Part shown: piece after piece, positions 1 through 64,000 of the stretch
How the letters are laid out: the number at the start of each line of letters is the position of its first letter
How positions within the stretch are numbered: the first letter of the stretch is position 1
Origin: a bacterium
GTDB lineage: Bacteria; Cyanobacteriota; Vampirovibrionia; Gastranaerophilales; Gastranaerophilaceae
DNA: 64,000 bases
Assembly (NCBI GenBank): GCA_017396025.1
Contig: JAFQNF010000044.1
Coordinates: 1 to 64,000 of the forward strand
Reading direction: 5' to 3'
The notes under the pieces: generated by a model
The model's input: the letters and a program-made list of their open reading frames with translations, nothing else
Database searches by the model: none
Told to the model about the DNA's origin: nothing
Translations under genes and position numbers: made by a program

Positions 1-1794
1 ATATTGTGGGTCTGTTGCGATACCGCAAACCATTTCACGGTTACCTTTAACCATTTCTTGAATGATTACACCCTCAAGACCTTCAATTAAGCCTTTTTCT
101 GTTAATTTAGCAATTAAATCAGCATATTCGGCTCTTAATTGTTCTTCTGATTGAATGTTAACTCTTACACCGCCAACATCAGTTTTGTGAGATGTTGTTT
201 TAGAAGTCATTTTCATTACTACAGGGTAGCCAATTGAGTTTCCTAATTCAACAACTTCATTAATGTTAGTAGCTAAGCCATATTTACAAGCTCTGATGCC
301 ATAAGCTTGAAGAACATCAATAGACTCTAAAGTTGTTAATTGTTCTCTGCCTTCATCAATTGATTTTTTGATAATAGCAGCAGCTTTAGCTCTGTCAACA
401 TCATAACAAGGTGCTTTACCAACAGGTTTTTCCATCCATTGTCTTTGTTGGTCTAATCTTAAGAATACTTCAGCAGCTTCTTCTGCATACATAAAGAATG
501 GCATATTAACATCCATATTTGAAATGTTATTGAAGAAGTCATTTGTTGTCATAAATACGCCAACGATTGGTTTTGTTGGGTTCTTAGCTTTGATTTCCAT
601 TAATGCTTTTGCAACATCAATGTCTTTTAAGCCTAAGAATGGTAAGTAGATAACCATAATCATATCAACATTTTCATCAGCAATAACTGTTTCTAATGTT
701 TGAGTGTAGTGCTCGATTGGAGCAGACGCAATCATATCGATTGGGTTTTTAACTGAAGCAGCAGCTGGTAAGAAGCTTCTTAATTTAGCTTTTGTTTCAT
801 CTGTAATAGGAGCCATTTGCATACCATTTTCACAAATAGCGTCTGTTGCCATAATACCAGGACCACCAGAGTTTGTAATAATTGCAACTCTGTTGCCTTG
901 TGGAATTGGACAGTTAGAGAATGCTTTTGCTGTTGCAAATAAGTTTTTCAATGAGAATTCTCTAATAACGCCAGATTGTTTTAATAAAGCAGCAGCTGCT
1001 TTATCAGCACCAGCTAAAGAACCTGTGTGAGATGATGCAGCGCTTGCACCAGCAGCACTTCTACCTGATTTTAATGCTAAAATAGGTTTTTTCTTTGTAA
1101 TTCTAGTAGCTAATTTTCTGAAGTTTTCTGGGTTTTGGATTGATTCCATGTAAAGAAGAATTTGTTTTACATCATCATCATTTTCCCAATATTCCATCAT
1201 TGTTTCAGCGTTAACATCAGCTTGGTTACCAATTGAAACGAATTGAGCAAAGCCTAAGTTTAAGTCTTTTAAAATATTTAAAATACCGCCACCAAGTGCA
1301 CCTGATTGAGATACGAAACCGATATCACCAGCAATTGGTAAAGATTCAGCAAATGTTGCGTCCATCATAACGTCTGGGTTTGTATTTAAAACGCCTAAAC
1401 AGTTAGGACCAACACATCTCATACCGTATTCTCTTACTTTTGCAAGTAATTGTTTTTCCATTTCTGCACCTTCAGCACCTGTTTCTTTGAAACCAGCTGT
1501 GATAATACAAAGACCTTTAACGCCTTTTCTATTACATTGATCGATTGTGTCTAATACAAATTTAGAGTTAACAACGATAACTGCTAAATCAACTTCACCA
1601 GGCACTTCTTCAATTGAAGTATATGCTTGGAAACCTTCAATCATACCACCTTTTGGGTTAACAGGATAAATATTACCTGTAAACTTGTAGTCTCTTAATC
1701 TTTGCATGATTTCAGAACCGATGGTTTTTTCTTTTGTTGAAGCACCAATAACTGCAATTGCTTTAGGCTTCATTATTTTGTCAAGAACGTTCAT
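1..1794 (-). CDS. Acetate/acyl-CoA ligase (ADP-forming), alpha-beta fusion, partial
   Basis: Partial gene, cut by the left edge; 598 residues are visible with no stop. It reads MNVLDKIMKPKAIAVIGAS, the CoA-binding Rossmann start of the NDP-forming acyl-CoA synthetase family. A succinyl-CoA-ligase-like part follows with a S-H-T-G-S motif near residue 240, and an ATP-grasp region begins near residue 480 (YPVVMKM, HKTDVGGVRV). Family members convert acetyl-CoA (or a branched acyl-CoA), ADP and Pi to the acid, ATP and CoA, a common last ATP-forming step in anaerobes. The ATG at 1794 has AGGAAAGG a few bases upstream. The radical-SAM gene ends 39 nt downstream of... the start on the same strand, so it is read into this gene. 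Substrate is not determinable from sequence. Confidence 0.88.
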   Translation of the reverse strand, partial: MNVLDKIMKPKAIAVIGASTKEKTIGSEIMQRLRDYKFTGNIYPVNPKGGMIEGFQAYTSIEEVPGEVDLAVIVVNSKFVLDTIDQCNRKGVKGLCIITAGFKETGAEGAEMEKQLLAKVREYGMRCVGPNCLGVLNTNPDVMMDATFAESLPIAGDIGFVSQSGALGGGILNILKDLNLGFAQFVSIGNQADVNAETMMEYWENDDDVKQILLYMESIQNPENFRKLATRITKKKPILALKSGRSAAGASAASSHTGSLAGADKAAAALLKQSGVIREFSLKNLFATAKAFSNCPIPQGNRVAIITNSGGPGIMATDAICENGMQMAPITDETKAKLRSFLPAAASVKNPIDMIASAPIEHYTQTLETVIADENVDMIMVIYLPFLGLKDIDVAKALMEIKAKNPTKPIVGVFMTTNDFFNNISNMDVNMPFFMYAEEAAEVFLRLDQQRQWMEKPVGKAPCYDVDRAKAAAIIKKSIDEGREQLTTLESIDVLQAYGIRACKYGLATNINEVVELGNSIGYPVVMKMTSKTTSHKTDVGGVRVNIQSEEQLRAEYADLIAKLTEKGLIEGLEGVIIQEMVKGNREMVCGIATDPQY

Positions 1795-1833
1795 TTGTGT
1801 TTCCTTTCCTTTTATATGAACAGTAACCTTTAA

Positions 1834-2457
1834 TTAATATCCGTTTTCAATCCAAGGGCGTTCTCTAAAGTTTGCCCCTAATTCTTTTGTAATTTCAATA
1901 CATTTTGGCATATCAACTTTGTAATTTTTGTATCCAGTTACAATAGTTGCAGTAGTATCAAAACCCTCTTTTACAGCTAATGCTATAAATTCTTTTACTC
2001 CTTCGTAAGCGCCTTCTATATGTGGTTGAGATAGTTCATTGTAAACTTCTTCATTTTCACCATTTAAACTTACTGAGAATTTATCTATTAAACCTTTTAA
2101 TTCTGGGAGAACATTTCTTTTATAAACTAAATTTGCATGACCATTGGTGTTAATTCTTAAGACTGTATTAGGATACTTTTCTTTTATATACTTGGCAACT
2201 TGTTTAATGACTTCGAGCTTTAACATAGGTTCTCCGTAACCGCAGAAAATAATTTCCGATGATAGCTTATCGCGCATTGCTTCTAATTGCGCAATAACGT
2301 CTTCAGCTTTGACATTTTCTGTATTTAAAAATAAGTTAGCACCTACAACATCTTCCTTTATTGAGCGGATACAAAACACACAATCATTCGTACAACTATT
2401 TGTCAAATTAATATAAACTTTACCGTCCAATAGATATGCTAAATTATAATCAGTCAT
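1834..2457 (-). CDS. TatD-linked type radical SAM protein
   Basis: About 207 residues. Cysteines 22, 26 and 29 (CTNDCVFC, C-x3-C-x2-C) bind the [4Fe-4S] cluster that cleaves S-adenosylmethionine; FCGYGEPML resembles the GGEP SAM-binding motif. The short size, the N-terminal placing of the cluster and the ending NFRERPW fit the radical SAM family often encoded beside or fused to TatD DNases; no tatD is visible here. Substrate unknown. I chose the ATG at 2457, which has AGGTGA eight bases upstream, over an in-frame GTG at 2469 that would sit inside this ribosome site. It is divergent from the PadR gene and upstream of the acyl-CoA ligase. Confidence 0.75.
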   Translation of the reverse strand: MTDYNLAYLLDGKVYINLTNSCTNDCVFCIRSIKEDVVGANLFLNTENVKAEDVIAQLEAMRDKLSSEIIFCGYGEPMLKLEVIKQVAKYIKEKYPNTVLRINTNGHANLVYKRNVLPELKGLIDKFSVSLNGENEEVYNELSQPHIEGAYEGVKEFIALAVKEGFDTTATIVTGYKNYKVDMPKCIEITKELGANFRERPWIENGY

Positions 2458-2533
2458 TTCAAATTTCACCTATATGTCAATTATGCTACAAACTACGCAT
2501 GATAACAAGCACTTTTTTAAAATATTTTTTGTT

Positions 2534-2568
2534 AAAATTTAGCCCTAAATTTTGTTTTGTGCTATAAC
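2534..2568 (+). promoter_or_regulatory. Palindromic operator and extended -10 promoter of the padR gene
   Basis: A perfect inverted repeat AAAATTTAG-CC-CTAAATTTT lies at 2534-2553. It is followed by an extended -10 element TGC-TATAAC (2560-2568). The -10 ends only six bases before the ATG at 2575, so transcription would start at or next to the start codon. An operator overlapping the -35 position of its own regulator gene is the normal layout for PadR proteins. Operator identity is inference. Confidence 0.5.
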
Positions 2569-2574
2569 TTGAAT

Positions 2575-3084
2575 ATGATTGAAATATTGATTTTATACAT
2601 TATTCATAAGCGTGAGAAAACTATTTATTCTATAAGAAAAGAGATTATAGAAACATTTGGTACTTTTACAAAACCAAGCATAGGTACAATTCACCCAGCG
2701 CTTCAACGATTATTAAAAGATGGTTCTGTTGCGTTGAATGAAAGAATGTCAGAAGGTGGAAAAAAATCCTCTTATTATTCAATTACTAAAAAGGGCTTTG
2801 AGACATTTAGAAAATTATTTTTTGATTCAGCAAGTGACAATCCGTCTTTGTTTTATACCCAACTTCAAGCACGTCTTGGAACTATGGGATTATTGAAACC
2901 AGAAGATAGAAAAGAATTTGTAACTGAATTTTCTAAGAAAATGGAAATATTTCAGTTTGAACTTGAAAATAAGTTAAAAGATGAATTTATTGAGCTTGAT
3001 TATTACCAAGAACAACTTTTAAATAGAACTTTAAAAGAACTGAAGTCATTAAAGGAATATTTAAAAGGATTAAAGGTTGATTAA
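2575..3084 (+). CDS. PadR family transcriptional regulator
   Basis: 169 residues. The N-terminal winged helix (residues 1-80: MIEILILYIIHKREKTIYSI, then the wing GGKKSSYYSITKKGFE) is typical of PadR repressors. The C-terminal half is helical and fits the Vir_act_alpha_C dimerisation part. PadR proteins usually repress their own gene and a neighbouring transporter or enzyme gene. The start is ATG 2575; an upstream in-frame TTG at 2557 precedes the -10 hexamer and is unlikely. No Shine-Dalgarno is seen, which suits a leaderless mRNA. It ends 2 nt before the DUF512 gene, so the two are co-transcribed. Ligand unknown. Confidence 0.85.
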   Translation: MIEILILYIIHKREKTIYSIRKEIIETFGTFTKPSIGTIHPALQRLLKDGSVALNERMSEGGKKSSYYSITKKGFETFRKLFFDSASDNPSLFYTQLQARLGTMGLLKPEDRKEFVTEFSKKMEIFQFELENKLKDEFIELDYYQEQLLNRTLKELKSLKEYLKGLKVD

Positions 3085-3086
3085 TT

Positions 3087-4370
3087 ATGCCTGCGATTAT
3101 TACAGCAATTGAACAAAACTCAATCGCAGAAGAACTTGAAATAGAAGTTGGAAGCGAACTTCTTAGTATTAATGGCGAAAAGCTAAAAGACTATATTGAG
3201 TATCAATATGCTGTTATGGCAGAAGAACTTGTTTTTGAAATCAAAACACCTAATGGAGAAATTGAAGAATACGAAATAGAAAAAGACTTTGAAGAAGAAC
3301 TTGGTTTTGTTTTTGAATCTGCTATTTTTGATAGAATAAAACCTTGTGCAAATAACTGTATTTTTTGCTTCGTTGACCAACAACCAGAAGGATTAAGAGA
3401 TTCTTTATATATTAAAGATGATGATTATAGACTCTCTTATCTTCAAGGAACTTATGTGACGCTAACAAACCTTACAAAAAAAGATAAAGAAAGAATTGCT
3501 AGCCAACATTTGGGACCATTATTTATTTCAGTGCATACAACTAACCCTGAATTGCGCGCAAAAATGCTAAACAATAAAAATGCGGCAAATTTAATGAAAG
3601 AACTTGATTTTCTTGAAGAAAACGATATTCCAATAAATACTCAAGTTGTTTTATGCCCAGATTATAACGATGGGGCAGAATTGGAACGAACTCTTAATGA
3701 CTTATGGAAATACAAATCAATACTCAATTCAATAGCAATTGTGCCTGTTGGAATAACAAAATTTAGACAAGAAAAAATAAAACAAGTTGATAAAGAAAAA
3801 GCAATTGAAACAATTGAGATTGTTGAAAAATTCAATAAAAAAATCAAAAAGAATATTGCTAGTGTTTCTGATGAATTTTTCTTGATGGCAGAGAAAGAAT
3901 TACCCGAGAAAAAATATTATAACGGATATAGCCAACTTGAAGATGGTGTTGGTTCATTAAGATGTTTAATTGATGATTTTAAAAAACGAATAAAAAAAGT
4001 TCCTAAAACAGTTAAATCTCAAAAAGAATTTACAGTTGCTTGTTCTGTTAGCGCCAAGGATGCTTTTATAATGTTTGCTGACCAGTTAAATAAAATTGAT
4101 GGAATTAACTTGCAGGTTCATCCTATTAAAAGTGATTTTTGGGGAGAAGATGTTAATGTTGCTGGGCTTATTACTGCACAAGATTTAATTAATCAATTAA
4201 AAGGTATTTGTCATAAAAATGTAATTATTCCTTCTATTGTTCTGAGACCATATACAACTGAATTTTTAGATGGATTGACTGTTGAAGATGTCGAAAAAGA
4301 AATTGACGCCAAAATTCATATTACACAAGATATTTATAGTGTGAAAGAATTGTTTGAATTGTTGTTTTGA
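3087..4370 (+). CDS. DUF512 radical SAM / PDZ protein, cyanobacterial type
   Basis: 427 residues: an N-terminal PDZ-like segment (1-60, SIAEELEIEVGSELLSING), a radical-SAM-like Fe-S part with cysteines 87, 91 and 94 (CANNCIFCFVDQ), and a C-terminal DUF512 domain (about 225-427). The family is described as a putative FeS oxidoreductase typical of cyanobacteria and also found in clostridia; the reaction is unknown. The sequence IKPCxNxCxFCFVDQ is a strong family signature. Co-transcribed with padR. The placement supports a cyanobacterial-lineage host, but function is not established. Confidence 0.85.
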   Translation: MPAIITAIEQNSIAEELEIEVGSELLSINGEKLKDYIEYQYAVMAEELVFEIKTPNGEIEEYEIEKDFEEELGFVFESAIFDRIKPCANNCIFCFVDQQPEGLRDSLYIKDDDYRLSYLQGTYVTLTNLTKKDKERIASQHLGPLFISVHTTNPELRAKMLNNKNAANLMKELDFLEENDIPINTQVVLCPDYNDGAELERTLNDLWKYKSILNSIAIVPVGITKFRQEKIKQVDKEKAIETIEIVEKFNKKIKKNIASVSDEFFLMAEKELPEKKYYNGYSQLEDGVGSLRCLIDDFKKRIKKVPKTVKSQKEFTVACSVSAKDAFIMFADQLNKIDGINLQVHPIKSDFWGEDVNVAGLITAQDLINQLKGICHKNVIIPSIVLRPYTTEFLDGLTVEDVEKEIDAKIHITQDIYSVKELFELLF

Positions 4371-4395
4371 AACAAATAAATAATGTTATTTATAT

Positions 4396-4490
4396 GTCGC
4401 TGCGAGCAAATATTATTTGCGTGGCAGTCTTTTGCAATGACTTCGAATCACGAGATTGCTTCGTCACCTAGTTCCTCGCAAAGACGAAAA
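4396..4490. repeat. Degenerate palindromic repeat, copy R1
   Basis: Contains GTCGCTGCGAGC, CGTGGCAGTC, GAGATTGCTTCGTCAC and CCTCGCAAAGACG. These are degenerate forms of GTCATTGCGAGC...CGTGGCAATCTAG and its reverse complement, seen again at 7819-7892 and 8728-8758. It lies between the 3' ends of the DUF512 and helicase genes. Its GC content is higher than that of the surroundings. It probably represents two adjacent units of a small dispersed palindromic element. Confidence 0.6.
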
Positions 4491-4564
4491 CCTCTTGTTC
4501 TGAAAAGTTGGACAGAAAAAATTATTTTATACAAGACAACTATCAATAACATTATTTATGAATT

Positions 4565-4590
4565 AAAAGCCTCGATTATTCGAGGCTTTT
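4565..4590. terminator. Bidirectional intrinsic terminator
   Basis: AAAAGCCTCGA-ttat-TCGAGGCTTTT forms an 11-bp perfect stem with T-runs on both strands. It sits between convergent genes (DUF512 on plus, helicase on minus) and can end both. Confidence 0.85.
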
Positions 4591-4593
4591 TAA

Positions 4594-7500
4594 TTACATA
4601 TCTATAAAAATATTTTTAATTCTTTCAACGCAACCTTGTGGACTAGTGTACCATTCGCGGTAAGAAATTCTTTCTACTATTGCGCCTGCACGTTCCATTA
4701 ATGTTTGTTTTTTAATTTGTGTTTTATTCATTCTTGCATTATCTTCAACACCGTCGCATTCAACAACGATTGTTCTACCTGTTGGGTCTTGAACAGTTAG
4801 GTCTGCGCTAAAGCCTGCAAGTGTTTGCCCTGCAACTACATTAAAGCCTTCATCTCTTAAGAAGCTTGCAACTTCTCTTTCAAATGCGTTTTTATAAACA
4901 TTTTCATCAAGTTTTAGTTCTTCTTTTAGATTGTTTCTTGCAACATAAGCTTGAACGAACTCAATATAATCTCTTAATAGACCAGCTGGTAATGATTTAG
5001 GATCTTTTGATAAGAAGATAATTTGTTTTTTTCTTGCACGAGTAATTGCAACGTTAAACAAGTTTGGTATTTGTAAGAATGTCAAACTTTGGTTAAAGCT
5101 GTTGTTTGCAACTGCCCAAGATAGCATTATGATATCTCTTTCATCACCTTGGAATGTATGCGCTGTACCAACTTCAATCTTATGTCTTCTTACAGTTGCG
5201 TCAGAAAATACTTGAGCAATGGCTTTCTTGATTAATTCCACTTGCCCTCTGAATGGTGAAATAATACCAACAGATACAGGCTCATGGTCTTCCTTATTGT
5301 TTCTTTCATCATCTTGAATAATTTCTTGAAGTCTTTGCATAATTGCCTCAACCTCTGGCATGTTACGGGTTATATCCATATCAACTTTGCCCTCTGGTAC
5401 TTCAACAAATTCTAATACATTAGAATCGTTGCATTGAGACATTATTCTAATTCTATCGCCATAAAATTCTTTGTTGCTGAAATCAATAATTGGCGCAAAA
5501 CTTCTAAAGTGTTCATCAAGCAATACCGGTTTTGTTGAATAATAGTTTGCTAAATCAAACATAGAGTTCGTTCTGAAACGCCACATTAATTGATATTTAT
5601 CAGGAATTTCATATTGGCTTAAGAATGATTGTTCTTTTGATTTTTCTAAGAAAGATAAGTGTGGTAATTGTTTGTCGTCACCAACAATAACTGCTTTTTT
5701 ACATCTGAATAAAATTGGCAGACAGCTTGCAATATCACATTGTGAAGCTTCATCAATAATTGCTACATCAAATAACCCTGGTTTTAATGGCAGAGAATTT
5801 GAAATTGCATAAGTTGTAACACACCAGCAAGGGAATGCTTCTAAAAGTGGTTTGAAGTCTTCATCTTCAAGTAATCTGTTTTGAAGATTTTTCTTTCTTG
5901 TTGTAAGTGCTTTTGTATGAACGATTAAACGTTGACGTTTAATTTGGTCACGTAATAAGCCCTTTAATGAGTTTCTTCTTTTGCCTCTTAGAATTTCAAT
6001 AGCCAAAGTTTTTTGTTTTTTCTTTAGCATTTTGATTTCTTCTAAAATTGCGTGAATATTACCAATTTTGAAAATTTGAGTTTCAATATATCTTGCCTGC
6101 GTTGATAATCTAGCAATTCCAAGTTCTAACTTTAAGCGTTCAATATTTTCAAAATCTGGTTTAAAGTCTTTATTTTGAATGATTTTCTTTAATTGATGAT
6201 TAGCAAATTTTGTTGTCATATCAGCAAAGAAGCCTTGTTTTTCAGCATTCTTTTCTAGGTTTTTAATTGCGCCATCAATATCATCAACTTCTTGCATTGT
6301 TAATTTGCCTGTTAAGAATTGAAGCGAACCAATTTGCTTTTCTTTCTCATCACGTTCTTTAATTATTTTTTGCCATTGTTCTTCAAGTTTGATGATTTCT
6401 TCGCACTTGTTTTCTCTTTCACGGATTGAAAGTACAAGTTTTTGCATATCTTCAACATCAACTAAGATAGAACCCTCAAAGTCTGTATCAAGGTCAACTT
6501 TATTAGAAATTAAGTCTTGCAAGTCAAAAGATAATTGCTTTTGATAGTTTGGACGACCAGCTCTTAATGCTAGATATGGTGCGCCAAAATCGTTTAAACG
6601 ATTTGCAACTACGTCTGTTGCTTTATCCATTCTTGAAGCTACAAGGACTGTTTTGCCGTTAGAAACTAAGTGACAAATTAAGTTTACAATTGTTTGAGAT
6701 TTACCTGTTCCAGGCGGCCCGTAAACAGATAGGATTGTGTTATCTTCTAAATTTTTGATTACATCTTCTTGTGAATCACTTAATGACAAAGGCGTTACTG
6801 CAACAAAGTCTTTCAAGTTGCTATCTTTAATAGGTTTTGATGCCATTTTTCCTTTGCCTTGCATATATTCTTCGTTAACTACGTTTAAAGCAGTTTCTCT
6901 GATAATTCCAGATGGACGTTCTGCAATTTGAGTTAACTCGTATAAAACACCTGCGGTTACAAGTGGTCTTTTTGTAAGGATGATTGCACTTTTATTTGAA
7001 ATAACAACCTTGTCAGCTTTTAATTTTGCTTTTGGTTTTTCAGTTTCTGAAGCTGCAGCTGCTTCTTCAATTGCTTCATCTAGGTTTTCGTAATTTATTT
7101 GTTTTTCTTCACCATAAAATGCTTCTGCTATATCTTTTATGTTGTTTTCTAATGATTCATCATTTTCTTTTAATTCAAATTCTAAATCTGGAATTAATGA
7201 TTTTAGGGTTGTTAAAAAAATATTTAGTTCTTCTTCTTTTAATGGAAGTTTTGGCACAACTTCAAGAAGACCATCTAACATATTATCGATTTCATCTTCT
7301 TCACCAGAAACATTCATTAAGCTTGTAAGAGCTGCTGTATTTAAAGATAAGCCCTCTTCTTGAATAGAACATTCAATGTTCATACCAACACGCTCTAGTT
7401 TACAGCTAGAGTATAAAATTGGAGTTAAAAATTCATTTTTACGTTTTGTTTTAGCGTTTTTACCAACTAAGAATAAATAACCATAGATTAAGTATTTATC

Positions 7501-7800
7501 TTTTTGGCTGTTTTCGCTTAATAGCATTAATTCTGTTAAATAAGGGTCTGAACCATCAAGTTTTAATGGTTGAGGGTATGCTGTAAATAATTTTTCGCTA
7601 TCTAAAACAGCTGCATTTTCACTATTTTTATCTGTTTGTGGTTCTAAGAATATCCATTTGTTTTCTTTATCTTGCTTTAAGTTTCTAAAAGTTGAGCTTT
7701 GCACTTCTTCTCTAACGCAATCGTGCAAATATAAGCTTAAGCGTTTAATGAAACTGTTATGAAATGCTGAGTTTAAAATTTTTGTAGCTTCTTGAAGCAT
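4594..7800 (-). CDS. SF1 (Upf1-like) helicase with C-terminal Vsr/MTES_1575-like nuclease
   Basis: 1068 residues. Residues 1-340 are an unassigned N-terminal part with a charged linker. The helicase core follows: Walker A YGPPGTGKSQ (about 361-368), a long helical insert (about 440-640), Walker B DEASQ (about 683), GDDKQLP (about 708), WRFRTN (about 741), PFRGQV (about 849), TFQGDERD (about 882) and NVAITRARKK (about 916). The last ~100 residues fit a PD-(D/E)xK Vsr-like nuclease: FEREV, SADLTV, VVECDG and the late SYREWY. DNA translocation plus cleavage is the expected activity. The ATG at 7800 has AGGGGA six bases upstream; an in-frame GTG at 7824 lies inside a repeat and is rejected. The family is common in defence islands, but stand-alone housekeeping roles cannot be excluded. 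Confidence 0.85.
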   Translation of the reverse strand: MLQEATKILNSAFHNSFIKRLSLYLHDCVREEVQSSTFRNLKQDKENKWIFLEPQTDKNSENAAVLDSEKLFTAYPQPLKLDGSDPYLTELMLLSENSQKDKYLIYGYLFLVGKNAKTKRKNEFLTPILYSSCKLERVGMNIECSIQEEGLSLNTAALTSLMNVSGEEDEIDNMLDGLLEVVPKLPLKEEELNIFLTTLKSLIPDLEFELKENDESLENNIKDIAEAFYGEEKQINYENLDEAIEEAAAASETEKPKAKLKADKVVISNKSAIILTKRPLVTAGVLYELTQIAERPSGIIRETALNVVNEEYMQGKGKMASKPIKDSNLKDFVAVTPLSLSDSQEDVIKNLEDNTILSVYGPPGTGKSQTIVNLICHLVSNGKTVLVASRMDKATDVVANRLNDFGAPYLALRAGRPNYQKQLSFDLQDLISNKVDLDTDFEGSILVDVEDMQKLVLSIRERENKCEEIIKLEEQWQKIIKERDEKEKQIGSLQFLTGKLTMQEVDDIDGAIKNLEKNAEKQGFFADMTTKFANHQLKKIIQNKDFKPDFENIERLKLELGIARLSTQARYIETQIFKIGNIHAILEEIKMLKKKQKTLAIEILRGKRRNSLKGLLRDQIKRQRLIVHTKALTTRKKNLQNRLLEDEDFKPLLEAFPCWCVTTYAISNSLPLKPGLFDVAIIDEASQCDIASCLPILFRCKKAVIVGDDKQLPHLSFLEKSKEQSFLSQYEIPDKYQLMWRFRTNSMFDLANYYSTKPVLLDEHFRSFAPIIDFSNKEFYGDRIRIMSQCNDSNVLEFVEVPEGKVDMDITRNMPEVEAIMQRLQEIIQDDERNNKEDHEPVSVGIISPFRGQVELIKKAIAQVFSDATVRRHKIEVGTAHTFQGDERDIIMLSWAVANNSFNQSLTFLQIPNLFNVAITRARKKQIIFLSKDPKSLPAGLLRDYIEFVQAYVARNNLKEELKLDENVYKNAFEREVASFLRDEGFNVVAGQTLAGFSADLTVQDPTGRTIVVECDGVEDNARMNKTQIKKQTLMERAGAIVERISYREWYTSPQGCVERIKNIFIDM

Positions 7801-7818
7801 AATTTCCCCTAATTTTGT

Positions 7819-7892
7819 TGTCACTGCGAGAGTCTTGACTCGTGGCAGTCTAGAGAATATTTGTTCTAGATTGCTTCACATCGCTCGCAACT
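7819..7892. repeat. Degenerate palindromic repeat, copy R2
   Basis: The left arm (GTCACTGCGAGAG, CGTGGCAGTCTAGA) and right arm (TCTAGATTGCTTCAC, GCTCGCAAC) form an imperfect palindrome of about 70 bp. It lies directly upstream of the helicase start, so it may be in that gene's leader. It is the most complete copy of the repeat in the window. Confidence 0.65.
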
Positions 7893-8003
7893 GTTCATAT
7901 TGATAAAAAATTATAGCATTTTTTGCGCCCTTATTCAAAGCTTTTGGGCAATATTCATCTATATTGATGAGGTTTTGTAATTATAAGTGTTTAAATCTGT
8001 GTT

Positions 8004-8032
8004 GACGTCATACTGAGCATTAGCGAAGTATC
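8004..8032. repeat. Short repeat remnant R3
   Basis: GACGTCATACTGAGCATTAG followed by CGAAGTATC resembles one half of a GTCATtCTGAGC-type palindromic element. It lies in the 264-nt gap between the helicase and the XRE gene. No other signal was found in that gap. Relation to copies R1, R2 and R4 is weaker than theirs to one another. Confidence 0.35.
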
Positions 8033-8064
8033 GCACAAACTATCATTTTAGTTCTGCTTTTAAT

Positions 8065-8283
8065 TTATATCTCAACTTTAGAAACATCAATAAATGTTTG
8101 AAAGTCCATATTAAATGCTAATGCTAGTTTTTCTAAAGTTTCTACGGTTGGACTTACTTTGCCTGTTTCGATTTTTTGGATAGAGTTTCTGCTTAAACCA
8201 GATTTCTCGGCTAATTGTTCTTGAGTTAAGCCTGCTTTTATTCGTTCTAATTTTAATTTTTTGGAAATTTTTTCATTAATCAT
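8065..8283 (-). CDS. XRE family (HTH_3) transcriptional regulator
   Basis: 72 residues, essentially one Cro/C1-type helix-turn-helix: LKLERIKAGLTQEQLAEKSG, SRNSIQKIETGKVSPTVETL. It is expected to bind the palindromic sites at 8301-8372 and repress both itself and the divergent small gene. The ATG at 8283 is preferred; an upstream in-frame ATG at 8325 would place the start upstream of the likely -10 box. Such compact regulators occur in restriction-modification control, toxin-antitoxin and prophage loci, but nothing else here identifies which. Confidence 0.85.
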   Translation of the reverse strand: MINEKISKKLKLERIKAGLTQEQLAEKSGLSRNSIQKIETGKVSPTVETLEKLALAFNMDFQTFIDVSKVEI

Positions 8284-8300
8284 ATAAAAATATACTTTCT

Positions 8301-8372
8301 GCACATTATAATATGCTATTGACACATTGCAATCAACAAACTATAATGTGCATGGTGCACATTAAAATATGC
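8301..8372. promoter_or_regulatory. Operator array for the XRE regulator
   Basis: The 16-mer GCACATTATAATATGC (8301-8316) recurs as GCACATTAAAATATGC (8357-8372), with an inverted partial copy CTATAATGTGC (8341-8351). Copies two and three form the palindrome TATAATGTGCA-tgg-TGCACATTA. The sites overlap the -10 boxes of both divergent promoters: TATAAT for the plus strand and, on the minus strand, TATAAT at 8305-8310 with TTGCAA 16 bp upstream. This is the arrangement of an autoregulated repressor. Confidence 0.75.
8319..8347 (+). promoter_or_regulatory. Consensus sigma-70-type promoter
   Basis: TTGACA (8319-8324), a 17-nt spacer and TATAAT (8342-8347) match both consensus hexamers exactly. 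It drives the small gene at 8384. Transcription should start near 8354, inside the palindromic operator, so a bound repressor would block it. It is the strongest-looking promoter in the window. Confidence 0.85.
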
Positions 8373-8383
8373 AAAGGGTAAAT

Positions 8384-8713
8384 ATGAATTACGAAAAAGA
8401 AAAAGAGGATTTTGAAAGACTATTAAAAATTAAAAATGATGATTACTACAATAAATATTTTAAAGATAAGAAAAACATAGATAAAACAATGAAATTAATT
8501 CTCAAGGATTTATTTCTAGAAGTAGGACAACTTTTTGTACGAATAAATATTGTATGTGATTGCCTTGAAAAATATAAAGAAAATAGAAAAAATAATAACG
8601 ATAAAAATAAAATTGGTGTTTATATCTCAAAAATGAATAAATTATATGCTGTTTTTTGTTTAGCAATTGATATTTTTGAAGAAATCAAAATAGAAATATT
8701 TGATTTAGAATAG
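8384..8713 (+). CDS. Small charged helical protein, unknown function
   Basis: 109 residues, rich in Lys, Glu, Asn and Ile (NYEKEKEDFERLLKIKNDD at the start). The middle (DLFLEVGQLFVRINIVCDCL) and end (AVFCLAIDIFEEIKIEIFDL) look amphipathic-helical; there is no signal peptide or recognisable motif. The ATG at 8384 is preceded by AAAGGG, so it is preferred to an in-frame ATG at 8369 that lies within the operator. It sits behind a consensus promoter controlled by the divergent XRE protein, so it is normally repressed and strongly induced on release. Function unknown. Confidence 0.7.
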   Translation: MNYEKEKEDFERLLKIKNDDYYNKYFKDKKNIDKTMKLILKDLFLEVGQLFVRINIVCDCLEKYKENRKNNNDKNKIGVYISKMNKLYAVFCLAIDIFEEIKIEIFDLE

Positions 8714-8727
8714 ATTAAGGTTCTTCT

Positions 8728-8758
8728 GTCATTGCGAGCCGTAGGCGTGGCAATCTAG
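8728..8758. repeat. Degenerate palindromic repeat, copy R4
   Basis: GTCATTGCGAGCC-GTAG-GCGTGGCAATCTAG, an imperfect hairpin and the cleanest single unit of the family seen at 4396 and 7819. It lies between the small regulated gene and the convergent glycosyltransferase and may also act as a weak terminator. Confidence 0.6.
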
Positions 8759-8797
8759 TTGTTCTTTTTTGCCCAATAAAATAAAACAATCCTACAT

Positions 8798-9790
8798 TTA
8801 AATAAACAACGATTTAATCAAACCTTTGAAAAATCTTGCGTCGAAAGAAAGGAATATTCTTTTATAAAGCATTGCTAAGTTTGCTTTGTTTATTTTTTCT
8901 TTGAAAAATGCTTTGTTTTCGTTTATAAACAAGTACATTTGTCTTCTTATCTTTTTGTTGTTTCTGAAATATTTGTTTTGGGTTCTTTCTTTTAAATATT
9001 TTTTGTTGCCCATTACAGGGTTTGCCATTGAATAATTGCTTGAGTGACGACGATATGCATATAATGGCTTAAAAATTACCGCACTTGAACCAATTAAATG
9101 GCAGAAAGAAAACATAAATTTATCAGCTGTAATTTTTATTGCTTTTGCTCTATCAATTAATAAAAGCATTTCACAGACTGATTTTCTCATCATTGCTGAT
9201 GTTGTTGGTCCCCAATGCCAAGTCGCAAAACTAAACTTGTCATTATCTAAAATTTTTACTTCTGCACCAGCTTTATCGAAGCCGTTTGCGCTCCTGTACT
9301 CTTTAAATTCCTCAAAAGATTTATTTTCGATTATAAAGTTTTCTTTTTTCTTGTTTGGACTTTCAATAGAACTTAGCGTGTGGATTGTATTATTCTCATC
9401 TATTTCAACTTGTTGGCAAGAAGTTAGCGCAACAGAACAACTCAAGTGTGTTTCTACATGGATTGCACAATATTCTGGGAACAAAACATCATCGCCATCA
9501 ATAGAACAAATAAATTCGCCACTAGCTTGTTTTAAACCTTCTAAAAACGAAGCTAATTGTCCAATGTTGCTTTCATTTTTAATGAATTTTATTTCTAAGT
9601 TTTGGTTTTCGTTTATAAAGTTTTGAATTTTATCAGCAGTATCATCTTTTGATAAATCATCAACAATAATGATTTCATAGTTTTCATAAGTTTGATTTTT
9701 TATGCTGTTTAAGCAATCACACACAAATTGTGAAAAATTGTGTGTGATTACTATAAAAGATACTTTTGGTAAATTCAAAATCTTTTCCAT
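8798..9790 (-). CDS. Family 2 glycosyltransferase
   Basis: 330 residues with a GT-A fold start (VSFIVITHNFSQFVCDCLNS, IIIVDDLSKDDT) and the DxD-type metal/nucleotide motif SIDGDDVLFP near residue 98. It transfers a sugar from a nucleotide donor to a glycan acceptor on the cytoplasmic face; donor and acceptor are not predictable. The C-terminal part is basic (KYFRNNKKIRRQMYLFINEN), without a membrane segment. Its ATG overlaps the gltX stop by one base, so the genes are translationally coupled although unrelated. Confidence 0.85.
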   Translation of the reverse strand: MEKILNLPKVSFIVITHNFSQFVCDCLNSIKNQTYENYEIIIVDDLSKDDTADKIQNFINENQNLEIKFIKNESNIGQLASFLEGLKQASGEFICSIDGDDVLFPEYCAIHVETHLSCSVALTSCQQVEIDENNTIHTLSSIESPNKKKENFIIENKSFEEFKEYRSANGFDKAGAEVKILDNDKFSFATWHWGPTTSAMMRKSVCEMLLLIDRAKAIKITADKFMFSFCHLIGSSAVIFKPLYAYRRHSSNYSMANPVMGNKKYLKERTQNKYFRNNKKIRRQMYLFINENKAFFKEKINKANLAMLYKRIFLSFDARFFKGLIKSLFI

Positions 9791-11256
9791 TAAACAATCG
9801 CTTTTTCTATACGATATTGTACTTTATCTTTACCTAATACTTCAAGTACTACGCCCATATCAGCACCGTGTGTTCTGCCTGTTAAAGCAGCTCTGATTGT
9901 CCACATAGTAACTTTTGGTTTAATACCTTGTTCTTTAAAGAAGTTTCTAAATTCAGCCATTTGTTCGTGAAGTTTTTCTTCATCATCAAATGCTAAAGAG
10001 TCAATTCTTGAAGCAAATTCTTTTAAAATAGCTTGACCTTGTTCTGTATCTATGTTTGCTTCTTTTACACCTTCTTCAAACTCAATATCTTTACCAAAGA
10101 AATATGCAACGTCATTTGTTAAATCAGAAAGAATTGTGATTGGTTCACGAGTTGCTGTAATAACTTTTTCAAGTTGTTCTTCTGTTAACTCTGTTAGGTC
10201 ATATTTAGATAAGAAAGGTTTTGCCATTGCTGTTAATTCTTTAATATCCATTTTCTTGATATATTGACCGTTCATCCAGTTAAGTTTGTCATATTCAAAT
10301 ACAGAGTTTGAAGATGAAACTTCGTTAATTCTGAAGTCAGCTGCAATTTCTTGTAATGATTTTAATTCAACGCCATCAGATGGAGCCCAACCAAGAAGTG
10401 CAACAAAGTTGTTTAACGCTTCTGTTAGGTAGCCTTTTTCAACGAATTCAGACACAGCTGTTGCGCCGTGACGTTTAGAAAGTTTGCTTCTATCTGGTGC
10501 TAAAATCATACCCAAGTGACCAAATCTTGGAACTTCTGCGCCTAATGCTTCATAAATTAAGATTTGTTTGAATGTATTTGAAATATGGTCTTCACCACGA
10601 ATGATATGAGAAATTTTCATTAACATATCGTCGATTACAACGGCATAGTTGTATGTTGGTGCGCCGTTAGATTTCATAATTACAAAGTCACCGATTAAGT
10701 CAGTATCTTGTTGTAAGTGACCTTTAACTAAGTCTTCAAAAGCAAGGATTGAAGAATCGTGGAAAGCTTTTTGTGCTTTTGCGATATTAAATCTGATAGC
10801 AGGTTTTCTGCCTTCAGCTCTTAATTTTGCTTTTTCTTCTTCTGTTAAATTTTCACATTTTTTAGAATAAACATAAGCTTTTTTATTAGCTGTTGCTTCT
10901 TCTTTTTCTGCTTCTAATTCTTCTGGTGTGCAGAAACATTCGTAAGCAAAGCCTTTATCTAATAATTCTTGAACATATTTAGGGTAAATATCAAATCTTT
11001 CAGATTGAGTATAAGGACCATAATTACCGCCTACATCTGGACCTTCATCCCAATTTAAACCTAAAGCTTTTAAGCTATCGAAAATATTATCAACATAAGC
11101 TTGGCTTGTACGCTCAGCGTCTGTATCTTCAATTCTTAAAACGAATTTACCGTTATTCTTTTTTGCAAATAAATAGTTAAATAGAGCAGTTCTTGCTGTT
11201 CCTACGTGCAAATTACCACTTGGTGAAGGGGCAATTCTTACTCTGATTTCGTCCAT
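9790..11256 (-). CDS. gltX: Glutamyl-tRNA synthetase
   Basis: 488 residues, normal bacterial length. It attaches glutamate to tRNA(Glu), and in many bacteria to tRNA(Gln) before amidation. The class I signatures are clear: the HIGH-type PSPSGNLHVGTA (residues 10-21) and the KMSKS-type KLSKR (258-262), with the family RIEDTD at 41-46. The ATG at 11256 follows GGAGAAAA; an in-frame TTG at 11268 is part of this ribosome site and is rejected. It overlaps the downstream glycosyltransferase start by one base. Confidence 0.97.
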   Translation of the reverse strand: MDEIRVRIAPSPSGNLHVGTARTALFNYLFAKKNNGKFVLRIEDTDAERTSQAYVDNIFDSLKALGLNWDEGPDVGGNYGPYTQSERFDIYPKYVQELLDKGFAYECFCTPEELEAEKEEATANKKAYVYSKKCENLTEEEKAKLRAEGRKPAIRFNIAKAQKAFHDSSILAFEDLVKGHLQQDTDLIGDFVIMKSNGAPTYNYAVVIDDMLMKISHIIRGEDHISNTFKQILIYEALGAEVPRFGHLGMILAPDRSKLSKRHGATAVSEFVEKGYLTEALNNFVALLGWAPSDGVELKSLQEIAADFRINEVSSSNSVFEYDKLNWMNGQYIKKMDIKELTAMAKPFLSKYDLTELTEEQLEKVITATREPITILSDLTNDVAYFFGKDIEFEEGVKEANIDTEQGQAILKEFASRIDSLAFDDEEKLHEQMAEFRNFFKEQGIKPKVTMWTIRAALTGRTHGADMGVVLEVLGKDKVQYRIEKAIV

Positions 11257-11390
11257 CTTTTTCTCCAATCAAAACTAGTTTTTTCTATAACTATATTTTA
11301 TTACAAACAAAAATTTTGGATGATTTTCAATTAAAAGAATGATATGAAAAGTATAAAAATATTATAGAATTTTCATAATAGGAGGTTAGT

Positions 11391-11939
11391 ATGTCCGAGA
11401 TTATTAGTTTAGAAAATATTTTGTGGACAATAGCTGTGTTTTCAACAGTTTTATATGTCTTAAAACTATTAGTGTTTATGCTTGTTGGTGGTGATATTGA
11501 AGTAGATGCAGATTTTGACTCTATTACTGAAGTTGAAACATCATTTACTTTTCTTTCTGTTCAATCAGTTCTTGCCTTTTTAATGGGTTTTGGTTGGTGC
11601 GGTATTTCTGCAATGATTCAATTTAAACTACCTTGGGTGATTACAATGTTTATAGCATTTATCGCTGGTATGCTTTGTATGTTTGTTTCTGCATACTTAA
11701 TGTTTAGCATTAAAAAGTTAAACAAAAAAGTTATTATAGAATTAAAAGAACTTGAGGGAAAAGAGGGTAAGGCTTATACAACATTTGAACCTAAATCTGG
11801 TGGTCAAATAGAAATAAATTTAAATAATAAACTTACAATATTAAATGCTGAGAGTTTATCAGATGAGAAAATTGAAGCGTTTTCCCAAATTAAAGTTGAA
11901 AAAGTTGAAAATAATATAGTATACATAGTCAAGATATAA
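11391..11939 (+). CDS. YqiJ-like membrane protein with OB-fold end
   Basis: 182 residues with about three membrane helices (residues 10-32, 52-75 and 83-105) followed by a soluble beta-rich end (LKELEGKEGKAYTTFEPKSG onward) like the OB domain of NfeD/YqiJ proteins. Such proteins are partners of flotillins, and the flotillin gene begins 11 nt downstream. The start has a strong AGGAGG six to seven bases upstream. The pair is expected to organise membrane microdomains or act in envelope stress; the direct role is not known. Confidence 0.75.
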   Translation: MSEIISLENILWTIAVFSTVLYVLKLLVFMLVGGDIEVDADFDSITEVETSFTFLSVQSVLAFLMGFGWCGISAMIQFKLPWVITMFIAFIAGMLCMFVSAYLMFSIKKLNKKVIIELKELEGKEGKAYTTFEPKSGGQIEINLNNKLTILNAESLSDEKIEAFSQIKVEKVENNIVYIVKI

Positions 11940-11949
11940 GGAGAAAAGT

Positions 11950-13371
11950 ATGTTTTTTATGTCTATTGGTGGATTGTTTGCTTTATTTCTATTTGCTGCC
12001 TTAGTCTTTTTAGCAAATCAGTACAAACGCTGTCCATCTAACAAAATTATCGTAGTGTACGGTAAAACAGGTACAAATTCTACCGCAAAATGTATCCACG
12101 GTGGAGGTACATTTGTTATTCCATTGATTCAAGATTATGGCGTTTTATCTTTAGAACCAATGGCAACGGATATTGACCTTAGAGGTGCTTTGTCAAAAGG
12201 AAACATTCGTGTTGCAGTTCCATCTACTTTTACTTTTGGTATTTCAACAAAAGAAGAAATTATGATAAATGCTGCTGAACGTTTATTAGGCTTATCTAAA
12301 GATGATATTATTATTCAGGCAAGTGATATTATTTTAGGTCAATTACGTCTTGCAATTGCAACATTAACTATTGAAGAAATTAACCAAGATAGAGAAAAAT
12401 TCTTGGAACAAATCAATACAAACGTAAATACCGAGTTGAATAAAATAGGTTTAGAAATTATCAACGTAAACATCAAAGATATTACAGATGAATCTGGGTA
12501 TATTGATGCGATTGGTAAAAAAGCTGCTGCTGAAGCTATTAACAAAGCAAAAGTTGAAGTAGCTCAACAAGAAAAATTTGGTGCAGTTGGTGAAGCAGAA
12601 GCAAATAAAGATAAAGAAGTTCAAGTAGCAGAACAAACCGCTCAAACAGAAATTGGTAGAACAAATGCTCAAAAAGAACAACGTATTAAAACAGCAAGTT
12701 TAGAAGCAGAAGCTGTTGAAGGTGAAAACATTGCGAAAGCTAATATCGCTGATTACAATGCTACATTGGCAGTGAAACAAGCTGAAGCATTAAAGCTGGG
12801 TGAAGTTGCAAAAGCGAATGCTGAACGTGATGTATTAATGGCTCAAAAAGAACAAGAAGAAGCAAGATTAAAGAAAGAAGAACTTGCTAGACAAGAAGTT
12901 GAAAAATTAAAAATCCAAGTTGAAGCTGACGCAGAAGCAGAAAGACAAAGAAGAATTGCGCTTGGTGAAGCTGATGCAATTAAGGCAAGATACTTTGCTG
13001 AAGCGGAAGGTATTAAAGCGGTTCTTGAAGCGAAAGCAAAAGGTTATGAAGAACTTGTTAAAATTAGTAATAACAAACCAGAACTTGCAACAAGCTTCTT
13101 AATGATTGAAAAAATCGAAAGTATTGTTGAAAGACAAGTTGAAGCTATTAAAAATATTAAATTTGATAAAATCACAGTTTGGGATGGTGGTTCTGGAACA
13201 GATAAAGGTTCTACAACTGCAAATTTTATGCGTGATTTAATTAAATCACTTCCTGCTATGCACGATTTGGCAAGCCAAGCTGGTGTTGAACTACCACAAA
13301 TTTTAGGTAAAGTTGCAGGGCAAGAGGAAATAAAAGAAGAAGTTGTAAAAGTTGTAGAAGATGAAGAATAA
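11950..13371 (+). CDS. Flotillin-like SPFH protein (YqiK type)
   Basis: 473 residues. An N-terminal membrane helix (4-22) is followed by an SPFH domain (about 25-200, RCPSNKIIVVYGK) and a long Ala/Glu/Lys/Gln-rich coiled coil (about 195-370, many repeats of EAxAxKDKE type). The C-terminal segment is flexible and acidic. Flotillins oligomerise at the membrane. AAGGAG precedes the ATG. It is the second gene of the yqiJ-yqiK-type pair and is closed by the terminator at 13396. Confidence 0.9.
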   Translation: MFFMSIGGLFALFLFAALVFLANQYKRCPSNKIIVVYGKTGTNSTAKCIHGGGTFVIPLIQDYGVLSLEPMATDIDLRGALSKGNIRVAVPSTFTFGISTKEEIMINAAERLLGLSKDDIIIQASDIILGQLRLAIATLTIEEINQDREKFLEQINTNVNTELNKIGLEIINVNIKDITDESGYIDAIGKKAAAEAINKAKVEVAQQEKFGAVGEAEANKDKEVQVAEQTAQTEIGRTNAQKEQRIKTASLEAEAVEGENIAKANIADYNATLAVKQAEALKLGEVAKANAERDVLMAQKEQEEARLKKEELARQEVEKLKIQVEADAEAERQRRIALGEADAIKARYFAEAEGIKAVLEAKAKGYEELVKISNNKPELATSFLMIEKIESIVERQVEAIKNIKFDKITVWDGGSGTDKGSTTANFMRDLIKSLPAMHDLASQAGVELPQILGKVAGQEEIKEEVVKVVEDEE

Positions 13372-13395
13372 CTTTTATAATTGATTACAAAAAAG

Positions 13396-13419
13396 AGCGG
13401 TTAATTACCGCTTTTTTTT
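13396..13419 (+). terminator. Intrinsic terminator after flotillin gene
   Basis: AGCGGT-taatt-ACCGCT followed by eight T. It lies 24 nt after the flotillin stop and just before the promoter of the first U32-like gene. Confidence 0.85.
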
Positions 13420-13422
13420 GTG

Positions 13423-13478
13423 TTGAAAATTATGCTATACTTTTGCTGAGGAATTAAGAAGGAAATATTTAATAAATG
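13423..13478 (+). promoter_or_regulatory. Promoter/leader of first U32-like gene (copy A)
   Basis: Extended -10 TGC-TATACT (13433-13441), then GCTGAGGAATTAAGAAGGAA and ATG at 13476. It matches nearly base for base the leader of the second gene at 14620-14674. No convincing -35 hexamer is seen, since that position falls in the T-run of the preceding terminator, as expected for an extended -10 promoter. Confidence 0.6.
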
Positions 13479-14603
13479 TACGAATTTAGTGCACCAATGC
13501 CGTTTGAATTTGAACATATTGATAAACTTGTTGAAATAAATAACAATGTTACTAAAAGTAAAATAACATCTTTATATTTTGGGGTTCCAAGAAGTTGCTA
13601 TGACCTTACTGGTTTTGAATCTTTGAGGTCAAGTTACGATAAGTATACAACATTTGATTATTGGGCAGAAAGGATCATATATGCAAAAAATAAAAATTTT
13701 GATTTCGTATATTTATTGAACAATCCTCGAGGACTTGCAGATATAGATAAAGTCTTAGATATGCAGTTGAAAAAGTTAGATAAATTAATAAACAATCTTC
13801 GTAAGATAGGATGTAATAAATTGAGGGTAGCTAGTCTTCAATTACTTGCATATATTTCAAAAACATATCCAGATATGGAACTATATGCATCTACAACCTT
13901 GGAGTTTAATACTATACAAGAATTTCAGGTCTTCTTTGAAATGTATCCAACGGTAAAAGAAATTGTTCCATCATTTAAGGCAAATAAAAATTTTAAAATG
14001 TTATCTAATTTGAGAAACCAGTTTCCTAATTATGATATTGAATTAATTACAAATGAAGGATGTATTGTTGGGTGTCCAGCTAGGATTCAACATTGTACTT
14101 CTATACCTTATTTTTTCTCTACAAAAGATCTATATTCTAATAGAGATGAAGTTTTTTCACATTGGTTTTTTTCCGAAAAATGTTGCGAATATTCAATAAA
14201 AAATCTTGCATTGTTTATTTGCCAAAATAAACTTATTTTACCTTGGGAAATTGAAGAGTATGCAAAAATTGGTGTAAATAAGTTTAAATTGGTTGGTCGT
14301 AATTGTGAAGATTTTACTTATGGTAGGTATATGAGTTCTTATGAAGTATATTTAACGGCAATAGAAGATTATGACAAAGTTAAAGATTTTGCATTTTCTA
14401 ATTTGAGTCATCTCTTCAGACGTTTTGGTGACTTTGTTACAATTGATACGATAAGAAAATATTTACCTAAAGTTGAATATTTTATAAAAAATGGGCATTT
14501 GTGCTCTAGTATGTGTGGTAGTGAATGCACCTATTGTTATGATTGTGCAAAAGAACTTGCTAAAGTTATAAAATTTGTAGAAGAGAAAAAAGGTGACATT
14601 TAA
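13476..14603 (+). CDS. U32 peptidase-like Fe-S protein, copy A
   Basis: 375 residues, probably a TIM-barrel protein related to the U32 family (UbiU/RlhA/YhbU types, which carry [4Fe-4S] and act in RNA or quinone hydroxylation). Evidence is NEGCIVGCPARIQH (Cys196, Cys200), LPWEIEEYAKIG and FKLVGR (253-275), matching the U32 pattern. It also has a Cys-rich end, C343-x3-C-x3-C-x2-C-x2-C357, that I do not know from characterised members. The true substrate is unknown and protease activity should not be assumed. The next gene is a close paralogue with the same leader. Confidence 0.65.
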   Translation: MYEFSAPMPFEFEHIDKLVEINNNVTKSKITSLYFGVPRSCYDLTGFESLRSSYDKYTTFDYWAERIIYAKNKNFDFVYLLNNPRGLADIDKVLDMQLKKLDKLINNLRKIGCNKLRVASLQLLAYISKTYPDMELYASTTLEFNTIQEFQVFFEMYPTVKEIVPSFKANKNFKMLSNLRNQFPNYDIELITNEGCIVGCPARIQHCTSIPYFFSTKDLYSNRDEVFSHWFFSEKCCEYSIKNLALFICQNKLILPWEIEEYAKIGVNKFKLVGRNCEDFTYGRYMSSYEVYLTAIEDYDKVKDFAFSNLSHLFRRFGDFVTIDTIRKYLPKVEYFIKNGHLCSSMCGSECTYCYDCAKELAKVIKFVEEKKGDI

Positions 14604-14619
14604 ACTGCAGTTTTGGGTA

Positions 14620-14674
14620 TTGAAAATTATGTTATACTTTTGCTGTGCAATTAAGAAGGAAATATTAATAAATG
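14620..14674 (+). promoter_or_regulatory. Promoter/leader of second U32-like gene (copy B)
   Basis: Extended -10 TGT-TATACT (14630-14638) and the same AATTAAGAAGGAAATAT leader as copy A. The duplication therefore included the promoter, and each gene can be expressed on its own. Confidence 0.6.
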
Positions 14675-15769
14675 TATAAATTTAGTGCTCCAATGCCTTT
14701 TGAATTTGAGCATATTGACAAGCTTCTGGAGATAAATAGTAAGGTAAAGAAGAGTAAAATAACTTCTTTATATTTTGCGTTGCCTGCTAATTGTCGTGAA
14801 AAAACTGGTTTTGAACAGTTAAGAACAAAATATTATATGGAAACAAAATATTCTGATTGGAAAAAACTAATTTCTTATTCTATTGAGAAAGGATTTGATT
14901 TTGTATATTTGATAAATTCGCCAAGAAATGTTTCCGATGTGGATAAAATATTAGAAATACAACTTCAAAAGTTAGATATATTGATTCAGGATTTAAAAAA
15001 AATTGGTTGTTGGACGGTTAGAGTATCAAATACTCAAATACTAGATTATGTTTTGAAAAAATATCCGGAAATTCGAGTTCTTACATCAACATCTTTTGAA
15101 CATATGCTTCTTTGTCAATATCAAATATTTCTAGCAATGTATCCGCAAATAAAAGAAATAGTTCCTTCTTTTGAAACACATAAAAATTTTAAATTATTGA
15201 AAAATTTGAGGAAGTCTTTCCCAAACTTGTTAATTGAACTTATGGTAAACGAAGGATGTATACAAGGTTGTCCAATAAGGACTCATCATAATCTTTCTGT
15301 TCCTTATTTGTATTCAAACGACTATGAAAAAAGAGAGCTGTCTCTTCGCTATGAACTTTTTAATACAAAATGTTCTGCTTTTGTTGAGAAGAATTTTTAC
15401 AATTTTATTACTAAAAATAACTTAATTTTACCGTGGGAAATCGAAGAATATAGTAAAATTGGTATAAATAATTTTAAGCTTGTAGGAAGAAATAATATTG
15501 AATTTTTTAATGGAAAATATATGAGTTTCTATGAGGCTTATTTAAGAGGGGTTGATGATTATCAGAATATAAAAAATGTACCTTATAGATTTTTAAATAA
15601 TGCTTGTATATCAATTCCTTTTCATTATTCAGTAGATGAAATAAGACCATATTTGCCCAGAATAGACCATTTTGTTAAAAAAGGACATCTATGCGCAAGT
15701 ATATGTGGAATTGAATGCACATATTGCTACGATTGTGCTAGAAAACTGAAAAATGCATTGAAAAAGTAA
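14672..15769 (+). CDS. U32 peptidase-like Fe-S protein, copy B
   Basis: 365 residues, collinear with copy A and by eye about half identical: both share the SAPMPFEFEHIDKL start, SKITSLYF, KEIVPSF, NEGC-x3-CP (Cys196, Cys200), LPWEIEEY, NFKLVGRN, and the C-terminal C341-x3-C-x3-C-x2-C-x2-C355. Differences cluster at 201-250, where His/Cys near the first motif vary, and at 300-330, which suggests different partners or substrates with the cofactor sites kept. It ends one base before the convergent nrdG stop, with no terminator between them. Confidence 0.65.
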   Translation: MYKFSAPMPFEFEHIDKLLEINSKVKKSKITSLYFALPANCREKTGFEQLRTKYYMETKYSDWKKLISYSIEKGFDFVYLINSPRNVSDVDKILEIQLQKLDILIQDLKKIGCWTVRVSNTQILDYVLKKYPEIRVLTSTSFEHMLLCQYQIFLAMYPQIKEIVPSFETHKNFKLLKNLRKSFPNLLIELMVNEGCIQGCPIRTHHNLSVPYLYSNDYEKRELSLRYELFNTKCSAFVEKNFYNFITKNNLILPWEIEEYSKIGINNFKLVGRNNIEFFNGKYMSFYEAYLRGVDDYQNIKNVPYRFLNNACISIPFHYSVDEIRPYLPRIDHFVKKGHLCASICGIECTYCYDCARKLKNALKK

Positions 15770-15770
15770 T

Positions 15771-16277
15771 TTATATAACTTTACTATTATCAAAATGGAA
15801 AACTACTTCACCAGTTTGCAATGTTTTCTGAACATCAATAATTCTTTGGTTAGAGCTTCCAACCCAATGAAGTTTTTCTTCTCTTAATGATTTTATAAAT
15901 CTACCATCAACTAAAACGTCAATGTATTTCATTTTTGGGTTATCAATGAAGTCTTCCCATAAGAAACCTGTATAAACCCATACAGTTTTATTTGGGAATT
16001 GTTCTTTAACTTTTCGCATTAAACGGAATGTTTCACCTCTATTGAATGGGTGAAGTGGATCGCCACCAGAGAATGTTATTCCTGAAATGTAAGGTTTATC
16101 TAATGCTTCAAATAATTCTGCTTCGGCTGCTTCGTCAAAAGGTAAACCGCCTGTTATATCCCAAGTTATTGGATTTTGGCAGTCTTCGCATTGGTGATTA
16201 CATCCTGCAACCCACAATACAACTCTTAGTCCGTCCCCGTTTAGCATGTCATCTTTAGTAATATTATGGTAGTTCAT
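15771..16277 (-). CDS. nrdG: Anaerobic ribonucleotide reductase activating enzyme
   Basis: 168 residues. Radical SAM activase with cysteines 26, 30 and 33 (CNHQCEDC) and the SAM-contact motif FSGGDPL near residue 70. It installs the glycyl radical on NrdD under anaerobic conditions. It lies 2 nt downstream of nrdD in the expected nrdDG operon. Length is typical. Confidence 0.95.
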   Translation of the reverse strand: MNYHNITKDDMLNGDGLRVVLWVAGCNHQCEDCQNPITWDITGGLPFDEAAEAELFEALDKPYISGITFSGGDPLHPFNRGETFRLMRKVKEQFPNKTVWVYTGFLWEDFIDNPKMKYIDVLVDGRFIKSLREEKLHWVGSSNQRIIDVQKTLQTGEVVFHFDNSKVI

Positions 16278-16279
16278 GA

Positions 16280-18421
16280 TTACATACTTTTTCTGTCTTT
16301 TATTTCTTCCATTTTTGCTTCGTTCAAACGTGTATCACCTTTTACTCTTGAGTAAGATAGGTAACCGTTCATTCTATCGATTTTTGTTAAGTTTCGGCTT
16401 CCGCATTTAGGGCAAACGTCCATATTTAATTCTTGGTGACCGCAATCATCACAATATGAAAGTGATAAGTTAACACCTTCATAGAAGCCCATATCCATCG
16501 CTCTTTCAATTAATGTTCTAATTGCTTCTTTATTGTATGCAATTGGGTATTTTACATATTGGATTTTTCCGCCATTCATCAAATTCCAAAATCTATTTTC
16601 TAAGTTTTGTTTTTCAATTGGAGTAATATCTTCTGAAACGTGACAATGGAAGCTGTTTGAAACATATCCTCTATCAGATACATTGGCAACAACGCCATAT
16701 TTTTCTCTAAATTGTTTTACTTGAAGACCGCAAAGGTTTTCTGCTGGTGTTCCATAAAGTGCATATAAGTTGCCGTCTTCTTCTTTGAACTCGTTTACAC
16801 GTTTGTTAATGTATTCCATTACTTCAACAGCAAATTGACCATCTTCAACTAATGATTTGCCGTTGTGGATTTGTTGAAGTTCGTTTAATGCTGTAATACC
16901 AAACGAAGCTGTTGCTGCTTTTAATAACGGTTTAATCTTATCGTGAAAACCTAAATGACCGCCCAAGAAACCACCTTCACAGTACGCAAGTGGGTTTGTT
17001 GAAGCTTTCATTTCACCTAAATATTCATAAGTTCTGATGTGAAGTTTTCTGATTAATTGTAAGTAGTAATCTAAAACTTCATAGAAATCTTTACTTTCTT
17101 TTTTCGCTTTAGCATAAATCATTGGTAAGTGTAGGCTGATAGCACCAATGTTAAAACGACCAACAAAAATTGGCTTGTCGTTTTCGTTTGCAGGATACAT
17201 TCCTCCTTCTTCATACCAAGGAGATAAAAACGCTCTGCAACCCATTGGAGAAATAACTCTTTTGTACTTTTTGTACATACTAGCAACATAACCGTCGCCT
17301 GTTAAACTTAACCAATCTGGATACATAGAACGTTGCGAACATTCAATACCTGCTTCAAATACGTCTTCAAGCTCGCAACCTTTGCCGTGCAAATCTTTAT
17401 CATATAAGAATACGATTTTAGGGAACAATACAGGTTTTTTACATTCTTTTTTACCTTGACCGCCTCTTCTTATTTCTAACGCAGTGATTGCTGCCATTTT
17501 TTCGTATTCGCCAGTGCCTAAACCAAGCGTAATTGTGATAAATGGATAGTCACCTCTAGATGAAGCCACTGTATTGAATTTGTATTCCCAACCTTGGAAA
17601 CCTTGTTCGAAATCAACCTTAACATCTTTTAGTGCTTCTTTTCTTGCATTTTCAAAAGATAATCCCATTGAGATGTATCTTTCGTATTGTTTATCATAAG
17701 TTTTTTGTGCATAAGGTGCTAATAATTTATCAACTTCTGCAACTGTGAAACCACCATACTGTTGGCTTGCTGCTGCCATAACAATATCGCCGATAACGTC
17801 GAATGCAACTGCTAATGATTTTGGTTCGTTATACCAAAGGTTACCCATTTCAAAGCCACCTTTTAGTACATTGCCAACATCAAATAAACAACAGTTCATT
17901 GTATCGCGTCTAGCTGACATATCGTGGATGTAAATATAACCATCACGGATTGCTTGTAAATCTTCAACAGTTAAGAAGAACTTTTTGTATAATTCTTTGT
18001 TTAATTGATTGAAAATTAAAGAACGTTTTGTAGAAACTAATGCAGAGTCAGAATTTGAGTTTTCCTTGTCGCCAATATACATAATTTTTTGGCTTTCTTG
18101 ATAAACTTTATCAAGCATTCTAACGAAATCTTGCTTATAGTTTCTGTAGTTTCTATAGCTTTGACCAACTTTTGGGTTAACACCTTCTAAAGCAGCTTCA
18201 ACTATATTGTGCATATCGTGGATAAGGATTTCTGTTTTTCCACAATCTTCAACATCTTTTTCTACGATAGAGCAAATTTCATTTATTTGTGCTTCAGTAA
18301 AATCTATAAGCACACGTTGTGCAGATTTTTTAACTGCATTAACAACCTTGTTTATATCAAATTTTTCCTTAGTACCGTCTTTTTTTATAACAAAAAAACA
18401 TTTAGACTCATTATTTTCCAT
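16280..18421 (-). CDS. nrdD: Anaerobic ribonucleoside-triphosphate reductase
   Basis: 713 residues. An N-terminal ATP-cone (about 8-95, KKDGTKEKFDINKVVNAVKK) gives allosteric control, followed by the ten-stranded barrel. The C-terminus has a zinc site (Cys657, Cys660, Cys670, Cys673) and the glycyl-radical loop RMNGYLS with Gly686. It makes dNTPs from NTPs and is oxygen-sensitive, pointing to an anaerobic life. GAGG lies about eight bases before the ATG. An imperfect palindrome in its leader (18453-18478) may be regulatory. Confidence 0.96.
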   Translation of the reverse strand: MENNESKCFFVIKKDGTKEKFDINKVVNAVKKSAQRVLIDFTEAQINEICSIVEKDVEDCGKTEILIHDMHNIVEAALEGVNPKVGQSYRNYRNYKQDFVRMLDKVYQESQKIMYIGDKENSNSDSALVSTKRSLIFNQLNKELYKKFFLTVEDLQAIRDGYIYIHDMSARRDTMNCCLFDVGNVLKGGFEMGNLWYNEPKSLAVAFDVIGDIVMAAASQQYGGFTVAEVDKLLAPYAQKTYDKQYERYISMGLSFENARKEALKDVKVDFEQGFQGWEYKFNTVASSRGDYPFITITLGLGTGEYEKMAAITALEIRRGGQGKKECKKPVLFPKIVFLYDKDLHGKGCELEDVFEAGIECSQRSMYPDWLSLTGDGYVASMYKKYKRVISPMGCRAFLSPWYEEGGMYPANENDKPIFVGRFNIGAISLHLPMIYAKAKKESKDFYEVLDYYLQLIRKLHIRTYEYLGEMKASTNPLAYCEGGFLGGHLGFHDKIKPLLKAATASFGITALNELQQIHNGKSLVEDGQFAVEVMEYINKRVNEFKEEDGNLYALYGTPAENLCGLQVKQFREKYGVVANVSDRGYVSNSFHCHVSEDITPIEKQNLENRFWNLMNGGKIQYVKYPIAYNKEAIRTLIERAMDMGFYEGVNLSLSYCDDCGHQELNMDVCPKCGSRNLTKIDRMNGYLSYSRVKGDTRLNEAKMEEIKDRKSM

Positions 18422-18452
18422 GCTCTACCTCAGCTATGTTGTTGCATACCTC

Positions 18453-18478
18453 AAAACACGCATAAAATATGCTGTTTT
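18453..18478. promoter_or_regulatory. Palindrome in the nrdD leader
   Basis: AAAACACGCATA-aaa-TATGC-TGTTTT, an inverted repeat with a one-base bulge, 32-57 nt upstream of the nrdD ATG. It could be an operator or an RNA hairpin in the leader. It does not match the NrdR-box consensus. Confidence 0.4.
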
Positions 18479-18608
18479 ATAACCTCTAGTTATCCCAAAT
18501 CTCTCGTTTGTATTAATTATATTTTACACCAAAATTGCATGCCTGTAAACTATGAAAAACTAAAATTGATAATTATTATTATTTTTTCTTTTTACTTTTT
18601 TTGTATGA

Positions 18609-18636
18609 TTGAAATACTTAAAATGAAAGATATAAT
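18609..18636 (+). promoter_or_regulatory. Promoter of the prepilin gene
   Basis: TTGAAA (18609-18614), a 16-nt spacer and TATAAT (18631-18636), followed by the prepilin ATG at 18670. Good sigma-70-type match. Confidence 0.65.
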
Positions 18637-18669
18637 CTAATATATTTATAATGAAAGAGATTTGAATTT

Positions 18670-19296
18670 ATGAAACTAAAAGCATTTACGCTTGCAGAAG
18701 TTTTGATAGCACTTGTTGTTCTTGGCGTTATTGCTGCAATGACTATTCCTAATATTACAGAAGGAACGAGAAAATCGGAATATTCTGCAAGATTAAAAAA
18801 GTTTTATGCAACATTAAATCAAGCTCAAACAAGGGCGTACGCTTTTGGGGATTACTGGGATATTTGGTGTCAAGAAACGGGTAAAGAATATGATTCTTCA
18901 ACAAAAACCACCAAAGAATTTGCTGAAACATATTTGGTTCCACATGTTTCTGTTTTGAGAAAAGGTGTGGTCAATGGGAAATATACAATATATTTAAATG
19001 ATGGAACAAGTTTTTATTTAACAAAAGAACAATGTTTACATTTCTTTTTTGATGCCAATGGTGATAAAAAGCCTAATGTTTCAGGACGTGATCAATATAG
19101 ATACACATATTGTCCATCAACTATTGATAGGTCGTTGATTGATGCTCAACCAGGTGTTTTAATTGCATATCCGTGGAAGACCGGAAAAACTAGAAGAGAA
19201 GCGCTTAATGCTTGTAAATCTAATCCCGATACTTGTTCTAAATTATTGTTAATTGATGAATGGGATTATAAAAATGATTACCCTTATGCTATTTAG
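18670..19296 (+). CDS. Type IV pilin-like protein (prepilin N-methylation motif)
   Basis: 208 residues. The start MKLKAFTLAEVLIALVVLG has the prepilin cleavage/methylation pattern (A-FTLAE, Glu at mature position 5), then the hydrophobic helix VIAAMTIPNI. The remainder is a secreted head with four to five cysteines (CQETG, EQCLHFF, YCPST, DTCSK) that could form disulfides. This N-terminus is highly repeated in gut Melainabacteria genomes. It may be a minor pilin or pseudopilin; no pilus assembly genes are nearby and the gene stands alone behind its own promoter. Confidence 0.88.
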   Translation: MKLKAFTLAEVLIALVVLGVIAAMTIPNITEGTRKSEYSARLKKFYATLNQAQTRAYAFGDYWDIWCQETGKEYDSSTKTTKEFAETYLVPHVSVLRKGVVNGKYTIYLNDGTSFYLTKEQCLHFFFDANGDKKPNVSGRDQYRYTYCPSTIDRSLIDAQPGVLIAYPWKTGKTRREALNACKSNPDTCSKLLLIDEWDYKNDYPYAI

Positions 19297-19356
19297 AAAA
19301 TACATAACCCTACAAGACTAATTGCCAAATATCACTAGATATTCTAAAATTAGCTT

Positions 19357-20325
19357 ATGAATATATGGGGATATATTTTTAAAAGGATTTTACAAACGAT
19401 ACCGTTATTATTATTGGTATCGATTATAAGCTTTTTTCTAATTAGGCTAGCGCCGGTTGACCCATTGGCAGAACTTAGGTTAAATCCATCTATTACACAA
19501 GAAACACTTGATTATGAAGCGCAACGTTTAGGTCTTGATAAACCTGTTATTGTTCAATATGGATTGTGGTTAAAAAGTTTTGTGCAAGGCGATTTTGGTT
19601 ATTGTACAACGGGTGAAAAAGTTGCTGATAAATTAATGGAACGTATCCCAAATACTTTGTTATTGACAAGTTTTGTTATATTTTTTACTTGGGCTGTTGG
19701 TATTCCACTTGGTATTGTCGCTGCTCTTCATTGGCGAAAGCCTATTGATAGGATTTTGACGATATTATCGAGTATTGGTATGGCAATTCCTTCCTTCTTT
19801 TTTGCTTTATTGTTATTGATTTTTGCCGTAAAAACAGGTTGGTTTCCAACGGGTGGATTGACTAGTTATGATTTTTCAGAGATGACAATTTGGGGAAAAA
19901 TACTTGATGTTCTTCATCACTTAGTTCTTCCTGTTGTTGTTTTGTTCACAATTTCTTTGTCTGGTTTGCAAAGACAAATGAGGGGAAACTTGCTTGATGT
20001 ATTGCAATCTGATTATGTTAAATTTGCGAGAGCAAAAGGCTTGAGTGAAACAAAGGTAGTCTACAAACACGCGCTTCGAAATGCTATTAACCCAATGGTT
20101 ACACTTTTAGGTTTCGAATTTGCTTCGTTATTAAGTGGTGCGGCATTAACAGAATATGTTTTTCAATATCCGGGGTTAGGCAGGTTGATATTAGAAGCTG
20201 TTATGAAGTCTGACATTAATCTTGTTATGGCTTCATTAATGATTGGTACAATAATGCTTGTTATTGGTAACTTACTTGCTGATATTTTGCTAAAGCTTGT
20301 TGACCCTAGAGTGGAGGTGGCTTAA
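19357..20325 (+). CDS. Peptide/nickel-type ABC transporter permease (DppB/OppB family)
   Basis: 322 residues, about six membrane helices. It contains the N-terminal family signature LLLVSIISFFLIRLAPVDPL and the EAA loop FARAKGLSETKVVYKHALRN (about 227-246). It forms half of the channel of a dipeptide/oligopeptide-type importer. Its stop overlaps the oppC-like ATG by one base. The matching solute-binding protein and ATPases are not in this window, so the substrate cannot be given. Confidence 0.92.
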   Translation: MNIWGYIFKRILQTIPLLLLVSIISFFLIRLAPVDPLAELRLNPSITQETLDYEAQRLGLDKPVIVQYGLWLKSFVQGDFGYCTTGEKVADKLMERIPNTLLLTSFVIFFTWAVGIPLGIVAALHWRKPIDRILTILSSIGMAIPSFFFALLLLIFAVKTGWFPTGGLTSYDFSEMTIWGKILDVLHHLVLPVVVLFTISLSGLQRQMRGNLLDVLQSDYVKFARAKGLSETKVVYKHALRNAINPMVTLLGFEFASLLSGAALTEYVFQYPGLGRLILEAVMKSDINLVMASLMIGTIMLVIGNLLADILLKLVDPRVEVA

Positions 20326-21380
20326 TGTCTAAGCTTCCAAGCTTTGAATCTGTTCAAAAAGAAAATATTTTAAAAGCGGTATTGAAAGATAAATTTGCAC
20401 GCTATGCATTTTTTGTATTAGTGACTCTTTATTTGGCTGTTTTTCTTGCTCCTTTTATTACTCCATATTCAAAAGAATATTCAAATAGGGATAAAGCGTA
20501 TTGTCCGCCATCTAAGATATATGTAATTAATGAAGATGGTAAACTCTCATTTCCTTATACGTATAATTATGTTCGTTATTTTGATAAAGAGACTTTTGAA
20601 ACAAAATATATTGAAGATAGAACAAAAAAGTATCGTGTTAAATATTTTGATAAAACATTTTATAACGTTGAAAAGGGTGGGGAGTTATATCTTCTTGGTA
20701 CTGATATAAATGGTCGAGATAATTTTTCAAGGCTTTTATATGGTGGTCAAATATCTTTAACGATAGGCTTCCTTGCTTTATTAGTGTCATTTCCACTTGG
20801 AATGCTTTATGGTGGATTATCAGGTTATCTTGGCGGAAAAACAGATTTTATAATGATGAGAATAGCTGAAGCAATAATGTCTATACCAAGCTTTTACTTG
20901 CTTATTATATTGGCATCAATTTTGCCTGCAGATATGACAAGTATTCAAAGATTTACACTTATTGTTTTAATATTAGCGCTTATTGGTTGGGCTGGGTTTT
21001 CGCGGGTTGTTCGTGGAATGGTTCTTTCAATCAAGAAAAAAGAATTTGTTATTGCCTCAGAAGCTATAGGTGCATCTAATATTCGTACAATAATTCATCA
21101 TATTTTACCTCAGACTATAAGTTATGTTATTGTTGCTATGACTTTGAGTGTGCCATCCTATATTCTCTCAGAATCTGGATTGAGCTTTTTAGGGCTTGGT
21201 ATTCAACAACCAGATGCAAGCTGGGGAAATATGTTAAAAGAAGCGCAAGAATTTGTTAATATAGTTTCTCGTCCTTGGCTTTTAACTCCTGGTTTTTTAA
21301 TTTTTGTTGCAGTTTTAGCTTTTAATGTAATTGGTGATACAATTAGAGACGTGCTGGATCCTAATAGTAAGGAAAGATAA
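20325..21380 (+). CDS. Peptide/nickel-type ABC transporter permease (DppC/OppC family)
   Basis: 351 residues. The first helix (about 27-48) is followed by a long extracytoplasmic insertion (about 55-125, rich in Tyr, Lys and Asp) and then LYLLGTDINGRDNFSRLLYG, the family's conserved entry to the core. The EAA motif ASEAIGASNIRTIIHHILPQ lies near 245-264. The insertion makes it longer than the usual ~300 residues. It is translationally coupled to the DppB-type gene and followed 5 nt later by mgtC. Confidence 0.92.
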   Translation: MSKLPSFESVQKENILKAVLKDKFARYAFFVLVTLYLAVFLAPFITPYSKEYSNRDKAYCPPSKIYVINEDGKLSFPYTYNYVRYFDKETFETKYIEDRTKKYRVKYFDKTFYNVEKGGELYLLGTDINGRDNFSRLLYGGQISLTIGFLALLVSFPLGMLYGGLSGYLGGKTDFIMMRIAEAIMSIPSFYLLIILASILPADMTSIQRFTLIVLILALIGWAGFSRVVRGMVLSIKKKEFVIASEAIGASNIRTIIHHILPQTISYVIVAMTLSVPSYILSESGLSFLGLGIQQPDASWGNMLKEAQEFVNIVSRPWLLTPGFLIFVAVLAFNVIGDTIRDVLDPNSKER

Positions 21381-21385
21381 AGAAT

Positions 21386-22099
21386 ATGCAAGAATTTTTG
21401 AGTTATTTTCAGATAGCGGATGCCGATATCTTAATTAGAATAATTTTTTCTATAGTTTTAGGTTCTATTATTGGACTTGAAAGAGAATTGACTAATAAGG
21501 CTGCTGGTTTAAGAACTCAAATTCTAGTGTGTTTAGGTTCTTGCTTATTTACAATCCTTTCAATATATGGATTTTCAACAGCTGTAACTTTATATCCATT
21601 GGGAGACCCATCTCGTGTTGCTGCTCAAATAATTACTGGTATAGGTTTTATTGGTGCAGGGACTGTTTTAAGACAAGGATTAACAGTTACAGGACTTACA
21701 ACAGCTTCTACATTATGGATAGTTGCAGCTATCGGTATGGCTTGTGGTTGTGGTCAAATAAGTCTTGCAGTTGCAACTACATTAATTACAGTTTGTGTTC
21801 TTGTTTTGATTAGATTTTTTGAATTGAAATTAATGCCAAGAAATATGAAACATTTGCGCAAAGTAAAAATTTCTTTTGTGTGTAAATATGATGAATATGA
21901 TGAAGTTTATAAAAAATTGATGGAAATGTTTCCTGAAATATTAGATTATAATCATAAAACAATTGATGAAGATGGTGATACTTTAAAAATTAACGCAAAA
22001 GTATTTTCTAATGAAAAATCTCCTGTTTTAGCTATATATAAACAGCTTGATGAAATAAAAAATTTACAATCTGTAAGTGTAAAGGAAATTTTTGATTAA
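21386..22099 (+). CDS. MgtC/SapB family membrane protein
   Basis: 237 residues. The N-terminal half has four to five membrane helices with the family signatures SIIGLERELTNKAAGLRTQI, GIGFIGAGTVL and GLTTASTLWIVAAIG. The C-terminal part (about 155-237) is a soluble ACT-like domain. MgtC proteins affect Mg2+ starvation survival and ATP synthase activity in pathogens; the role in a commensal is not known. It is in the same transcript as the OppBC-type permeases. Confidence 0.92.
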   Translation: MQEFLSYFQIADADILIRIIFSIVLGSIIGLERELTNKAAGLRTQILVCLGSCLFTILSIYGFSTAVTLYPLGDPSRVAAQIITGIGFIGAGTVLRQGLTVTGLTTASTLWIVAAIGMACGCGQISLAVATTLITVCVLVLIRFFELKLMPRNMKHLRKVKISFVCKYDEYDEVYKKLMEMFPEILDYNHKTIDEDGDTLKINAKVFSNEKSPVLAIYKQLDEIKNLQSVSVKEIFD

Positions 22100-22121
22100 A
22101 TTTTCAAAAAAATGTTATAAT
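22092..22121 (+). promoter_or_regulatory. Promoter of the acyltransferase gene
   Basis: TTGATT (22092-22097), 18-nt spacer and TATAAT (22116-22121) with an extended -10 TGT directly before it. It overlaps the end of the mgtC gene. Confidence 0.6.
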
Positions 22122-22148
22122 CGAAAAAGAGATTAGTGGTATAAAAGT

Positions 22149-22985
22149 ATGCAAAAGGAAAAAACGGAAAAATTATATTCTGATATTCCTCCTACAAAAT
22201 TAAGGAATAGAAAAGAAAAATTTAGAAAGGCTCAAAATAGACCTTTTTGGACTTGGCTTGCAGATAGAGTTATGTTTCGTATGGTAAGTCATAGATTTTA
22301 TGCTCTTCGTATAAAAAATCTTGAAGCATTTAAAGAACGAAGAGATAAGAATTTTCCTTCTATTTTTTATGCAACACATAATAATTGGTGGGACGGTCTG
22401 ATTGGTTATAATCTAATGCGCCGTGCTTTTAAAGTTCGTACTAGAATGATGATTGAGGAAATGAATAGATTTCCTTTATTTGCATTGATTGGTGCTTTTC
22501 CAGTAAATAAATCTTCTGCACAAGAAGCAATGAAATCTCTAAAGTATATTGTTGATGATTTAAAAGAACCAGATATGGGTTTTTGGATTTTTCCACAAGG
22601 TATCGTTAGACCGCCAAATTATAGACCTATGGAGTTCCAAACAGGTTTGGCTTATATCGCTCAAAATATAGCAAAAAAACATGGCGGTGTTAATTTAATC
22701 CCTGTTGCTGTAAACTATACATTCTTGCGTGAAGATAGACCAGAGTGTTTGGCTGAAGTTGGTGAACCAATTATTATTACTCAAGATAATTGTAAGTTCG
22801 ATAGACATGAGTTTACAGAAAAATTACAAAAAGAATTTGAGCAGCTTTGTGATGAACAATTAAAAACATTTTCTCGTGGAGAAGTTACAGGGTATGAATA
22901 TGTATTCAGACAAGATTTGCCTTGGAATAGAAAAATTGAGAAAAAACTAAAAAATGTTGGAATGAAAGATGTTGAAGTTCAATAG
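22149..22985 (+). CDS. PlsC-like 1-acyl-glycerol-3-phosphate acyltransferase family protein
   Basis: 278 residues. The H-x4-D acyltransferase motif is THNNWWDGL (His and Asp near residues 78-83), and the phosphate-binding motif FPxGT(R) is represented by FPQGIVRPP near 150. It would transfer an acyl chain to a lysophospholipid or related acceptor at the inner membrane. There is no long N-terminal membrane helix. The exact acceptor is uncertain; lysophosphatidic acid and a glycolipid are both possible. Confidence 0.82.
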   Translation: MQKEKTEKLYSDIPPTKLRNRKEKFRKAQNRPFWTWLADRVMFRMVSHRFYALRIKNLEAFKERRDKNFPSIFYATHNNWWDGLIGYNLMRRAFKVRTRMMIEEMNRFPLFALIGAFPVNKSSAQEAMKSLKYIVDDLKEPDMGFWIFPQGIVRPPNYRPMEFQTGLAYIAQNIAKKHGGVNLIPVAVNYTFLREDRPECLAEVGEPIIITQDNCKFDRHEFTEKLQKEFEQLCDEQLKTFSRGEVTGYEYVFRQDLPWNRKIEKKLKNVGMKDVEVQ

Positions 22986-23011
22986 TTTTTTGTTAAGTTT
23001 GTAACAAAAAA
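22986..23011 (+). terminator. AT-rich hairpin, possible terminator
   Basis: TTTTTTGTTA-agtttg-TAACAAAAAA starts directly after the acyltransferase stop. The 10-bp perfect stem is AT-rich and the 3' side is A-rich on this strand, so it is a better terminator for the opposite strand or merely a weak one. Confidence 0.35.
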
Positions 23012-23077
23012 TGTTTTTGAAGAAATTATTTGTTTCCGATTGCCTTTATATATAAAGATGACAGTCTTGGAATCACT

Positions 23078-23260
23078 ATGGAAAAAACTAAAGAACTTGA
23101 ATTAGATATTCAATATGTAAAGTCTGTGGTAAATAGGTATGCGGGTTTGTATAAAGACACGTTATCTAATGTTGCCAAGACAAACAAAATAATTAATTCA
23201 AGACGTAAATTTATATTATTCCAATTTAGAAATATTTTTGATTTTAGATTTTGGTTTTAG
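23078..23260 (+). CDS. Small hypothetical protein
   Basis: 60 residues (MEKTKELELDIQYVKSVVNR start). Charged and probably helical to about residue 45, then an aromatic end (FQFRNIFDFRFWF). No known motif. The ATG at 23078 is more likely than an in-frame TTG at 23030. Its last bases overlap the 3' end of the convergent hpt gene by 4 nt. The coding look is fair, but independent evidence of expression is lacking. Confidence 0.4.
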   Translation: MEKTKELELDIQYVKSVVNRYAGLYKDTLSNVAKTNKIINSRRKFILFQFRNIFDFRFWF

Positions 23261-23802
23261 CTAGGAAAATATCCAATATAAGGTAGATTTCTGTAGTATC
23301 CTTTGTAGTCCAATCCATATCCGACTACAAATTTATCGTCAATTTCGAAACCATAAAAATCAGGTTCGATTTCTATTTGTCTTGCGCATTTTTTATTCAA
23401 TAATGTTACAAATGCAAGCTTTTTAGGATGATGTTTTATCTTAAATAAGTCAGTTAAAAATCTTGCAGTTAATCCTGTATCGATAATATCTTCTACTATT
23501 AATACATTTTTTTCGTGTAAATTAGGGAGTGTTAAATCAATTGCTTGTAAATTGTTTGATGACTTTTGTTCGTTACCATAACTAGAAATTCTAATGAATT
23601 CCATTTGAACTGAATGATTAAAGTGTTTAACTAGATCTGCACAAAACATAACAGAACCTTTTAGTACGCATATTACATATATATCTTCATCGACTGTAAA
23701 AACTTTTTCTATTTCGCTTGCAAGTGTTTTAAGTTTTTTTTGTATTTCTTCTTCTGAAATAAGTACTCTAAGGTCTTTTATGTCTTTATCCAAATCAGTC
23801 AT
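23257..23802 (-). CDS. hpt: Hypoxanthine phosphoribosyltransferase
   Basis: 181 residues. The PRPP-binding motif VLIVEDIIDTGLTA lies near residues 96-109, and PDFYGFEIDDKFVVGYGLDY is the base-recognition end typical of bacterial Hpt. It salvages hypoxanthine (and guanine) to the nucleotide. Its start overlaps the end of tilS by 8 nt; tilS-hpt is a widespread gene pair. Confidence 0.95.
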   Translation of the reverse strand: MTDLDKDIKDLRVLISEEEIQKKLKTLASEIEKVFTVDEDIYVICVLKGSVMFCADLVKHFNHSVQMEFIRISSYGNEQKSSNNLQAIDLTLPNLHEKNVLIVEDIIDTGLTARFLTDLFKIKHHPKKLAFVTLLNKKCARQIEIEPDFYGFEIDDKFVVGYGLDYKGYYRNLPYIGYFPS

Positions 23803-25156
23803 TATTTGTTATCTCCAGTTCCAGTCTATATTTTGGAATGTTTTTTGAACGCAATTTTTCGCTCAACCCAACTCCAATTGCCCATAATATTTCCTTATCT
23901 TTGCACAATAATAGAATTTTATCTCTATCGTGTTCAGGAATATTTTTATTTATAAAATATTTTTTTAATTTCATTTTACCTTGCATTCCGAATGGTTGGA
24001 TGATGTCACCATTTCGTCTTGTTCTTAAGGTTAATGGAAAATCAATTTCGTTCAAGTCAACATATGCACTCTTTTGGATTGCTTTAGGAAATTTATCAGG
24101 TCTTTCTGTATTTTCAATAATTGATAAATGATAAATATTTTCTAAAGTATGAGTGCCTATTGATTTAATTTCAATTTCGCCTTCTATTTTTTTATAGCTA
24201 TCAGCATGAACAAGATATGTGTATTTGTGTGAAACGAATAGCCACAAATCATTTGTTATAGAAAGGGTTTTTCCTGTTTTTGATTTTTGATTGTCAGTTA
24301 TAAAATTAACTAATTCTTGTGTCTTTGCAAAGCTTGGTTCTATTTCATTTTTTACCAAAAGTTTATAAATAAAATGTTGTTTAATGGCAGCATTTAAAAT
24401 TAAAAAGTTTTGTGTTAGCCATTTATCGCCAATTGTAATTTGTTTCTCAATATTTTCCATTAATTCGTTAATTACTTTATTGTTGCCTGTTGCAATATCG
24501 GCAAGTGTAATTAATGAGTTTTCAATATTTGGGTTGATTACTTTTATAGCAGGCATAATATTGTGACGAATATTATTGCGAGCATATTTTGTGTTTGCAT
24601 TGCTTGTATCGTTATTTGGGTATAATTCATTTTTGATGCAGTATTCTTCAATGTCTTTTCTTGAAAAATTTAGGATAGGGCGAATAACTTTAAATCCTGC
24701 TAATTCTCTTAATTCACGAATCCCTTCAAGACCATTCAAGCCTGTACCTTTAATAATACGATATAAAATAGTTTCTGCATTGTCACTTTTTGTGTGAGCT
24801 GTTAATATTGCATCAGCTTCAAATTCTTCTGCACAACGTTTAAAGAAATCATAACGTTTTTCTCTTGCAATTAATTCGGTTGCCTTTGTTCCTTCTTCAA
24901 GCGTATCTGAAATAAAAGTGATATCATTTTCTTCGCAAAAGGCAAGACAACGTTCTTTTTCTAATTCAGATTCTTTCCCTCTCCAATTATGATTAAGATG
25001 TGCAGCAACAAGTAAGAAACCATATTCATGAGAAAGTTTGTTCATAATATCTAATAAACACATAGAATCCCAACCGCCTGAAAAACCGACGATTAAAGTT
25101 GTTTCGCAACTTATGTTTATATACTTTTCAAGAATATTTTTTACGGTTTCTTTCAT
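23795..25156 (-). CDS. tilS: tRNA(Ile)-lysidine synthetase
   Basis: 453 residues. The PP-loop ATP site is VGFSGGWDSMCLL (about 23-35), AAHLNHNWRGKESE and the YARNNIRHNIMP segment are family signatures, and the C-terminal part (about 350-453, LTLRTRRNGDIIQPFGMQGK, KLKKYFINKNIP) is the TilS C-domain. It modifies C34 of tRNA(Ile) CAU to lysidine, so AUA is read as Ile. Essential in most bacteria. Overlaps hpt. Confidence 0.95.
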   Translation of the reverse strand: MKETVKNILEKYINISCETTLIVGFSGGWDSMCLLDIMNKLSHEYGFLLVAAHLNHNWRGKESELEKERCLAFCEENDITFISDTLEEGTKATELIAREKRYDFFKRCAEEFEADAILTAHTKSDNAETILYRIIKGTGLNGLEGIRELRELAGFKVIRPILNFSRKDIEEYCIKNELYPNNDTSNANTKYARNNIRHNIMPAIKVINPNIENSLITLADIATGNNKVINELMENIEKQITIGDKWLTQNFLILNAAIKQHFIYKLLVKNEIEPSFAKTQELVNFITDNQKSKTGKTLSITNDLWLFVSHKYTYLVHADSYKKIEGEIEIKSIGTHTLENIYHLSIIENTERPDKFPKAIQKSAYVDLNEIDFPLTLRTRRNGDIIQPFGMQGKMKLKKYFINKNIPEHDRDKILLLCKDKEILWAIGVGLSEKLRSKNIPKYRLELEITNND

Positions 25157-25176
25157 ACATTCTAATTATAGCAGAT

Positions 25177-26670
25177 TTATTCCAATGTTTGAATATTATT
25201 TTCTTTATTGTATTTATCTAGAGCCTCTGCACATTTTGTTAAATCCCAATATTTGTTTTTTATATCAATTGTTGCTGCATATGGTATTGATATTGCGTTT
25301 TTTGTATTGGGTTTTACATATAATGCGTCTCTGAATGTAAGATTTCCTTCATCTATTTTTTCATCATAATGCATTAATAAAGTTTTTTGCTCATATGTAT
25401 CAGAAAATAAAATGCTTATAAATGAATATCCGCTGTGCCATATATATCTTCTAAGTTCTGCGTTGTGAAAGTTTGATATTTCAGGGTGTTCAGCTGGAAT
25501 ATATAATGGACCTTCATGTTTTTGTAGTTCTGATTTCATATATTGAATATTTTCATTCCAGTAGTAAGTGTTTATACACTGCCAAGCTGTTTGGAAAATA
25601 CCGCAAAGAAGAATAATGCAAAATAAATTTGTAAGTTTAGCAGAATTTATTTTTTTATTAAAAATATCTGTTAAGAAAATATAGAAAAATAATAGTGGTA
25701 TAAACCAGCATAGAATTGTTCTAAAATGACCTTCCCACATTGGTGATAAAGATATCGATTTTATAGAAAAAAGTTTAATAATAATGTATAAAAATATTGC
25801 GCTTATACAAACTATAGATTTTACTTTAAAAGGTTCTTTTTTAAATGCAAATAGTATCATTAGTATAATGGCTGTTATTGTTATCAGTATATTTAAATTA
25901 AACATATGTGGTATAAAATCAAAAGTTTCTTTTAAAAATCTGACAATTTCTCCTCCTTCACCTGGAATTGAGAACATATATGCTGCATTGAATATTGCTG
26001 CAGCTAATGAGCCAATACCTATAAATCCTTTGGCAATTTTTTCTTTTTTGTCTGATTCCTTACGTATATAGTATATTGATGCAAGTGCCAATAAAAGTCC
26101 CAAGCAAGCAACGTATTCAAAAGTTGCAAACATCATTATTGTGAGAAAAGAAATTGCAAAATAATCGGATTTTTTTAATTTTATATTTGATACAAGGTAA
26201 TTTAGAAGAATAAATTGAAGCATTGCACCAAGAATGCTTTCTGTTATTGAAAATATACAAAAAGTTGTTACAATTGCACAGTAGGTGAATAAGTTCCAAA
26301 AAAGAATATCTGTTCTTCCCGTTCTTTTTGTTAAGTTATAATTCCACCATAATGCTAATATTGGAAGTGCAAAATGTGAAAAAGAATATATCATCATTAA
26401 TGCAAATTTATTGCTTACAAAGAAAATTGAATTTGCGATATATACAGGAAGTTGCAATATCCATAGTATAAAAAATCTAGGATGTCCAGGATCGAAAACT
26501 AAATCTATTTTAAAATTTGCAATGCTATTTAAAATTTTTAGCATATAGAAACCGCCATCCATATACATTCCGCGCATTGTTATGGTTGCATATACAACGT
26601 GAATAATGGATACGATAATAAATATCCATTTTAGGACATTAAATTGTTTATTATTTTTTAATTCTTCCAT
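25177..26670 (-). CDS. Multi-pass membrane protein, possible GT-C glycosyltransferase
   Basis: 497 residues, about 10-12 membrane helices. The first helix is followed by an extracytoplasmic loop with MYMDGGFYMLKILNSIANF and FDPGHPRFFILW; acidic residues in this loop are where GT-C lipid-linked sugar transferases keep their catalytic Asp. The C-terminal ~130 residues are soluble (IQYMKSELQKHEGPLYIPAE). AGAGGAAT precedes the ATG. The layout resembles the protein at 32523-33932. Not recognised as a named family, so the enzyme call is inference. Confidence 0.55.
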   Translation of the reverse strand: MEELKNNKQFNVLKWIFIIVSIIHVVYATITMRGMYMDGGFYMLKILNSIANFKIDLVFDPGHPRFFILWILQLPVYIANSIFFVSNKFALMMIYSFSHFALPILALWWNYNLTKRTGRTDILFWNLFTYCAIVTTFCIFSITESILGAMLQFILLNYLVSNIKLKKSDYFAISFLTIMMFATFEYVACLGLLLALASIYYIRKESDKKEKIAKGFIGIGSLAAAIFNAAYMFSIPGEGGEIVRFLKETFDFIPHMFNLNILITITAIILMILFAFKKEPFKVKSIVCISAIFLYIIIKLFSIKSISLSPMWEGHFRTILCWFIPLLFFYIFLTDIFNKKINSAKLTNLFCIILLCGIFQTAWQCINTYYWNENIQYMKSELQKHEGPLYIPAEHPEISNFHNAELRRYIWHSGYSFISILFSDTYEQKTLLMHYDEKIDEGNLTFRDALYVKPNTKNAISIPYAATIDIKNKYWDLTKCAEALDKYNKENNIQTLE

Positions 26671-26793
26671 TTTAAAAATTCCTCTTTTTTAAAATTATAT
26701 ATTTACGCAGATAGAATATGCAAGAGGTTATAGAATTCTTGGTGATTTTATTTTCCTTAATTAAATTTATTATGTCGGGGAAAGGAGAATTAT

Positions 26794-27162
26794 ATGTTGT
26801 ATAGAATATTTGAAATTGATGAATTAATTGATTCAAAAGCAGATTTGGATAGAGAAATTGTTGATTTAATGGAAAACAATGGAGCTCATTTAAAGTTGGT
26901 TTCATTAAAAAAACATAAATACTTAGACCCTCATTCTTCACATGCAAATACTGCACTTTTTGTTACAGATGGAGAAATAGAAATTATTTTCCCAGAAGCT
27001 GATAGTTGTACTTGCCAATCTTGTGGATGTGATGTTCCTATAGAAGATGAAGATGGAAAAAAATATAAGATAAAGAAAGGACAATTATTTATGTTTGAAA
27101 AGGATGTTGTACATTCTGTTAAGGCCTTAAAAGATTCGTCTTTTCTGCTTATAAAAATATAA
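26794..27162 (+). CDS. Cupin-fold protein with a four-Cys insertion
   Basis: 122 residues. A small beta-barrel pattern (LKLVSLKKHKYLDPHSSHAN, ALFVTDGEIEIIF, KIKKGQLFMFEKDVVHSVKA, FLLIKI) fits a single cupin domain; His42, His45 and the later His are possible metal ligands. Between the barrel strands is CTCQSCGCDV, which could hold zinc or a redox pair and is unusual in small cupins. AAGGAG precedes the ATG. Role unknown; sensor or metal-responsive functions are possible. Confidence 0.65.
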   Translation: MLYRIFEIDELIDSKADLDREIVDLMENNGAHLKLVSLKKHKYLDPHSSHANTALFVTDGEIEIIFPEADSCTCQSCGCDVPIEDEDGKKYKIKKGQLFMFEKDVVHSVKALKDSSFLLIKI

Positions 27163-27168
27163 AGAATT

Positions 27169-27198
27169 AGAGAGACTTTAACAAAGGTCTCTCTTTTT
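27169..27198 (+). terminator. Intrinsic terminator after cupin gene
   Basis: AGAGAGAC-(loop)-GTCTCTCT followed by TTTT, 7 nt after the cupin stop. Confidence 0.8.
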
Positions 27199-27201
27199 GT
27201 T

Positions 27202-27229
27202 TTGAATATTATAAAAATTCGTTTATAAT
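27202..27229 (+). promoter_or_regulatory. Promoter upstream of the M48-like gene
   Basis: TTGAAT (27202-27207), 16-nt spacer and TATAAT (27224-27229), right after the preceding terminator. It likely drives at least the M48-like gene, its partner and mscS. Confidence 0.65.
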
Positions 27230-27250
27230 TGAGTGAGGAAGGTAGTGTGT

Positions 27251-27946
27251 ATGAAAAGATTTTTAGCTCTATTTGCTTGTTTTATTTTTATGGTAGTTCC
27301 TTCTTTTGCAAAAGAAACAAAAGAGGTTAACCTTGTTGATGATATTGCATTACAAAAGCATATAAGTGATATTGGATTAAAACTATTGAATGCCAATCAA
27401 ATTGATGTGAGAATGATTTTTGTTTATAAAGATAATGAGTCAAAAATCAAATTGGAACCGGGTTTGATGAAAAGACAAATTTTTGTATATGATCAAACTC
27501 TGCAATTTGCATCTAATGATGACGAACTTGCTGCATATATAGCAAGAGAAATATCTAAGAGTGCAGAATCATATTCTGGTGGTTTTAGAGGTTTTGTTAC
27601 TTCTTTTCAAGTGAAAGCTGCACCTAAAAAATATGAAAGATTTTTTGATAAAAGAGCTGTTGATTTTATGGTTAAGGCCGGCTACAATCCGCTTGGTATG
27701 ATTACATATTTAAATAAATCTCAACCTCAAAAAAGATATGATACGATTTCAAGACATAATTTAACTTCTAAAAGATTAGCAAATATATATGAATATATTT
27801 ATATTAAACACCCTTATTACCTGAAAAATAATGAATATATTGAAAATGAGGCTTATCAAAATTTCTTGTTAACTTCAATTGAAAATAGAAAAAAATTACA
27901 TGAGAAAATAAAATCTGGTTCAACAAAGGCAGTTAAATATGAATAA
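27251..27946 (+). CDS. Secreted degenerate M48-type metallopeptidase-like protein
   Basis: 231 residues with a signal peptide (MKRFLALFACFIFMVVPSFA, cleavage after residue 20). DDELAAYIAREISKS aligns by eye with the M48 zinc motif DELAaVLAHEiaH, but both zinc histidines are gone (Arg99, Lys103) while Glu100 stays. FFDKRAVDFMVKAGYNPLGM matches the ExxAD...aGydP segment with the ligand Glu changed. It therefore looks like a non-catalytic pseudo-peptidase in the periplasm. GAGGAAGG precedes the ATG; an in-frame GTG at 27233 overlaps that ribosome site. Overlaps the next gene by 8 nt. Confidence 0.65.
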   Translation: MKRFLALFACFIFMVVPSFAKETKEVNLVDDIALQKHISDIGLKLLNANQIDVRMIFVYKDNESKIKLEPGLMKRQIFVYDQTLQFASNDDELAAYIAREISKSAESYSGGFRGFVTSFQVKAAPKKYERFFDKRAVDFMVKAGYNPLGMITYLNKSQPQKRYDTISRHNLTSKRLANIYEYIYIKHPYYLKNNEYIENEAYQNFLLTSIENRKKLHEKIKSGSTKAVKYE

Positions 27947-28517
27947 GGTTTTTTCATTATTGTTTTCTATGATTCTTTTTTCTTCGCTTTCAACATTTGC
28001 ATTTGAAAGAGATACTTTTATTGAAGAAAGTTTAGAAAATCAAAACATAGAAAAACCTATACAAAATTTAAAATATGATTATACTGCTGTTGATAAAATT
28101 CCAATTAAACTGCAAATTCAAACTCCTATCACAACAAAAAATGATTCTATTGTAGAAGGTCAGCTAATTGATTTTGTTGTTAGGGAAGATGTTAAATATA
28201 ATCATAGAGTTGTTATCCCAAAGGGAACCAAAGCAACCGCCGTTATCCAAACGTATCAATCACGTGGTATGAATGGAATACCAGCTATTATTGTATTAGA
28301 TGATTTTGAAATTCCTAATTTGGATAAATCAAAGTTAAAAGATGACTATATAAAGCGCGGACAAGATAGGTCTTACATTGTTTTTCCTATCAAATGGGCA
28401 TTAACCTTGATACCTTTTGCTGGTTATTCTACTAATCTAATTTTAGGTGGACATGCACACATAAAGAAAAAACATAATGTTATAATTTATTACTATCCAA
28501 AATGGGCTGAAAATTAG
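27939..28517 (+). CDS. Secreted protein of unknown function
   Basis: 192 residues with a signal peptide (MNKVFSLLFSMILFSSLSTF, then AFERD). The central part (VEGQLIDFVVREDVKY, VVIPKGTKATAVIQTYQSRG) is beta-rich and recalls the 'preset outer value' strands of VirB10/TrbI-like or SH3-like envelope proteins, though not enough to name it. A late hydrophobic patch (FPIKWALTLIPFAGY) could be a membrane-association site. It is translated together with the pseudo-peptidase by overlap, so the two probably work together in the envelope. Confidence 0.6.
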   Translation: MNKVFSLLFSMILFSSLSTFAFERDTFIEESLENQNIEKPIQNLKYDYTAVDKIPIKLQIQTPITTKNDSIVEGQLIDFVVREDVKYNHRVVIPKGTKATAVIQTYQSRGMNGIPAIIVLDDFEIPNLDKSKLKDDYIKRGQDRSYIVFPIKWALTLIPFAGYSTNLILGGHAHIKKKHNVIIYYYPKWAEN

Positions 28518-28531
28518 TAAAGGAGATAAAA

Positions 28532-29395
28532 ATGCAACAAATTTTGCAAGATATGATAGCTAAACATGCAGAAAAAATAGATTTCTTTTTGATTGGTAAA
28601 TCAATTTTAGAAATTATAATATTCTTTTTTGTTTTGAAATTTGTTAATAAAGGTTTGCACATATTTTTTGATAAAGTTATTGATAGAATTTCAGATAACG
28701 AAATGAAAAAAAATTATCAGACATTAAGACAACTTGGTATATATGTTATTGATGCTATTGTTATTTTATTCTTTGTTACTAATATTTTAGGTAATTTTGG
28801 TATTGATACAAAAGCAATTTTAGCGACTGCTGGTGTACTTGGTGTTGCTGTTGGTTTTGGCGGTAAAAAAATCGTAGAAGATATTTTTACAGGTTTATCA
28901 ATTATTCTTACAGGTCAACTTCGTGTGGGTGATTATGTTACTGTAAATAGCTCAACAGGAACCGTTGAAAAACTTACATTAACAATGTGTGTAATTAGAG
29001 CATACAATGGAGATGTTCATTATTTAAGAAATGGTCAAATTGATACTGTTATCAATCAAACTAAAGATTTTTCATTCCCATTATTTAATGTTGGGGTTGC
29101 ATATAAAACAAATATTAATCATGTTATGCAGGTATTAAAAGACTTAGGTAGAGAACTTAAAGAGAGTGAAGAATACGGCAAATATGTTCTTTCTGATATT
29201 GAAATTTGTGGTTTAAATGAGTTTCAAGATTCAGCTATTGTTGTTCTATGTAGAATTAAAACAACACCTCAAGAACAATGGAAAATTAAAAGAAGATTTA
29301 ATCAAATGATTAAAGAAAGATTTGAACAAGAAGGTATTGAAATCCCATTTCCACAAGTTGTTGTTAATAAGCCACAAGAGGAAAAAACCGTTTAA
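28532..29395 (+). CDS. MscS family small-conductance mechanosensitive channel
   Basis: 287 residues. Three membrane helices end in the pore-lining helix TAGVLGVAVGFGGKKIVEDIF (about 99-119), followed by the MscS beta domain LRVGDYVTVNSSTGTVEKLT and a mixed alpha/beta end. It opens on hypo-osmotic shock to release solutes from the cytoplasm. AAGGAG precedes the ATG. The stop overlaps the galE start by one base. Confidence 0.93.
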   Translation: MQQILQDMIAKHAEKIDFFLIGKSILEIIIFFFVLKFVNKGLHIFFDKVIDRISDNEMKKNYQTLRQLGIYVIDAIVILFFVTNILGNFGIDTKAILATAGVLGVAVGFGGKKIVEDIFTGLSIILTGQLRVGDYVTVNSSTGTVEKLTLTMCVIRAYNGDVHYLRNGQIDTVINQTKDFSFPLFNVGVAYKTNINHVMQVLKDLGRELKESEEYGKYVLSDIEICGLNEFQDSAIVVLCRIKTTPQEQWKIKRRFNQMIKERFEQEGIEIPFPQVVVNKPQEEKTV

Positions 29396-30366
29396 TGATA
29401 TTAATAACAGGTGGAGCAGGATATATTGGTAGTCATTGTGCGTTAGAATTTCTAAATGCAGATGAAAAAATAGTGATTTTTGATAGTCTTGAAAATGGAC
29501 ATATTGAGACAATCAATGCACTTAAGAAAATTGGAAATTTTGATTTTGTTCAAGGTGATTTGAAAAATATTAATGATGTTGAAAAACTATTCAAAAACTA
29601 CAAAATAGATACTGTTATTCATTTTGCTGGTTATATTCAAGTAGAAGAAAGTGTTAAAAACCCACAAAAATATTTTGAAAATAATGTGGGTGGAACATTA
29701 AATCTTTTAAATTCTATGGTTAAGTATGGAGTTAAAAAGATTGTGTTTTCTTCAACTTGCGCTATATATGGAGAACCAGAGTATATTCCTCTTGATGAAA
29801 ATCATAAGAAAAACCCTGTTAATCCATATGGAGAAACAAAGCTTGAAATAGAAAAACAGCTTGCAGAATATGATGAAAAATATGGAATAAAATCTATTTG
29901 CTTAAGGTATTTCAATGTTGCTGGTGCTGATAGTGAAACAAGAATAGGTGAATGGCACGAGCCTGAAACACATTTAATTCCAAATATTTTAAATAATAAA
30001 CAAACATTTAAAATATTTGGAAATGATTATGATACAAAAGACGGCACTTGCGTACGTGATTATGTGAATGTTGAAGATTTAGTAAAAGCGCATAAATTAG
30101 CTTGTGAATATCTGAAAAAAGAAAATAAGTCTGATTGTTTCAACTTGGGTAGTGAAAAAGGATATAGCGTAAAAGAAGTATTTGATTGTGCCGAAAAAAT
30201 AATTGGTAGAAAAATAGATTATGAAATTATGCCTCGCCGCGAGGGTGATGCTGTTATACTGCTTGCAAATTCAACAAAAGCAAAAAAAATACTTGGTTGG
30301 AACAATGAAAAAACATTAGAGGAAAGTATCAAAACAGCTTATCTTTGGTATAATTATCATAGTTAA
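29395..30366 (+). CDS. galE: UDP-glucose 4-epimerase
   Basis: 323 residues. NAD-binding TGGAGYIGSH at residues 5-14, Ser/Tyr/Lys catalytic set (SSTCAIYG, NPYGETK), and the substrate part RYFNVAGA, GTCVRDYVNVEDL. It interconverts UDP-glucose and UDP-galactose (some members also UDP-GlcNAc/GalNAc) for surface polysaccharides. Coupled to mscS by a one-base overlap; wecB two genes later also makes a sugar nucleotide. Confidence 0.93.
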   Translation: MILITGGAGYIGSHCALEFLNADEKIVIFDSLENGHIETINALKKIGNFDFVQGDLKNINDVEKLFKNYKIDTVIHFAGYIQVEESVKNPQKYFENNVGGTLNLLNSMVKYGVKKIVFSSTCAIYGEPEYIPLDENHKKNPVNPYGETKLEIEKQLAEYDEKYGIKSICLRYFNVAGADSETRIGEWHEPETHLIPNILNNKQTFKIFGNDYDTKDGTCVRDYVNVEDLVKAHKLACEYLKKENKSDCFNLGSEKGYSVKEVFDCAEKIIGRKIDYEIMPRREGDAVILLANSTKAKKILGWNNEKTLEESIKTAYLWYNYHS

Positions 30367-30387
30367 TGCATAAAAGGGAAGACCGTA

Positions 30388-31401
30388 ATGGAAAAGTTAA
30401 ATTTAGTATCAGGTATGCGCTCAACAGGTAAACTGCACTTAGGTCATTATATGGGCGTAATTACAAATTGGGTTCAGTTGCAAGAAGATTATAATTGTTT
30501 TTATTTTGTTGCTGACTGGCATGCATTGACTACTAAATATGATAAAACTGAAAATTTAAAACAAGATAAATTAGATGTTGTTTTAGATTGGTTAGCAAGT
30601 GGAATTGATCCTAATAAATCAACAATTTATTATCAATCAAAAGTTCTTCAAATTGCAGAGTTGCACGTGCTTTTAAGTATGATTACTCCAAACAATTGGG
30701 TGGAACGTGATCCAACCTTAAAAGATATGGTTAAAATCTTAAAAAATAAAGATGAAGGTGCTTCAGAAAATATGCCACAGTTAAACTATGGTTTACTTGG
30801 TTATCCTGTTTTAATGTCTGCTGATATTATGGCTTTAAATGGTGCGATTGTTCCTGTTGGTGTTGACCAATTAGCTCACTTGGAAATAACAAGAGATATT
30901 GCAAGAAGATTTAATAACATCTATAAAACAGAATTATTTAATGAACCAAAACCAAAATTGACTCAAATCCCATTACTTCAAGGTGTTGATGGTCAAAAGA
31001 TGGGTAAATCATTTAATAATGATATTAAAATTTCAGATGATGAAGCTACAACAGCAAAGAAAGTAATGCAATGTATTACAGATAGAAGCAGAGCTAGAAA
31101 AGATGACCCTGGACATCCAGATAAGTGTGAAGTTGCATTCAAATATTATCAAGCATTTGCTCCAAGTGAAGTTGTTTGCCAAGTTGAATGCGAATGTAAA
31201 GCGGGTGCTCGTGGTTGTGCTGATTGTAAACGTCAACTGGGTGCAATTATTAATGAAAAATTTGCTCCAATTCGTGCAAAACGTATTGAATATCAAAATG
31301 ATATGGATAAGGTAAAAGATATTATTAACGAAGGTAATAAACGAGCAGCAGCAGAAGCTGAGAAGGTTATGACTCAAGTTCGTGACGCTGTTAATATCTA
31401 G
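30388..31401 (+). CDS. trpS: Tryptophanyl-tRNA synthetase with Fe-S-type cysteine motif
   Basis: 337 residues. The class I HIGH-type motif is GKLHLGHY (14-21) and KMGKS (204-208) is the KMSKS site. The anticodon-binding region contains Cys247-x22-Cys270-x6-Cys277-x2-Cys280, exactly the spacing known for the [4Fe-4S] cluster of Thermotoga maritima TrpRS, plus Cys264 and Cys268. It charges tRNA(Trp). GGGAAG precedes the ATG. Part of a plus-strand run with galE and wecB. Confidence 0.95.
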   Translation: MEKLNLVSGMRSTGKLHLGHYMGVITNWVQLQEDYNCFYFVADWHALTTKYDKTENLKQDKLDVVLDWLASGIDPNKSTIYYQSKVLQIAELHVLLSMITPNNWVERDPTLKDMVKILKNKDEGASENMPQLNYGLLGYPVLMSADIMALNGAIVPVGVDQLAHLEITRDIARRFNNIYKTELFNEPKPKLTQIPLLQGVDGQKMGKSFNNDIKISDDEATTAKKVMQCITDRSRARKDDPGHPDKCEVAFKYYQAFAPSEVVCQVECECKAGARGCADCKRQLGAIINEKFAPIRAKRIEYQNDMDKVKDIINEGNKRAAAEAEKVMTQVRDAVNI

Positions 31402-31410
31402 TAGGTTATA

Positions 31411-32520
31411 ATGAGTAAAATCAAGGTTTTAACAATATTTGGAACAAGACCTGAAGCTATAAAAATGGCTCCATTAGTTAAAGAAATCGAAAAAAATTCA
31501 GATGTTCTTGAAAGTGTTGTTTGCGTTACGGCTCAACACCGTCAAATATTAGACCAAGTGCTAGAATTATTTGAAATTAAACCAGATTATGACCTTGATA
31601 TTATGAAAGAAAATCAAAATCTATGGTCATTAACAAGTGATGTACTTTTAAAAACAAAAGAAGTTATTGATGAGGTTAAGCCTGATGTTGTTTTGGTTCA
31701 TGGTGATACAACAACTTCTATGGCGGCTGCTTTATCAGCTTTTTACGCTAAAGTACCGGTTGGGCACGTTGAAGCTGGGTTAAGAACTTTTGATAAATAT
31801 TATCCGTTCCCAGAAGAGATAAATCGTGTGTTTACAGATGCTATTTGCACATATTATTTTGCGCCAACTGATAAATCTTGTGAAAACCTAGTAAAATCTA
31901 ACGTCGCAAAAGAAAATATTTATAAGACAGGAAATACTGTAATTGACGCACTTTTATACACAGTCGAAAACCACGTAGAAGAGGTTGAAGGTTTAGAATT
32001 AAAACCAAATTTAAAAACGATATTAATGACTTCTCATAGACGTGAAAACTTTGGTGAACCAATTCGAGAAATTTGCAAAGCTATACTTGAACTTGTTAAA
32101 AATAATGATGATATTCAAGTTGTTTATCCGGTTCATCCAAATCCAAATGTAAGAAAGCCTGTTTATGAACTTTTGGATAATGTTGAAAGAGTACATTTGA
32201 TTGAACCATTAGAGTATGCTCAATTTTGTTCATTAATGAAAAAAGCACATATTATTTTAACAGATTCTGGTGGTGTGCAAGAAGAAGCTCCATCATTGGG
32301 TAAGCCTGTTCTTGTACTTCGTGATACAACAGAACGCCCTGAAGCTATTGAATATGGAACAGTAAAACTTGTTGGAACAGATAAAGTAAAAATAGTTTCA
32401 ACAGTTGAAAAACTACTGAGAGATGAGACAGAGTACAAAAAAATGTCAGAAGCTATAAATCCATATGGTGATGGATTGGCTTCAAAAAGAATTGTAGAAG
32501 TTCTAAAGAAAATAAAATAG
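31411..32520 (+). CDS. wecB: UDP-N-acetylglucosamine 2-epimerase (non-hydrolysing)
   Basis: 369 residues with the GT-B-like family signatures IFGTRPEAIKMAPLV, TAQHRQILDQVL, HGDTTTSMAAALSAFYAKVPVGHVEAG (in two parts), TSHRRENFG and LTDSGGVQEEAPSLGKPVLV. It turns UDP-GlcNAc into UDP-ManNAc for surface glycan or teichoic-type polymers. It ends 2 nt from a convergent gene with no terminator visible between them. Confidence 0.94.
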   Translation: MSKIKVLTIFGTRPEAIKMAPLVKEIEKNSDVLESVVCVTAQHRQILDQVLELFEIKPDYDLDIMKENQNLWSLTSDVLLKTKEVIDEVKPDVVLVHGDTTTSMAAALSAFYAKVPVGHVEAGLRTFDKYYPFPEEINRVFTDAICTYYFAPTDKSCENLVKSNVAKENIYKTGNTVIDALLYTVENHVEEVEGLELKPNLKTILMTSHRRENFGEPIREICKAILELVKNNDDIQVVYPVHPNPNVRKPVYELLDNVERVHLIEPLEYAQFCSLMKKAHIILTDSGGVQEEAPSLGKPVLVLRDTTERPEAIEYGTVKLVGTDKVKIVSTVEKLLRDETEYKKMSEAINPYGDGLASKRIVEVLKKIK

Positions 32521-32522
32521 TT

Positions 32523-33932
32523 TTAGTCTTTTCTTTCTTCTAATTGTTTTGTTATTTCTGTAATATCATAAAATTTTGTTTTAATTTTTGCTGAAAGTGC
32601 ACCTATTTGACATCTTACAGTATCTTCATAATATACAGGTTTTACGTCTTTATGGTTTATATGTGAAATAATCATCCCTTTTGTTTCGCCGATGTTTTTT
32701 GCAGCATTAATTGTGAGAATTGAATATGCAAATTGTTCTACGTGTGCTGGATAAAAATAACCAAATTTGTTAAATCTATCTTCGGCGTCTTGCATATAAT
32801 AGATTTCTTCTTTTGATGCTTCAATTAACTCTTTTTTGAAATCAATATATAAGAAAGAGATGTAGCATAGAAATACATTTCCTAAAAATAAAGTCGTAAC
32901 CAAAAAAGGAATTGAATTTTTGCAAAAATTATTAAGTTTTAATGTATCCTTTTTTATTAAAAGAAATATACAAAAAACTATTAGAATGTAAATGCATACA
33001 AATCTATACCAAGTAAGTATGTGAAATGAATAGTTGTGAATATTAAACAATACAACTAACAAAAGAATAAATGAAATGAATATTGGAAGCTTTATATTTT
33101 TAGAGAAGTAATTAATGATAAGTATAATTATTGAAAAAATATAATAAAAAATATAAGGGTTTATTTTACTTCCTAAAAAGAAAATAGGACTAAATGCGTA
33201 AGTAGTTGCAAGTATAGCATTGCTGCCTAAAAGATTTGGGCCAATAGGTGTGAAAGCCCATATTGTATATAATAAAACAGCTAGAGAATGACAAATTAAT
33301 CCAAAAGTTAAAAGTTTTGTTTTGTTTTTATTTTTTAGGTATGTCCATAAAATTATTAAATAAAATGGAACAATCATTTCGTGCAAATTAAATAATGACA
33401 AAGAAATAAGAACAAATATAATATAATCGTATTTTTTAAAATTTATGTCTAAATAAAAATATTGAAAGAAGATTAAGGAAACAAAAACGGCAATGTATGC
33501 TTCGCAACAAGCATATGGAAGAACAGGAAATATTCCTATTGAAAGAAGTAATAGAGGTATAACCCCAAGGTATTTTTGATTTCCTCTATTAAATAAATTA
33601 GCAGAAAATATCGCTAATAAAATTGGAATTAGTGATAGAGTTCCTGCGTGTATTTTTAATAGTAAATCAATGGATTCAATATGAAAAAAATGGTAGGCAA
33701 TGTTTATTGGTATAAAAACCAAAAACATTACGACCATTCTTGCTCTCCAATAAAAATTACTTTCTACATAAAAATTATTATCAGAAAATGCGGAAAGTGT
33801 ATTAACCATATAGTTTGAGCAATCATGCAATAATGTTATGTTGCTGTGTATGGAAAGAAAAAATGGAATAAACAAAAACAGAGCAATAAGTATGTATAGC
33901 AAAATTATCGCTCTGTTTTTTAATTTATTCAT
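32523..33932 (-). CDS. Multi-pass membrane protein, possible GT-C glycosyltransferase
   Basis: 469 residues, about 10-12 membrane helices and a soluble C-terminal tail (about 390-469). The first loop after helix 1 reads LLHDCSNYMVNTLSAFSDNN and FYWRARMVVMFLVFIPINIA, in the same place and with the same D-x2-xYM-x5-S spacing as the protein at 25177-26670. This suggests two distant members of one family. Envelope glycan transfer is a guess. It ends a minus-strand run beginning with glcD-like at 39796. Confidence 0.5.
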   Translation of the reverse strand: MNKLKNRAIILLYILIALFLFIPFFLSIHSNITLLHDCSNYMVNTLSAFSDNNFYVESNFYWRARMVVMFLVFIPINIAYHFFHIESIDLLLKIHAGTLSLIPILLAIFSANLFNRGNQKYLGVIPLLLLSIGIFPVLPYACCEAYIAVFVSLIFFQYFYLDINFKKYDYIIFVLISLSLFNLHEMIVPFYLIILWTYLKNKNKTKLLTFGLICHSLAVLLYTIWAFTPIGPNLLGSNAILATTYAFSPIFFLGSKINPYIFYYIFSIIILIINYFSKNIKLPIFISFILLLVVLFNIHNYSFHILTWYRFVCIYILIVFCIFLLIKKDTLKLNNFCKNSIPFLVTTLFLGNVFLCYISFLYIDFKKELIEASKEEIYYMQDAEDRFNKFGYFYPAHVEQFAYSILTINAAKNIGETKGMIISHINHKDVKPVYYEDTVRCQIGALSAKIKTKFYDITEITKQLEERKD

Positions 33933-33941
33933 AAAAGTCCT

Positions 33942-35189
33942 TTATACTTTTTCAAACATTAAAACTGCGTTGTGACCGCCAAAGCCAAAAGAGTTTGAAA
34001 GTGATACTTTTACATCTTTTGTTTTTGCTTTATCACGAACGTAGTCTAAATCTGCCACTTCAGGATCTAGTTCTACAATGTTGATTGTTGGTGGAACAAT
34101 GCCTTCATTTATTGCTTTTATTGAAATAATAGCTTCTGTACTTCCTGCTGCACCTAACATGTGACCTGTCATAGATTTTGTTGAACTTACACATAAGTTT
34201 TGGTTTTGTTTTGCGTCACCAAAAACTCTTGCAACTGTATTAGATTCTGCTATATCACCTAAATGTGTACTTGTTCCGTGCATATTGATGTAGTCAATAT
34301 CTTCTGGCTTTTTACCTGCTTCTTTTAAACAGTTTTGAATTGCTAGTTCTGCTCCATTGCCTTCTGGATCTGGTGCTACCATATCGTATGCGTCAGAACT
34401 TTGACCATAACCAATAATTTCAGCATAAATTTTAGCGCCACGTGCGATTGCGTGTTCTCTTTCTTCTAAAATAAGAACAGCGCCACCTTCTGCAATAACA
34501 AAACCATCGCGGTCTTTATCGTAAGGTCTAGATACTTCTTCTGCTGGTCTTTCGCTTCTTGATAGAGTTCTAGCAGAAGCAAATGCACCTACACCGAAGT
34601 CACAAACAGCAGATTCTGCGCCGCCTGCGAACATAATATCCGCATCTCCATATTGGATTGCTCTAAATGAGTCACCAATAGAGTGTGCGCCTGTTGCGCA
34701 AGCTGATAATACTGCTTTGCTTAAACCTTTTAAACCATATTTTATTGAAATTTTACCTGATGGCATATTTGCAATCATCATTGGAACTGTGAATGGTGAG
34801 CACTTGTGGAAACCTCTTTTAAGCATATCCATATAGCCTTCTGTAACCATTACTAGGCCACCAGCAGCACTTGAAACAAGTGTGCCAATTCTTGTTCTAT
34901 CTTCTTTTTCAAGGTCTAAACCAGAATCTTTAAAAGCTTCTTCTGCCGCAATAAGAGCATAAATAATACTTTTATCTAATCTTTTAGCTTCTTTTGGATC
35001 TATATATGAAGCTACATCTATATCTTCAGGAACTTGTCCTGCAACTTTAACAACGTGTTTTTCTTGGTCTAGTGTGTGTCTTTTTACGCCACTAATACCT
35101 TTTGTTATATTATCCCATAATGTATCTACACCTATACCATAAGGTGTTACACATCCCATACCTGTCACGACTACGCGTCTTTTAGACAT
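33942..35189 (-). CDS. fabF: 3-oxoacyl-[acyl-carrier-protein] synthase II
   Basis: 415 residues. Catalytic Cys in SACATGAHSIGD (near 165), His in NMHGTSTHLGD (near 305) and His in SMTGHMLGAAGSTEA (near 342). It elongates acyl-ACP by condensing malonyl-ACP in fatty acid synthesis. GAGGATGAT lies upstream of the ATG. The usual partner acpP is not adjacent; the neighbouring mannosidase and membrane protein are functionally unrelated. Confidence 0.96.
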   Translation of the reverse strand: MSKRRVVVTGMGCVTPYGIGVDTLWDNITKGISGVKRHTLDQEKHVVKVAGQVPEDIDVASYIDPKEAKRLDKSIIYALIAAEEAFKDSGLDLEKEDRTRIGTLVSSAAGGLVMVTEGYMDMLKRGFHKCSPFTVPMMIANMPSGKISIKYGLKGLSKAVLSACATGAHSIGDSFRAIQYGDADIMFAGGAESAVCDFGVGAFASARTLSRSERPAEEVSRPYDKDRDGFVIAEGGAVLILEEREHAIARGAKIYAEIIGYGQSSDAYDMVAPDPEGNGAELAIQNCLKEAGKKPEDIDYINMHGTSTHLGDIAESNTVARVFGDAKQNQNLCVSSTKSMTGHMLGAAGSTEAIISIKAINEGIVPPTINIVELDPEVADLDYVRDKAKTKDVKVSLSNSFGFGGHNAVLMFEKV

Positions 35190-35237
35190 ATCATCCTCTC
35201 AACTATCTTAATCAGTAAGATGTTAGCGCGAAAAAAG

Positions 35238-37490
35238 TTAAAAATCAATATTTTTGAGCTGTTTTGTTACGTCGTCAAAAGTTCTTGCTTGTATGCCTGT
35301 ATCGTTTGTAGTTAGTGCATATACAAGGTTTTTTGTATCTAATAATTTTGTGTTTTTATGCGCTGTAAATAGTTCAACAAATGGCATATAAAATTCATCT
35401 GCTAATTTGAACATTTTTTGTTCGTCAGATGTAAAACAAAGTGCAAAATTAGCTTTGTTTTCACCTAAACATTGAAGTTTTGGTGTCTCTAATGGTGGGC
35501 CAGCTGGAGTTCCTCTGGTTGGGTTATGAGGGTTTGAGATTGTCCCTGTTGCCCTTAAAAGAGTTAAATTCAATGTATTTTTGCTTATTTCGTATTCATT
35601 ATTTCCTTTTGTAATTAAGCCAACATTTTGAGCAAGAACAAATCTTTGCATTGGTGCTGTATTTGGCTTTAGTTCAATTCCTCTTGGTGCTGGAACATCT
35701 TTATAAATGTCATAGTCTGGGTTGAATGTTCGTTTAACTGTACCAAATAAATCTTCGCTAAGCGTTGTTGTAATTTTTTCTTTTAAATTAAAACCAATTT
35801 GAAGGATATGATTTTTCTTTTTGTTTATCCATTTTGCATTAAATTCAAGGCTTTCATTTTGATTGTATAAAATGACATCAAGTTTTAGCATATCAAAAGT
35901 TAAGGAAAGAATTGCTCTTTGATGATTATTTTCTTTTAATTTTACGCTTTTTAAAATAGCTTTTATTGGTTTATCGCCTTTAACTGCGCCAAAATTATAG
36001 CTGTCGCCATTATCTTTTCTATCTGTAATTGTGATGAAATCTTTGTATATTTCACCTGTTTTTTTGTTTGTAACAGTTATTTTTCCTTTGATAACTTCAA
36101 ATTTTATATTGTTATTTTCAATTAAAGTTTCATTCGCTTTTAAGAAGTTTTCTTTGCAAATATTTTCTTCTTTTATTTGTGTTAGAGAAAATGCTGGTAA
36201 ATTTTTAATATCAATTAAATATTCATTAATTGTTGTATAGTCTTCTGTTACAGGTATTTCATTAATATTGTATAACTTTTTATCTGTAAAACCTTTTTTT
36301 GATGAAATTTTAACTGCTTTCATCCATTTTGGAAGTTTCTTTTCTGTCGTAATTTTTACTTTTCCGCTATATTCAAAATTTGATAAATTGATAATAGCTA
36401 AAGGCGCGTTATCATCTGATAAATCACGGACAACTCGTTTTATAATTCCATTTGATATAGAATCAACTTTTTCAAATCTTGTCATCATTTCGTCGTGTAC
36501 TTTATCAATACTGCAACCATAAATGCTATCGTGTGCGTGGTTTTTAATTAACATTTTGTATGCACTATCGATTTCTGCTTGTTTGTTTTTTGTGCCGAAA
36601 TGATGATGTGCTAAAGCTTGCAAAGGTTCTGCTATTCGTGTTAATAGCCATTGAGAATTGGCATTTGCTTGTTTAATGTATATTCTTGATGAATAAACTC
36701 CAGGAAGGATGAAGTTTAATTTGTTATTCAAAAATTCGCCATCAACTTTATCTCTTTTTTTGATTTTTTCAAAATATTCAAAAGGAGTAGCTATTTCAAA
36801 ATCATAGCCTTCAATTTTCATTTCTTTTAGTTGTTTTTGTATATTTTTTGCAATAGCTAAATGGTCAGCTCCAATTGGTAAAAGCACATTTTCTGAACTC
36901 TTTATGCTTATTTTATCAAGATATTTTTTTAGTGCTTCTGCTTTCTTTTCAATCGTCCAATTAGTGCTTAAAAAGTCTTGGAAATAGCCTTGAATTAAGT
37001 ATGTTACTTTTATTCCTTGCCAATCTAAGTCTGCGTTTAAATCACCTAAACCACGCCATAGTATAGCTTTATCAATGCCAAAGGCTTTTAATAAATATGG
37101 AAGTGCTTGGCTGTGTCCAAATGTATCGCAGTGGTATCCAATGAATTCAGTTTCGCCAAATTCTTTTGATTTTTTTATGCCCATTTCTAGGTTTCGGTAT
37201 AAACATTCACCAGAAACCAGAAAACTATCGCTAGAACAATAAAATGGGCCAATTCTTAGTTTTTTTTCTTTGACTAATTTTTTTATTAAATCTGTTTTTT
37301 CTGGTTTTATTTCTAAATAATCTTCAAGAGCTGCGGTTTGACCATCAAAATAAAAACAAGGAAGTTCATTTGCTTCAAGTGCTTCAAGAACCTCATCAAA
37401 GACTTCAATCAGCCTTAATCTGAACTCTTCAAACTCTCTATACCATTCTCTATCCCAATGAGAATGAACATAAGCGATTACCTTTTTCAT
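35238..37490 (-). CDS. Glycoside hydrolase family 38 alpha-mannosidase
   Basis: 750 residues. The GH38 start has the zinc ligands His11 and Asp13 (HSHWDREWY); Asp122 in HCDTFGHSQALPYL is the probable nucleophile and zinc ligand, and NHAHDSIYGCSIDKVHDEM lies in the helical middle domain. The length and absence of a signal peptide suggest a cytoplasmic enzyme like mannosylglycerate hydrolase MngB, which splits imported mannosides. The substrate is unknown and no transporter is adjacent. No Shine-Dalgarno is seen; it starts 9 nt after the zincin gene, so coupling is likely. Confidence 0.88.
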   Translation of the reverse strand: MKKVIAYVHSHWDREWYREFEEFRLRLIEVFDEVLEALEANELPCFYFDGQTAALEDYLEIKPEKTDLIKKLVKEKKLRIGPFYCSSDSFLVSGECLYRNLEMGIKKSKEFGETEFIGYHCDTFGHSQALPYLLKAFGIDKAILWRGLGDLNADLDWQGIKVTYLIQGYFQDFLSTNWTIEKKAEALKKYLDKISIKSSENVLLPIGADHLAIAKNIQKQLKEMKIEGYDFEIATPFEYFEKIKKRDKVDGEFLNNKLNFILPGVYSSRIYIKQANANSQWLLTRIAEPLQALAHHHFGTKNKQAEIDSAYKMLIKNHAHDSIYGCSIDKVHDEMMTRFEKVDSISNGIIKRVVRDLSDDNAPLAIINLSNFEYSGKVKITTEKKLPKWMKAVKISSKKGFTDKKLYNINEIPVTEDYTTINEYLIDIKNLPAFSLTQIKEENICKENFLKANETLIENNNIKFEVIKGKITVTNKKTGEIYKDFITITDRKDNGDSYNFGAVKGDKPIKAILKSVKLKENNHQRAILSLTFDMLKLDVILYNQNESLEFNAKWINKKKNHILQIGFNLKEKITTTLSEDLFGTVKRTFNPDYDIYKDVPAPRGIELKPNTAPMQRFVLAQNVGLITKGNNEYEISKNTLNLTLLRATGTISNPHNPTRGTPAGPPLETPKLQCLGENKANFALCFTSDEQKMFKLADEFYMPFVELFTAHKNTKLLDTKNLVYALTTNDTGIQARTFDDVTKQLKNIDF

Positions 37491-37499
37491 ATTTTGATT

Positions 37500-38381
37500 T
37501 TAAGCTTTTTTTTGAAATATATCAAACAAATCTTTTAATTCTTTATAATAACCAGAAGATAGAAGTTCATTGAAACGTCTTGTTGTGTTTGGTGCTATTG
37601 TTGAAATTGTTTCTGGTGTTGAAAAATAACCTTGAACATATCGTGCAAAAAGTTCTGTTGGCTTTTCATAGTATTTATTTAACTTGCCAATTCTTCTTGT
37701 TATTTTTGCTTGTTTTCTTTGCATAGAGCAAAGCCTAATGTATAGTTGAAATGCTTTTGGCATATCAGGAAAATCAGTTTCAATATTTTTAACTGTCAAA
37801 ATGCGTTCTTTTTTGAAGAAAAATCCTTGCATTAGCCTTATTGCGTCATATTTAACAAGATATCTTGCTTCAGAACCTTTTATGTATTTTTCAAATTCTG
37901 GAAATTTTTTAGAACGCAAAAAATTAGGGTAATCTCTTCTTATTGCACTTTGCATACCTTTTATTTGATTAGAAGCTTCTTCTTTTGCTTTCAAAAAGAT
38001 ATTTAATCTTGAATTTTTATCGATTAAATTGGTTACATTAATAAGTTCTTCTTTTATTTCAACAATGTTGCTTGTGTTGAAAATGTTTTCTAATGAACCA
38101 CCATTTTTTAAAAAGTCTTTGTCTATTTTATAGTGAATATGGTGTGCAAATTCGTGAACTAGAACGTCAATTGCTTGTTCTTCTGTTAGACCGCGTGCAA
38201 CATCAATTCTATTCTTTTGATATAAACCATTGTTGCCATGTGCTTTTGTATTAGTTTTTACTTCAATATTTAGTGCACGCATAAAATCTATAACGTTCCT
38301 TTTTGTTAATGGTTTAGAACGGTCATAGCTCATTTTTACAACGTATTCTTGTTCTTTCTCTTTTTTGCCAAATCCGAAAAT
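37500..38381 (-). CDS. Zincin-like metallopeptidase, probable AUU start
   Basis: 293 residues when read from an ATT at 38381. The HEFAHH zinc motif is at residues 76-81 (VLVHEFAHHIHY) and a late Glu in PTELFARYVQGYF (about 243) is a candidate third ligand, as in other E-x-FA-type zincins. The ATG at 38333 has no ribosome site, while the ATT at 38381 is seven bases after AAGGAG and adds a natural-looking start, FGFGKKEKEQEYVVK. It begins 14 nt after the glcD-like stop. No signal peptide. Substrate unknown. If the ATG is real the protein is 277 residues. Confidence 0.6.
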   Translation of the reverse strand: MFGFGKKEKEQEYVVKMSYDRSKPLTKRNVIDFMRALNIEVKTNTKAHGNNGLYQKNRIDVARGLTEEQAIDVLVHEFAHHIHYKIDKDFLKNGGSLENIFNTSNIVEIKEELINVTNLIDKNSRLNIFLKAKEEASNQIKGMQSAIRRDYPNFLRSKKFPEFEKYIKGSEARYLVKYDAIRLMQGFFFKKERILTVKNIETDFPDMPKAFQLYIRLCSMQRKQAKITRRIGKLNKYYEKPTELFARYVQGYFSTPETISTIAPNTTRRFNELLSSGYYKELKDLFDIFQKKA

Positions 38382-38395
38382 AACTCTACTCCTTT

Positions 38396-39796
38396 TTAAA
38401 ATATTTTATCAGGATTTAAAATGTTTTTAGGATCAAATAATTTTTTGATTTGTTTCATCATTTTTAAATTATTTGAGTCGATTGCTCTATTTATAAACTC
38501 TGATTTTTCACAGCCAATTCCGTGTTCGCCAGATAATGTTCCGTTAAGAGAAAGTGCTAATTCAAAAAGCTCTTTTTTTGCACGCTCAAAATTTAAGCGT
38601 TCTTCTGTATTTCTTAAATCTAGAGCCATGTTTGGATGGATATTACCATCACCTATGTGTCCCATAATACAGGTTTTTATTTGGTACTTATCGCAAATTT
38701 CTTGTATTCCTTTTACAAGTGCAACTATGTTTTCTCTTGGAACAACAACATCCTCTGTTAGAACATTTGGTGCAAGTTTTGCTGTCGCTCCAAAAGATGA
38801 ACGACGGGAAATCCAAATACGTTCTTCTTCTTCTTTTGTTGAAGCCGTTTGAATATATGATGAATTATTGTTTTTGCATATTTCAATAATCTTTTCATAT
38901 TGTTCATCTAAGTTTGATTTAAAACCATCAATTTCAATTAAAAGAGCTGCCGTTTTATCTGTTTGAAGTCCGCAAGGATAAAAACTTTCAACAGTTTTTA
39001 ACGTGTTTTTGTCCATTAAATCTATAACAGAAGGTGTAATTAGATTTGAGATGATTTCGTTAACGGTTCTAGATGTGTCTTCTAAATCATCAAAGTATGC
39101 AAGCATAACTCGTTTTGCTTCTGGTTTCGGAATGAGCCTTATTGTTGCTTGTGTAACAATTCCAAGAGTCCCTTCTGAACCAACAAAAAGTTGAGTCATA
39201 TTGTATCCTGTAACGTTCTTAGAACAAGATGAGCCCGTGTGCATAATGCTTCCATCTGCTAATACAACTTCTAAGTCAATAATATAATCTTTTGTTGAAC
39301 CATATTTAAATGTGTGAGGGCCCCCAGATGATAAACCAATACTTCCACCAATCATAGAAACTTTTAAATTTGATGGATCAGGTGGATAAAATAAGTCAAA
39401 TTCTTCAACTGCTTTTTGTAAGTCTTCAACAACAACTCCTGGTTGAACTTTGCAGATTAAGTTATCTTTGCTGATTTCTAATATTTTATCCATTCTTGAA
39501 AAATCAAGAATAATACCTTTTCTTTTAGGAAGGCAAGCTCCGCAAAGGTTTGTTCCCGCACTGCGAGCAACAACTGCAATATTCTTTGCATAAGCATATT
39601 TCATTATTTTGCTAACTTGTGCAGTATTTTCTGGGAAAACAATAACATCAGCTAAATCTTTCGGGTTTGTGATGTTTGTTGAATCTGTTGAATACACAAA
39701 TCTTTCTTCATATGAAGAAAGCACATTGTCTTTGCCGACAATCTTTTCCATACTTCCAACTAAATTATTTGTTATTTTTAAAATCGTATTCAACAT
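38396..39796 (-). CDS. FAD-linked oxidase (GlcD/D-lactate dehydrogenase type)
   Basis: 466 residues. The FAD_binding_4 domain spans about 30-170 (VVARSAGTNLCGACLPKRKG, MIGGSIGLSSGGPHTFKYGS), and the C-terminal FAD-oxidase domain carries MGHIGDGNIHPN and LSGEHGIGCEKSEF. It oxidises a 2-hydroxy acid such as glycolate or D-lactate at the membrane side; GlcE and GlcF partners are not in the window. The ATG at 39796 is chosen, although an in-frame TTG lies upstream and another ATG at 39751. First gene of a minus-strand run. Confidence 0.85.
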   Translation of the reverse strand: MLNTILKITNNLVGSMEKIVGKDNVLSSYEERFVYSTDSTNITNPKDLADVIVFPENTAQVSKIMKYAYAKNIAVVARSAGTNLCGACLPKRKGIILDFSRMDKILEISKDNLICKVQPGVVVEDLQKAVEEFDLFYPPDPSNLKVSMIGGSIGLSSGGPHTFKYGSTKDYIIDLEVVLADGSIMHTGSSCSKNVTGYNMTQLFVGSEGTLGIVTQATIRLIPKPEAKRVMLAYFDDLEDTSRTVNEIISNLITPSVIDLMDKNTLKTVESFYPCGLQTDKTAALLIEIDGFKSNLDEQYEKIIEICKNNNSSYIQTASTKEEEERIWISRRSSFGATAKLAPNVLTEDVVVPRENIVALVKGIQEICDKYQIKTCIMGHIGDGNIHPNMALDLRNTEERLNFERAKKELFELALSLNGTLSGEHGIGCEKSEFINRAIDSNNLKMMKQIKKLFDPKNILNPDKIF

Positions 39797-39918
39797 AACA
39801 AAATTGTACTTCAAAACAAATCCTCATAACAATATAATTTGAAGTTATAATAACTGTTTAAATTGCTAAAAGTATTTTCTTTCTTGCTAATGCACATAAT
39901 GATTAAAAAAGTTTTAAT

Positions 39919-40638
39919 ATGATTGGTAGTAAATATTGGGTTTTTCTAGTGTCTAAGCATATAAAAATTTTTTCTGTAATATCTGTATTGATAATTTCTT
40001 TAATAAGTGGACTATTTTTAAATTTAACTGTTTATTCAAGAGAAGATGATTATAAAGGGGAAGAATTTATAAACGTCACAGTTTACGAGCGTATTAATCC
40101 AGCTATTGTTTTAGTTGAAGCACAGTTACTAGATGGGCTTTCAAGTGGAACAGGTTGCGTTATTAATAAGAGTGGAATTATTTTAACAAGTTCGCATGTT
40201 GTAAATAAAGCTTCTTATATCGAAGTTACAACATCAAAAGGTGAAACATACAAGGCTGAGGTGGTTGAGCCTTATGACCAAAATGGTGATTTGGCTTTGC
40301 TTAGAATAAAACCAAAAAATTCGTTACCAACAATAAAATTGGGTGATTCTTCTATGATAAAGGTTGGACAAAAAGTTCTTGCAATTGGCAATCCATTTGG
40401 CTTTAAAGGAACATTGACAACGGGGATTGTTTCAAGAATTGATTATGAAAGAAACAAAATTCAAACCGATGCGGCAATAAATCCAGGTTCATCTGGTGGC
40501 CCAATTTTGAATGCAAATGGGGAAGTTATTGGCATAAGTCAATCTATATTTAATCCAGATAATAATAAATCTAATATCGGTATTGGCTTTGCAGTACCCG
40601 CTAATGAAGTTAAAAAAATTGTAGGTGCGTATATTTAA
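39919..40638 (+). CDS. HtrA/Deg-like trypsin-fold serine protease without PDZ
   Basis: 239 residues. A membrane anchor or signal (about 15-38) is followed by the trypsin fold with catalytic His93 (SSHVV), Asp124 (NGDLALL) and Ser192 (NPGSSGGP). Unlike DegP it ends after the protease domain, with no PDZ. It would act in the periplasm on misfolded or specific envelope proteins. It stands alone, is flanked by divergent and convergent neighbours and is closed by the terminator at 40642. Confidence 0.88.
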   Translation: MIGSKYWVFLVSKHIKIFSVISVLIISLISGLFLNLTVYSREDDYKGEEFINVTVYERINPAIVLVEAQLLDGLSSGTGCVINKSGIILTSSHVVNKASYIEVTTSKGETYKAEVVEPYDQNGDLALLRIKPKNSLPTIKLGDSSMIKVGQKVLAIGNPFGFKGTLTTGIVSRIDYERNKIQTDAAINPGSSGGPILNANGEVIGISQSIFNPDNNKSNIGIGFAVPANEVKKIVGAYI

Positions 40639-40641
40639 AAA

Positions 40642-40667
40642 AAAAGACTCCGTTACGGAGTCTTTTT
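40642..40667. terminator. Intrinsic terminator after the protease gene
   Basis: AAAAGACTCCG-tta-CGGAGTCTTTTT. It is also the 3' end of the convergent small gene, whose stop codon (40653-40655) falls in the loop and stem. Both strands have T-runs. Confidence 0.85.
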
Positions 40668-40829
40668 AGCTTGTTTTTCTTTAATATCAAGAACCGCATT
40701 ATGTGCTAGTAAATATACTGAACAAGTTTTGTAGTTTTTCATATACCACGCACAATTTTCTTGAACACAAACGATATTTATTTCGTTACCTGCGCTCATT
40801 AATGGGCAAATAGGAATTTTTCCTGCCAT
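40653..40829 (-). CDS. Small Cys-rich protein, 58 residues
   Basis: 58 residues: MAGKIPICPLMSAGNEINIV, then CVQENCAWYMKNYKTCSVYL and LAHNAVLDIKEKQAKKTP. Four Cys (8, 21, 26, 36) could bind a metal or an Fe-S cluster. AGAGGA stands before the ATG at 40829. It begins 15 nt after the stop of the NfnA-like flavoprotein, so it is the last gene of that operon. The CPLMSAG...CVQENCAWY pattern looks like a conserved small protein of anaerobes; its function is unknown to me. Its stop codon lies inside the shared terminator. Confidence 0.75.
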   Translation of the reverse strand: MAGKIPICPLMSAGNEINIVCVQENCAWYMKNYKTCSVYLLAHNAVLDIKEKQAKKTP

Positions 40830-40843
40830 GCTCGTCCTCTTTT

Positions 40844-41692
40844 CTATTTAACAACAGCGTCTGCTTTTTTTAATAAGTTGCAGTTTTCGCTTCTTCTTCT
40901 TTCTTCATCTTTATAGATTCTTGTTCTGTTGATAACTTCATCAAAGTCAATTTTGTGAGCATCAAAGTCAGGACCATCTATACAAGCAAATTTAACTTCG
41001 CCACCAACAGTTACACGGCAAGCACCGCACATGCCTGTTCCGTCAATCATGATTGGGTTCATGCTAGCTTCTGTTTTAATGCCTTCTTCTCTTGTTAAGT
41101 TAGCAACTGCTCTCATCATTGGCATAGGACCAACTGCAATTACATAGTTAACTTTTTCTTTTTTCATAATGTCTGCTAATACTTCAGTTACAAAACCTTT
41201 GTGACCTAAAGTACCATCATCTGTTGCAATGTGTAATTCTGCACATGCTGTTGCCATTTTATCTTGCCAGAATAATAAATCTTTATTTCTAGCACCCATA
41301 ATCATATGAACTTTGTTTCCTGCATCGTGGAATGCTTTTGAAATTAAATAGCAAGGAGCTGCACCATAACCACCAGCAACACAAACAACTGTTCCGTAGT
41401 TTTCAATTTCTGTTGCTTTACCTAAAGGTCCAACTACATCTAAAATTTCATCGCCAACTTCAAGTTGAGCTAATTTCTTTGTAGAATAACCAACAGCCAT
41501 GAATACAACTGTTAAAATACCTTTTTCTCTATCAACGTCAGCGATAGTGATTGGCACTCTTTCGCCGTCTGTTTCTACTCTGAATATAATAAATTGCCCA
41601 GCTTGTGCATTTCTTGTAACGAATGGAGCTTCAATTCTAAGCTCGTATTGATTTGGGCATAATTCAATTTTCTCTAAAATTTTGTAGCCCAC
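40844..41692 (-). CDS. NfnA/SudB-like ferredoxin-NADP reductase alpha subunit
   Basis: 282 residues. An FAD-binding barrel (QAGQFIIFRV, VPITIAD) leads into an NAD-binding domain (VAGGYGAAPCYLI, AVGPMPMMRAV) and a C-terminal [2Fe-2S] site (GMCGACRVTVGGEVKFACID-type spacing). Family members pair with a GltA-like glutamate-synthase-small subunit (NfnB/SudA) for electron-bifurcating NADH:ferredoxin/NADP transhydrogenation or sulfide dehydrogenase activity. That partner gene is not in this window. The GTG start at 41692 is eight bases after AGGAGG and is well supported. Confidence 0.88.
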   Translation of the reverse strand: MGYKILEKIELCPNQYELRIEAPFVTRNAQAGQFIIFRVETDGERVPITIADVDREKGILTVVFMAVGYSTKKLAQLEVGDEILDVVGPLGKATEIENYGTVVCVAGGYGAAPCYLISKAFHDAGNKVHMIMGARNKDLLFWQDKMATACAELHIATDDGTLGHKGFVTEVLADIMKKEKVNYVIAVGPMPMMRAVANLTREEGIKTEASMNPIMIDGTGMCGACRVTVGGEVKFACIDGPDFDAHKIDFDEVINRTRIYKDEERRRSENCNLLKKADAVVK

Positions 41693-41721
41693 GTGTTTAA
41701 CCTCCTTATTGTCTTGAAAAT

Positions 41722-41730
41722 ATTATAACA
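41722..41730 (-). promoter_or_regulatory. Extended -10 promoter of the NfnA-like gene
   Basis: On the minus strand TGT-TATAAT, placed just downstream of the terminator hairpin. No clear -35 hexamer. Confidence 0.55.
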
Positions 41731-41757
41731 CAAAATAAAAAGACCGCATTGCGGTCT
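41731..41757 (-). terminator. Intrinsic terminator of the gene at 41799
   Basis: On the minus strand AGACCGC-aat-GCGGTCTTTTTATTTT. It separates the hypothetical gene from the NfnA-like gene. Confidence 0.8.
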
Positions 41758-41798
41758 CAGTGAAAATAACAAACAATAATTGGATTGGGAGAAATTCT

Positions 41799-42179
41799 TT
41801 AGTAAGTTGCATTAATGTATTCTAGTGCAATATCGTCAGCAAGTTCTTCGGAAATGCCGAATTCATCTACTGCAATCGCTGATGCTTCATCAAAGTCAGC
41901 TTCAAAATCTTTCATAAATGCAGCAATACGGTCTTGTTGCTCTGGTGTGTTGTATTTCGCAATTAACTCTGCAACATTAACTGTTTTTGGTGCATTAGGT
42001 TGAACAAATGCTACAGATTGTGCTGCCATGTAACCAAGTACATCACTGCCATTTACTTGCTTATGAGCATTTGCCTCAGGTTTATTTTCTTGACCTGTTT
42101 GTTGTGCTAAATCTTCGTTAGTATTTTGTTTGTAATACTGATTTCCTACTCCGAATTTGATTGGATTGATATTACTCAT
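41799..42179 (-). CDS. Hypothetical protein with N-terminal PIKFG motif
   Basis: 126 residues starting MSNINPIKFGVGNQYYKQN. The first half is low-complexity, Gln/Asn/Ala-rich; the second half is acidic and helical (ELIAKYNTPEQQDRIAAFM, DEFGISEELADDIALEYIN). AGGAGG lies before the ATG at 42179, which is preferred to an in-frame start at 42212. The N-terminal PIKFG resembles the SVSFG and NVSFG starts of two other hypothetical proteins in the window. Strong ribosome site and own terminator support a real gene; function unknown. Confidence 0.75.
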   Translation of the reverse strand: MSNINPIKFGVGNQYYKQNTNEDLAQQTGQENKPEANAHKQVNGSDVLGYMAAQSVAFVQPNAPKTVNVAELIAKYNTPEQQDRIAAFMKDFEADFDEASAIAVDEFGISEELADDIALEYINATY

Positions 42180-42297
42180 TTTTGGGTCCTCCTTATTGTT
42201 TGTTACACACATACTATCGACACTTTTTTAATGAACTTTAGTTTTAAAGTCATATTTTTTTAAAATGTCTTAATATATGTTTACAAACTATAAGAAT

Positions 42298-42867
42298 TTA
42301 CCACTTGTGAACAAATTCTTGAGGAGCGTAATTATCTACGTATTCAAATATTTCATCTACATTTTTTGCGATGAAATATAGAGATTTCATTTCTTCTTTT
42401 GCAAAATTGTTTTGATAAACTGTATCAAACATTTTTATCATATTATCGTAATAACCATCAAAGTTAACGAAAATAACAGGTTTGTCGTGGTAACCTAGTT
42501 GCTTTGCTACTAATATTTCAAAAATTTCTTCGAATGTTCCAAATCCACCTGGCATTGCAACAAAAATGTCTGCATATTTTTCCATTGTGGCTTTGCGCTC
42601 ACGCATATCTTTCGTAACGATAACTTGTGCAAGTTCTGGATGTTTTAAGCCAAAAGAAGCAATGCGCTCTGGTATTACACCAATTACTTCTGCTCCATTT
42701 TTCAATGCATTATCAGCAATAACTCCCATCATTCCAACAGTGGTTCCACCATATACCATGTTAAAATTTTTTTGCGCTAGTTTTTCGCCAAGCTCTTTTG
42801 ACACTACGTAAAACTTTTCTGGTAAGTTGTTGCTAGAAGAGCAGTATATGCACATTGTCTTTTTCAT
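42298..42867 (-). CDS. LOG family protein
   Basis: 189 residues with the lysine-decarboxylase-like/LOG signature PGGFGTFEEIFEIL near 107-120 and GGTTVGMMGVIADNA near 42-56. Characterised members release the base from cytokinin riboside monophosphates or act as general nucleotide 5'-monophosphate glycosidases; true lysine decarboxylase activity is not expected. AAAGGATT precedes the ATG. It follows pdxA by 10 nt in a minus-strand run. Confidence 0.9.
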   Translation of the reverse strand: MKKTMCIYCSSSNNLPEKFYVVSKELGEKLAQKNFNMVYGGTTVGMMGVIADNALKNGAEVIGVIPERIASFGLKHPELAQVIVTKDMRERKATMEKYADIFVAMPGGFGTFEEIFEILVAKQLGYHDKPVIFVNFDGYYDNMIKMFDTVYQNNFAKEEMKSLYFIAKNVDEIFEYVDNYAPQEFVHKW

Positions 42868-42877
42868 ATTGAATCCT

Positions 42878-43816
42878 TTATTTAATGGCTAGTTCTATTG
42901 CGTTAATCATGCTGTTTGGGTTTGCAATGTTTTGTCCTGCAATATCAAAGGCTGTACCATGGGCAGGTGATGTTCTAATAACATTTAAACCAATTGTTGT
43001 GTTAACACTATTTTGTTGTTCTAAAAGCTTTATAGGAATTAGGCCCTGGTCGTGATACATTGCGATATAACAATCATAATCACATTCTTTTTTTGCACAG
43101 TTTGTGAAAAGTGCATCTGCTGGGAATGGACCATCTATATTTATTCCGTTTTTTCGAAGTTCTTCAATAGCTGGAATAATTTGAGTTATCTCTTCATCGC
43201 CAAACATTCCATTTTCACCTGCATGTGGATTTAAAGCACAAATTGCAAGTTTTGGATTGTTAATTCCTAATTGTGTTTTGAATGAGTCTGTTAAAGTTGT
43301 TACTTTTTCAATTATCATTTGTTTTGTAATTAAAAAAGGAATATCTTTTAATGCAATGTGTCTTGTTAATAGAAGAACTGAAAATTTTCCGCAAATAAAC
43401 AACATTTCTGCTTTTTGATTTTCATTTGCAAGATATTGCTCTAAAACTTCTGTTTGTCCAGAATAATTGTGACCAGCCATTTGCATAGAGTGCTTTGATG
43501 TTGGTGCTGTTACTATTGCTTCAATTTTTCCTGCTTGTGCTAAATCACAGGCTTTGCGAAGTGCGCAAAATGCAAATTCCCCAGCTTCTTCTGTTTCTTT
43601 TCCAAATTTTATATCTCTTTTTTCATAAGGAATTTCTATTATTTCGTAGTCTTTCTCAAGATAAAGATCAAATTTTTCCTCGTAATAATCAAGAATGTTT
43701 TTGTTTGCAATTAATATGACTTTTTCTTTGGGTAAATCCAAAAAGTTAAGTGCTTTAATAGTAATTTCTGGTGATATTCCATTCGGGTCACCAAGTGTAA
43801 TTGCAATTTTTTTCAT
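42878..43816 (-). CDS. pdxA: PdxA-type 4-phospho-hydroxyacid dehydrogenase
   Basis: 312 residues. Family signatures: ITLGDPNGISPEITIKAL, TAPTSKHSMQMAGH (metal His), LNPHAGENGMFG and MYHDQGLIPIKLL. PdxA oxidises 4-hydroxythreonine 4-phosphate for vitamin B6 synthesis. However, a DUF1537 kinase lies 3 nt upstream, and in known catabolic loci PdxA2 proteins act on D-threonate or D-erythronate 4-phosphate made by such kinases. That alternative fits the context better; sequence alone does not settle it. Confidence 0.85.
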   Translation of the reverse strand: MKKIAITLGDPNGISPEITIKALNFLDLPKEKVILIANKNILDYYEEKFDLYLEKDYEIIEIPYEKRDIKFGKETEEAGEFAFCALRKACDLAQAGKIEAIVTAPTSKHSMQMAGHNYSGQTEVLEQYLANENQKAEMLFICGKFSVLLLTRHIALKDIPFLITKQMIIEKVTTLTDSFKTQLGINNPKLAICALNPHAGENGMFGDEEITQIIPAIEELRKNGINIDGPFPADALFTNCAKKECDYDCYIAMYHDQGLIPIKLLEQQNSVNTTIGLNVIRTSPAHGTAFDIAGQNIANPNSMINAIELAIK

Positions 43817-43819
43817 TGT

Positions 43820-45124
43820 TTATCCTTGTTCAAAATATCTAACGATATCAATTAAAGTGTTTTGAGTTCCCAAATTCCCTGATTTTGTAACTATGTATTG
43901 TCCTTTATGGTCAAGACCTAATGGAATAGCTGGGGCAACTGTATCAATAATTTGGATGTTTTTACTACCTATTGCGCGAGAACATTTATAAGATGTTTCA
44001 CCACCAACAGTTATCAAAAATGCTTCTTTCTCAGAAAGAACACTTCGTGTTATTGCCGCCAAATAATCACAGATTTTAGAAATGAATGCTTGTCTTGAAA
44101 GTTCGTGTTCAAGTAATAAATCATTAAATTGTTCCTGATTTTCTATTAAAAGAGACGAATGAACAACTACAACATTATTTTTTACAAGATTATTTTTGAT
44201 TCTTTGTGCGATTTCTTCAAAATCGTTTGTAAAAATGTTTTCTGGTTTAATTGCAATAAAATATGTATTTTCAATGTCATCATTATCTTGTAAACGTTTT
44301 ATTTGCGCAGCCGTTAATTCTGTTGCACTGCCAGATACAACTAATCTTGGCAAGTTAGGAAGTTCTGGTGATTGAGAATTAACTTCACCATTGTTTGGAT
44401 GCCAAATTTTACTTAATGCTTGACCAGCCCCTGCTGAACCACAAGGTAAAATTTTGTATTGGCTTTTTGTAAGAGCTAGAGCAATTTGTTCTAAATCTGT
44501 TGTGTAAACTGCATCTGCAACAATGATTTTTTTACCGTTAGAAATTAATTCATTTAATTTTGTAAGTATAGGACCTGCACCTTTCATAACTATATCAAGG
44601 CTTATTAGGTCTACAATATTTTCGCTGCCTTCTCCAAGTTGATTTCTTACAAGATTAATAATATTTGATTCCGTAATAGGAGAAGATGGGTCACGAGAAA
44701 ACTCTGTTCTTTGTATAGGCAAACCTTTTAGTAATTGATAGCCGCCTATTGTTGTTCTTCCTTCATTTGGAAACGCGGGAAAAATAATTGCAGCATCGTA
44801 TTCTAATGCTTCAACCATTGTTATTATTTCATTTGCAACATTTCCTCTTAAAACAGAATCAATTTTTTTGTATATGTATTCAAAATTATATTCTTTAAAA
44901 ATATTTTCCGCTGCTTTTTTTACACGTTCTACAGCAATTTGAGGTTCGATATTCCTTGATTCTGTTGATAGTGCAAAAACTTCTGTTTTTAAATTTTCAT
45001 CAATTGTAATTTCTTCACCAAATGCAACTTGTGTTTTACAACCTTGCACAAAAAACTGCAAAGAAGTATCGTTTGCACCTGTTAAATCATCAGCGATAAT
45101 ACCGATATAATTTGATGTATTCAT
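43820..45124 (-). CDS. Four-carbon acid sugar kinase family protein (DUF1537)
   Basis: 434 residues. The N-terminal domain begins YIGIIADDLTGANDT (about 6-19) and the C-terminal domain has VSGSATELTAAQIKRL, ITVGGETSYK and IPLGLDHKGQYIVTKSGNLG, the nucleotide-binding end of the OtnK/DtnK family. It phosphorylates a four-carbon acid sugar such as D-threonate or D-erythronate. It sits directly before pdxA, an established pairing. The aldolase or isomerase of the complete route is not seen in this window. Confidence 0.9.
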   Translation of the reverse strand: MNTSNYIGIIADDLTGANDTSLQFFVQGCKTQVAFGEEITIDENLKTEVFALSTESRNIEPQIAVERVKKAAENIFKEYNFEYIYKKIDSVLRGNVANEIITMVEALEYDAAIIFPAFPNEGRTTIGGYQLLKGLPIQRTEFSRDPSSPITESNIINLVRNQLGEGSENIVDLISLDIVMKGAGPILTKLNELISNGKKIIVADAVYTTDLEQIALALTKSQYKILPCGSAGAGQALSKIWHPNNGEVNSQSPELPNLPRLVVSGSATELTAAQIKRLQDNDDIENTYFIAIKPENIFTNDFEEIAQRIKNNLVKNNVVVVHSSLLIENQEQFNDLLLEHELSRQAFISKICDYLAAITRSVLSEKEAFLITVGGETSYKCSRAIGSKNIQIIDTVAPAIPLGLDHKGQYIVTKSGNLGTQNTLIDIVRYFEQG

Positions 45125-45138
45125 AATAAAAATCCGAT

Positions 45139-45462
45139 TTATGCGTCAGCTTTGCTACCTAAAAGTCTCATAGAATTAGCACGAATAACGAAACGTTCTT
45201 TTTGTTCTCCGTCAGCGCCTGTCCATTTGTTTGAAACTAATCTTCCATCAACACAAACTTGACGACCTTTTTTTACATATTCACCAGCAACTTCTGCCGC
45301 TTTATCCCATAATTCAATATTGAACCAGTCTGTTGTTTCAGCTTTGCTTTTATAATCCCATCTTGAAACAGCAACAGAAAATGTTGTTTTTACTTTGCCT
45401 GATTCAAAATATTTAACGTCTGGATCTTGTCCTGCTCTACCAACTATAACTACTGAATTCAT
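45139..45462 (-). CDS. ssb: Single-stranded DNA-binding protein, tail-less
   Basis: 107 residues. One OB fold (MNSVVIVGRAGQDPDVKYFE, FSVAVSRWD, TDWFNIELWDKAAEVAGEYV, GRQVCVDGRLVSNKW). It binds single-stranded DNA in replication and repair. It ends RLLGSKADA and lacks the long linker and acidic DDDIPF-type tail through which SSB recruits partners. The ATG at 45462 has AAGGAA upstream; an in-frame start at 45519 is less likely. A second, full-length SSB may exist elsewhere. Confidence 0.88.
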   Translation of the reverse strand: MNSVVIVGRAGQDPDVKYFESGKVKTTFSVAVSRWDYKSKAETTDWFNIELWDKAAEVAGEYVKKGRQVCVDGRLVSNKWTGADGEQKERFVIRANSMRLLGSKADA

Positions 45463-45623
45463 GATTATTCCTTTTTTAACTACATGGAGATTATATATTA
45501 AATGTTGCATGATTTGCAAAGTTTAAACAAACTCTATTAAGAATTGATACTTTAATTTTTAAGATTAGGCAACTTATTTTTTTTTAAAGTTTTTACGAAG
45601 TATCAAAATAAAAAGGAATGGTA

Positions 45624-46595
45624 ATGAATATTAAATTTTTTTCTAGCAATGTTAGATCGAATTCTATACAACAATCAAAATTAATAAATGCTACAAAACC
45701 AAGTTTTCAAAACAAATTGGCTAATGACGTTTTTATAAAATCTACAAATAATGTTTCATTTGGTTCTATAGACAAATCAAGATATGCATCTATAAGAGAA
45801 GATATGACTCAATATTTTATGAATTCAGAAGAACTTTCTGTTGATGAAATTGCTGCATTAGTAAAAAAACACTTACCTGATACCAATTTTGATGATATAA
45901 AAAATGTTCCTAAACAATCAAATGTGACTAAAACATCTGGTGCATATACTTATGAACCAACTCAATTTTTTATTAGTGAAGATGGTGGTATTCAAGTTGC
46001 ATCTTTACCAAAAACAATATATTTGAATTTTAATACACCAACAAAAGATCCGAAGGAATCAAGAGTTATTTTACTTGATAGACTTTTACACGAAATGACT
46101 CATGTTCTTCAAGATGAAAAAGGTAGCGATACAAGAAAAGAAGATTTATTTAATAAGTATTTAGGAGCTCAAAAAAATCAACAAAAGGCAATGGCAAGTT
46201 TTCAAGCCATAAATGCGATATATAATGCAACGGAACAAACAATGATGAATGCATTTGTTGCTTGTTTACCAACTGCTGGTTCGTTACCTAAAGAAGTAAA
46301 TAGAAGAATGGATATTGATTCTTTGTTTATGAAAAAAACAAAAATGAGCGCTTCTACTCATATTAGAAATATCCTTTCCAAGTCTGTAAATGTTGCCAAT
46401 ATGCAATTTGGTGGTATTGATAAGAATTTTGCATTGGATTTTGTTATTTCGAAGTCTAAAAATGAAAAAGAAGCATACCAAAATGCACTTGATTCCAATA
46501 AAGAATTATTAGGCATCACTTCAAAAACTGATTTTGACCTAAGAATTGAAATGTATCAAAAATTTATTGATGTTGCAGAAAGTATGAAATCATAA
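45624..46595 (+). CDS. HExxH zincin-like protein with NVSFG N-terminal motif
   Basis: 323 residues. HEMTH at 156-160 (LDRLLHEMTHVLQDEKG) with upstream helix fits a zinc peptidase of the gluzincin type; a later Glu (NATEQTMMNAF) may be the third ligand. The first ~50 residues are Ser/Asn-rich and contain KPSFQNK and NVSFGS, but no Sec signal. AAAGGA precedes the ATG at 45624, which is preferred to the ATG at 45618. Not recognised as a named family. It is monocistronic. Confidence 0.65.
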   Translation: MNIKFFSSNVRSNSIQQSKLINATKPSFQNKLANDVFIKSTNNVSFGSIDKSRYASIREDMTQYFMNSEELSVDEIAALVKKHLPDTNFDDIKNVPKQSNVTKTSGAYTYEPTQFFISEDGGIQVASLPKTIYLNFNTPTKDPKESRVILLDRLLHEMTHVLQDEKGSDTRKEDLFNKYLGAQKNQQKAMASFQAINAIYNATEQTMMNAFVACLPTAGSLPKEVNRRMDIDSLFMKKTKMSASTHIRNILSKSVNVANMQFGGIDKNFALDFVISKSKNEKEAYQNALDSNKELLGITSKTDFDLRIEMYQKFIDVAESMKS

Positions 46596-46623
46596 ACAAT
46601 AAAACATTGAAGAAGCTATTTTA

Positions 46624-48021
46624 TTAATTTTTGTATTCTATTACGAAATTAATGGCTTCTTCTTTTGTTGTAACGTTGCCAGAAATTTGAGCTTCTTTTA
46701 ATGCATTTATTATTTCGCCAAGTTGTGGACCTTGTTTAATTTTTAAAAGTTCCATAATATCCCTGCCATCAAGCAGTTTTTCTAAGGGTTTAATATTTTT
46801 TCGCATTTCCAAATAATCATTAAGAAGCTTTGTTAAGGCATTAATATTCTTATTAACAATATCTTCTGTAATTTTTTCACCACGAGCTGATAGCCTATCA
46901 GCCATAGCCAAGATAATTAAGTCAATAACATAACCTTCCATTTTGCGATAAAACTTCATGAATGCTTTATCTGTAACATCTTCTGCACTTACCATACTTG
47001 ATGGATAAATATGGTATTTAATCAATGTTTGAACATATTGAATTTGTTTTTTTGAAAATTTTAAATCTTTTAAAATTGGAATTACAAGTTTTGAGCCAAT
47101 TTCGTCGTGTTTTATAAATCTATGACGCAGCGTATCTTCTTCAATTGTCCAGCAAGATGGCTTACCAATATCGTGCAAAAATGTTGCAAGCTTCAAAAAA
47201 GCAAGCTCTTGAACAGAACCATATTTTATAGTTTCCAAATAATTTTTTACTTCTTCAGATGATTTTTCATATATCATTTGAACTTGTCTTACAGATTCAA
47301 TTAAGTGATGAATTAAATCCAAATGATGATGAGAGTTAGGCGGAATTTTTTTAACTTCCTTGTAAATAGGGAAGATTTCTTCTAAAAGTCCACATTCATC
47401 TAGTTTTAAAAGAGCTAAATCACAATATTTACCCTCAAACATTTTTAATAGTTCAACAGTTACACGTTCTTTAGCTGGCTCATTTATACGTTTATAAAGT
47501 CTTTTTGATAGTTCAATCAAACTTTCATCAATTTCGAAGCCTGTTTTAGCGTAAAAACGGAAAATTCTTAATAAGCGAAGAGGATCATCCTCAAAGTTTT
47601 TGTCACAAATTCCTTTAATTTTTTTATTTTTAATATCATCAACACCGCCAACAAGGTCAATAATTTCAGAAGTTTTTAAATTGTAAGCAATCGCATTAAT
47701 TGTTAAATCACGACGTTTAATATCTTTTTCAAAATCATTTTCAATCGGCATTGTAATATCAATGTAATCAATTTTATTTTCAAGAACTATCCTATAAATT
47801 TTATTTACAGAATCTAGCTCGATAAAATGCGCATTTAATTTATCAGCAAGTTCTCGTGAAAATTTTTCAACATCACAACCGCAAAGAATTAAATCTCTAT
47901 CATGGCTTTTCTTGTTCATTAAAATATCACGAACAAATCCGCCAACAATGTAAGCTTCAACATCTGTTAAATATGGTTTTATTAACTTAATAACGTCATC
48001 ATTTTCTATTAAATTACGCAT
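46624..48021 (-). CDS. cca: CCA tRNA nucleotidyltransferase (HD-containing)
   Basis: 465 residues. The class II nucleotidyltransferase motif is EAYIVGGFVRDILM with HDRDL (DxD) near 40, RRDLTINAIAYN and the RNA-binding RLLRIFRFYAKTGF. The HD domain has TFLHDIGKPSC near 278. It adds or repairs the CCA end of tRNAs. The ATG at 48021 has GGAG six bases upstream; an ATG at 48033 forms part of that ribosome site. Its start overlaps the rsmE end by 8 nt. Confidence 0.9.
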   Translation of the reverse strand: MRNLIENDDVIKLIKPYLTDVEAYIVGGFVRDILMNKKSHDRDLILCGCDVEKFSRELADKLNAHFIELDSVNKIYRIVLENKIDYIDITMPIENDFEKDIKRRDLTINAIAYNLKTSEIIDLVGGVDDIKNKKIKGICDKNFEDDPLRLLRIFRFYAKTGFEIDESLIELSKRLYKRINEPAKERVTVELLKMFEGKYCDLALLKLDECGLLEEIFPIYKEVKKIPPNSHHHLDLIHHLIESVRQVQMIYEKSSEEVKNYLETIKYGSVQELAFLKLATFLHDIGKPSCWTIEEDTLRHRFIKHDEIGSKLVIPILKDLKFSKKQIQYVQTLIKYHIYPSSMVSAEDVTDKAFMKFYRKMEGYVIDLIILAMADRLSARGEKITEDIVNKNINALTKLLNDYLEMRKNIKPLEKLLDGRDIMELLKIKQGPQLGEIINALKEAQISGNVTTKEEAINFVIEYKN

Positions 48022-48745
48022 AGAAAACTCCATTTATAACCGTTGTAAGCGCAGCAGTTAGCGCTGTATCAGCTCTATAAATCAAATTGCCAAGCGTAAT
48101 TAACGGAATATTTTTTTCTTTAAAGAAATCAAATTCTTTTTGTGAAAAACCACCTTCAGGCCCAATAATAACAAGAATTGGTTTTGTATTATCGATTTTA
48201 TTTTCTTTTGCGTAAGTAAAAAAGTCGCTTTGTGCATCACGTTCTGCAAAAACAATAATTTGCTCGTAATCTTTTACAACATCTTCTAGTTTTTTCATAT
48301 CAAAAACAGTTGGAATATCAGCTCTTTCGCATTGTTTTACAGATTCTAACGATACTTTTTGCCATTTTTCAATTTTGTTTTTAATAACACTTTCTTTAAC
48401 AGCGCAATTATCTGTATAAAGAGGAATAATTCCTTTTACGCCAAGTTCTGTTGCTTTTTGAATTGCGCTAGTTTGTGCGTCAGAATTTAAAACGCTTTGC
48501 GCAATATATATGTTTAACGCTAATTTTCTCTCAGATTTATACTGTTTTTCGATTTCACAAATAAAATAACTATTTTCTATTTCGCTTAATCTAGTTTCAT
48601 ACTGAATTTCGTTTTCATCAAGAAATAAAATTCTTTCACCACATTTTGTGCGCATAACTTTAATTATGTGCTTATATAAATCTTTATCTAAAATTGTTAT
48701 TTTATTTTCTTTTACATCAGCTGTTTTTATTAAAAAATGTGGCAT
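48014..48745 (-). CDS. rsmE: 16S rRNA (uracil1498-N3)-methyltransferase
   Basis: 243 residues. An N-terminal PUA-like part (HIIKVMRTKCGERILFLDEN) and a C-terminal SPOUT knot with VIIGPEGGFSQKEFDFF and LGNLIYRADTALTAAL. It methylates U1498 of 16S rRNA in the decoding region. GAGG precedes the ATG. It overlaps cca. Confidence 0.94.
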   Translation of the reverse strand: MPHFLIKTADVKENKITILDKDLYKHIIKVMRTKCGERILFLDENEIQYETRLSEIENSYFICEIEKQYKSERKLALNIYIAQSVLNSDAQTSAIQKATELGVKGIIPLYTDNCAVKESVIKNKIEKWQKVSLESVKQCERADIPTVFDMKKLEDVVKDYEQIIVFAERDAQSDFFTYAKENKIDNTKPILVIIGPEGGFSQKEFDFFKEKNIPLITLGNLIYRADTALTAALTTVINGVFYA

Positions 48746-48811
48746 ATTAAAACCTCTTAGTGTAATTATACAACACTTTACTTTGGTAAGCGAAAATTAT
48801 ATGATTTAACT

Positions 48812-50152
48812 ATGAAAACGATTTCAACAGAAAAGATAAAAGAAGCGGTTTATAAACTTTGTTTTGAGGCAAATACATGCCTTGATGATAGCGTGTATTC
48901 TAAAATTTTAGCTTTGTATAATTTAACTAATGATAAAGTGTTAAAAGCCATTTTGCAAAATGCAAAAATTGCTTATGAAAAGAAACTTCCATTATGCCAA
49001 GATACAGGTCAAGTTCTTATTTTTGTTGAAATAGGACAAAATGTTCAAATGGAAGGCGAATTTATTGAAGAAGCTATAAATTCAGCTGTTGAAAAATGTT
49101 ATATCGAAAACTTTTTTAGAAAATCAGTTGTTAAAAATGCTGTTTTTAATAGAGATAATACCCAAACAAACACACCTGCAATTATTTATACAAAGGTCGT
49201 TAAGGGTGATGAAATAAACATAAAACTTCTAATTAAAGGTGCAGGCTCAGAAAATAAATCAAAGCTTGAAATGATGTTACCAACATCTAGCCAAGATGAA
49301 ATTATTGAAAAATGTGTTGAATTAATACTTTGTGCTGGCAAAAATGCGTGCCCGCCAATGATTGTTGGTATTGGTATTGGTGGAACAGCAGATAAAGCTT
49401 CGATTTTATCAAAAGAAGTTTTAGTTTCAGATAATTTTTCACAAGAAGAACTTGAACTAGCAGAAGAAATCAAAAATAGAGTTAATAAAAACGAAAATCT
49501 AGTTCTAGACGTTAAGTTAAAAAGTATTGCTACACATATTGCTTGCATGCCAGTATCTATAACAATTAATTGTCACTCAGATAGATTTTCGACTTGCAGT
49601 ATAAAAGATGATGAAATTAATTATCATCACAAGACACCAAATTTTGTTTCTATTGAAGAAATAGAAAATTTAAAAGAAATTTTTACAAATGATATTGAAG
49701 CAATTAAATCATTAAAAGCGGATGAGGAAGTTCTTTTAACAGGTGAAATATATGTTGCACGTGATATGGCACATAAGAGAATGTTAGAAGAAACAGAACC
49801 GCCTATTGATATAAAAGATAAAATTATTTTTTATGCAGGACCTTGCCCTAATAGTCCAGATAGAGTAATCGGTTCAGTTGGTCCAACAACATCAGGACGA
49901 ATGGATAAATTCGCAGTTGAATTATATGATATGGGTTTACTTGCAACAATCGGAAAAGGTGACAGAAATATTCAAGTTCAAGAAGCAATAAAAAGAAATA
50001 ATGGAAAATATTTTACTGTTATTGGGGGAATTGCAGCATTATTGGCAGATAAGGTAAAGAAAAAAGAGATTATCGCGTATGAAGATTTGGGCGCAGAAGC
50101 ACTTTATTTGCTTGAGGTTGAAAAACTACCTGTAAAAGTAGAACTTTCATAA
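48812..50152 (+). CDS. Class I fumarate hydratase, alpha-beta fusion
   Basis: 446 residues. The alpha part (1-275) has LPLCQDTGQ with Cys62, AGKNACPP near 183 and a third Cys in ATHIACMP, the [4Fe-4S] ligands. The beta part (about 285-446) has the GEIYVARDMAHKRM and GPTTSGRMDKF signatures. It interconverts fumarate and malate and is oxygen-sensitive. No Shine-Dalgarno is seen; TTATAT at 48797-48802 lies about ten bases before the ATG, suggesting a short or absent leader. Tartrate dehydratase is a related alternative. Confidence 0.9.
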   Translation: MKTISTEKIKEAVYKLCFEANTCLDDSVYSKILALYNLTNDKVLKAILQNAKIAYEKKLPLCQDTGQVLIFVEIGQNVQMEGEFIEEAINSAVEKCYIENFFRKSVVKNAVFNRDNTQTNTPAIIYTKVVKGDEINIKLLIKGAGSENKSKLEMMLPTSSQDEIIEKCVELILCAGKNACPPMIVGIGIGGTADKASILSKEVLVSDNFSQEELELAEEIKNRVNKNENLVLDVKLKSIATHIACMPVSITINCHSDRFSTCSIKDDEINYHHKTPNFVSIEEIENLKEIFTNDIEAIKSLKADEEVLLTGEIYVARDMAHKRMLEETEPPIDIKDKIIFYAGPCPNSPDRVIGSVGPTTSGRMDKFAVELYDMGLLATIGKGDRNIQVQEAIKRNNGKYFTVIGGIAALLADKVKKKEIIAYEDLGAEALYLLEVEKLPVKVELS

Positions 50153-50178
50153 AAGTTAAAAATTTTTTAATTCATGTC

Positions 50179-50207
50179 TTGACTCTTAAATATGTTGTTG
50201 ATAAAGT
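50179..50207 (+). promoter_or_regulatory. Promoter of tRNA-Pro
   Basis: TTGACT (50179-50184), 17-nt spacer and TAAAGT (50202-50207), about 12 nt before the tRNA. Confidence 0.55.
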
Positions 50208-50218
50208 TTAATTGTTGG

Positions 50219-50295
50219 CGGGATGTAGCGCAGCTTGGTAGCGCACTTCGCTTGGGACGAAGGGGTCGCACGTTCGAATCGTGTCATCCCGACCA
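50219..50295 (+). tRNA. tRNA-Pro (anticodon TGG), CCA encoded
   Basis: 77 nt. Acceptor CGGGATG pairs with CATCCCG; D arm GCGC...GCGC; anticodon stem CTTCG/CGAAG with loop CTTGGGA, giving anticodon TGG (proline). The T arm contains GTTCGAATC. CCA is encoded. All arms pair well. Fragments of this gene are repeated downstream at 50331-50558. Confidence 0.95.
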
Positions 50296-50355
50296 TTTAA
50301 AAAAGAGGACTTCGAAAGAAGTTCTCTTTTTTTTGTAGCGCAGCTTGACTCTGCC
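50282..50355 (+). repeat. Direct repeat copy 1: tRNA-Pro 3' end, terminator and tRNA-like 5' fragment
   Basis: Comprises TGTCATCCCGACCATTTA, the GAGGACTTC hairpin and TGTAGCGCAGCTTG-ACTCTGCC. It is copied almost exactly at 50486-50558. Confidence 0.85.
50299..50334 (+). terminator. Intrinsic terminator of tRNA-Pro
   Basis: AAAAGAGgaCTTC-gaaa-GAAGttCTCTTTT with a T-run. Confidence 0.85.
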
Positions 50356-50485
50356 GAGGAAAAATGTGCCTGTGGCACGTTTTTGTGAGAGGTAGCACTT
50401 CGCTTCGAACGTGCTCGCACGTTCAGCTAACGCATGCAGGTTCACTTGCTTCGCTCTAGCTCAGCAGTTCACTTTGCAGACTCGT

Positions 50486-50558
50486 TGTCATCCCGACCAT
50501 TTAGAAAAGAGGACTTCGAAGGAAGTTCTCTTTTTTTGTAGCGCAGCTTGACTCTGCC
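50486..50558 (+). repeat. Direct repeat copy 2: tRNA-Pro 3' end, terminator and 5' fragment
   Basis: TGTCATCCCGACCATTTA, then the same hairpin with small changes and TGTAGCGCAGCTTG-ACTCTGCC. Spaced 130 nt after copy 1. It carries only the 3' part of a tRNA. Confidence 0.85.
50504..50537 (+). terminator. Second copy of the tRNA terminator
   Basis: AAAAGAGgaCTTC-gaag-GAAGttCTC-T7, in the second repeat copy. Confidence 0.75.
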
Positions 50559-50626
50559 AGAAAATTTATTAACAAAATAATTTTTTTTATGTTTTAAAAT
50601 AAATGTAAAAACCACAGAGAAAATTT

Positions 50627-51196
50627 ATGAAAATATCATCAGTATCTTTTGGAAGAGCAATAAAAGTAAATACATCATTGGCAATTGCAAATAAAATTGC
50701 ACAAGCTGCAAATGTTGCTAATTATGATGATTTTTCTTCTAATCCAAAAAGAAGAGCAATGGAAGAGTTTTTAGATGAAGTTTTTAACGATACTTCGTTG
50801 CCTAATGGAAAAGCAAGAGCAATAGAACTTGATGATGGAGATGTTTATATTCTTAGTGGTAAAGAAGCAGCAAAGGAAGCTGAACTTTCTAAAGAAGCAA
50901 ATGATAAAATCAAGGCTAATGAAGAATTTGTTTATTGGCTTCCAGATAGAATAACTAGACGTCAACAGCAGATAAAGTATGAAAATATTAATCAGTCTAT
51001 TAAAGAAACAACGCAGACAAAAATAAAACGTTTGCTTGAAAATGGTAAAAATGGCAGAGTAAATTCATCATTAGATATTCACACAGAAAAAATTGATGAT
51101 GGAAAAAAGGCGAATCGTATAATGATTACTGGAATAACATACAAGACTACTGGCGGTGTTGTAGAAGAAGTTAGAAAATTAGATTTAACAAAATAA
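50627..51196 (+). CDS. Hypothetical protein with SVSFG N-terminal motif
   Basis: 189 residues starting MKISSVSFGRAIKVNT. Lys-rich and mostly helical in the middle (about 80-140: KEAAKEAELSKEANDKIKAN), with a beta-like region at 60-75 (RAIELDDGDVYILSG) and at the end (RIMITGITYKTTGG). No Sec signal, membrane segment or known domain. Its short SVSFG start is shared in type with the proteins at 41799 and 45624. Closed by a shared terminator. Lineage-specific, function unknown. Confidence 0.7.
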   Translation: MKISSVSFGRAIKVNTSLAIANKIAQAANVANYDDFSSNPKRRAMEEFLDEVFNDTSLPNGKARAIELDDGDVYILSGKEAAKEAELSKEANDKIKANEEFVYWLPDRITRRQQQIKYENINQSIKETTQTKIKRLLENGKNGRVNSSLDIHTEKIDDGKKANRIMITGITYKTTGGVVEEVRKLDLTK

Positions 51197-51223
51197 AAAG
51201 AGGAACATTTGTTCCTCTTTTTA
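51196..51223. terminator. Bidirectional terminator
   Basis: AAAAGAGGAAC-attt-GTTCCTCTTTTT between convergent genes at 50627 and 51224. Confidence 0.85.
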
Positions 51224-51352
51224 CTATGCAACAGCTGCTTGCTCTTGTTCTGGCATAAGATTTTCTTTATCCTTTATTTCAGTTTTTGGCATAAGTTTGC
51301 CAACAAAAAATCCAAGCCCAGCAGCAAGACCTAAAAATAATAGTTTATACAT
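51224..51352 (-). CDS. Small single-pass membrane protein
   Basis: 42 residues: MYKLLFLGLAAGLGFFVGKL, then a charged tail (MPKTEIKDKENLMPEQEQAA). One Gly-rich membrane helix with the tail probably inside. GGGAGGAAT lies seven bases before the ATG at 51352, which beats an in-frame start at 51412. Function unknown. Confidence 0.65.
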   Translation of the reverse strand: MYKLLFLGLAAGLGFFVGKLMPKTEIKDKENLMPEQEQAAVA

Positions 51353-51443
51353 TAATATTCCTCCCTTTTTAAACATTGTTATTGTATTTTTAAAAAACAA
51401 TAAATACGTCATCTTATAGGGTAAAAATGTTGTCTAATTAAAA

Positions 51444-51998
51444 TTAAACAAAAGTATTTAAATTTTTGTTGTTTGCGATATCTTTTTCAAAATCCGCAAA
51501 TGAAATAAACGATGGATTTGTGTGCAATTTTTTTATAGGGTGTGGAAAAAATTTTTTCTCTACGACTTCTGCTGCTGGAGTTGCTATTAATGGTACCAGA
51601 ATCCTTTCTGCAAGAACAGTGGAACCAATCAGTGCTAATATTTGACTAAAACCTTTTTTTGCAGCTACAACATCTTTAAACTGACAATTTTTAAAACATT
51701 TATCCCATATTTTGTTTTGAAATTTTGGATTTGCTAAACTGTATCCAACCCCAATTTGCATTGCTGCTGTCACTATTCCAGACATTAAATCCATTGCGGC
51801 AACAAACGGTCTTCTTTCTTCTGGAATCTCTTTGTTATTCATTGTTGTCTTAAATCTTGCACCATATGCAAAAACATCTTTTGCTACGTTAATTGTTACA
51901 AGAGTTTTTGCGGCAAATGTATCATCTGTAATTGCCTTTTTTATATGCTTATTAACCAATTCTGAATTGGTTATTTTATTTAGAAGGTTTACTTTCAT
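51444..51998 (-). CDS. Lineage-specific membrane-associated protein, paralogue A
   Basis: 184 residues. Central EERRPFVAAMDLMSGIVTAA and MQIGVGYSLANPKF, then a second hydrophobic stretch (QILALIGSTVLAERILVPLI). These match in order and spacing the upstream neighbour's EESRKWAAVKQPVEAVITIA-MQ and C-terminal hydrophobic part. Two membrane or amphipathic helices are likely; no named domain. No ribosome site; the ATG lies inside the preceding gene by 23 nt, so translation is coupled. Confidence 0.65.
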   Translation of the reverse strand: MKVNLLNKITNSELVNKHIKKAITDDTFAAKTLVTINVAKDVFAYGARFKTTMNNKEIPEERRPFVAAMDLMSGIVTAAMQIGVGYSLANPKFQNKIWDKCFKNCQFKDVVAAKKGFSQILALIGSTVLAERILVPLIATPAAEVVEKKFFPHPIKKLHTNPSFISFADFEKDIANNKNLNTFV

Positions 51999-52503
51999 TT
52001 TTATTATTAACCAATTTCTTCGCTAGTTTTGGATAAATTTTATTTGATACAGCTAGTACAGGAATATATGTTGCGGCAGAAAGAACGGCACCAACTCTGT
52101 CTTTAAAAATGTCGTTGTATTGTTCTTTGTACATTTTTAGGGCTTTTGGAACATCGTTGTTGCAAGCTTCCATTATTTTTTGAGGGATTTTTGATACATC
52201 TTTTGTTGCTTCTTCAACGTATTTAAAATTAATCTTTCCTTTGGAAATTAATTTATCAATGCCTTTATATAAAAGACCAAGAGTTGCAAGCTGCATTGCA
52301 ATTGTTATAACTGCTTCAACTGGTTGCTTAACTGCAGCCCATTTCCTACTTTCTTCATCCTCTTTTGTAAATGGATTGTGCATAATAATCATCGGAGCAA
52401 TTAATGCTTTGCCTGCAGCATTAACATAGTTAGAAACTTTTTCCCCACCTTTTTGCGAGAATTTTTCTAACGAGGTTGCGACACGCTGATTGATGTTAGG
52501 CAT
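51976..52503 (-). CDS. Lineage-specific membrane-associated protein, paralogue B
   Basis: 175 residues (179 if an ATG at 52515 is used; GAGAG five bases before 52503 favours the later start). Begins MPNINQRVATSLEKFSQKG. A hydrophobic segment (AAGKALIAPMIIMHNPFTKE) precedes EESRKWAAVKQPVEAVITIA and MQLATLGLLYKGIDKL; a last hydrophobic stretch is AATYIPVLAVSNKIYPKL. I do not recognise a named family. Overlaps paralogue A by 23 nt in another frame. Confidence 0.65.
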   Translation of the reverse strand: MPNINQRVATSLEKFSQKGGEKVSNYVNAAGKALIAPMIIMHNPFTKEDEESRKWAAVKQPVEAVITIAMQLATLGLLYKGIDKLISKGKINFKYVEEATKDVSKIPQKIMEACNNDVPKALKMYKEQYNDIFKDRVGAVLSAATYIPVLAVSNKIYPKLAKKLVNNKNESKPSK

Positions 52504-52563
52504 TCCGACTCTCATAGTACATGTCTAAAAAATCTAAGAAAAATTTTTTTGCGTAAAGAAATT

Positions 52564-53256
52564 TTAATCAGTAAAACGGAATTTGATTAAAGTAAGAATT
52601 GCGTGAACTCCGTCTTTCCAGTTGATTTTTTTACCTTCATCGTGACCACGACCAAAATATGAAATAGGTACTTCTTTTAAACGAGCCTTTTTCTTCATTA
52701 TTTTTGCAGTGATTTCTGGCTCAAAGTCAAAACGGTTAGATTTTATTGTTATTGCTTGAATAAATTCACGTTTAAATGCTTTATAGCAAGTTTCCATATC
52801 TGTTATTTCTGCACCATAAAGAACATTTGTAAGAAGAGTTAAAAACTTATTTGCAATTTTATTTTTCAAAATAAAGTTTTTTGAATTTTCTTCGTTTTTA
52901 AATCTTGAACCATATACAACATCTGCCTCGTTATTAATTAAAAGTGGAAGCAATTTATCGTAATCATCTGGTAGATATTCTAAGTCAGCATCTTGGATTA
53001 CAACAAAATCGCCAGTTGCTTCCTTAACGGCAGTTCTTATTGCTGCGCCCTTGCCTTGGTTTTTTTCGTGGAAAAATACTTTATATTTTTGACTTAATTC
53101 TTTTAATATTTCTGTTGTTCCGTCATTTGAACAATCATCAACCATTATTATTTCTTTTTCTAAACCTGAGAAATTTGCTTGTTCAACTTTCTCTAGTAAC
53201 AATCTTAAAGTGTCTTTTTCATTAAAAACGGGAATAATAATACTAACTTTTTGCAT
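52564..53256 (-). CDS. Family 2 glycosyltransferase, DPM1/polyprenyl-phosphate type
   Basis: 230 residues. VSIIIPVFNEKDTLRLLLEK, IIMVDDCSNDGT, IRTAVKEATGDFVVIQDADL (DAD metal motif near 95-97) and VVYGSRF are typical of dolichol/undecaprenyl-phosphate mannosyl- or glucosyltransferases. It has no C-terminal membrane helices. Such enzymes charge a lipid carrier used by GT-C transferases, which may link it to the membrane proteins at 25177 and 32523. The ATG at 53256 is preferred over an in-frame start at 53337. Confidence 0.88.
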   Translation of the reverse strand: MQKVSIIIPVFNEKDTLRLLLEKVEQANFSGLEKEIIMVDDCSNDGTTEILKELSQKYKVFFHEKNQGKGAAIRTAVKEATGDFVVIQDADLEYLPDDYDKLLPLLINNEADVVYGSRFKNEENSKNFILKNKIANKFLTLLTNVLYGAEITDMETCYKAFKREFIQAITIKSNRFDFEPEITAKIMKKKARLKEVPISYFGRGHDEGKKINWKDGVHAILTLIKFRFTD

Positions 53257-53329
53257 AAATTTAAATCTCTCTCGTGTTAAATCTTCAAATATATTGTATA
53301 ATAGAATTGTTAGTTTGTTAAGGATAGGT

Positions 53330-55234
53330 ATGCCCAAGAAGCATAATGAAATTTTGAATAAAGAGTCGAAAGAAGAAGCTAGTAACCTTTTAAAAAAGGC
53401 TATAGAGTTCTACGTAAATGAAAACTATAAAGCTGCCATTGATAATTTGTCTTTGGCTCATAAGATTTTTTTAGCTCATAAGGATATAGAAAAGGTTTCA
53501 ATGTGCCTTTCTTTAAATGGGTTAATGAAATATGTTGAGAAAACAGAAACATATTATAAGTCTTTATTATTATTGGAAGATTCTAAATTTCTAGCAGAAA
53601 GTACTGGTGAAAAAACGGTTCTTGCTGTTAATAAATTCGCTTTTGGACAAATTTATTTTATGGAAAATAAATTTAATGAGGCATTATTTTATCTTTCATA
53701 TGCATCTGCCTCATTAAAAGAAATACCTATACTTCAGGCTAAAGCTTTTGAAATATTGGCATTGATTTATATAAAAATGCAAAATACAAAAATGGCATAT
53801 GAATCTTTAGAAAAAGCATATGTTATTGCAAAAGATACTGTTCCAGAAAAGTTATTTGCAGAAATTAAAGAACTTTCTCAAAACTTTATCAATTCTAATT
53901 CCGGAATGGATATTGGTTTGCAAAAACCGATGGTTAAAATAGCTCCAGAAAAAGAACAAAATGCAACTTTATTGTTGGCATTATCTGAAATTGCAAGGAC
54001 TGTTAACGCTCAAGCAAATTTAGATAAATTGCTTATGACTATTGCAGAGCAAACAAAAATGGTTTTAAATGCAGACAGATGTAGTGTTTTTCTTTATGAC
54101 AAAGATAAAAACGAACTTTGGTCAAAGGTAGCTTTAGGTATTGATGAAAGCGAGGAAATTCGTTTTTCTGCTGATAAGGGTTTTGCTGGTTATGCTGTAA
54201 AAACAGGTGAAACAATTAGAATCCAAGATGCATATAATGACGATCGTTTTAATAAGGAAATTGATAAGCATACTGGATACAGAACATACAATTTACTTTG
54301 TATGCCAATGAGAAATATCAAATTTGAAATTATTGGTGCATTCCAAGTTTTGAATAAAAAAGATGGTGATTTTACAGATGCAGATGAAGATATCTTACTT
54401 GCAATTGGTACGAATGCCGGTATTGCGATAGAAAATAATCTTCTTTTTAATATCCAACAGAAAATGATAGATGAACAGAAAAATTTGTTTGAAGGATTTA
54501 TTGATACTTTAGCTGCATCTATCGATGCTAGGGATAAAATCACATTAGGTCATTCAAACAGGGTAAAATTGTATTCTGAATTAATTTCAAACCAAATGGG
54601 ATTAAATAAAGATATCACAGAAATTGTTGCAAAAGCAGCAATGTTGCATGATATTGGTAAAATTGGTATTAGAGATGCAGTATTGCAGAAAAAGGGTTCT
54701 TTAACCAAAGAAGAATATGACCATATTAAAGAACACGTAAAAATCACTTATGATATTTTATGTAAGACAAATTTAAATTCTTCTTTTGCAGAAATTGCAG
54801 AAATAGCTGCTTCTCACCACGAAAAATATGATGGAACAGGCTATTTTAGAGGACTAAAAGGTGATGAAATCCCATTGGGTGGTAGAATTCTTGCTGTAAG
54901 TGATGTTTTTGATGCTATTACTTCTGTACGTCACTACCGTGATAGAATGCCTATGAAAGATGCATTAAACATCATGATAGAAGGAAAAAATAAACACTTT
55001 GATGGTAAAATCGTAGACGCGTTTTTATCTATTCCTTGTGATATTGTTATGAATGTTTTAATAAGTGAATTTGATTCAGAATTAAAAGAAAAAGATAAAA
55101 AACTATTGGAAACATTATCTTTAAGACAGTTTGCGCAAATTTTACAACAAGATACTTTATCTTCAAAAGAAAAGAAAATAGTTGAAGTATTTAATTCATA
55201 TTATATTAGACCACAAGAAACTAAAGCGGATTAG
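53330..55234 (+). CDS. TPR-GAF-HD-GYP signalling protein
   Basis: 634 residues. Residues 1-190 are helical and TPR-like (LLKKAIEFYVNENYKAAIDN, ALFYLSYASASLKEI). A GAF domain spans about 210-375 (ADRCSVFLYDKDKNELW). The HD-GYP domain (about 385-575) has HDIGK near 440 and HHEKYDGTGYF near 494-504; the final Pro of the GYP signature is Phe. It probably hydrolyses cyclic di-GMP in response to a GAF signal. TATAAT at 53297-53302 is a likely -10. AAGGA precedes the ATG at 53330. Eight bases later begins a response regulator. Confidence 0.88.
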   Translation: MPKKHNEILNKESKEEASNLLKKAIEFYVNENYKAAIDNLSLAHKIFLAHKDIEKVSMCLSLNGLMKYVEKTETYYKSLLLLEDSKFLAESTGEKTVLAVNKFAFGQIYFMENKFNEALFYLSYASASLKEIPILQAKAFEILALIYIKMQNTKMAYESLEKAYVIAKDTVPEKLFAEIKELSQNFINSNSGMDIGLQKPMVKIAPEKEQNATLLLALSEIARTVNAQANLDKLLMTIAEQTKMVLNADRCSVFLYDKDKNELWSKVALGIDESEEIRFSADKGFAGYAVKTGETIRIQDAYNDDRFNKEIDKHTGYRTYNLLCMPMRNIKFEIIGAFQVLNKKDGDFTDADEDILLAIGTNAGIAIENNLLFNIQQKMIDEQKNLFEGFIDTLAASIDARDKITLGHSNRVKLYSELISNQMGLNKDITEIVAKAAMLHDIGKIGIRDAVLQKKGSLTKEEYDHIKEHVKITYDILCKTNLNSSFAEIAEIAASHHEKYDGTGYFRGLKGDEIPLGGRILAVSDVFDAITSVRHYRDRMPMKDALNIMIEGKNKHFDGKIVDAFLSIPCDIVMNVLISEFDSELKEKDKKLLETLSLRQFAQILQQDTLSSKEKKIVEVFNSYYIRPQETKAD

Positions 55235-55242
55235 AGGTTTCT

Positions 55243-55887
55243 ATGTATAAAGTGTTAATTGTAGAAGACCATGCATTGATTAGATTTGGGCTTAGGACTG
55301 CATTTGAATCAAAGAATTTTATTGGTGAAATTTATGAAGCGGCAAGTGCAGAAGATGCTATTTCTCTTTTGAAAAGCAATAATTTAGATGTTGTTATTAT
55401 GGATTTGGGGTTGCCATCAATGAACGGGATTGAGGCAACTAGAGAAATTAAAAAAATAAATAAAGATATTAAAGTTATTATTTTGACTTCTCATAGCAGT
55501 GAACAAGAGGTTTTGGACTCAATTAAAGCTGGTGCAAGACCATATTGTTCAAAAGATATTAATCCAGATAGATTGGCTGATATCATTTCTTCAGTTGCAG
55601 AAGGTGCTGCTTGGTTTGACCCTAAAATATCTGATGTTGTACTTAAAGCGCTTTGCGAAAACGAAAAGAAAGAAAAACTTTTAATAGATGAAAATTATAA
55701 TCTTACAGATAGAGAAAAAGATGTCCTTGAATATATATGTGAAGGATTGAATAACGGTGAAATTTCGAAAATTTTAGATGTAAGCATTAATACTGTAAAA
55801 GTTCACGTTAGTAGCATAATACAAAAACTTGGGGTTGAAGATCGCACCCAAGTTGTTGTAAAAGCTTTTAAAAGTTTTAGTAAATAA
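55243..55887 (+). CDS. NarL/FixJ-type response regulator
   Basis: 214 residues. The receiver domain (1-120) has the phospho-acceptor Asp54 (IMDLGLPSMNG), the acidic pair at ED (VEDHALIRFGL) and the late Lys (CSKDI). The LuxR-type HTH is at about 148-208 (LTDREKDVLEYICEGLNNGE, SINTVKVHVSSIIQKLGV). It binds DNA when phosphorylated. No sensor kinase is adjacent, so its input is unknown; co-transcription with the HD-GYP protein suggests a common pathway. Ends exactly where the convergent ampS gene ends. Confidence 0.92.
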   Translation: MYKVLIVEDHALIRFGLRTAFESKNFIGEIYEAASAEDAISLLKSNNLDVVIMDLGLPSMNGIEATREIKKINKDIKVIILTSHSSEQEVLDSIKAGARPYCSKDINPDRLADIISSVAEGAAWFDPKISDVVLKALCENEKKEKLLIDENYNLTDREKDVLEYICEGLNNGEISKILDVSINTVKVHVSSIIQKLGVEDRTQVVVKAFKSFSK

Positions 55888-56991
55888 TTAGATTAAGAAT
55901 TTTCCATTTTCATAGATTAATTCATCATCTGCGTATATTTTGCCGCCATTTTTCATATTCTTAATTAAATCCCAATGTAAGCCAGATACGTTTTTTCCAC
56001 CTGTTTCAGGATATGATGCACCAACTGCCATATGGATTGAACCACCGATTTTTTCATCAAATAAAATGTTACCAGTAACATCTTGAATCATATCGTTTGT
56101 ACCGATAGCAATTTCTCCAACAAATCTAGCACCAGAGTCCATATCTAGCATATTATTTAGGAATTCTTCACCTTTTTCAGCAGTTGCGCTTACAACTTTA
56201 CCGTTTTCTAGTTTGAGAAGAACTTTTTGTGCTTCATTTCCACGATAGATTTGAGGGAAGTCAAAATAAATTTGACCATTTGCACTATCTTCAACAGGAG
56301 ATGTATAAACCTCGCCATCTGGGAAATTACATTCACCAGCACAACTTTTCCATTTTCTACCTGCTACATTGAAAGTAATATCAGTTTGTTCGCCAACAAC
56401 TCTGATTTTTGATTTTCCATTCAAAAATTCAGCAATTTTTTCTTGTTTTTCACCAATTTCAATCCATTTTTGAACAGGATTTTCTTCGTGTAAATAACAA
56501 GATTTAATTAAGAATTCTGTATAATCTTCTAATGACATATTTGCTTCTTGAGCCAAAGCATTTGTAGGAAAATCCGCAATAACCCAATTAAGTTCTCCAT
56601 TTGCAGCACGTTGAAGCATTTTTTCTGATAAATGTTTCATAACGCTAGAACGTTTTGCTAACTTTTTAGAATCAAATCTAGCCATATTTTTAACGTTTAA
56701 TGGTGCTCCAATAGAAATTAAATTTTGAGCTTTTTCATACTCTAACTCTGTCATTGGATCAATGTATTCAAGTTGTTCGTCTGTCGCATTTTTGATATAA
56801 ACTTCGTTTAAACCTTCAACACCCATTCTAACAACAGGATATGCACCTTTTAACAACACTTGTTTATAAATTTCCTTTACAAGTGGTTGAGACAAGTGTG
56901 AATCCGTTCTTATTATTGTTAATTCACCAGCTTTTACCTTAACTGAATAATCAACAAGAACTTTTGCATATTTTTCCCAAAGTTTATTCAT
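55888..56991 (-). CDS. Aminopeptidase, M29 (AmpS) family
   Basis: 367 residues. M29 signatures include GARFVGEIAIGTNDMI with the metal-binding Glu, GGSIHMAVGASYPETGGKN with His, and SGLHWDLIKNM with His/Asp. It removes N-terminal residues using two metal ions in the cytoplasm. It lies 2 nt after lpxA at the end of the lipid A operon, and its stop abuts that of the convergent response regulator. Confidence 0.9.
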   Translation of the reverse strand: MNKLWEKYAKVLVDYSVKVKAGELTIIRTDSHLSQPLVKEIYKQVLLKGAYPVVRMGVEGLNEVYIKNATDEQLEYIDPMTELEYEKAQNLISIGAPLNVKNMARFDSKKLAKRSSVMKHLSEKMLQRAANGELNWVIADFPTNALAQEANMSLEDYTEFLIKSCYLHEENPVQKWIEIGEKQEKIAEFLNGKSKIRVVGEQTDITFNVAGRKWKSCAGECNFPDGEVYTSPVEDSANGQIYFDFPQIYRGNEAQKVLLKLENGKVVSATAEKGEEFLNNMLDMDSGARFVGEIAIGTNDMIQDVTGNILFDEKIGGSIHMAVGASYPETGGKNVSGLHWDLIKNMKNGGKIYADDELIYENGKFLI

Positions 56992-56993
56992 TT

Positions 56994-57791
56994 TTATTCC
57001 TCACTATCAGAACCAGATTTGCCTAAATATATGCCACGTTTAGATGTTCTAATGAATTCAACTAGATGCATAACATTTTTATCATTTGGATATTCTGCTT
57101 CAAGAATATTTGCAACATTAGTCATTGTTGTTGTTTTAGATTGAATCAATTTATATGCGCTTCTAATATTAGCTAATTCTTCTTTAGAGAAACCTCTACG
57201 TTTTAAACCAACAACATTAGCTCCGTGAAGTGCAGCAGGGTATCCAGCAGCTTTTGCAAATGGTGGAATATCCATTCTGCAACCAGAAAATCCTGATACA
57301 ATAACGTATTCACCAATTCTAACATTTTGATGATATACGCTCATACCACCTAAGAATGCACCTTTTCCAACGTGAACGTGACCGCCAATTGTTGCTAAGT
57401 TTGCAAAAATTGCTTCATCATCAACTACACAGTTATGTGCAACGTGAGAAGATGCCATAAATAAACATTTGTCACCAACTTTTGTGATTGAGCCTTCTTC
57501 TCCTGCGCCACGATTAATAGTTACATATTCTTTGATAATACAGTTCTTACCAATTACAGATTTTGTTTTTTGACCTTTATAACTTAAATCTTGAGGTGCA
57601 GTACCTAAGCTTGCAAATGGTGAAATCAAAGTACCATCACCAACTTCACAATGCTCTAGGTAAGCATTTGCCATAATCTTTACGTTTTCGCCAAGAACAA
57701 CGTCTTCTCCGATAACTACATTTGGACCAATTTCACAACTGGCTGGAATGATTGCATTATCAGCAATAATTGCGGTTTTGTGGATTGCCAT
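56994..57791 (-). CDS. lpxA: Acyl-[ACP]-UDP-N-acetylglucosamine O-acyltransferase
   Basis: 265 residues: a left-handed parallel beta-helix of hexapeptide repeats (IGPNVVIGEDVVLGENVKIM) and the LpxA-specific HQNVRIGEYVIVSGFSGCRM segment, with a helical C-terminal end. The catalytic His is in SSHVAHNC. It starts lipid A synthesis by O-acylating UDP-GlcNAc. The chain length is not predictable. Part of lpxD-lpxC-fabZ-lpxA. Confidence 0.96.
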   Translation of the reverse strand: MAIHKTAIIADNAIIPASCEIGPNVVIGEDVVLGENVKIMANAYLEHCEVGDGTLISPFASLGTAPQDLSYKGQKTKSVIGKNCIIKEYVTINRGAGEEGSITKVGDKCLFMASSHVAHNCVVDDEAIFANLATIGGHVHVGKGAFLGGMSVYHQNVRIGEYVIVSGFSGCRMDIPPFAKAAGYPAALHGANVVGLKRRGFSKEELANIRSAYKLIQSKTTTMTNVANILEAEYPNDKNVMHLVEFIRTSKRGIYLGKSGSDSEE

Positions 57792-57812
57792 ATTTATATC
57801 TCCTAAACTAAA

Positions 57813-58286
57813 CTATTTACTAGTATCTATTACTGAAAACATCAAGTCAGCTTCAACAGCCACTTGTCCATCAACAGACCCTTTTGCGTGAATTTTAACG
57901 ATAGGTCCTTTGATTTTTGTAACTTCAGTTTCCATATCAAATCTATCACCAGGAATTACTTGTCTTCTAAATCTTACGCCGTCAACTCCTGCATATACAA
58001 ATAGTTTGCCTTTGTATTGTGGAAGTGGAGCTAGTGCACCAGCTGACATTTGCGCTAAAGCTTCTAATTGCAACACACCAGGCATTACAGGATTTCCTGG
58101 GAAATGTCCACAGAAAAACTGTTCGTTAATTGTTAAATTTTTATAACCTTTACAATACTTCCCTAATACACATTCAGTTACCCTATCCACTAAAATAAAT
58201 GGGTATCTGTGTGGGAGTAAATTCATTATTTCTTTTATATCAAGTTTTAGAATTTCATCTTGTTTTACTATATTCTCTTCTGTCAT
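57813..58286 (-). CDS. fabZ: 3-hydroxyacyl-[ACP] dehydratase
   Basis: 157 residues. Hot-dog fold with LLPHRYPFILVDRV (catalytic His near 27) and GHFPGNPVMPGVLQLEALAQ (Glu). It dehydrates 3-hydroxyacyl-ACP in fatty acid elongation and competes with LpxA/LpxD for substrate, a reason for this conserved neighbourhood. Its start overlaps the lpxC stop by one base. Confidence 0.96.
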   Translation of the reverse strand: MTEENIVKQDEILKLDIKEIMNLLPHRYPFILVDRVTECVLGKYCKGYKNLTINEQFFCGHFPGNPVMPGVLQLEALAQMSAGALAPLPQYKGKLFVYAGVDGVRFRRQVIPGDRFDMETEVTKIKGPIVKIHAKGSVDGQVAVEADLMFSVIDTSK

Positions 58287-59086
58287 TATTCCTCCAATGT
58301 GAACTTGTTTTTTAATTGTTTCGCTACTAATGTATGAACGGTATGTCCCGCTTCTTTTACTATAATTTCAGCTTTTGAATTCAAAATATTAAATCCCGCC
58401 AAATAAAAATCACCAATCAAGTCAAGAATTTTATGTTTTGCTGGTTCAAATTCAGAATTTAATTCTGTTGTATAGCTGTCATCTGTAAGCCCAACAGTAT
58501 TTTCAATACTAACACCTTTTGCATAGCCTGCTTGTTGCAACATTTCAAGTTCATTCAAATAACCAAATGTTCTTGCTTTTGTAATTTCATCAATATCAGC
58601 TAAACTTACCCAGCGATTTTTTAAATCTTTGTGTCTAAAGTTTACGCCATAAGTCACATTCAGATTGTCTGATGGAAGTACAACTAAGTGCGTTTTTCCA
58701 TTCAAATAATAAATAGGCTCAACAACCTTGCAAGTTTTTTCATCAGGATTATCAATACCAGCATTTTTAAATGTTTCCACCCATTTTTTAGAACCACCAT
58801 CTAAAATAGGAAGTTCAAAGTGTGATAAATAGATATCTAACGAATCTATCTTACAAATTGCACAAGCTGCCATAAAATGCTCAATTAACATCACTTTTAT
58901 TTGAGCATTTCCAATTACGGTACAATGTTCAGTAGAAACAACATTATCAATATTAGCTTCAATAGTTTGACCTGCAAAATGAAAACGTAAACCTTTTTCA
59001 TTAGAAGGACATACTTTTGCTTCGCACTCAACACCAGTCATTAGGGCAACTGATTTTAAAACTACCTCTTTATTAATCGTTGCCAT
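58286..59086 (-). CDS. lpxC: UDP-3-O-acyl-N-acetylglucosamine deacetylase
   Basis: 266 residues, slightly short for the family. Zinc ligands: His in [10 protein letters not shown] (near 69), and His/Asp in [16 protein letters not shown] (near 222-226). VEAGHTVH-like [10 protein letters not shown] near 250 carries the general acid His. It catalyses the committed lipid A step. Overlaps lpxD by 14 nt and fabZ by one base. Confidence 0.95.
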
Positions 59087-60161
59087 TTGTTAGACCTTTT
59101 AATAAGTGTTCATATTCTTTGAATTTTGTAATTAATTCTTCTGCTTTTTTCATAGTTTTCATTTGCTTAATGAAATCTTTTCTTGGAACAGCAGGTGCGC
59201 CGATTAAAATTGATTTTTCTGGGAAACTTCTTGTTACGCCTGCTTTTGCCATAAGAATTGAATCACTACCAATTTCAATATGGTCTGCCATACCAACTTG
59301 GCCAGCAATAACAACTCTATCCCCAATAACGCAGCTACCAGCAATACCAACTTGAGAAACAATCATACAACCTTTACCGATTTTGCAGTTGTGTCCAATT
59401 TGAACCAAGTTGTCAATTTTTGTTTGGTCTCCAATAACTGTATTTTCAATTGTACCTTTGTCGATACAAGTATTTGCACCAATTTCAACATCGTCACCAA
59501 TTACAACAGAACCAATTGATGGAATTTTGTATATTTTTTGATCTGTATTATCTTGTTTGCATTTTCCTTCTTCTCTTGCGTTTTCAATATTGTTTGGATT
59601 TTCAGTAACAAAACTGAAACCATCTGCGCCAATACTTACGCTATGTTGAAGTATAACTTTGTTTCCTATAATGGCGTTGTCACCAATGTTACAACCTGGG
59701 TGGAATAAACAATTTTCACCAATTTGTACGCTGCGACCAATATATGTATTTGCTAAAATTTTTGAATTTTTACCAATAGATGCATTCTTCGAAATAACAA
59801 CATTTGGACCAATAGAAACATTTTCACCTAGTTTTGCTGTTGGGTGAATTGTTGCTGTAGGATGGATACCAGGTGTTGATTCTGGTGGCATATAGAATAA
59901 GTGCAACAATTTCATCATAGCTAAACGAGGACGTTCAGCTTCAATAGTAGAAATAAATTCTGATGTTACCCCAATTGGAACTAATGCTGCTTTCGCTTTT
60001 GTTTTTGAAAGATTTTCTATTTCATCTTCATTTAAAGCAAGTGCTAAAGTATTTTCGTCTGCTAATAATGGTGGTCCAAGCCTTGAAATTTTAACATCTT
60101 CTACTTTTGTTAAAATACCGCCAACAATCTCTGATATTTGTTCCAATGAATATTCTGTCAT
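59073..60161 (-). CDS. lpxD: UDP-3-O-(3-hydroxyacyl)glucosamine N-acyltransferase
   Basis: 362 residues. The N-terminal uridine-binding domain ([14 protein letters not shown], about 1-100) is followed by hexapeptide repeats ([20 protein letters not shown]) and a C-terminal helical extension. Catalytic His in [12 protein letters not shown]. It adds the second acyl chain to the LpxC product. The ATG at 60161 begins the LpxD domain naturally; AGG lies a few bases upstream. Longer in-frame starts (60176, 60239) add unlike sequence. Confidence 0.95.
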
Positions 60162-60219
60162 TATACCTATATCCCTCATTCTAATTACTCTCTGATTACT
60201 TATTTTACTTATTTTAATA

Positions 60220-60681
60220 TTATTTTCGCATTTTTTCAATAATTGAAGTTGTAGACTTACCTTCTACAAAAGAGATGAATTCAATTCTTCCACCAGCATC
60301 CATTATGCCTTTTGCTTCCGGAAGCGATTCAATTGTATAATCAGCACCTTTAGTGTAAACATCTGGCTTAATTTGAAGAAGTAAATCAATAGGAGAATCC
60401 TCATCAAAAAGCACAACATAATCAACACTTTTTAAAGCACTTAAAACTTCTGCTCTATCATTTTCATTATTTATAGGGCGACTTTCACCTTTGATGCTTT
60501 TAACTGATTTATCTGAATTTAAAGCAACAATCAACACATCGCCAAAACTTTTTGTTTTTTCTAAATACCTAACGTGCCCAACGTGAAGAATGTCAAAACA
60601 ACCATTTGTTGTTACAATGGTTTTTCCTTCTTCTTTTAGCTTTTTTAATAGGTCTTTTAACTCTGATTGTTTTATTAACAT
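60220..60681 (-). CDS. D-glycero-beta-D-manno-heptose 1-phosphate adenylyltransferase-like
   Basis: 153 residues. Nucleotidyltransferase signature [20 protein letters not shown] (HxGH) near 24-43, and [12 protein letters not shown] and [14 protein letters not shown] near the end, typical of the stand-alone RfaE/HldE domain II. It makes ADP-heptose for LPS core. The kinase half (domain I) is absent, so it may be encoded separately. GAGGGAAAT precedes the ATG at 60681; a longer start at 60705 is less supported. Confidence 0.88.
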
Positions 60682-60696
60682 ATTTCCCTCGTTAAA

Positions 60697-60719
60697 ATGA
60701 GGCACTGAAAGTGCCTCAT
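60697..60719 (-). terminator. Intrinsic terminator/attenuator between the parvulin gene and rfaE2
   Basis: On the minus strand ATGAGGCACT-ttc-AGTGCCTCAT followed by TTTT. A perfect 10-bp stem 10 nt after the parvulin stop and just upstream of the lipid A gene group. The T-run is short, so read-through is plausible. Confidence 0.7.
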
Positions 60720-60728
60720 AAATATAAA

Positions 60729-61871
60729 TTATTTGTTTTCAATTGCAACAGGTTGACCAAAGGCTTGTTGAAACTCTGGATTTTCTTTCGCAGCTTCATG
60801 TATTTGTTTTTGAATGTTTTCTGGGTTGAAGTCTTCATTTAAGTATTCAATTTTTGCTTCTTTTCTTAGTGCTTCAACTTTATTTTTCAAAATATCAACT
60901 TTATCTTGACCTTCTAGGTAGTTGATAATGTCTTTTTTGCTTTGTTCAAAAGATAATGTTCCAGCTTCAGAACGATCAGTTACCATAATTATGTGGTATC
61001 CATAAGGTGTTTTAACAACTTCACTGATTGTGTTTGGTTGTAAATTAAATGCTGCATTTGCAAATGGTTCAACCATTTCATCTTTTGCAAAGAATCCAAG
61101 GTCTCCGCCACGAATAGCGCTTCCTGTATCTTGAGAATTTTCTTTTGCAACTTTTGCAAATGTAGATGGTGCTTTTTTAACTTGGTTTTGAATTTTTTCT
61201 GCTTTTGCTTTAAGCTCATCCATTTGCTTGCTGATTTCTGCAAATAGTTCGTTATCTGTAATATCTTTTCTTTCTTCTTTTAATTTTAATCTAATTTGTT
61301 CTGGATTTGCAGCGATTAAAATATGAGATGCCCTAACTCTTTGTGGATATTTGAATTTGTCTTGGTTATCATCGTAGTATTTTTTGGCTTCGCTTTCACC
61401 GATAGAAACCATTGCAATAGAATCTACGAATTTTTTCATTTTGATTTCTTCTTCTAAATCCTGTTTGAATTTATCATAAGTTACACCATTTAATTTTATC
61501 AATTGAAGAAACTGTTCTTTAGAACCAAATTTACTAATAACTTCTTTTTCGGCATTTTCTAATTCTTCTTTTGTAACTTTTATATTTCTTTTGGTCATTT
61601 CCTCTGTTAGAAGAGCTTTTACAATAAGTTCTGAAACAACTTTCTCTTTCATCATAAGTGCAAAAATGTTGTTTGTATCGTTTTTAAAATCAATACCCAT
61701 TTGTGCGAACATATTATTTGTTGTTACTGAATCATAAGCTTTTTGATATTCTTTTTTTGTTATAACTGTATCGTTAATTTTGATTATGTCGTTGTCATTC
61801 TTTTTTAAAGAACAACCAGAAAAAATAAACATTGCAAGAATCGCAAATGTAGCTATTTTTAATTTATTCAT
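60729..61871 (-). CDS. Parvulin-type peptidyl-prolyl isomerase lipoprotein (SurA/PrsA-like)
   Basis: 380 residues. Lipoprotein signal peptide with lipobox FSGC (Cys20). An N-terminal chaperone-like helical part (ITKKEYQKAYDSVTTNNMF) precedes one parvulin domain (about 178-310: RVRASHILIAA, GGDLGFFAKDEMVEPF, VKTPYGYHIIMVTDR). It likely helps outer-membrane or surface proteins fold. The C-terminus (NPEFQQAFGQP) is unstructured-looking. Lies between mfd and the lipid A genes. Confidence 0.92.
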   Translation of the reverse strand: MNKLKIATFAILAMFIFSGCSLKKNDNDIIKINDTVITKKEYQKAYDSVTTNNMFAQMGIDFKNDTNNIFALMMKEKVVSELIVKALLTEEMTKRNIKVTKEELENAEKEVISKFGSKEQFLQLIKLNGVTYDKFKQDLEEEIKMKKFVDSIAMVSIGESEAKKYYDDNQDKFKYPQRVRASHILIAANPEQIRLKLKEERKDITDNELFAEISKQMDELKAKAEKIQNQVKKAPSTFAKVAKENSQDTGSAIRGGDLGFFAKDEMVEPFANAAFNLQPNTISEVVKTPYGYHIIMVTDRSEAGTLSFEQSKKDIINYLEGQDKVDILKNKVEALRKEAKIEYLNEDFNPENIQKQIHEAAKENPEFQQAFGQPVAIENK

Positions 61872-61890
61872 ATATTTCTCCTTAGATTAA

Positions 61891-64000
61891 CTAACCCTTC
61901 TCATTTGGATTATAATCATATCCTATCTTTAATATATGATAAAACAAATTAGCCAGTATGTTAAACAATTCTTCGAAATTTAAATAAGCTCTATTTAACA
62001 AAAGTATGCCAATGCCATCGGTGCAAGTATTTGGAGCCATTGTATATTTAATATATTTCGTAATATTTTTGTCCACTTTCGTACTAATTATATTCCATTC
62101 TCCCTTGGATAAGTTGGTGTAAATTCTAATAGAATTATCCACCTCTCTAATAAGAGTAATACCTGCTTGGGTAGCTAATAATCTTAAATTTACAAGTTTA
62201 ATCAAGTTTTCAACAGGTTCAGACATCTTTGAGAACCTATCTTTCCATTCTGCTTGTATTATTTCAAGTTCAGCAACAGATTTAACATCTGCTAGACGCT
62301 TATATTCAATCATTTTTTGTTCTTTTGAACCAACCCACTCATCTGGGATATAAGCTGTTACATTAATATCAACAATAGCAGGCTTATATTCAACCACTTT
62401 CCCTTCTTGAATTTCTGCAACTGCTTCTTCTAACAATTGGCAATAAGTATCAAAACCAACATTCACCATTTGACCGTGTTGTTTTGTGCCAAGAACATTA
62501 CCAACACCTCGGATTTCAATATCTCGCATTGCAATTTGATAGCCACTACCAAGAGTTGTAAATTCTTTTATGTACTGTAAGCGTTTGATTGCATCTGCAG
62601 TTAAGCCTTTTGAATTTTTATATAAACAATAACAGAAAGCTTGTCTATCTGTTCTTCCAACTCGTCCACGAATTTGATAAAGCTGAGCCAAACCAAAGCG
62701 TTCGGCGTCATGAATAATCATTGTGTTAGCATTTGGAATATCTAACCCAGATTCTATAATTGTCGTGCATAAAAGAACGTCATATTCTTTATTTAAGAAA
62801 TCTGTCATAATACGCTCAAGCATATTTTTATCCATTTGTCCGTGCGCAACTGCCAAACGAATATTTGGCAACAATGCCTTTAACTGCTCAGCGAATTCAT
62901 AAATGCTTTCAACACGGTTATACAAATAAAATACTTGTCCTTCACGTTCAATTTCATAGTTAATTGCATTTTTAACAATCTGTTCTTTAAACTCTGAAAC
63001 GAAAGTCTTAACAGGCAACCTGTTTGTTGGTGGAGTATTGATAATACTCATATCTTTTATGCCTGATAGTGACATATATAAAGTTCTTGGAATAGGAGTT
63101 GCAGACATTGTAAGAATATCAATATTTTTCTTCAATCTTTTTAGTTTTTCCTTATGAGCAACACCAAACTTATGTTCTTCATCTATTACAAGAAGTCCTA
63201 AATCTTTGAATTGGATATCATCTTGAAGCAATCTATGCGTGCCGACAACAACATCAACTTCGCCTAAAATTAATTTTTTAATAACTTCTTTTTGCTCTTT
63301 TGCACTTTTAAAACGAGATAAGAGCTCTACCTTAACAGGATAAGGTTTAAAACGCTCAGCGATTGTTTGATAATGTTGCATAGCCAAAATTGTTGTAGGA
63401 ACAACAATTGCGGCTTGCTTTGATGACATTACGGCTTTAAAAATAGCTCTTATTGCAACTTCTGTTTTACCAAAACCAACATCACCGCAAATAAGTCTAT
63501 CCATTGGCTTATCAGATTCCATATCTTCTTTTGTTTGCGCAATAGCTTTCATCTGGTCTGGAGTTTCTGTATAACCAAAAGAATCCTCCATTTCATATTG
63601 CCAAACACTATCTGGTTCAAATGCAAAACCCTGTGACAATTTTCGAAGAGCATACAAATTAATTAAATCATTAGCCACATCTTCAACAGCTTTTTTAACT
63701 TTAGTTTTTGTATTGTTCCAATCATTACCACCCATTTTGGATAACTGTGGAAGAACGCTACCAGAACCACGATAACGACAAAGCATATTTATCTGTTCTG
63801 CTGGAATATGTAGTTTATCGCCTTTTGCATACTCTAAGGTTAAATAATCTTTTTCTTCATTATCAATAACTTGTTTTGAAAGCCCTTTAAATATACCAAT
63901 CCCATGCACCATATGAACAATATAGTCGCCTTCTTTGATATCGTTTAATGTTTCAATAAAATCAAGGTTTTCACGTCGATAGTTATACCTTACCCCTGTA
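61891..64000 (-). CDS. mfd: Transcription-repair coupling factor Mfd, C-terminal part
   Basis: Partial: cut by the right edge; 702 codons plus stop are seen and the reading frame stays open to the edge. The RNA polymerase-interacting CarD-like domain is at the visible start (GDYIVHMVHGIGIFKGLSK), followed by the DNA translocase (GDVGFGKTEVAIRA Walker A, VIDEEHKFGV, ATPIPRTLYMS, QIRGRVGRTDRQ) and the D7 regulatory end. It removes stalled RNA polymerase and recruits UvrA. The UvrB-like N-terminal part is outside the window. Confidence 0.95.
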   Translation of the reverse strand, partial: TGVRYNYRRENLDFIETLNDIKEGDYIVHMVHGIGIFKGLSKQVIDNEEKDYLTLEYAKGDKLHIPAEQINMLCRYRGSGSVLPQLSKMGGNDWNNTKTKVKKAVEDVANDLINLYALRKLSQGFAFEPDSVWQYEMEDSFGYTETPDQMKAIAQTKEDMESDKPMDRLICGDVGFGKTEVAIRAIFKAVMSSKQAAIVVPTTILAMQHYQTIAERFKPYPVKVELLSRFKSAKEQKEVIKKLILGEVDVVVGTHRLLQDDIQFKDLGLLVIDEEHKFGVAHKEKLKRLKKNIDILTMSATPIPRTLYMSLSGIKDMSIINTPPTNRLPVKTFVSEFKEQIVKNAINYEIEREGQVFYLYNRVESIYEFAEQLKALLPNIRLAVAHGQMDKNMLERIMTDFLNKEYDVLLCTTIIESGLDIPNANTMIIHDAERFGLAQLYQIRGRVGRTDRQAFCYCLYKNSKGLTADAIKRLQYIKEFTTLGSGYQIAMRDIEIRGVGNVLGTKQHGQMVNVGFDTYCQLLEEAVAEIQEGKVVEYKPAIVDINVTAYIPDEWVGSKEQKMIEYKRLADVKSVAELEIIQAEWKDRFSKMSEPVENLIKLVNLRLLATQAGITLIREVDNSIRIYTNLSKGEWNIISTKVDKNITKYIKYTMAPNTCTDGIGILLLNRAYLNFEELFNILANLFYHILKIGYDYNPNEKG

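Follow-up and report, generated by a model that had tools for sequence, protein, structure and literature searches.

Two neighbouring genes in a Gastranaerophilaceae contig encode U32-like proteins and raise the question of which reaction these proteins catalyze, and whether they act together as one enzyme. The window, the whole stretch of DNA that we analyzed (64,000 nucleotides, contig JAFQNF010000044.1), carries them on the plus strand at 13476..14603 (ORF1, 375 aa) and 14672..15769 (ORF2, 365 aa). An earlier note on this DNA had described two collinear U32-like paralogues that share several motifs and an extra C-terminal Cys cluster and that diverge past the first Cys pair. Our comparison bears out this description. 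Both proteins lie in the same orientation and align collinearly over 366 columns with 52% identity (E=2e-144), and NEGC-x3-CP, LPWEIEEY, FKLVGR and C-x3-C-x3-C-x2-C-x2-C are each found in both. Past the first Cys pair identity falls to 36% (residues 201-225) and 28% (residues 226-250); it is 84% in residues 251-275 and 12% in residues 301-325. The NG86 estimates (dN 0.38, dS 1.42, the latter near saturation) suggest that both copies are maintained. In a tree of relatives ORF1 and ORF2 are sisters (support 99/95) and thus a tandem duplication, and most relatives of the window pair are single genes.

The similarity of the two copies includes their leaders. The earlier note had also claimed that the extended -10 leaders are duplicated, and this was indeed the case. 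A 26-bp core, TTGAAAATTATGnTATACTTTTGCTG, with a predicted extended -10 promoter by consensus reading (TGnTATACT), lies 5' of ORF1 at 13423..13448 (plus strand), and its duplicate lies 5' of ORF2 at 14620..14645 (plus strand) with one mismatch. Shuffled sequences gave no match to the core. A general role of this promoter in its own genome was rejected, since a search of the 1.59 Mb, 70%-complete assembly allowing up to three mismatches returned no copies beyond those at the two U32-like genes. Approximately 54 bp upstream of each gene are about 90% identical in an alignment read by eye, compared to 71% for the genes themselves. Between a flotillin-like gene and the U32 pair we found a hairpin that resembles a terminator and is flanked by a T run on either side (13396..13412; scored on the minus strand, with the plus-strand T run read from the sequence). 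Since this hairpin sits at the end of the flanking flotillin-like gene, the U32 pair appears to be transcribed separately from it, as one unit or several.

The pair lies in the gap between gltX and nrdG (window positions 11268-15771), a variable slot that holds unrelated genes in each relative. In relatives with the same gene order this gap contains different genes and shows no conserved synteny with the window pair, which therefore looks like a lineage-specific insert. An origin from phages or plasmids was rejected, because we found no IMG/VR or plasmid relatives and the phage matches were limited to a distant RB69-type protein. A defense system was likewise rejected, as PADLOC returned no match. 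The adjoining NrdD/NrdG genes are the reason why we regard this gut lineage as apparently anaerobic, in agreement with what the earlier note had assumed.

Family placement was analyzed by profile and by predicted structure. ORF1 scores 31.4 bits against the Pfam Peptidase_U32 model (PF01136; cut-off 22.4) and is thereby recognized as a U32 protein, while ORF2 stays below the cut-off with 17.3 bits, yet is 52% identical to ORF1. An AlphaFold model of ORF1 (pLDDT 90, pTM 0.90) found the U32 protein Mk0906 as its nearest solved fold (Foldseek E 1.7e-7; Z 17.4 over 225 residues at 3.5 A; next chain Z 13.8), and hence the predicted model has the U32 TIM-barrel fold. A sequence search of the PDB with the U32 profile gave no matches. 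The curated NCBIfam equivalogs are far from being reached: TrhP scores 13.3 bits against a cut-off of 534 and UbiU 10.7 against 440, with best E values of 0.03 and 0.2. The earlier suggestion that the enzyme could be undescribed thus finds support, in that no described family covers the pair as far as these curated U32 equivalogs are concerned.

Alignment of 41 full-length relatives revealed that C196, C200, H206 and C236 are invariant, with the fixed spacing C196-x3-C200-x5-H206-x29-C236. C41 is present in 29 of these 41 proteins, and the C-terminal residues C343, C347, C351, C354 and C357 are invariant or nearly so. In a 39-row alignment E189 is invariant, as is C196. ORF1 and ORF2 retain every family-invariant residue. 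Most U32 families carry a four-Cys pattern, CX6CX15CX3/4C, of which UbiU and UbiV use variants (PMC6747719, PMC11574389). This canonical pattern is not kept in the subfamily. TrhP requires E162, C170 and C177 (PMC6599085), and by our reading E189 and C196 would match its essential Glu and first Cys. The C-terminal Cys group could hold an Fe-S cluster of its own, so that two clusters per protein are possible, or it could supply the remaining part of a single site.

The subfamily is narrowly distributed. Among 38 near relatives (own genome counted; 0-23 copies each) 13 carry it, and a sample of 386 genomes of the phylum yielded it in 7. All copies in near relatives, except for one distant match, belong to one Gastranaerophilales genus, and one publicly available relative, L031, is a MAG of Candidatus Gastranaerophilales. 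Several unusual copies were seen. In genome G014, in which we found no PF14305 gene (the ATP-grasp family described below), two divergent relatives (L048:7735-8919 and L049:7501-8682) have N-termini that resemble twin-arginine or lipobox signals, suggesting that they may be exported versions. In genome G021 two near-identical copies (L050:6470-7578 and 17190-18298) are each broken into two overlapping ORFs, either because a gene that was already broken has recently been duplicated or because the assembly is faulty. Finally, an ORF at L047:9937-10971 has U32-like motifs (CYSNCPN ... IKLQGR) without Pfam recognition and lies between a TupA-like ATP-grasp gene and a radical SAM gene; it is possibly a second U32 branch.

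What surrounds the relatives hints toward the substrate. Many U32 relatives are adjoined by a TupA-like ATP-grasp gene (PF14305, Ddl-like fold) followed by a short ORF. A leader model built on ten of these short ORFs and iterated over the loci of the relatives recovered 107 different ORFs. They share an acidic leader (consensus approximately MNxDxIENLSxEEIxxLYxDI), followed by hypervariable cores, mostly of tens to about 140 residues and rich in Y, G, C and S. The number of Cys residues is even in 97 of the 107, and an ATP-grasp gene lies directly upstream of 87. No NCBIfam model matched any of 40 precursors, and the few precursors run against Pfam were without significant match. For two genomes a cut-off of E 1 gives 52 and 66 matches to the leader, and their PF14305 genes number 47 and 48. 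In G009 and G022 (many loci within L122-L181) two-gene ATP-grasp/precursor cassettes are scattered through the genome, about 50 or more in each, and they frequently lie at the end of a contig, as though the assembly had been broken by repeats. In G020 and G007 some neighbors of ATP-grasp genes encode rSAM-SPASM proteins, one of them with a weak PqqD-like part, and one radical SAM family abuts U32 or precursor genes in 9 of 9 copies. Upstream of nrdD in genome G011 (L202:1-1170) a translated unit, IITYFKLRENQN, recurs with spacers that vary, and this stretch looks like a CRISPR array.

A U32-like gene lies within 1.5 kb of 20 of the 107 precursor ORFs, and in 15 of these cases it follows directly downstream, with the same orientation and no more than 300 nt away, although this adjacency is partly circular, since the seeds of the leader model were ORFs beside U32 genes; the linkage to PF14305 is independent of the seeds. 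Among 43 same-strand ORFs downstream of precursors U32 accounts for 15 and is the main recurrent family, nearly all others being one-off. U32 copies lie within 1.5 kb of PF14305 in 15 of 23 cases in G009 (p ~2e-10), 3 of 5 in G007 (7e-6) and 5 of 8 in G022 (3e-4); the other genus members with both genes have no U32 copy within this distance. In the fullest cassette (G007, L034) an ATP-grasp gene, which has one in-frame TAG, is followed by a precursor with leader and Cys, then by radical SAM and finally by U32. Most ATP-grasp/precursor cassettes are without U32, and U32 would consequently be an optional step. Tyr is nominally enriched in U32-linked cores (p 0.03, uncorrected); as this signal fails multiple-test correction, Tyr as the target by core composition was rejected.

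In the genome of the window itself a single PF14305 gene is present, on contig C27 (L102); after it come a precursor of 71 aa, which has four Cys, and a member of the radical SAM family described above. A conserved leader with a variable core beside modifying enzymes, as expected of RiPPs, is thus found in the relatives and in the C27 cassette, but not at the window locus. The U32 pair is located on contig C25 and is not linked to any precursor or to the C27 cassette, and its nearest relatives, in G010 and G020, are likewise unlinked. The role of the pair in peptide modification therefore rests on family membership and on the four-gene cassette of G007.

The genes next to the relatives encode ATP-grasp proteins, precursor-like peptides and radical SAM enzymes, and they point to peptide modification. 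We consider peptide tailoring by the subfamily probable. For the window pair, where the argument runs via the family and not via linkage, the balance tips only slightly toward the same role. That the subfamily consists of Fe-S enzymes which tailor peptides without O2, in a RiPP-like system that is apparently undescribed, has, in our judgment, about an even chance. Altogether, we infer Fe-S binding, a peptide substrate, hydroxylation and action in trans. The U32 proteins would be soluble TIM-barrel Fe-S enzymes, specific to Gastranaerophilales, that act on ribosomally made peptides. The acidic leader of the precursor would recruit the enzymes, the ATP-grasp protein would form an amide or ester bond on the core, and the U32 enzyme would oxidize the core independently of O2, most likely by prephenate-dependent hydroxylation of side chains. 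Paired Cys could afterwards form disulfides or other crosslinks. TrhP and RlhA need prephenate (PMC6599085), which is why prephenate is proposed here as the oxygen source. A prephenate dehydratase is encoded in the genome of the window, where the U32 pair, a tandem duplication including its promoter, would act in trans, for example on the 71-aa precursor ORF of C27. Hydroxylation as the chemistry is a tentative assignment, with somewhat less than even odds. The broader proposal of an undescribed RiPP class of gut Gastranaerophilales (at most about 50-66 cassettes per genome), with two-Cys-cluster U32 enzymes hydroxylating peptide side chains without O2, is plausible but falls somewhat short of even odds.

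Other readings have to be weighed against peptide tailoring. The earlier note had proposed a two-subunit enzyme acting on RNA or quinones, similar to UbiU-UbiV, a heterodimer with one [4Fe-4S] in each subunit (PMC6747719). The tandem arrangement of two U32-like genes would fit such a hydroxylase, C41 lies roughly at the position of UbiV C39 (compared by eye only), and in G009 and G022 two tandem U32 pairs (L043, L044) are conserved as pairs of different clades and may form heterodimers. However, the sister relationship of ORF1 and ORF2 and the predominance of single genes speak against two subunits at the window, the NCBIfam scores place the pair outside UbiU and TrhP, none of the RNA or quinone genes that the note had suggested looking for is linked, and the neighbors of the relatives point to peptides. 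We consider this reading very improbable. The window pair could instead have drifted to another job, for instance small-molecule or sugar oxidation, while the subfamily elsewhere serves peptides. This would agree with the missing linkage to a precursor, both here and in G010 and G020, and with distant relatives in non-peptide contexts, for example the gene that RB69-type phages carry in a region for DNA arabinosylation. Such drift is nevertheless unlikely, given that both copies retain all invariant residues of the subfamily and that their own genome has an ATP-grasp/precursor/rSAM cassette of a kind whose relatives carry U32.

The historical name of the family and the position of U32 genes directly after precursor genes would also suit a peptidase that removes the leader. 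Yet all precursors would need leader removal and most of their cassettes are without U32, the invariant residues are Cys and His resembling metal ligands and not a protease triad, and a C39-type protease/transporter exists in the genome of the window and in a few relatives; such a function appears highly improbable. Alternatively, the short ORFs might be secreted Cys-rich proteins that the TupA-like ATP-grasp enzyme attaches to a glycan of the cell surface, in which case U32 would belong to the glycan pathway. In Campylobacter a TupA-like ATP-grasp domain makes amide bonds on capsule glucuronate (PMC11800379), and even Cys counts suit secreted disulfide proteins. The N-terminus of the short ORFs, however, reads as an acidic leader and not as a signal peptide, the cassettes include rSAM-SPASM enzymes and a PqqD-like part, and they are scattered units of two or three genes outside glycan clusters, which makes a glycan pathway quite improbable.

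Compared to the U32 oxidases TrhP, RlhA and UbiU-UbiV, the subfamily shares the U32 fold and the conserved Glu and Cys motif, and Fe-S binding and O2-independence are likely on this comparison. It differs by the C-x3-C ... C236 arrangement with an invariant His, the extra C-terminal five-Cys cluster, its RiPP-like neighbors and the lack of an equivalog score. To our knowledge, RNA bases and quinones are the substrates of the U32 oxidases described so far, and we know of no U32 protein with peptide side chains as substrate. If the proposal is correct, it would widen U32 chemistry to peptides in anaerobes, offer a tractable soluble substrate for the unsolved mechanism of O2-free hydroxylation, and make the cassettes a large, variable peptide repertoire of an uncultured gut lineage. 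Graspetides, the ATP-grasp RiPPs, are similar in combining an ATP-grasp ligase with a leader/core precursor and sometimes rSAM-SPASM enzymes; here, in contrast, the ATP-grasp is of the TupA type (PF14305) and the cores are long and rich in Cys and Tyr. A graspetide survey mentions neither TupA nor U32 (PMC8939145). A search of titles and abstracts, with subscription papers and preprints outside its scope, returned nothing relevant on U32 proteins with RiPPs or on RiPPs of Gastranaerophilales/Melainabacteria.

The best viral structure match of ORF1 is an RB69-type phage peptidase. The RB69-type protein (RB69ORF050c homologues), for which we came across no assigned function, is 22% identical over 94% of ORF1 and has C196, H206, C236 and a C-terminal CxxxCGxxCxxC, whereas C200 and the fifth C-terminal Cys are missing and its gene is located in a DNA arabinosylation region. 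As four of the five C-terminal Cys are shared, both proteins seem to belong to a wider U32 branch. In one phage sequence (L198, NC_025437.1) the RB69-type U32-like gene at 3492-4661 adjoins genes for arabinose-5-phosphate isomerase and phosphoheptose isomerase.
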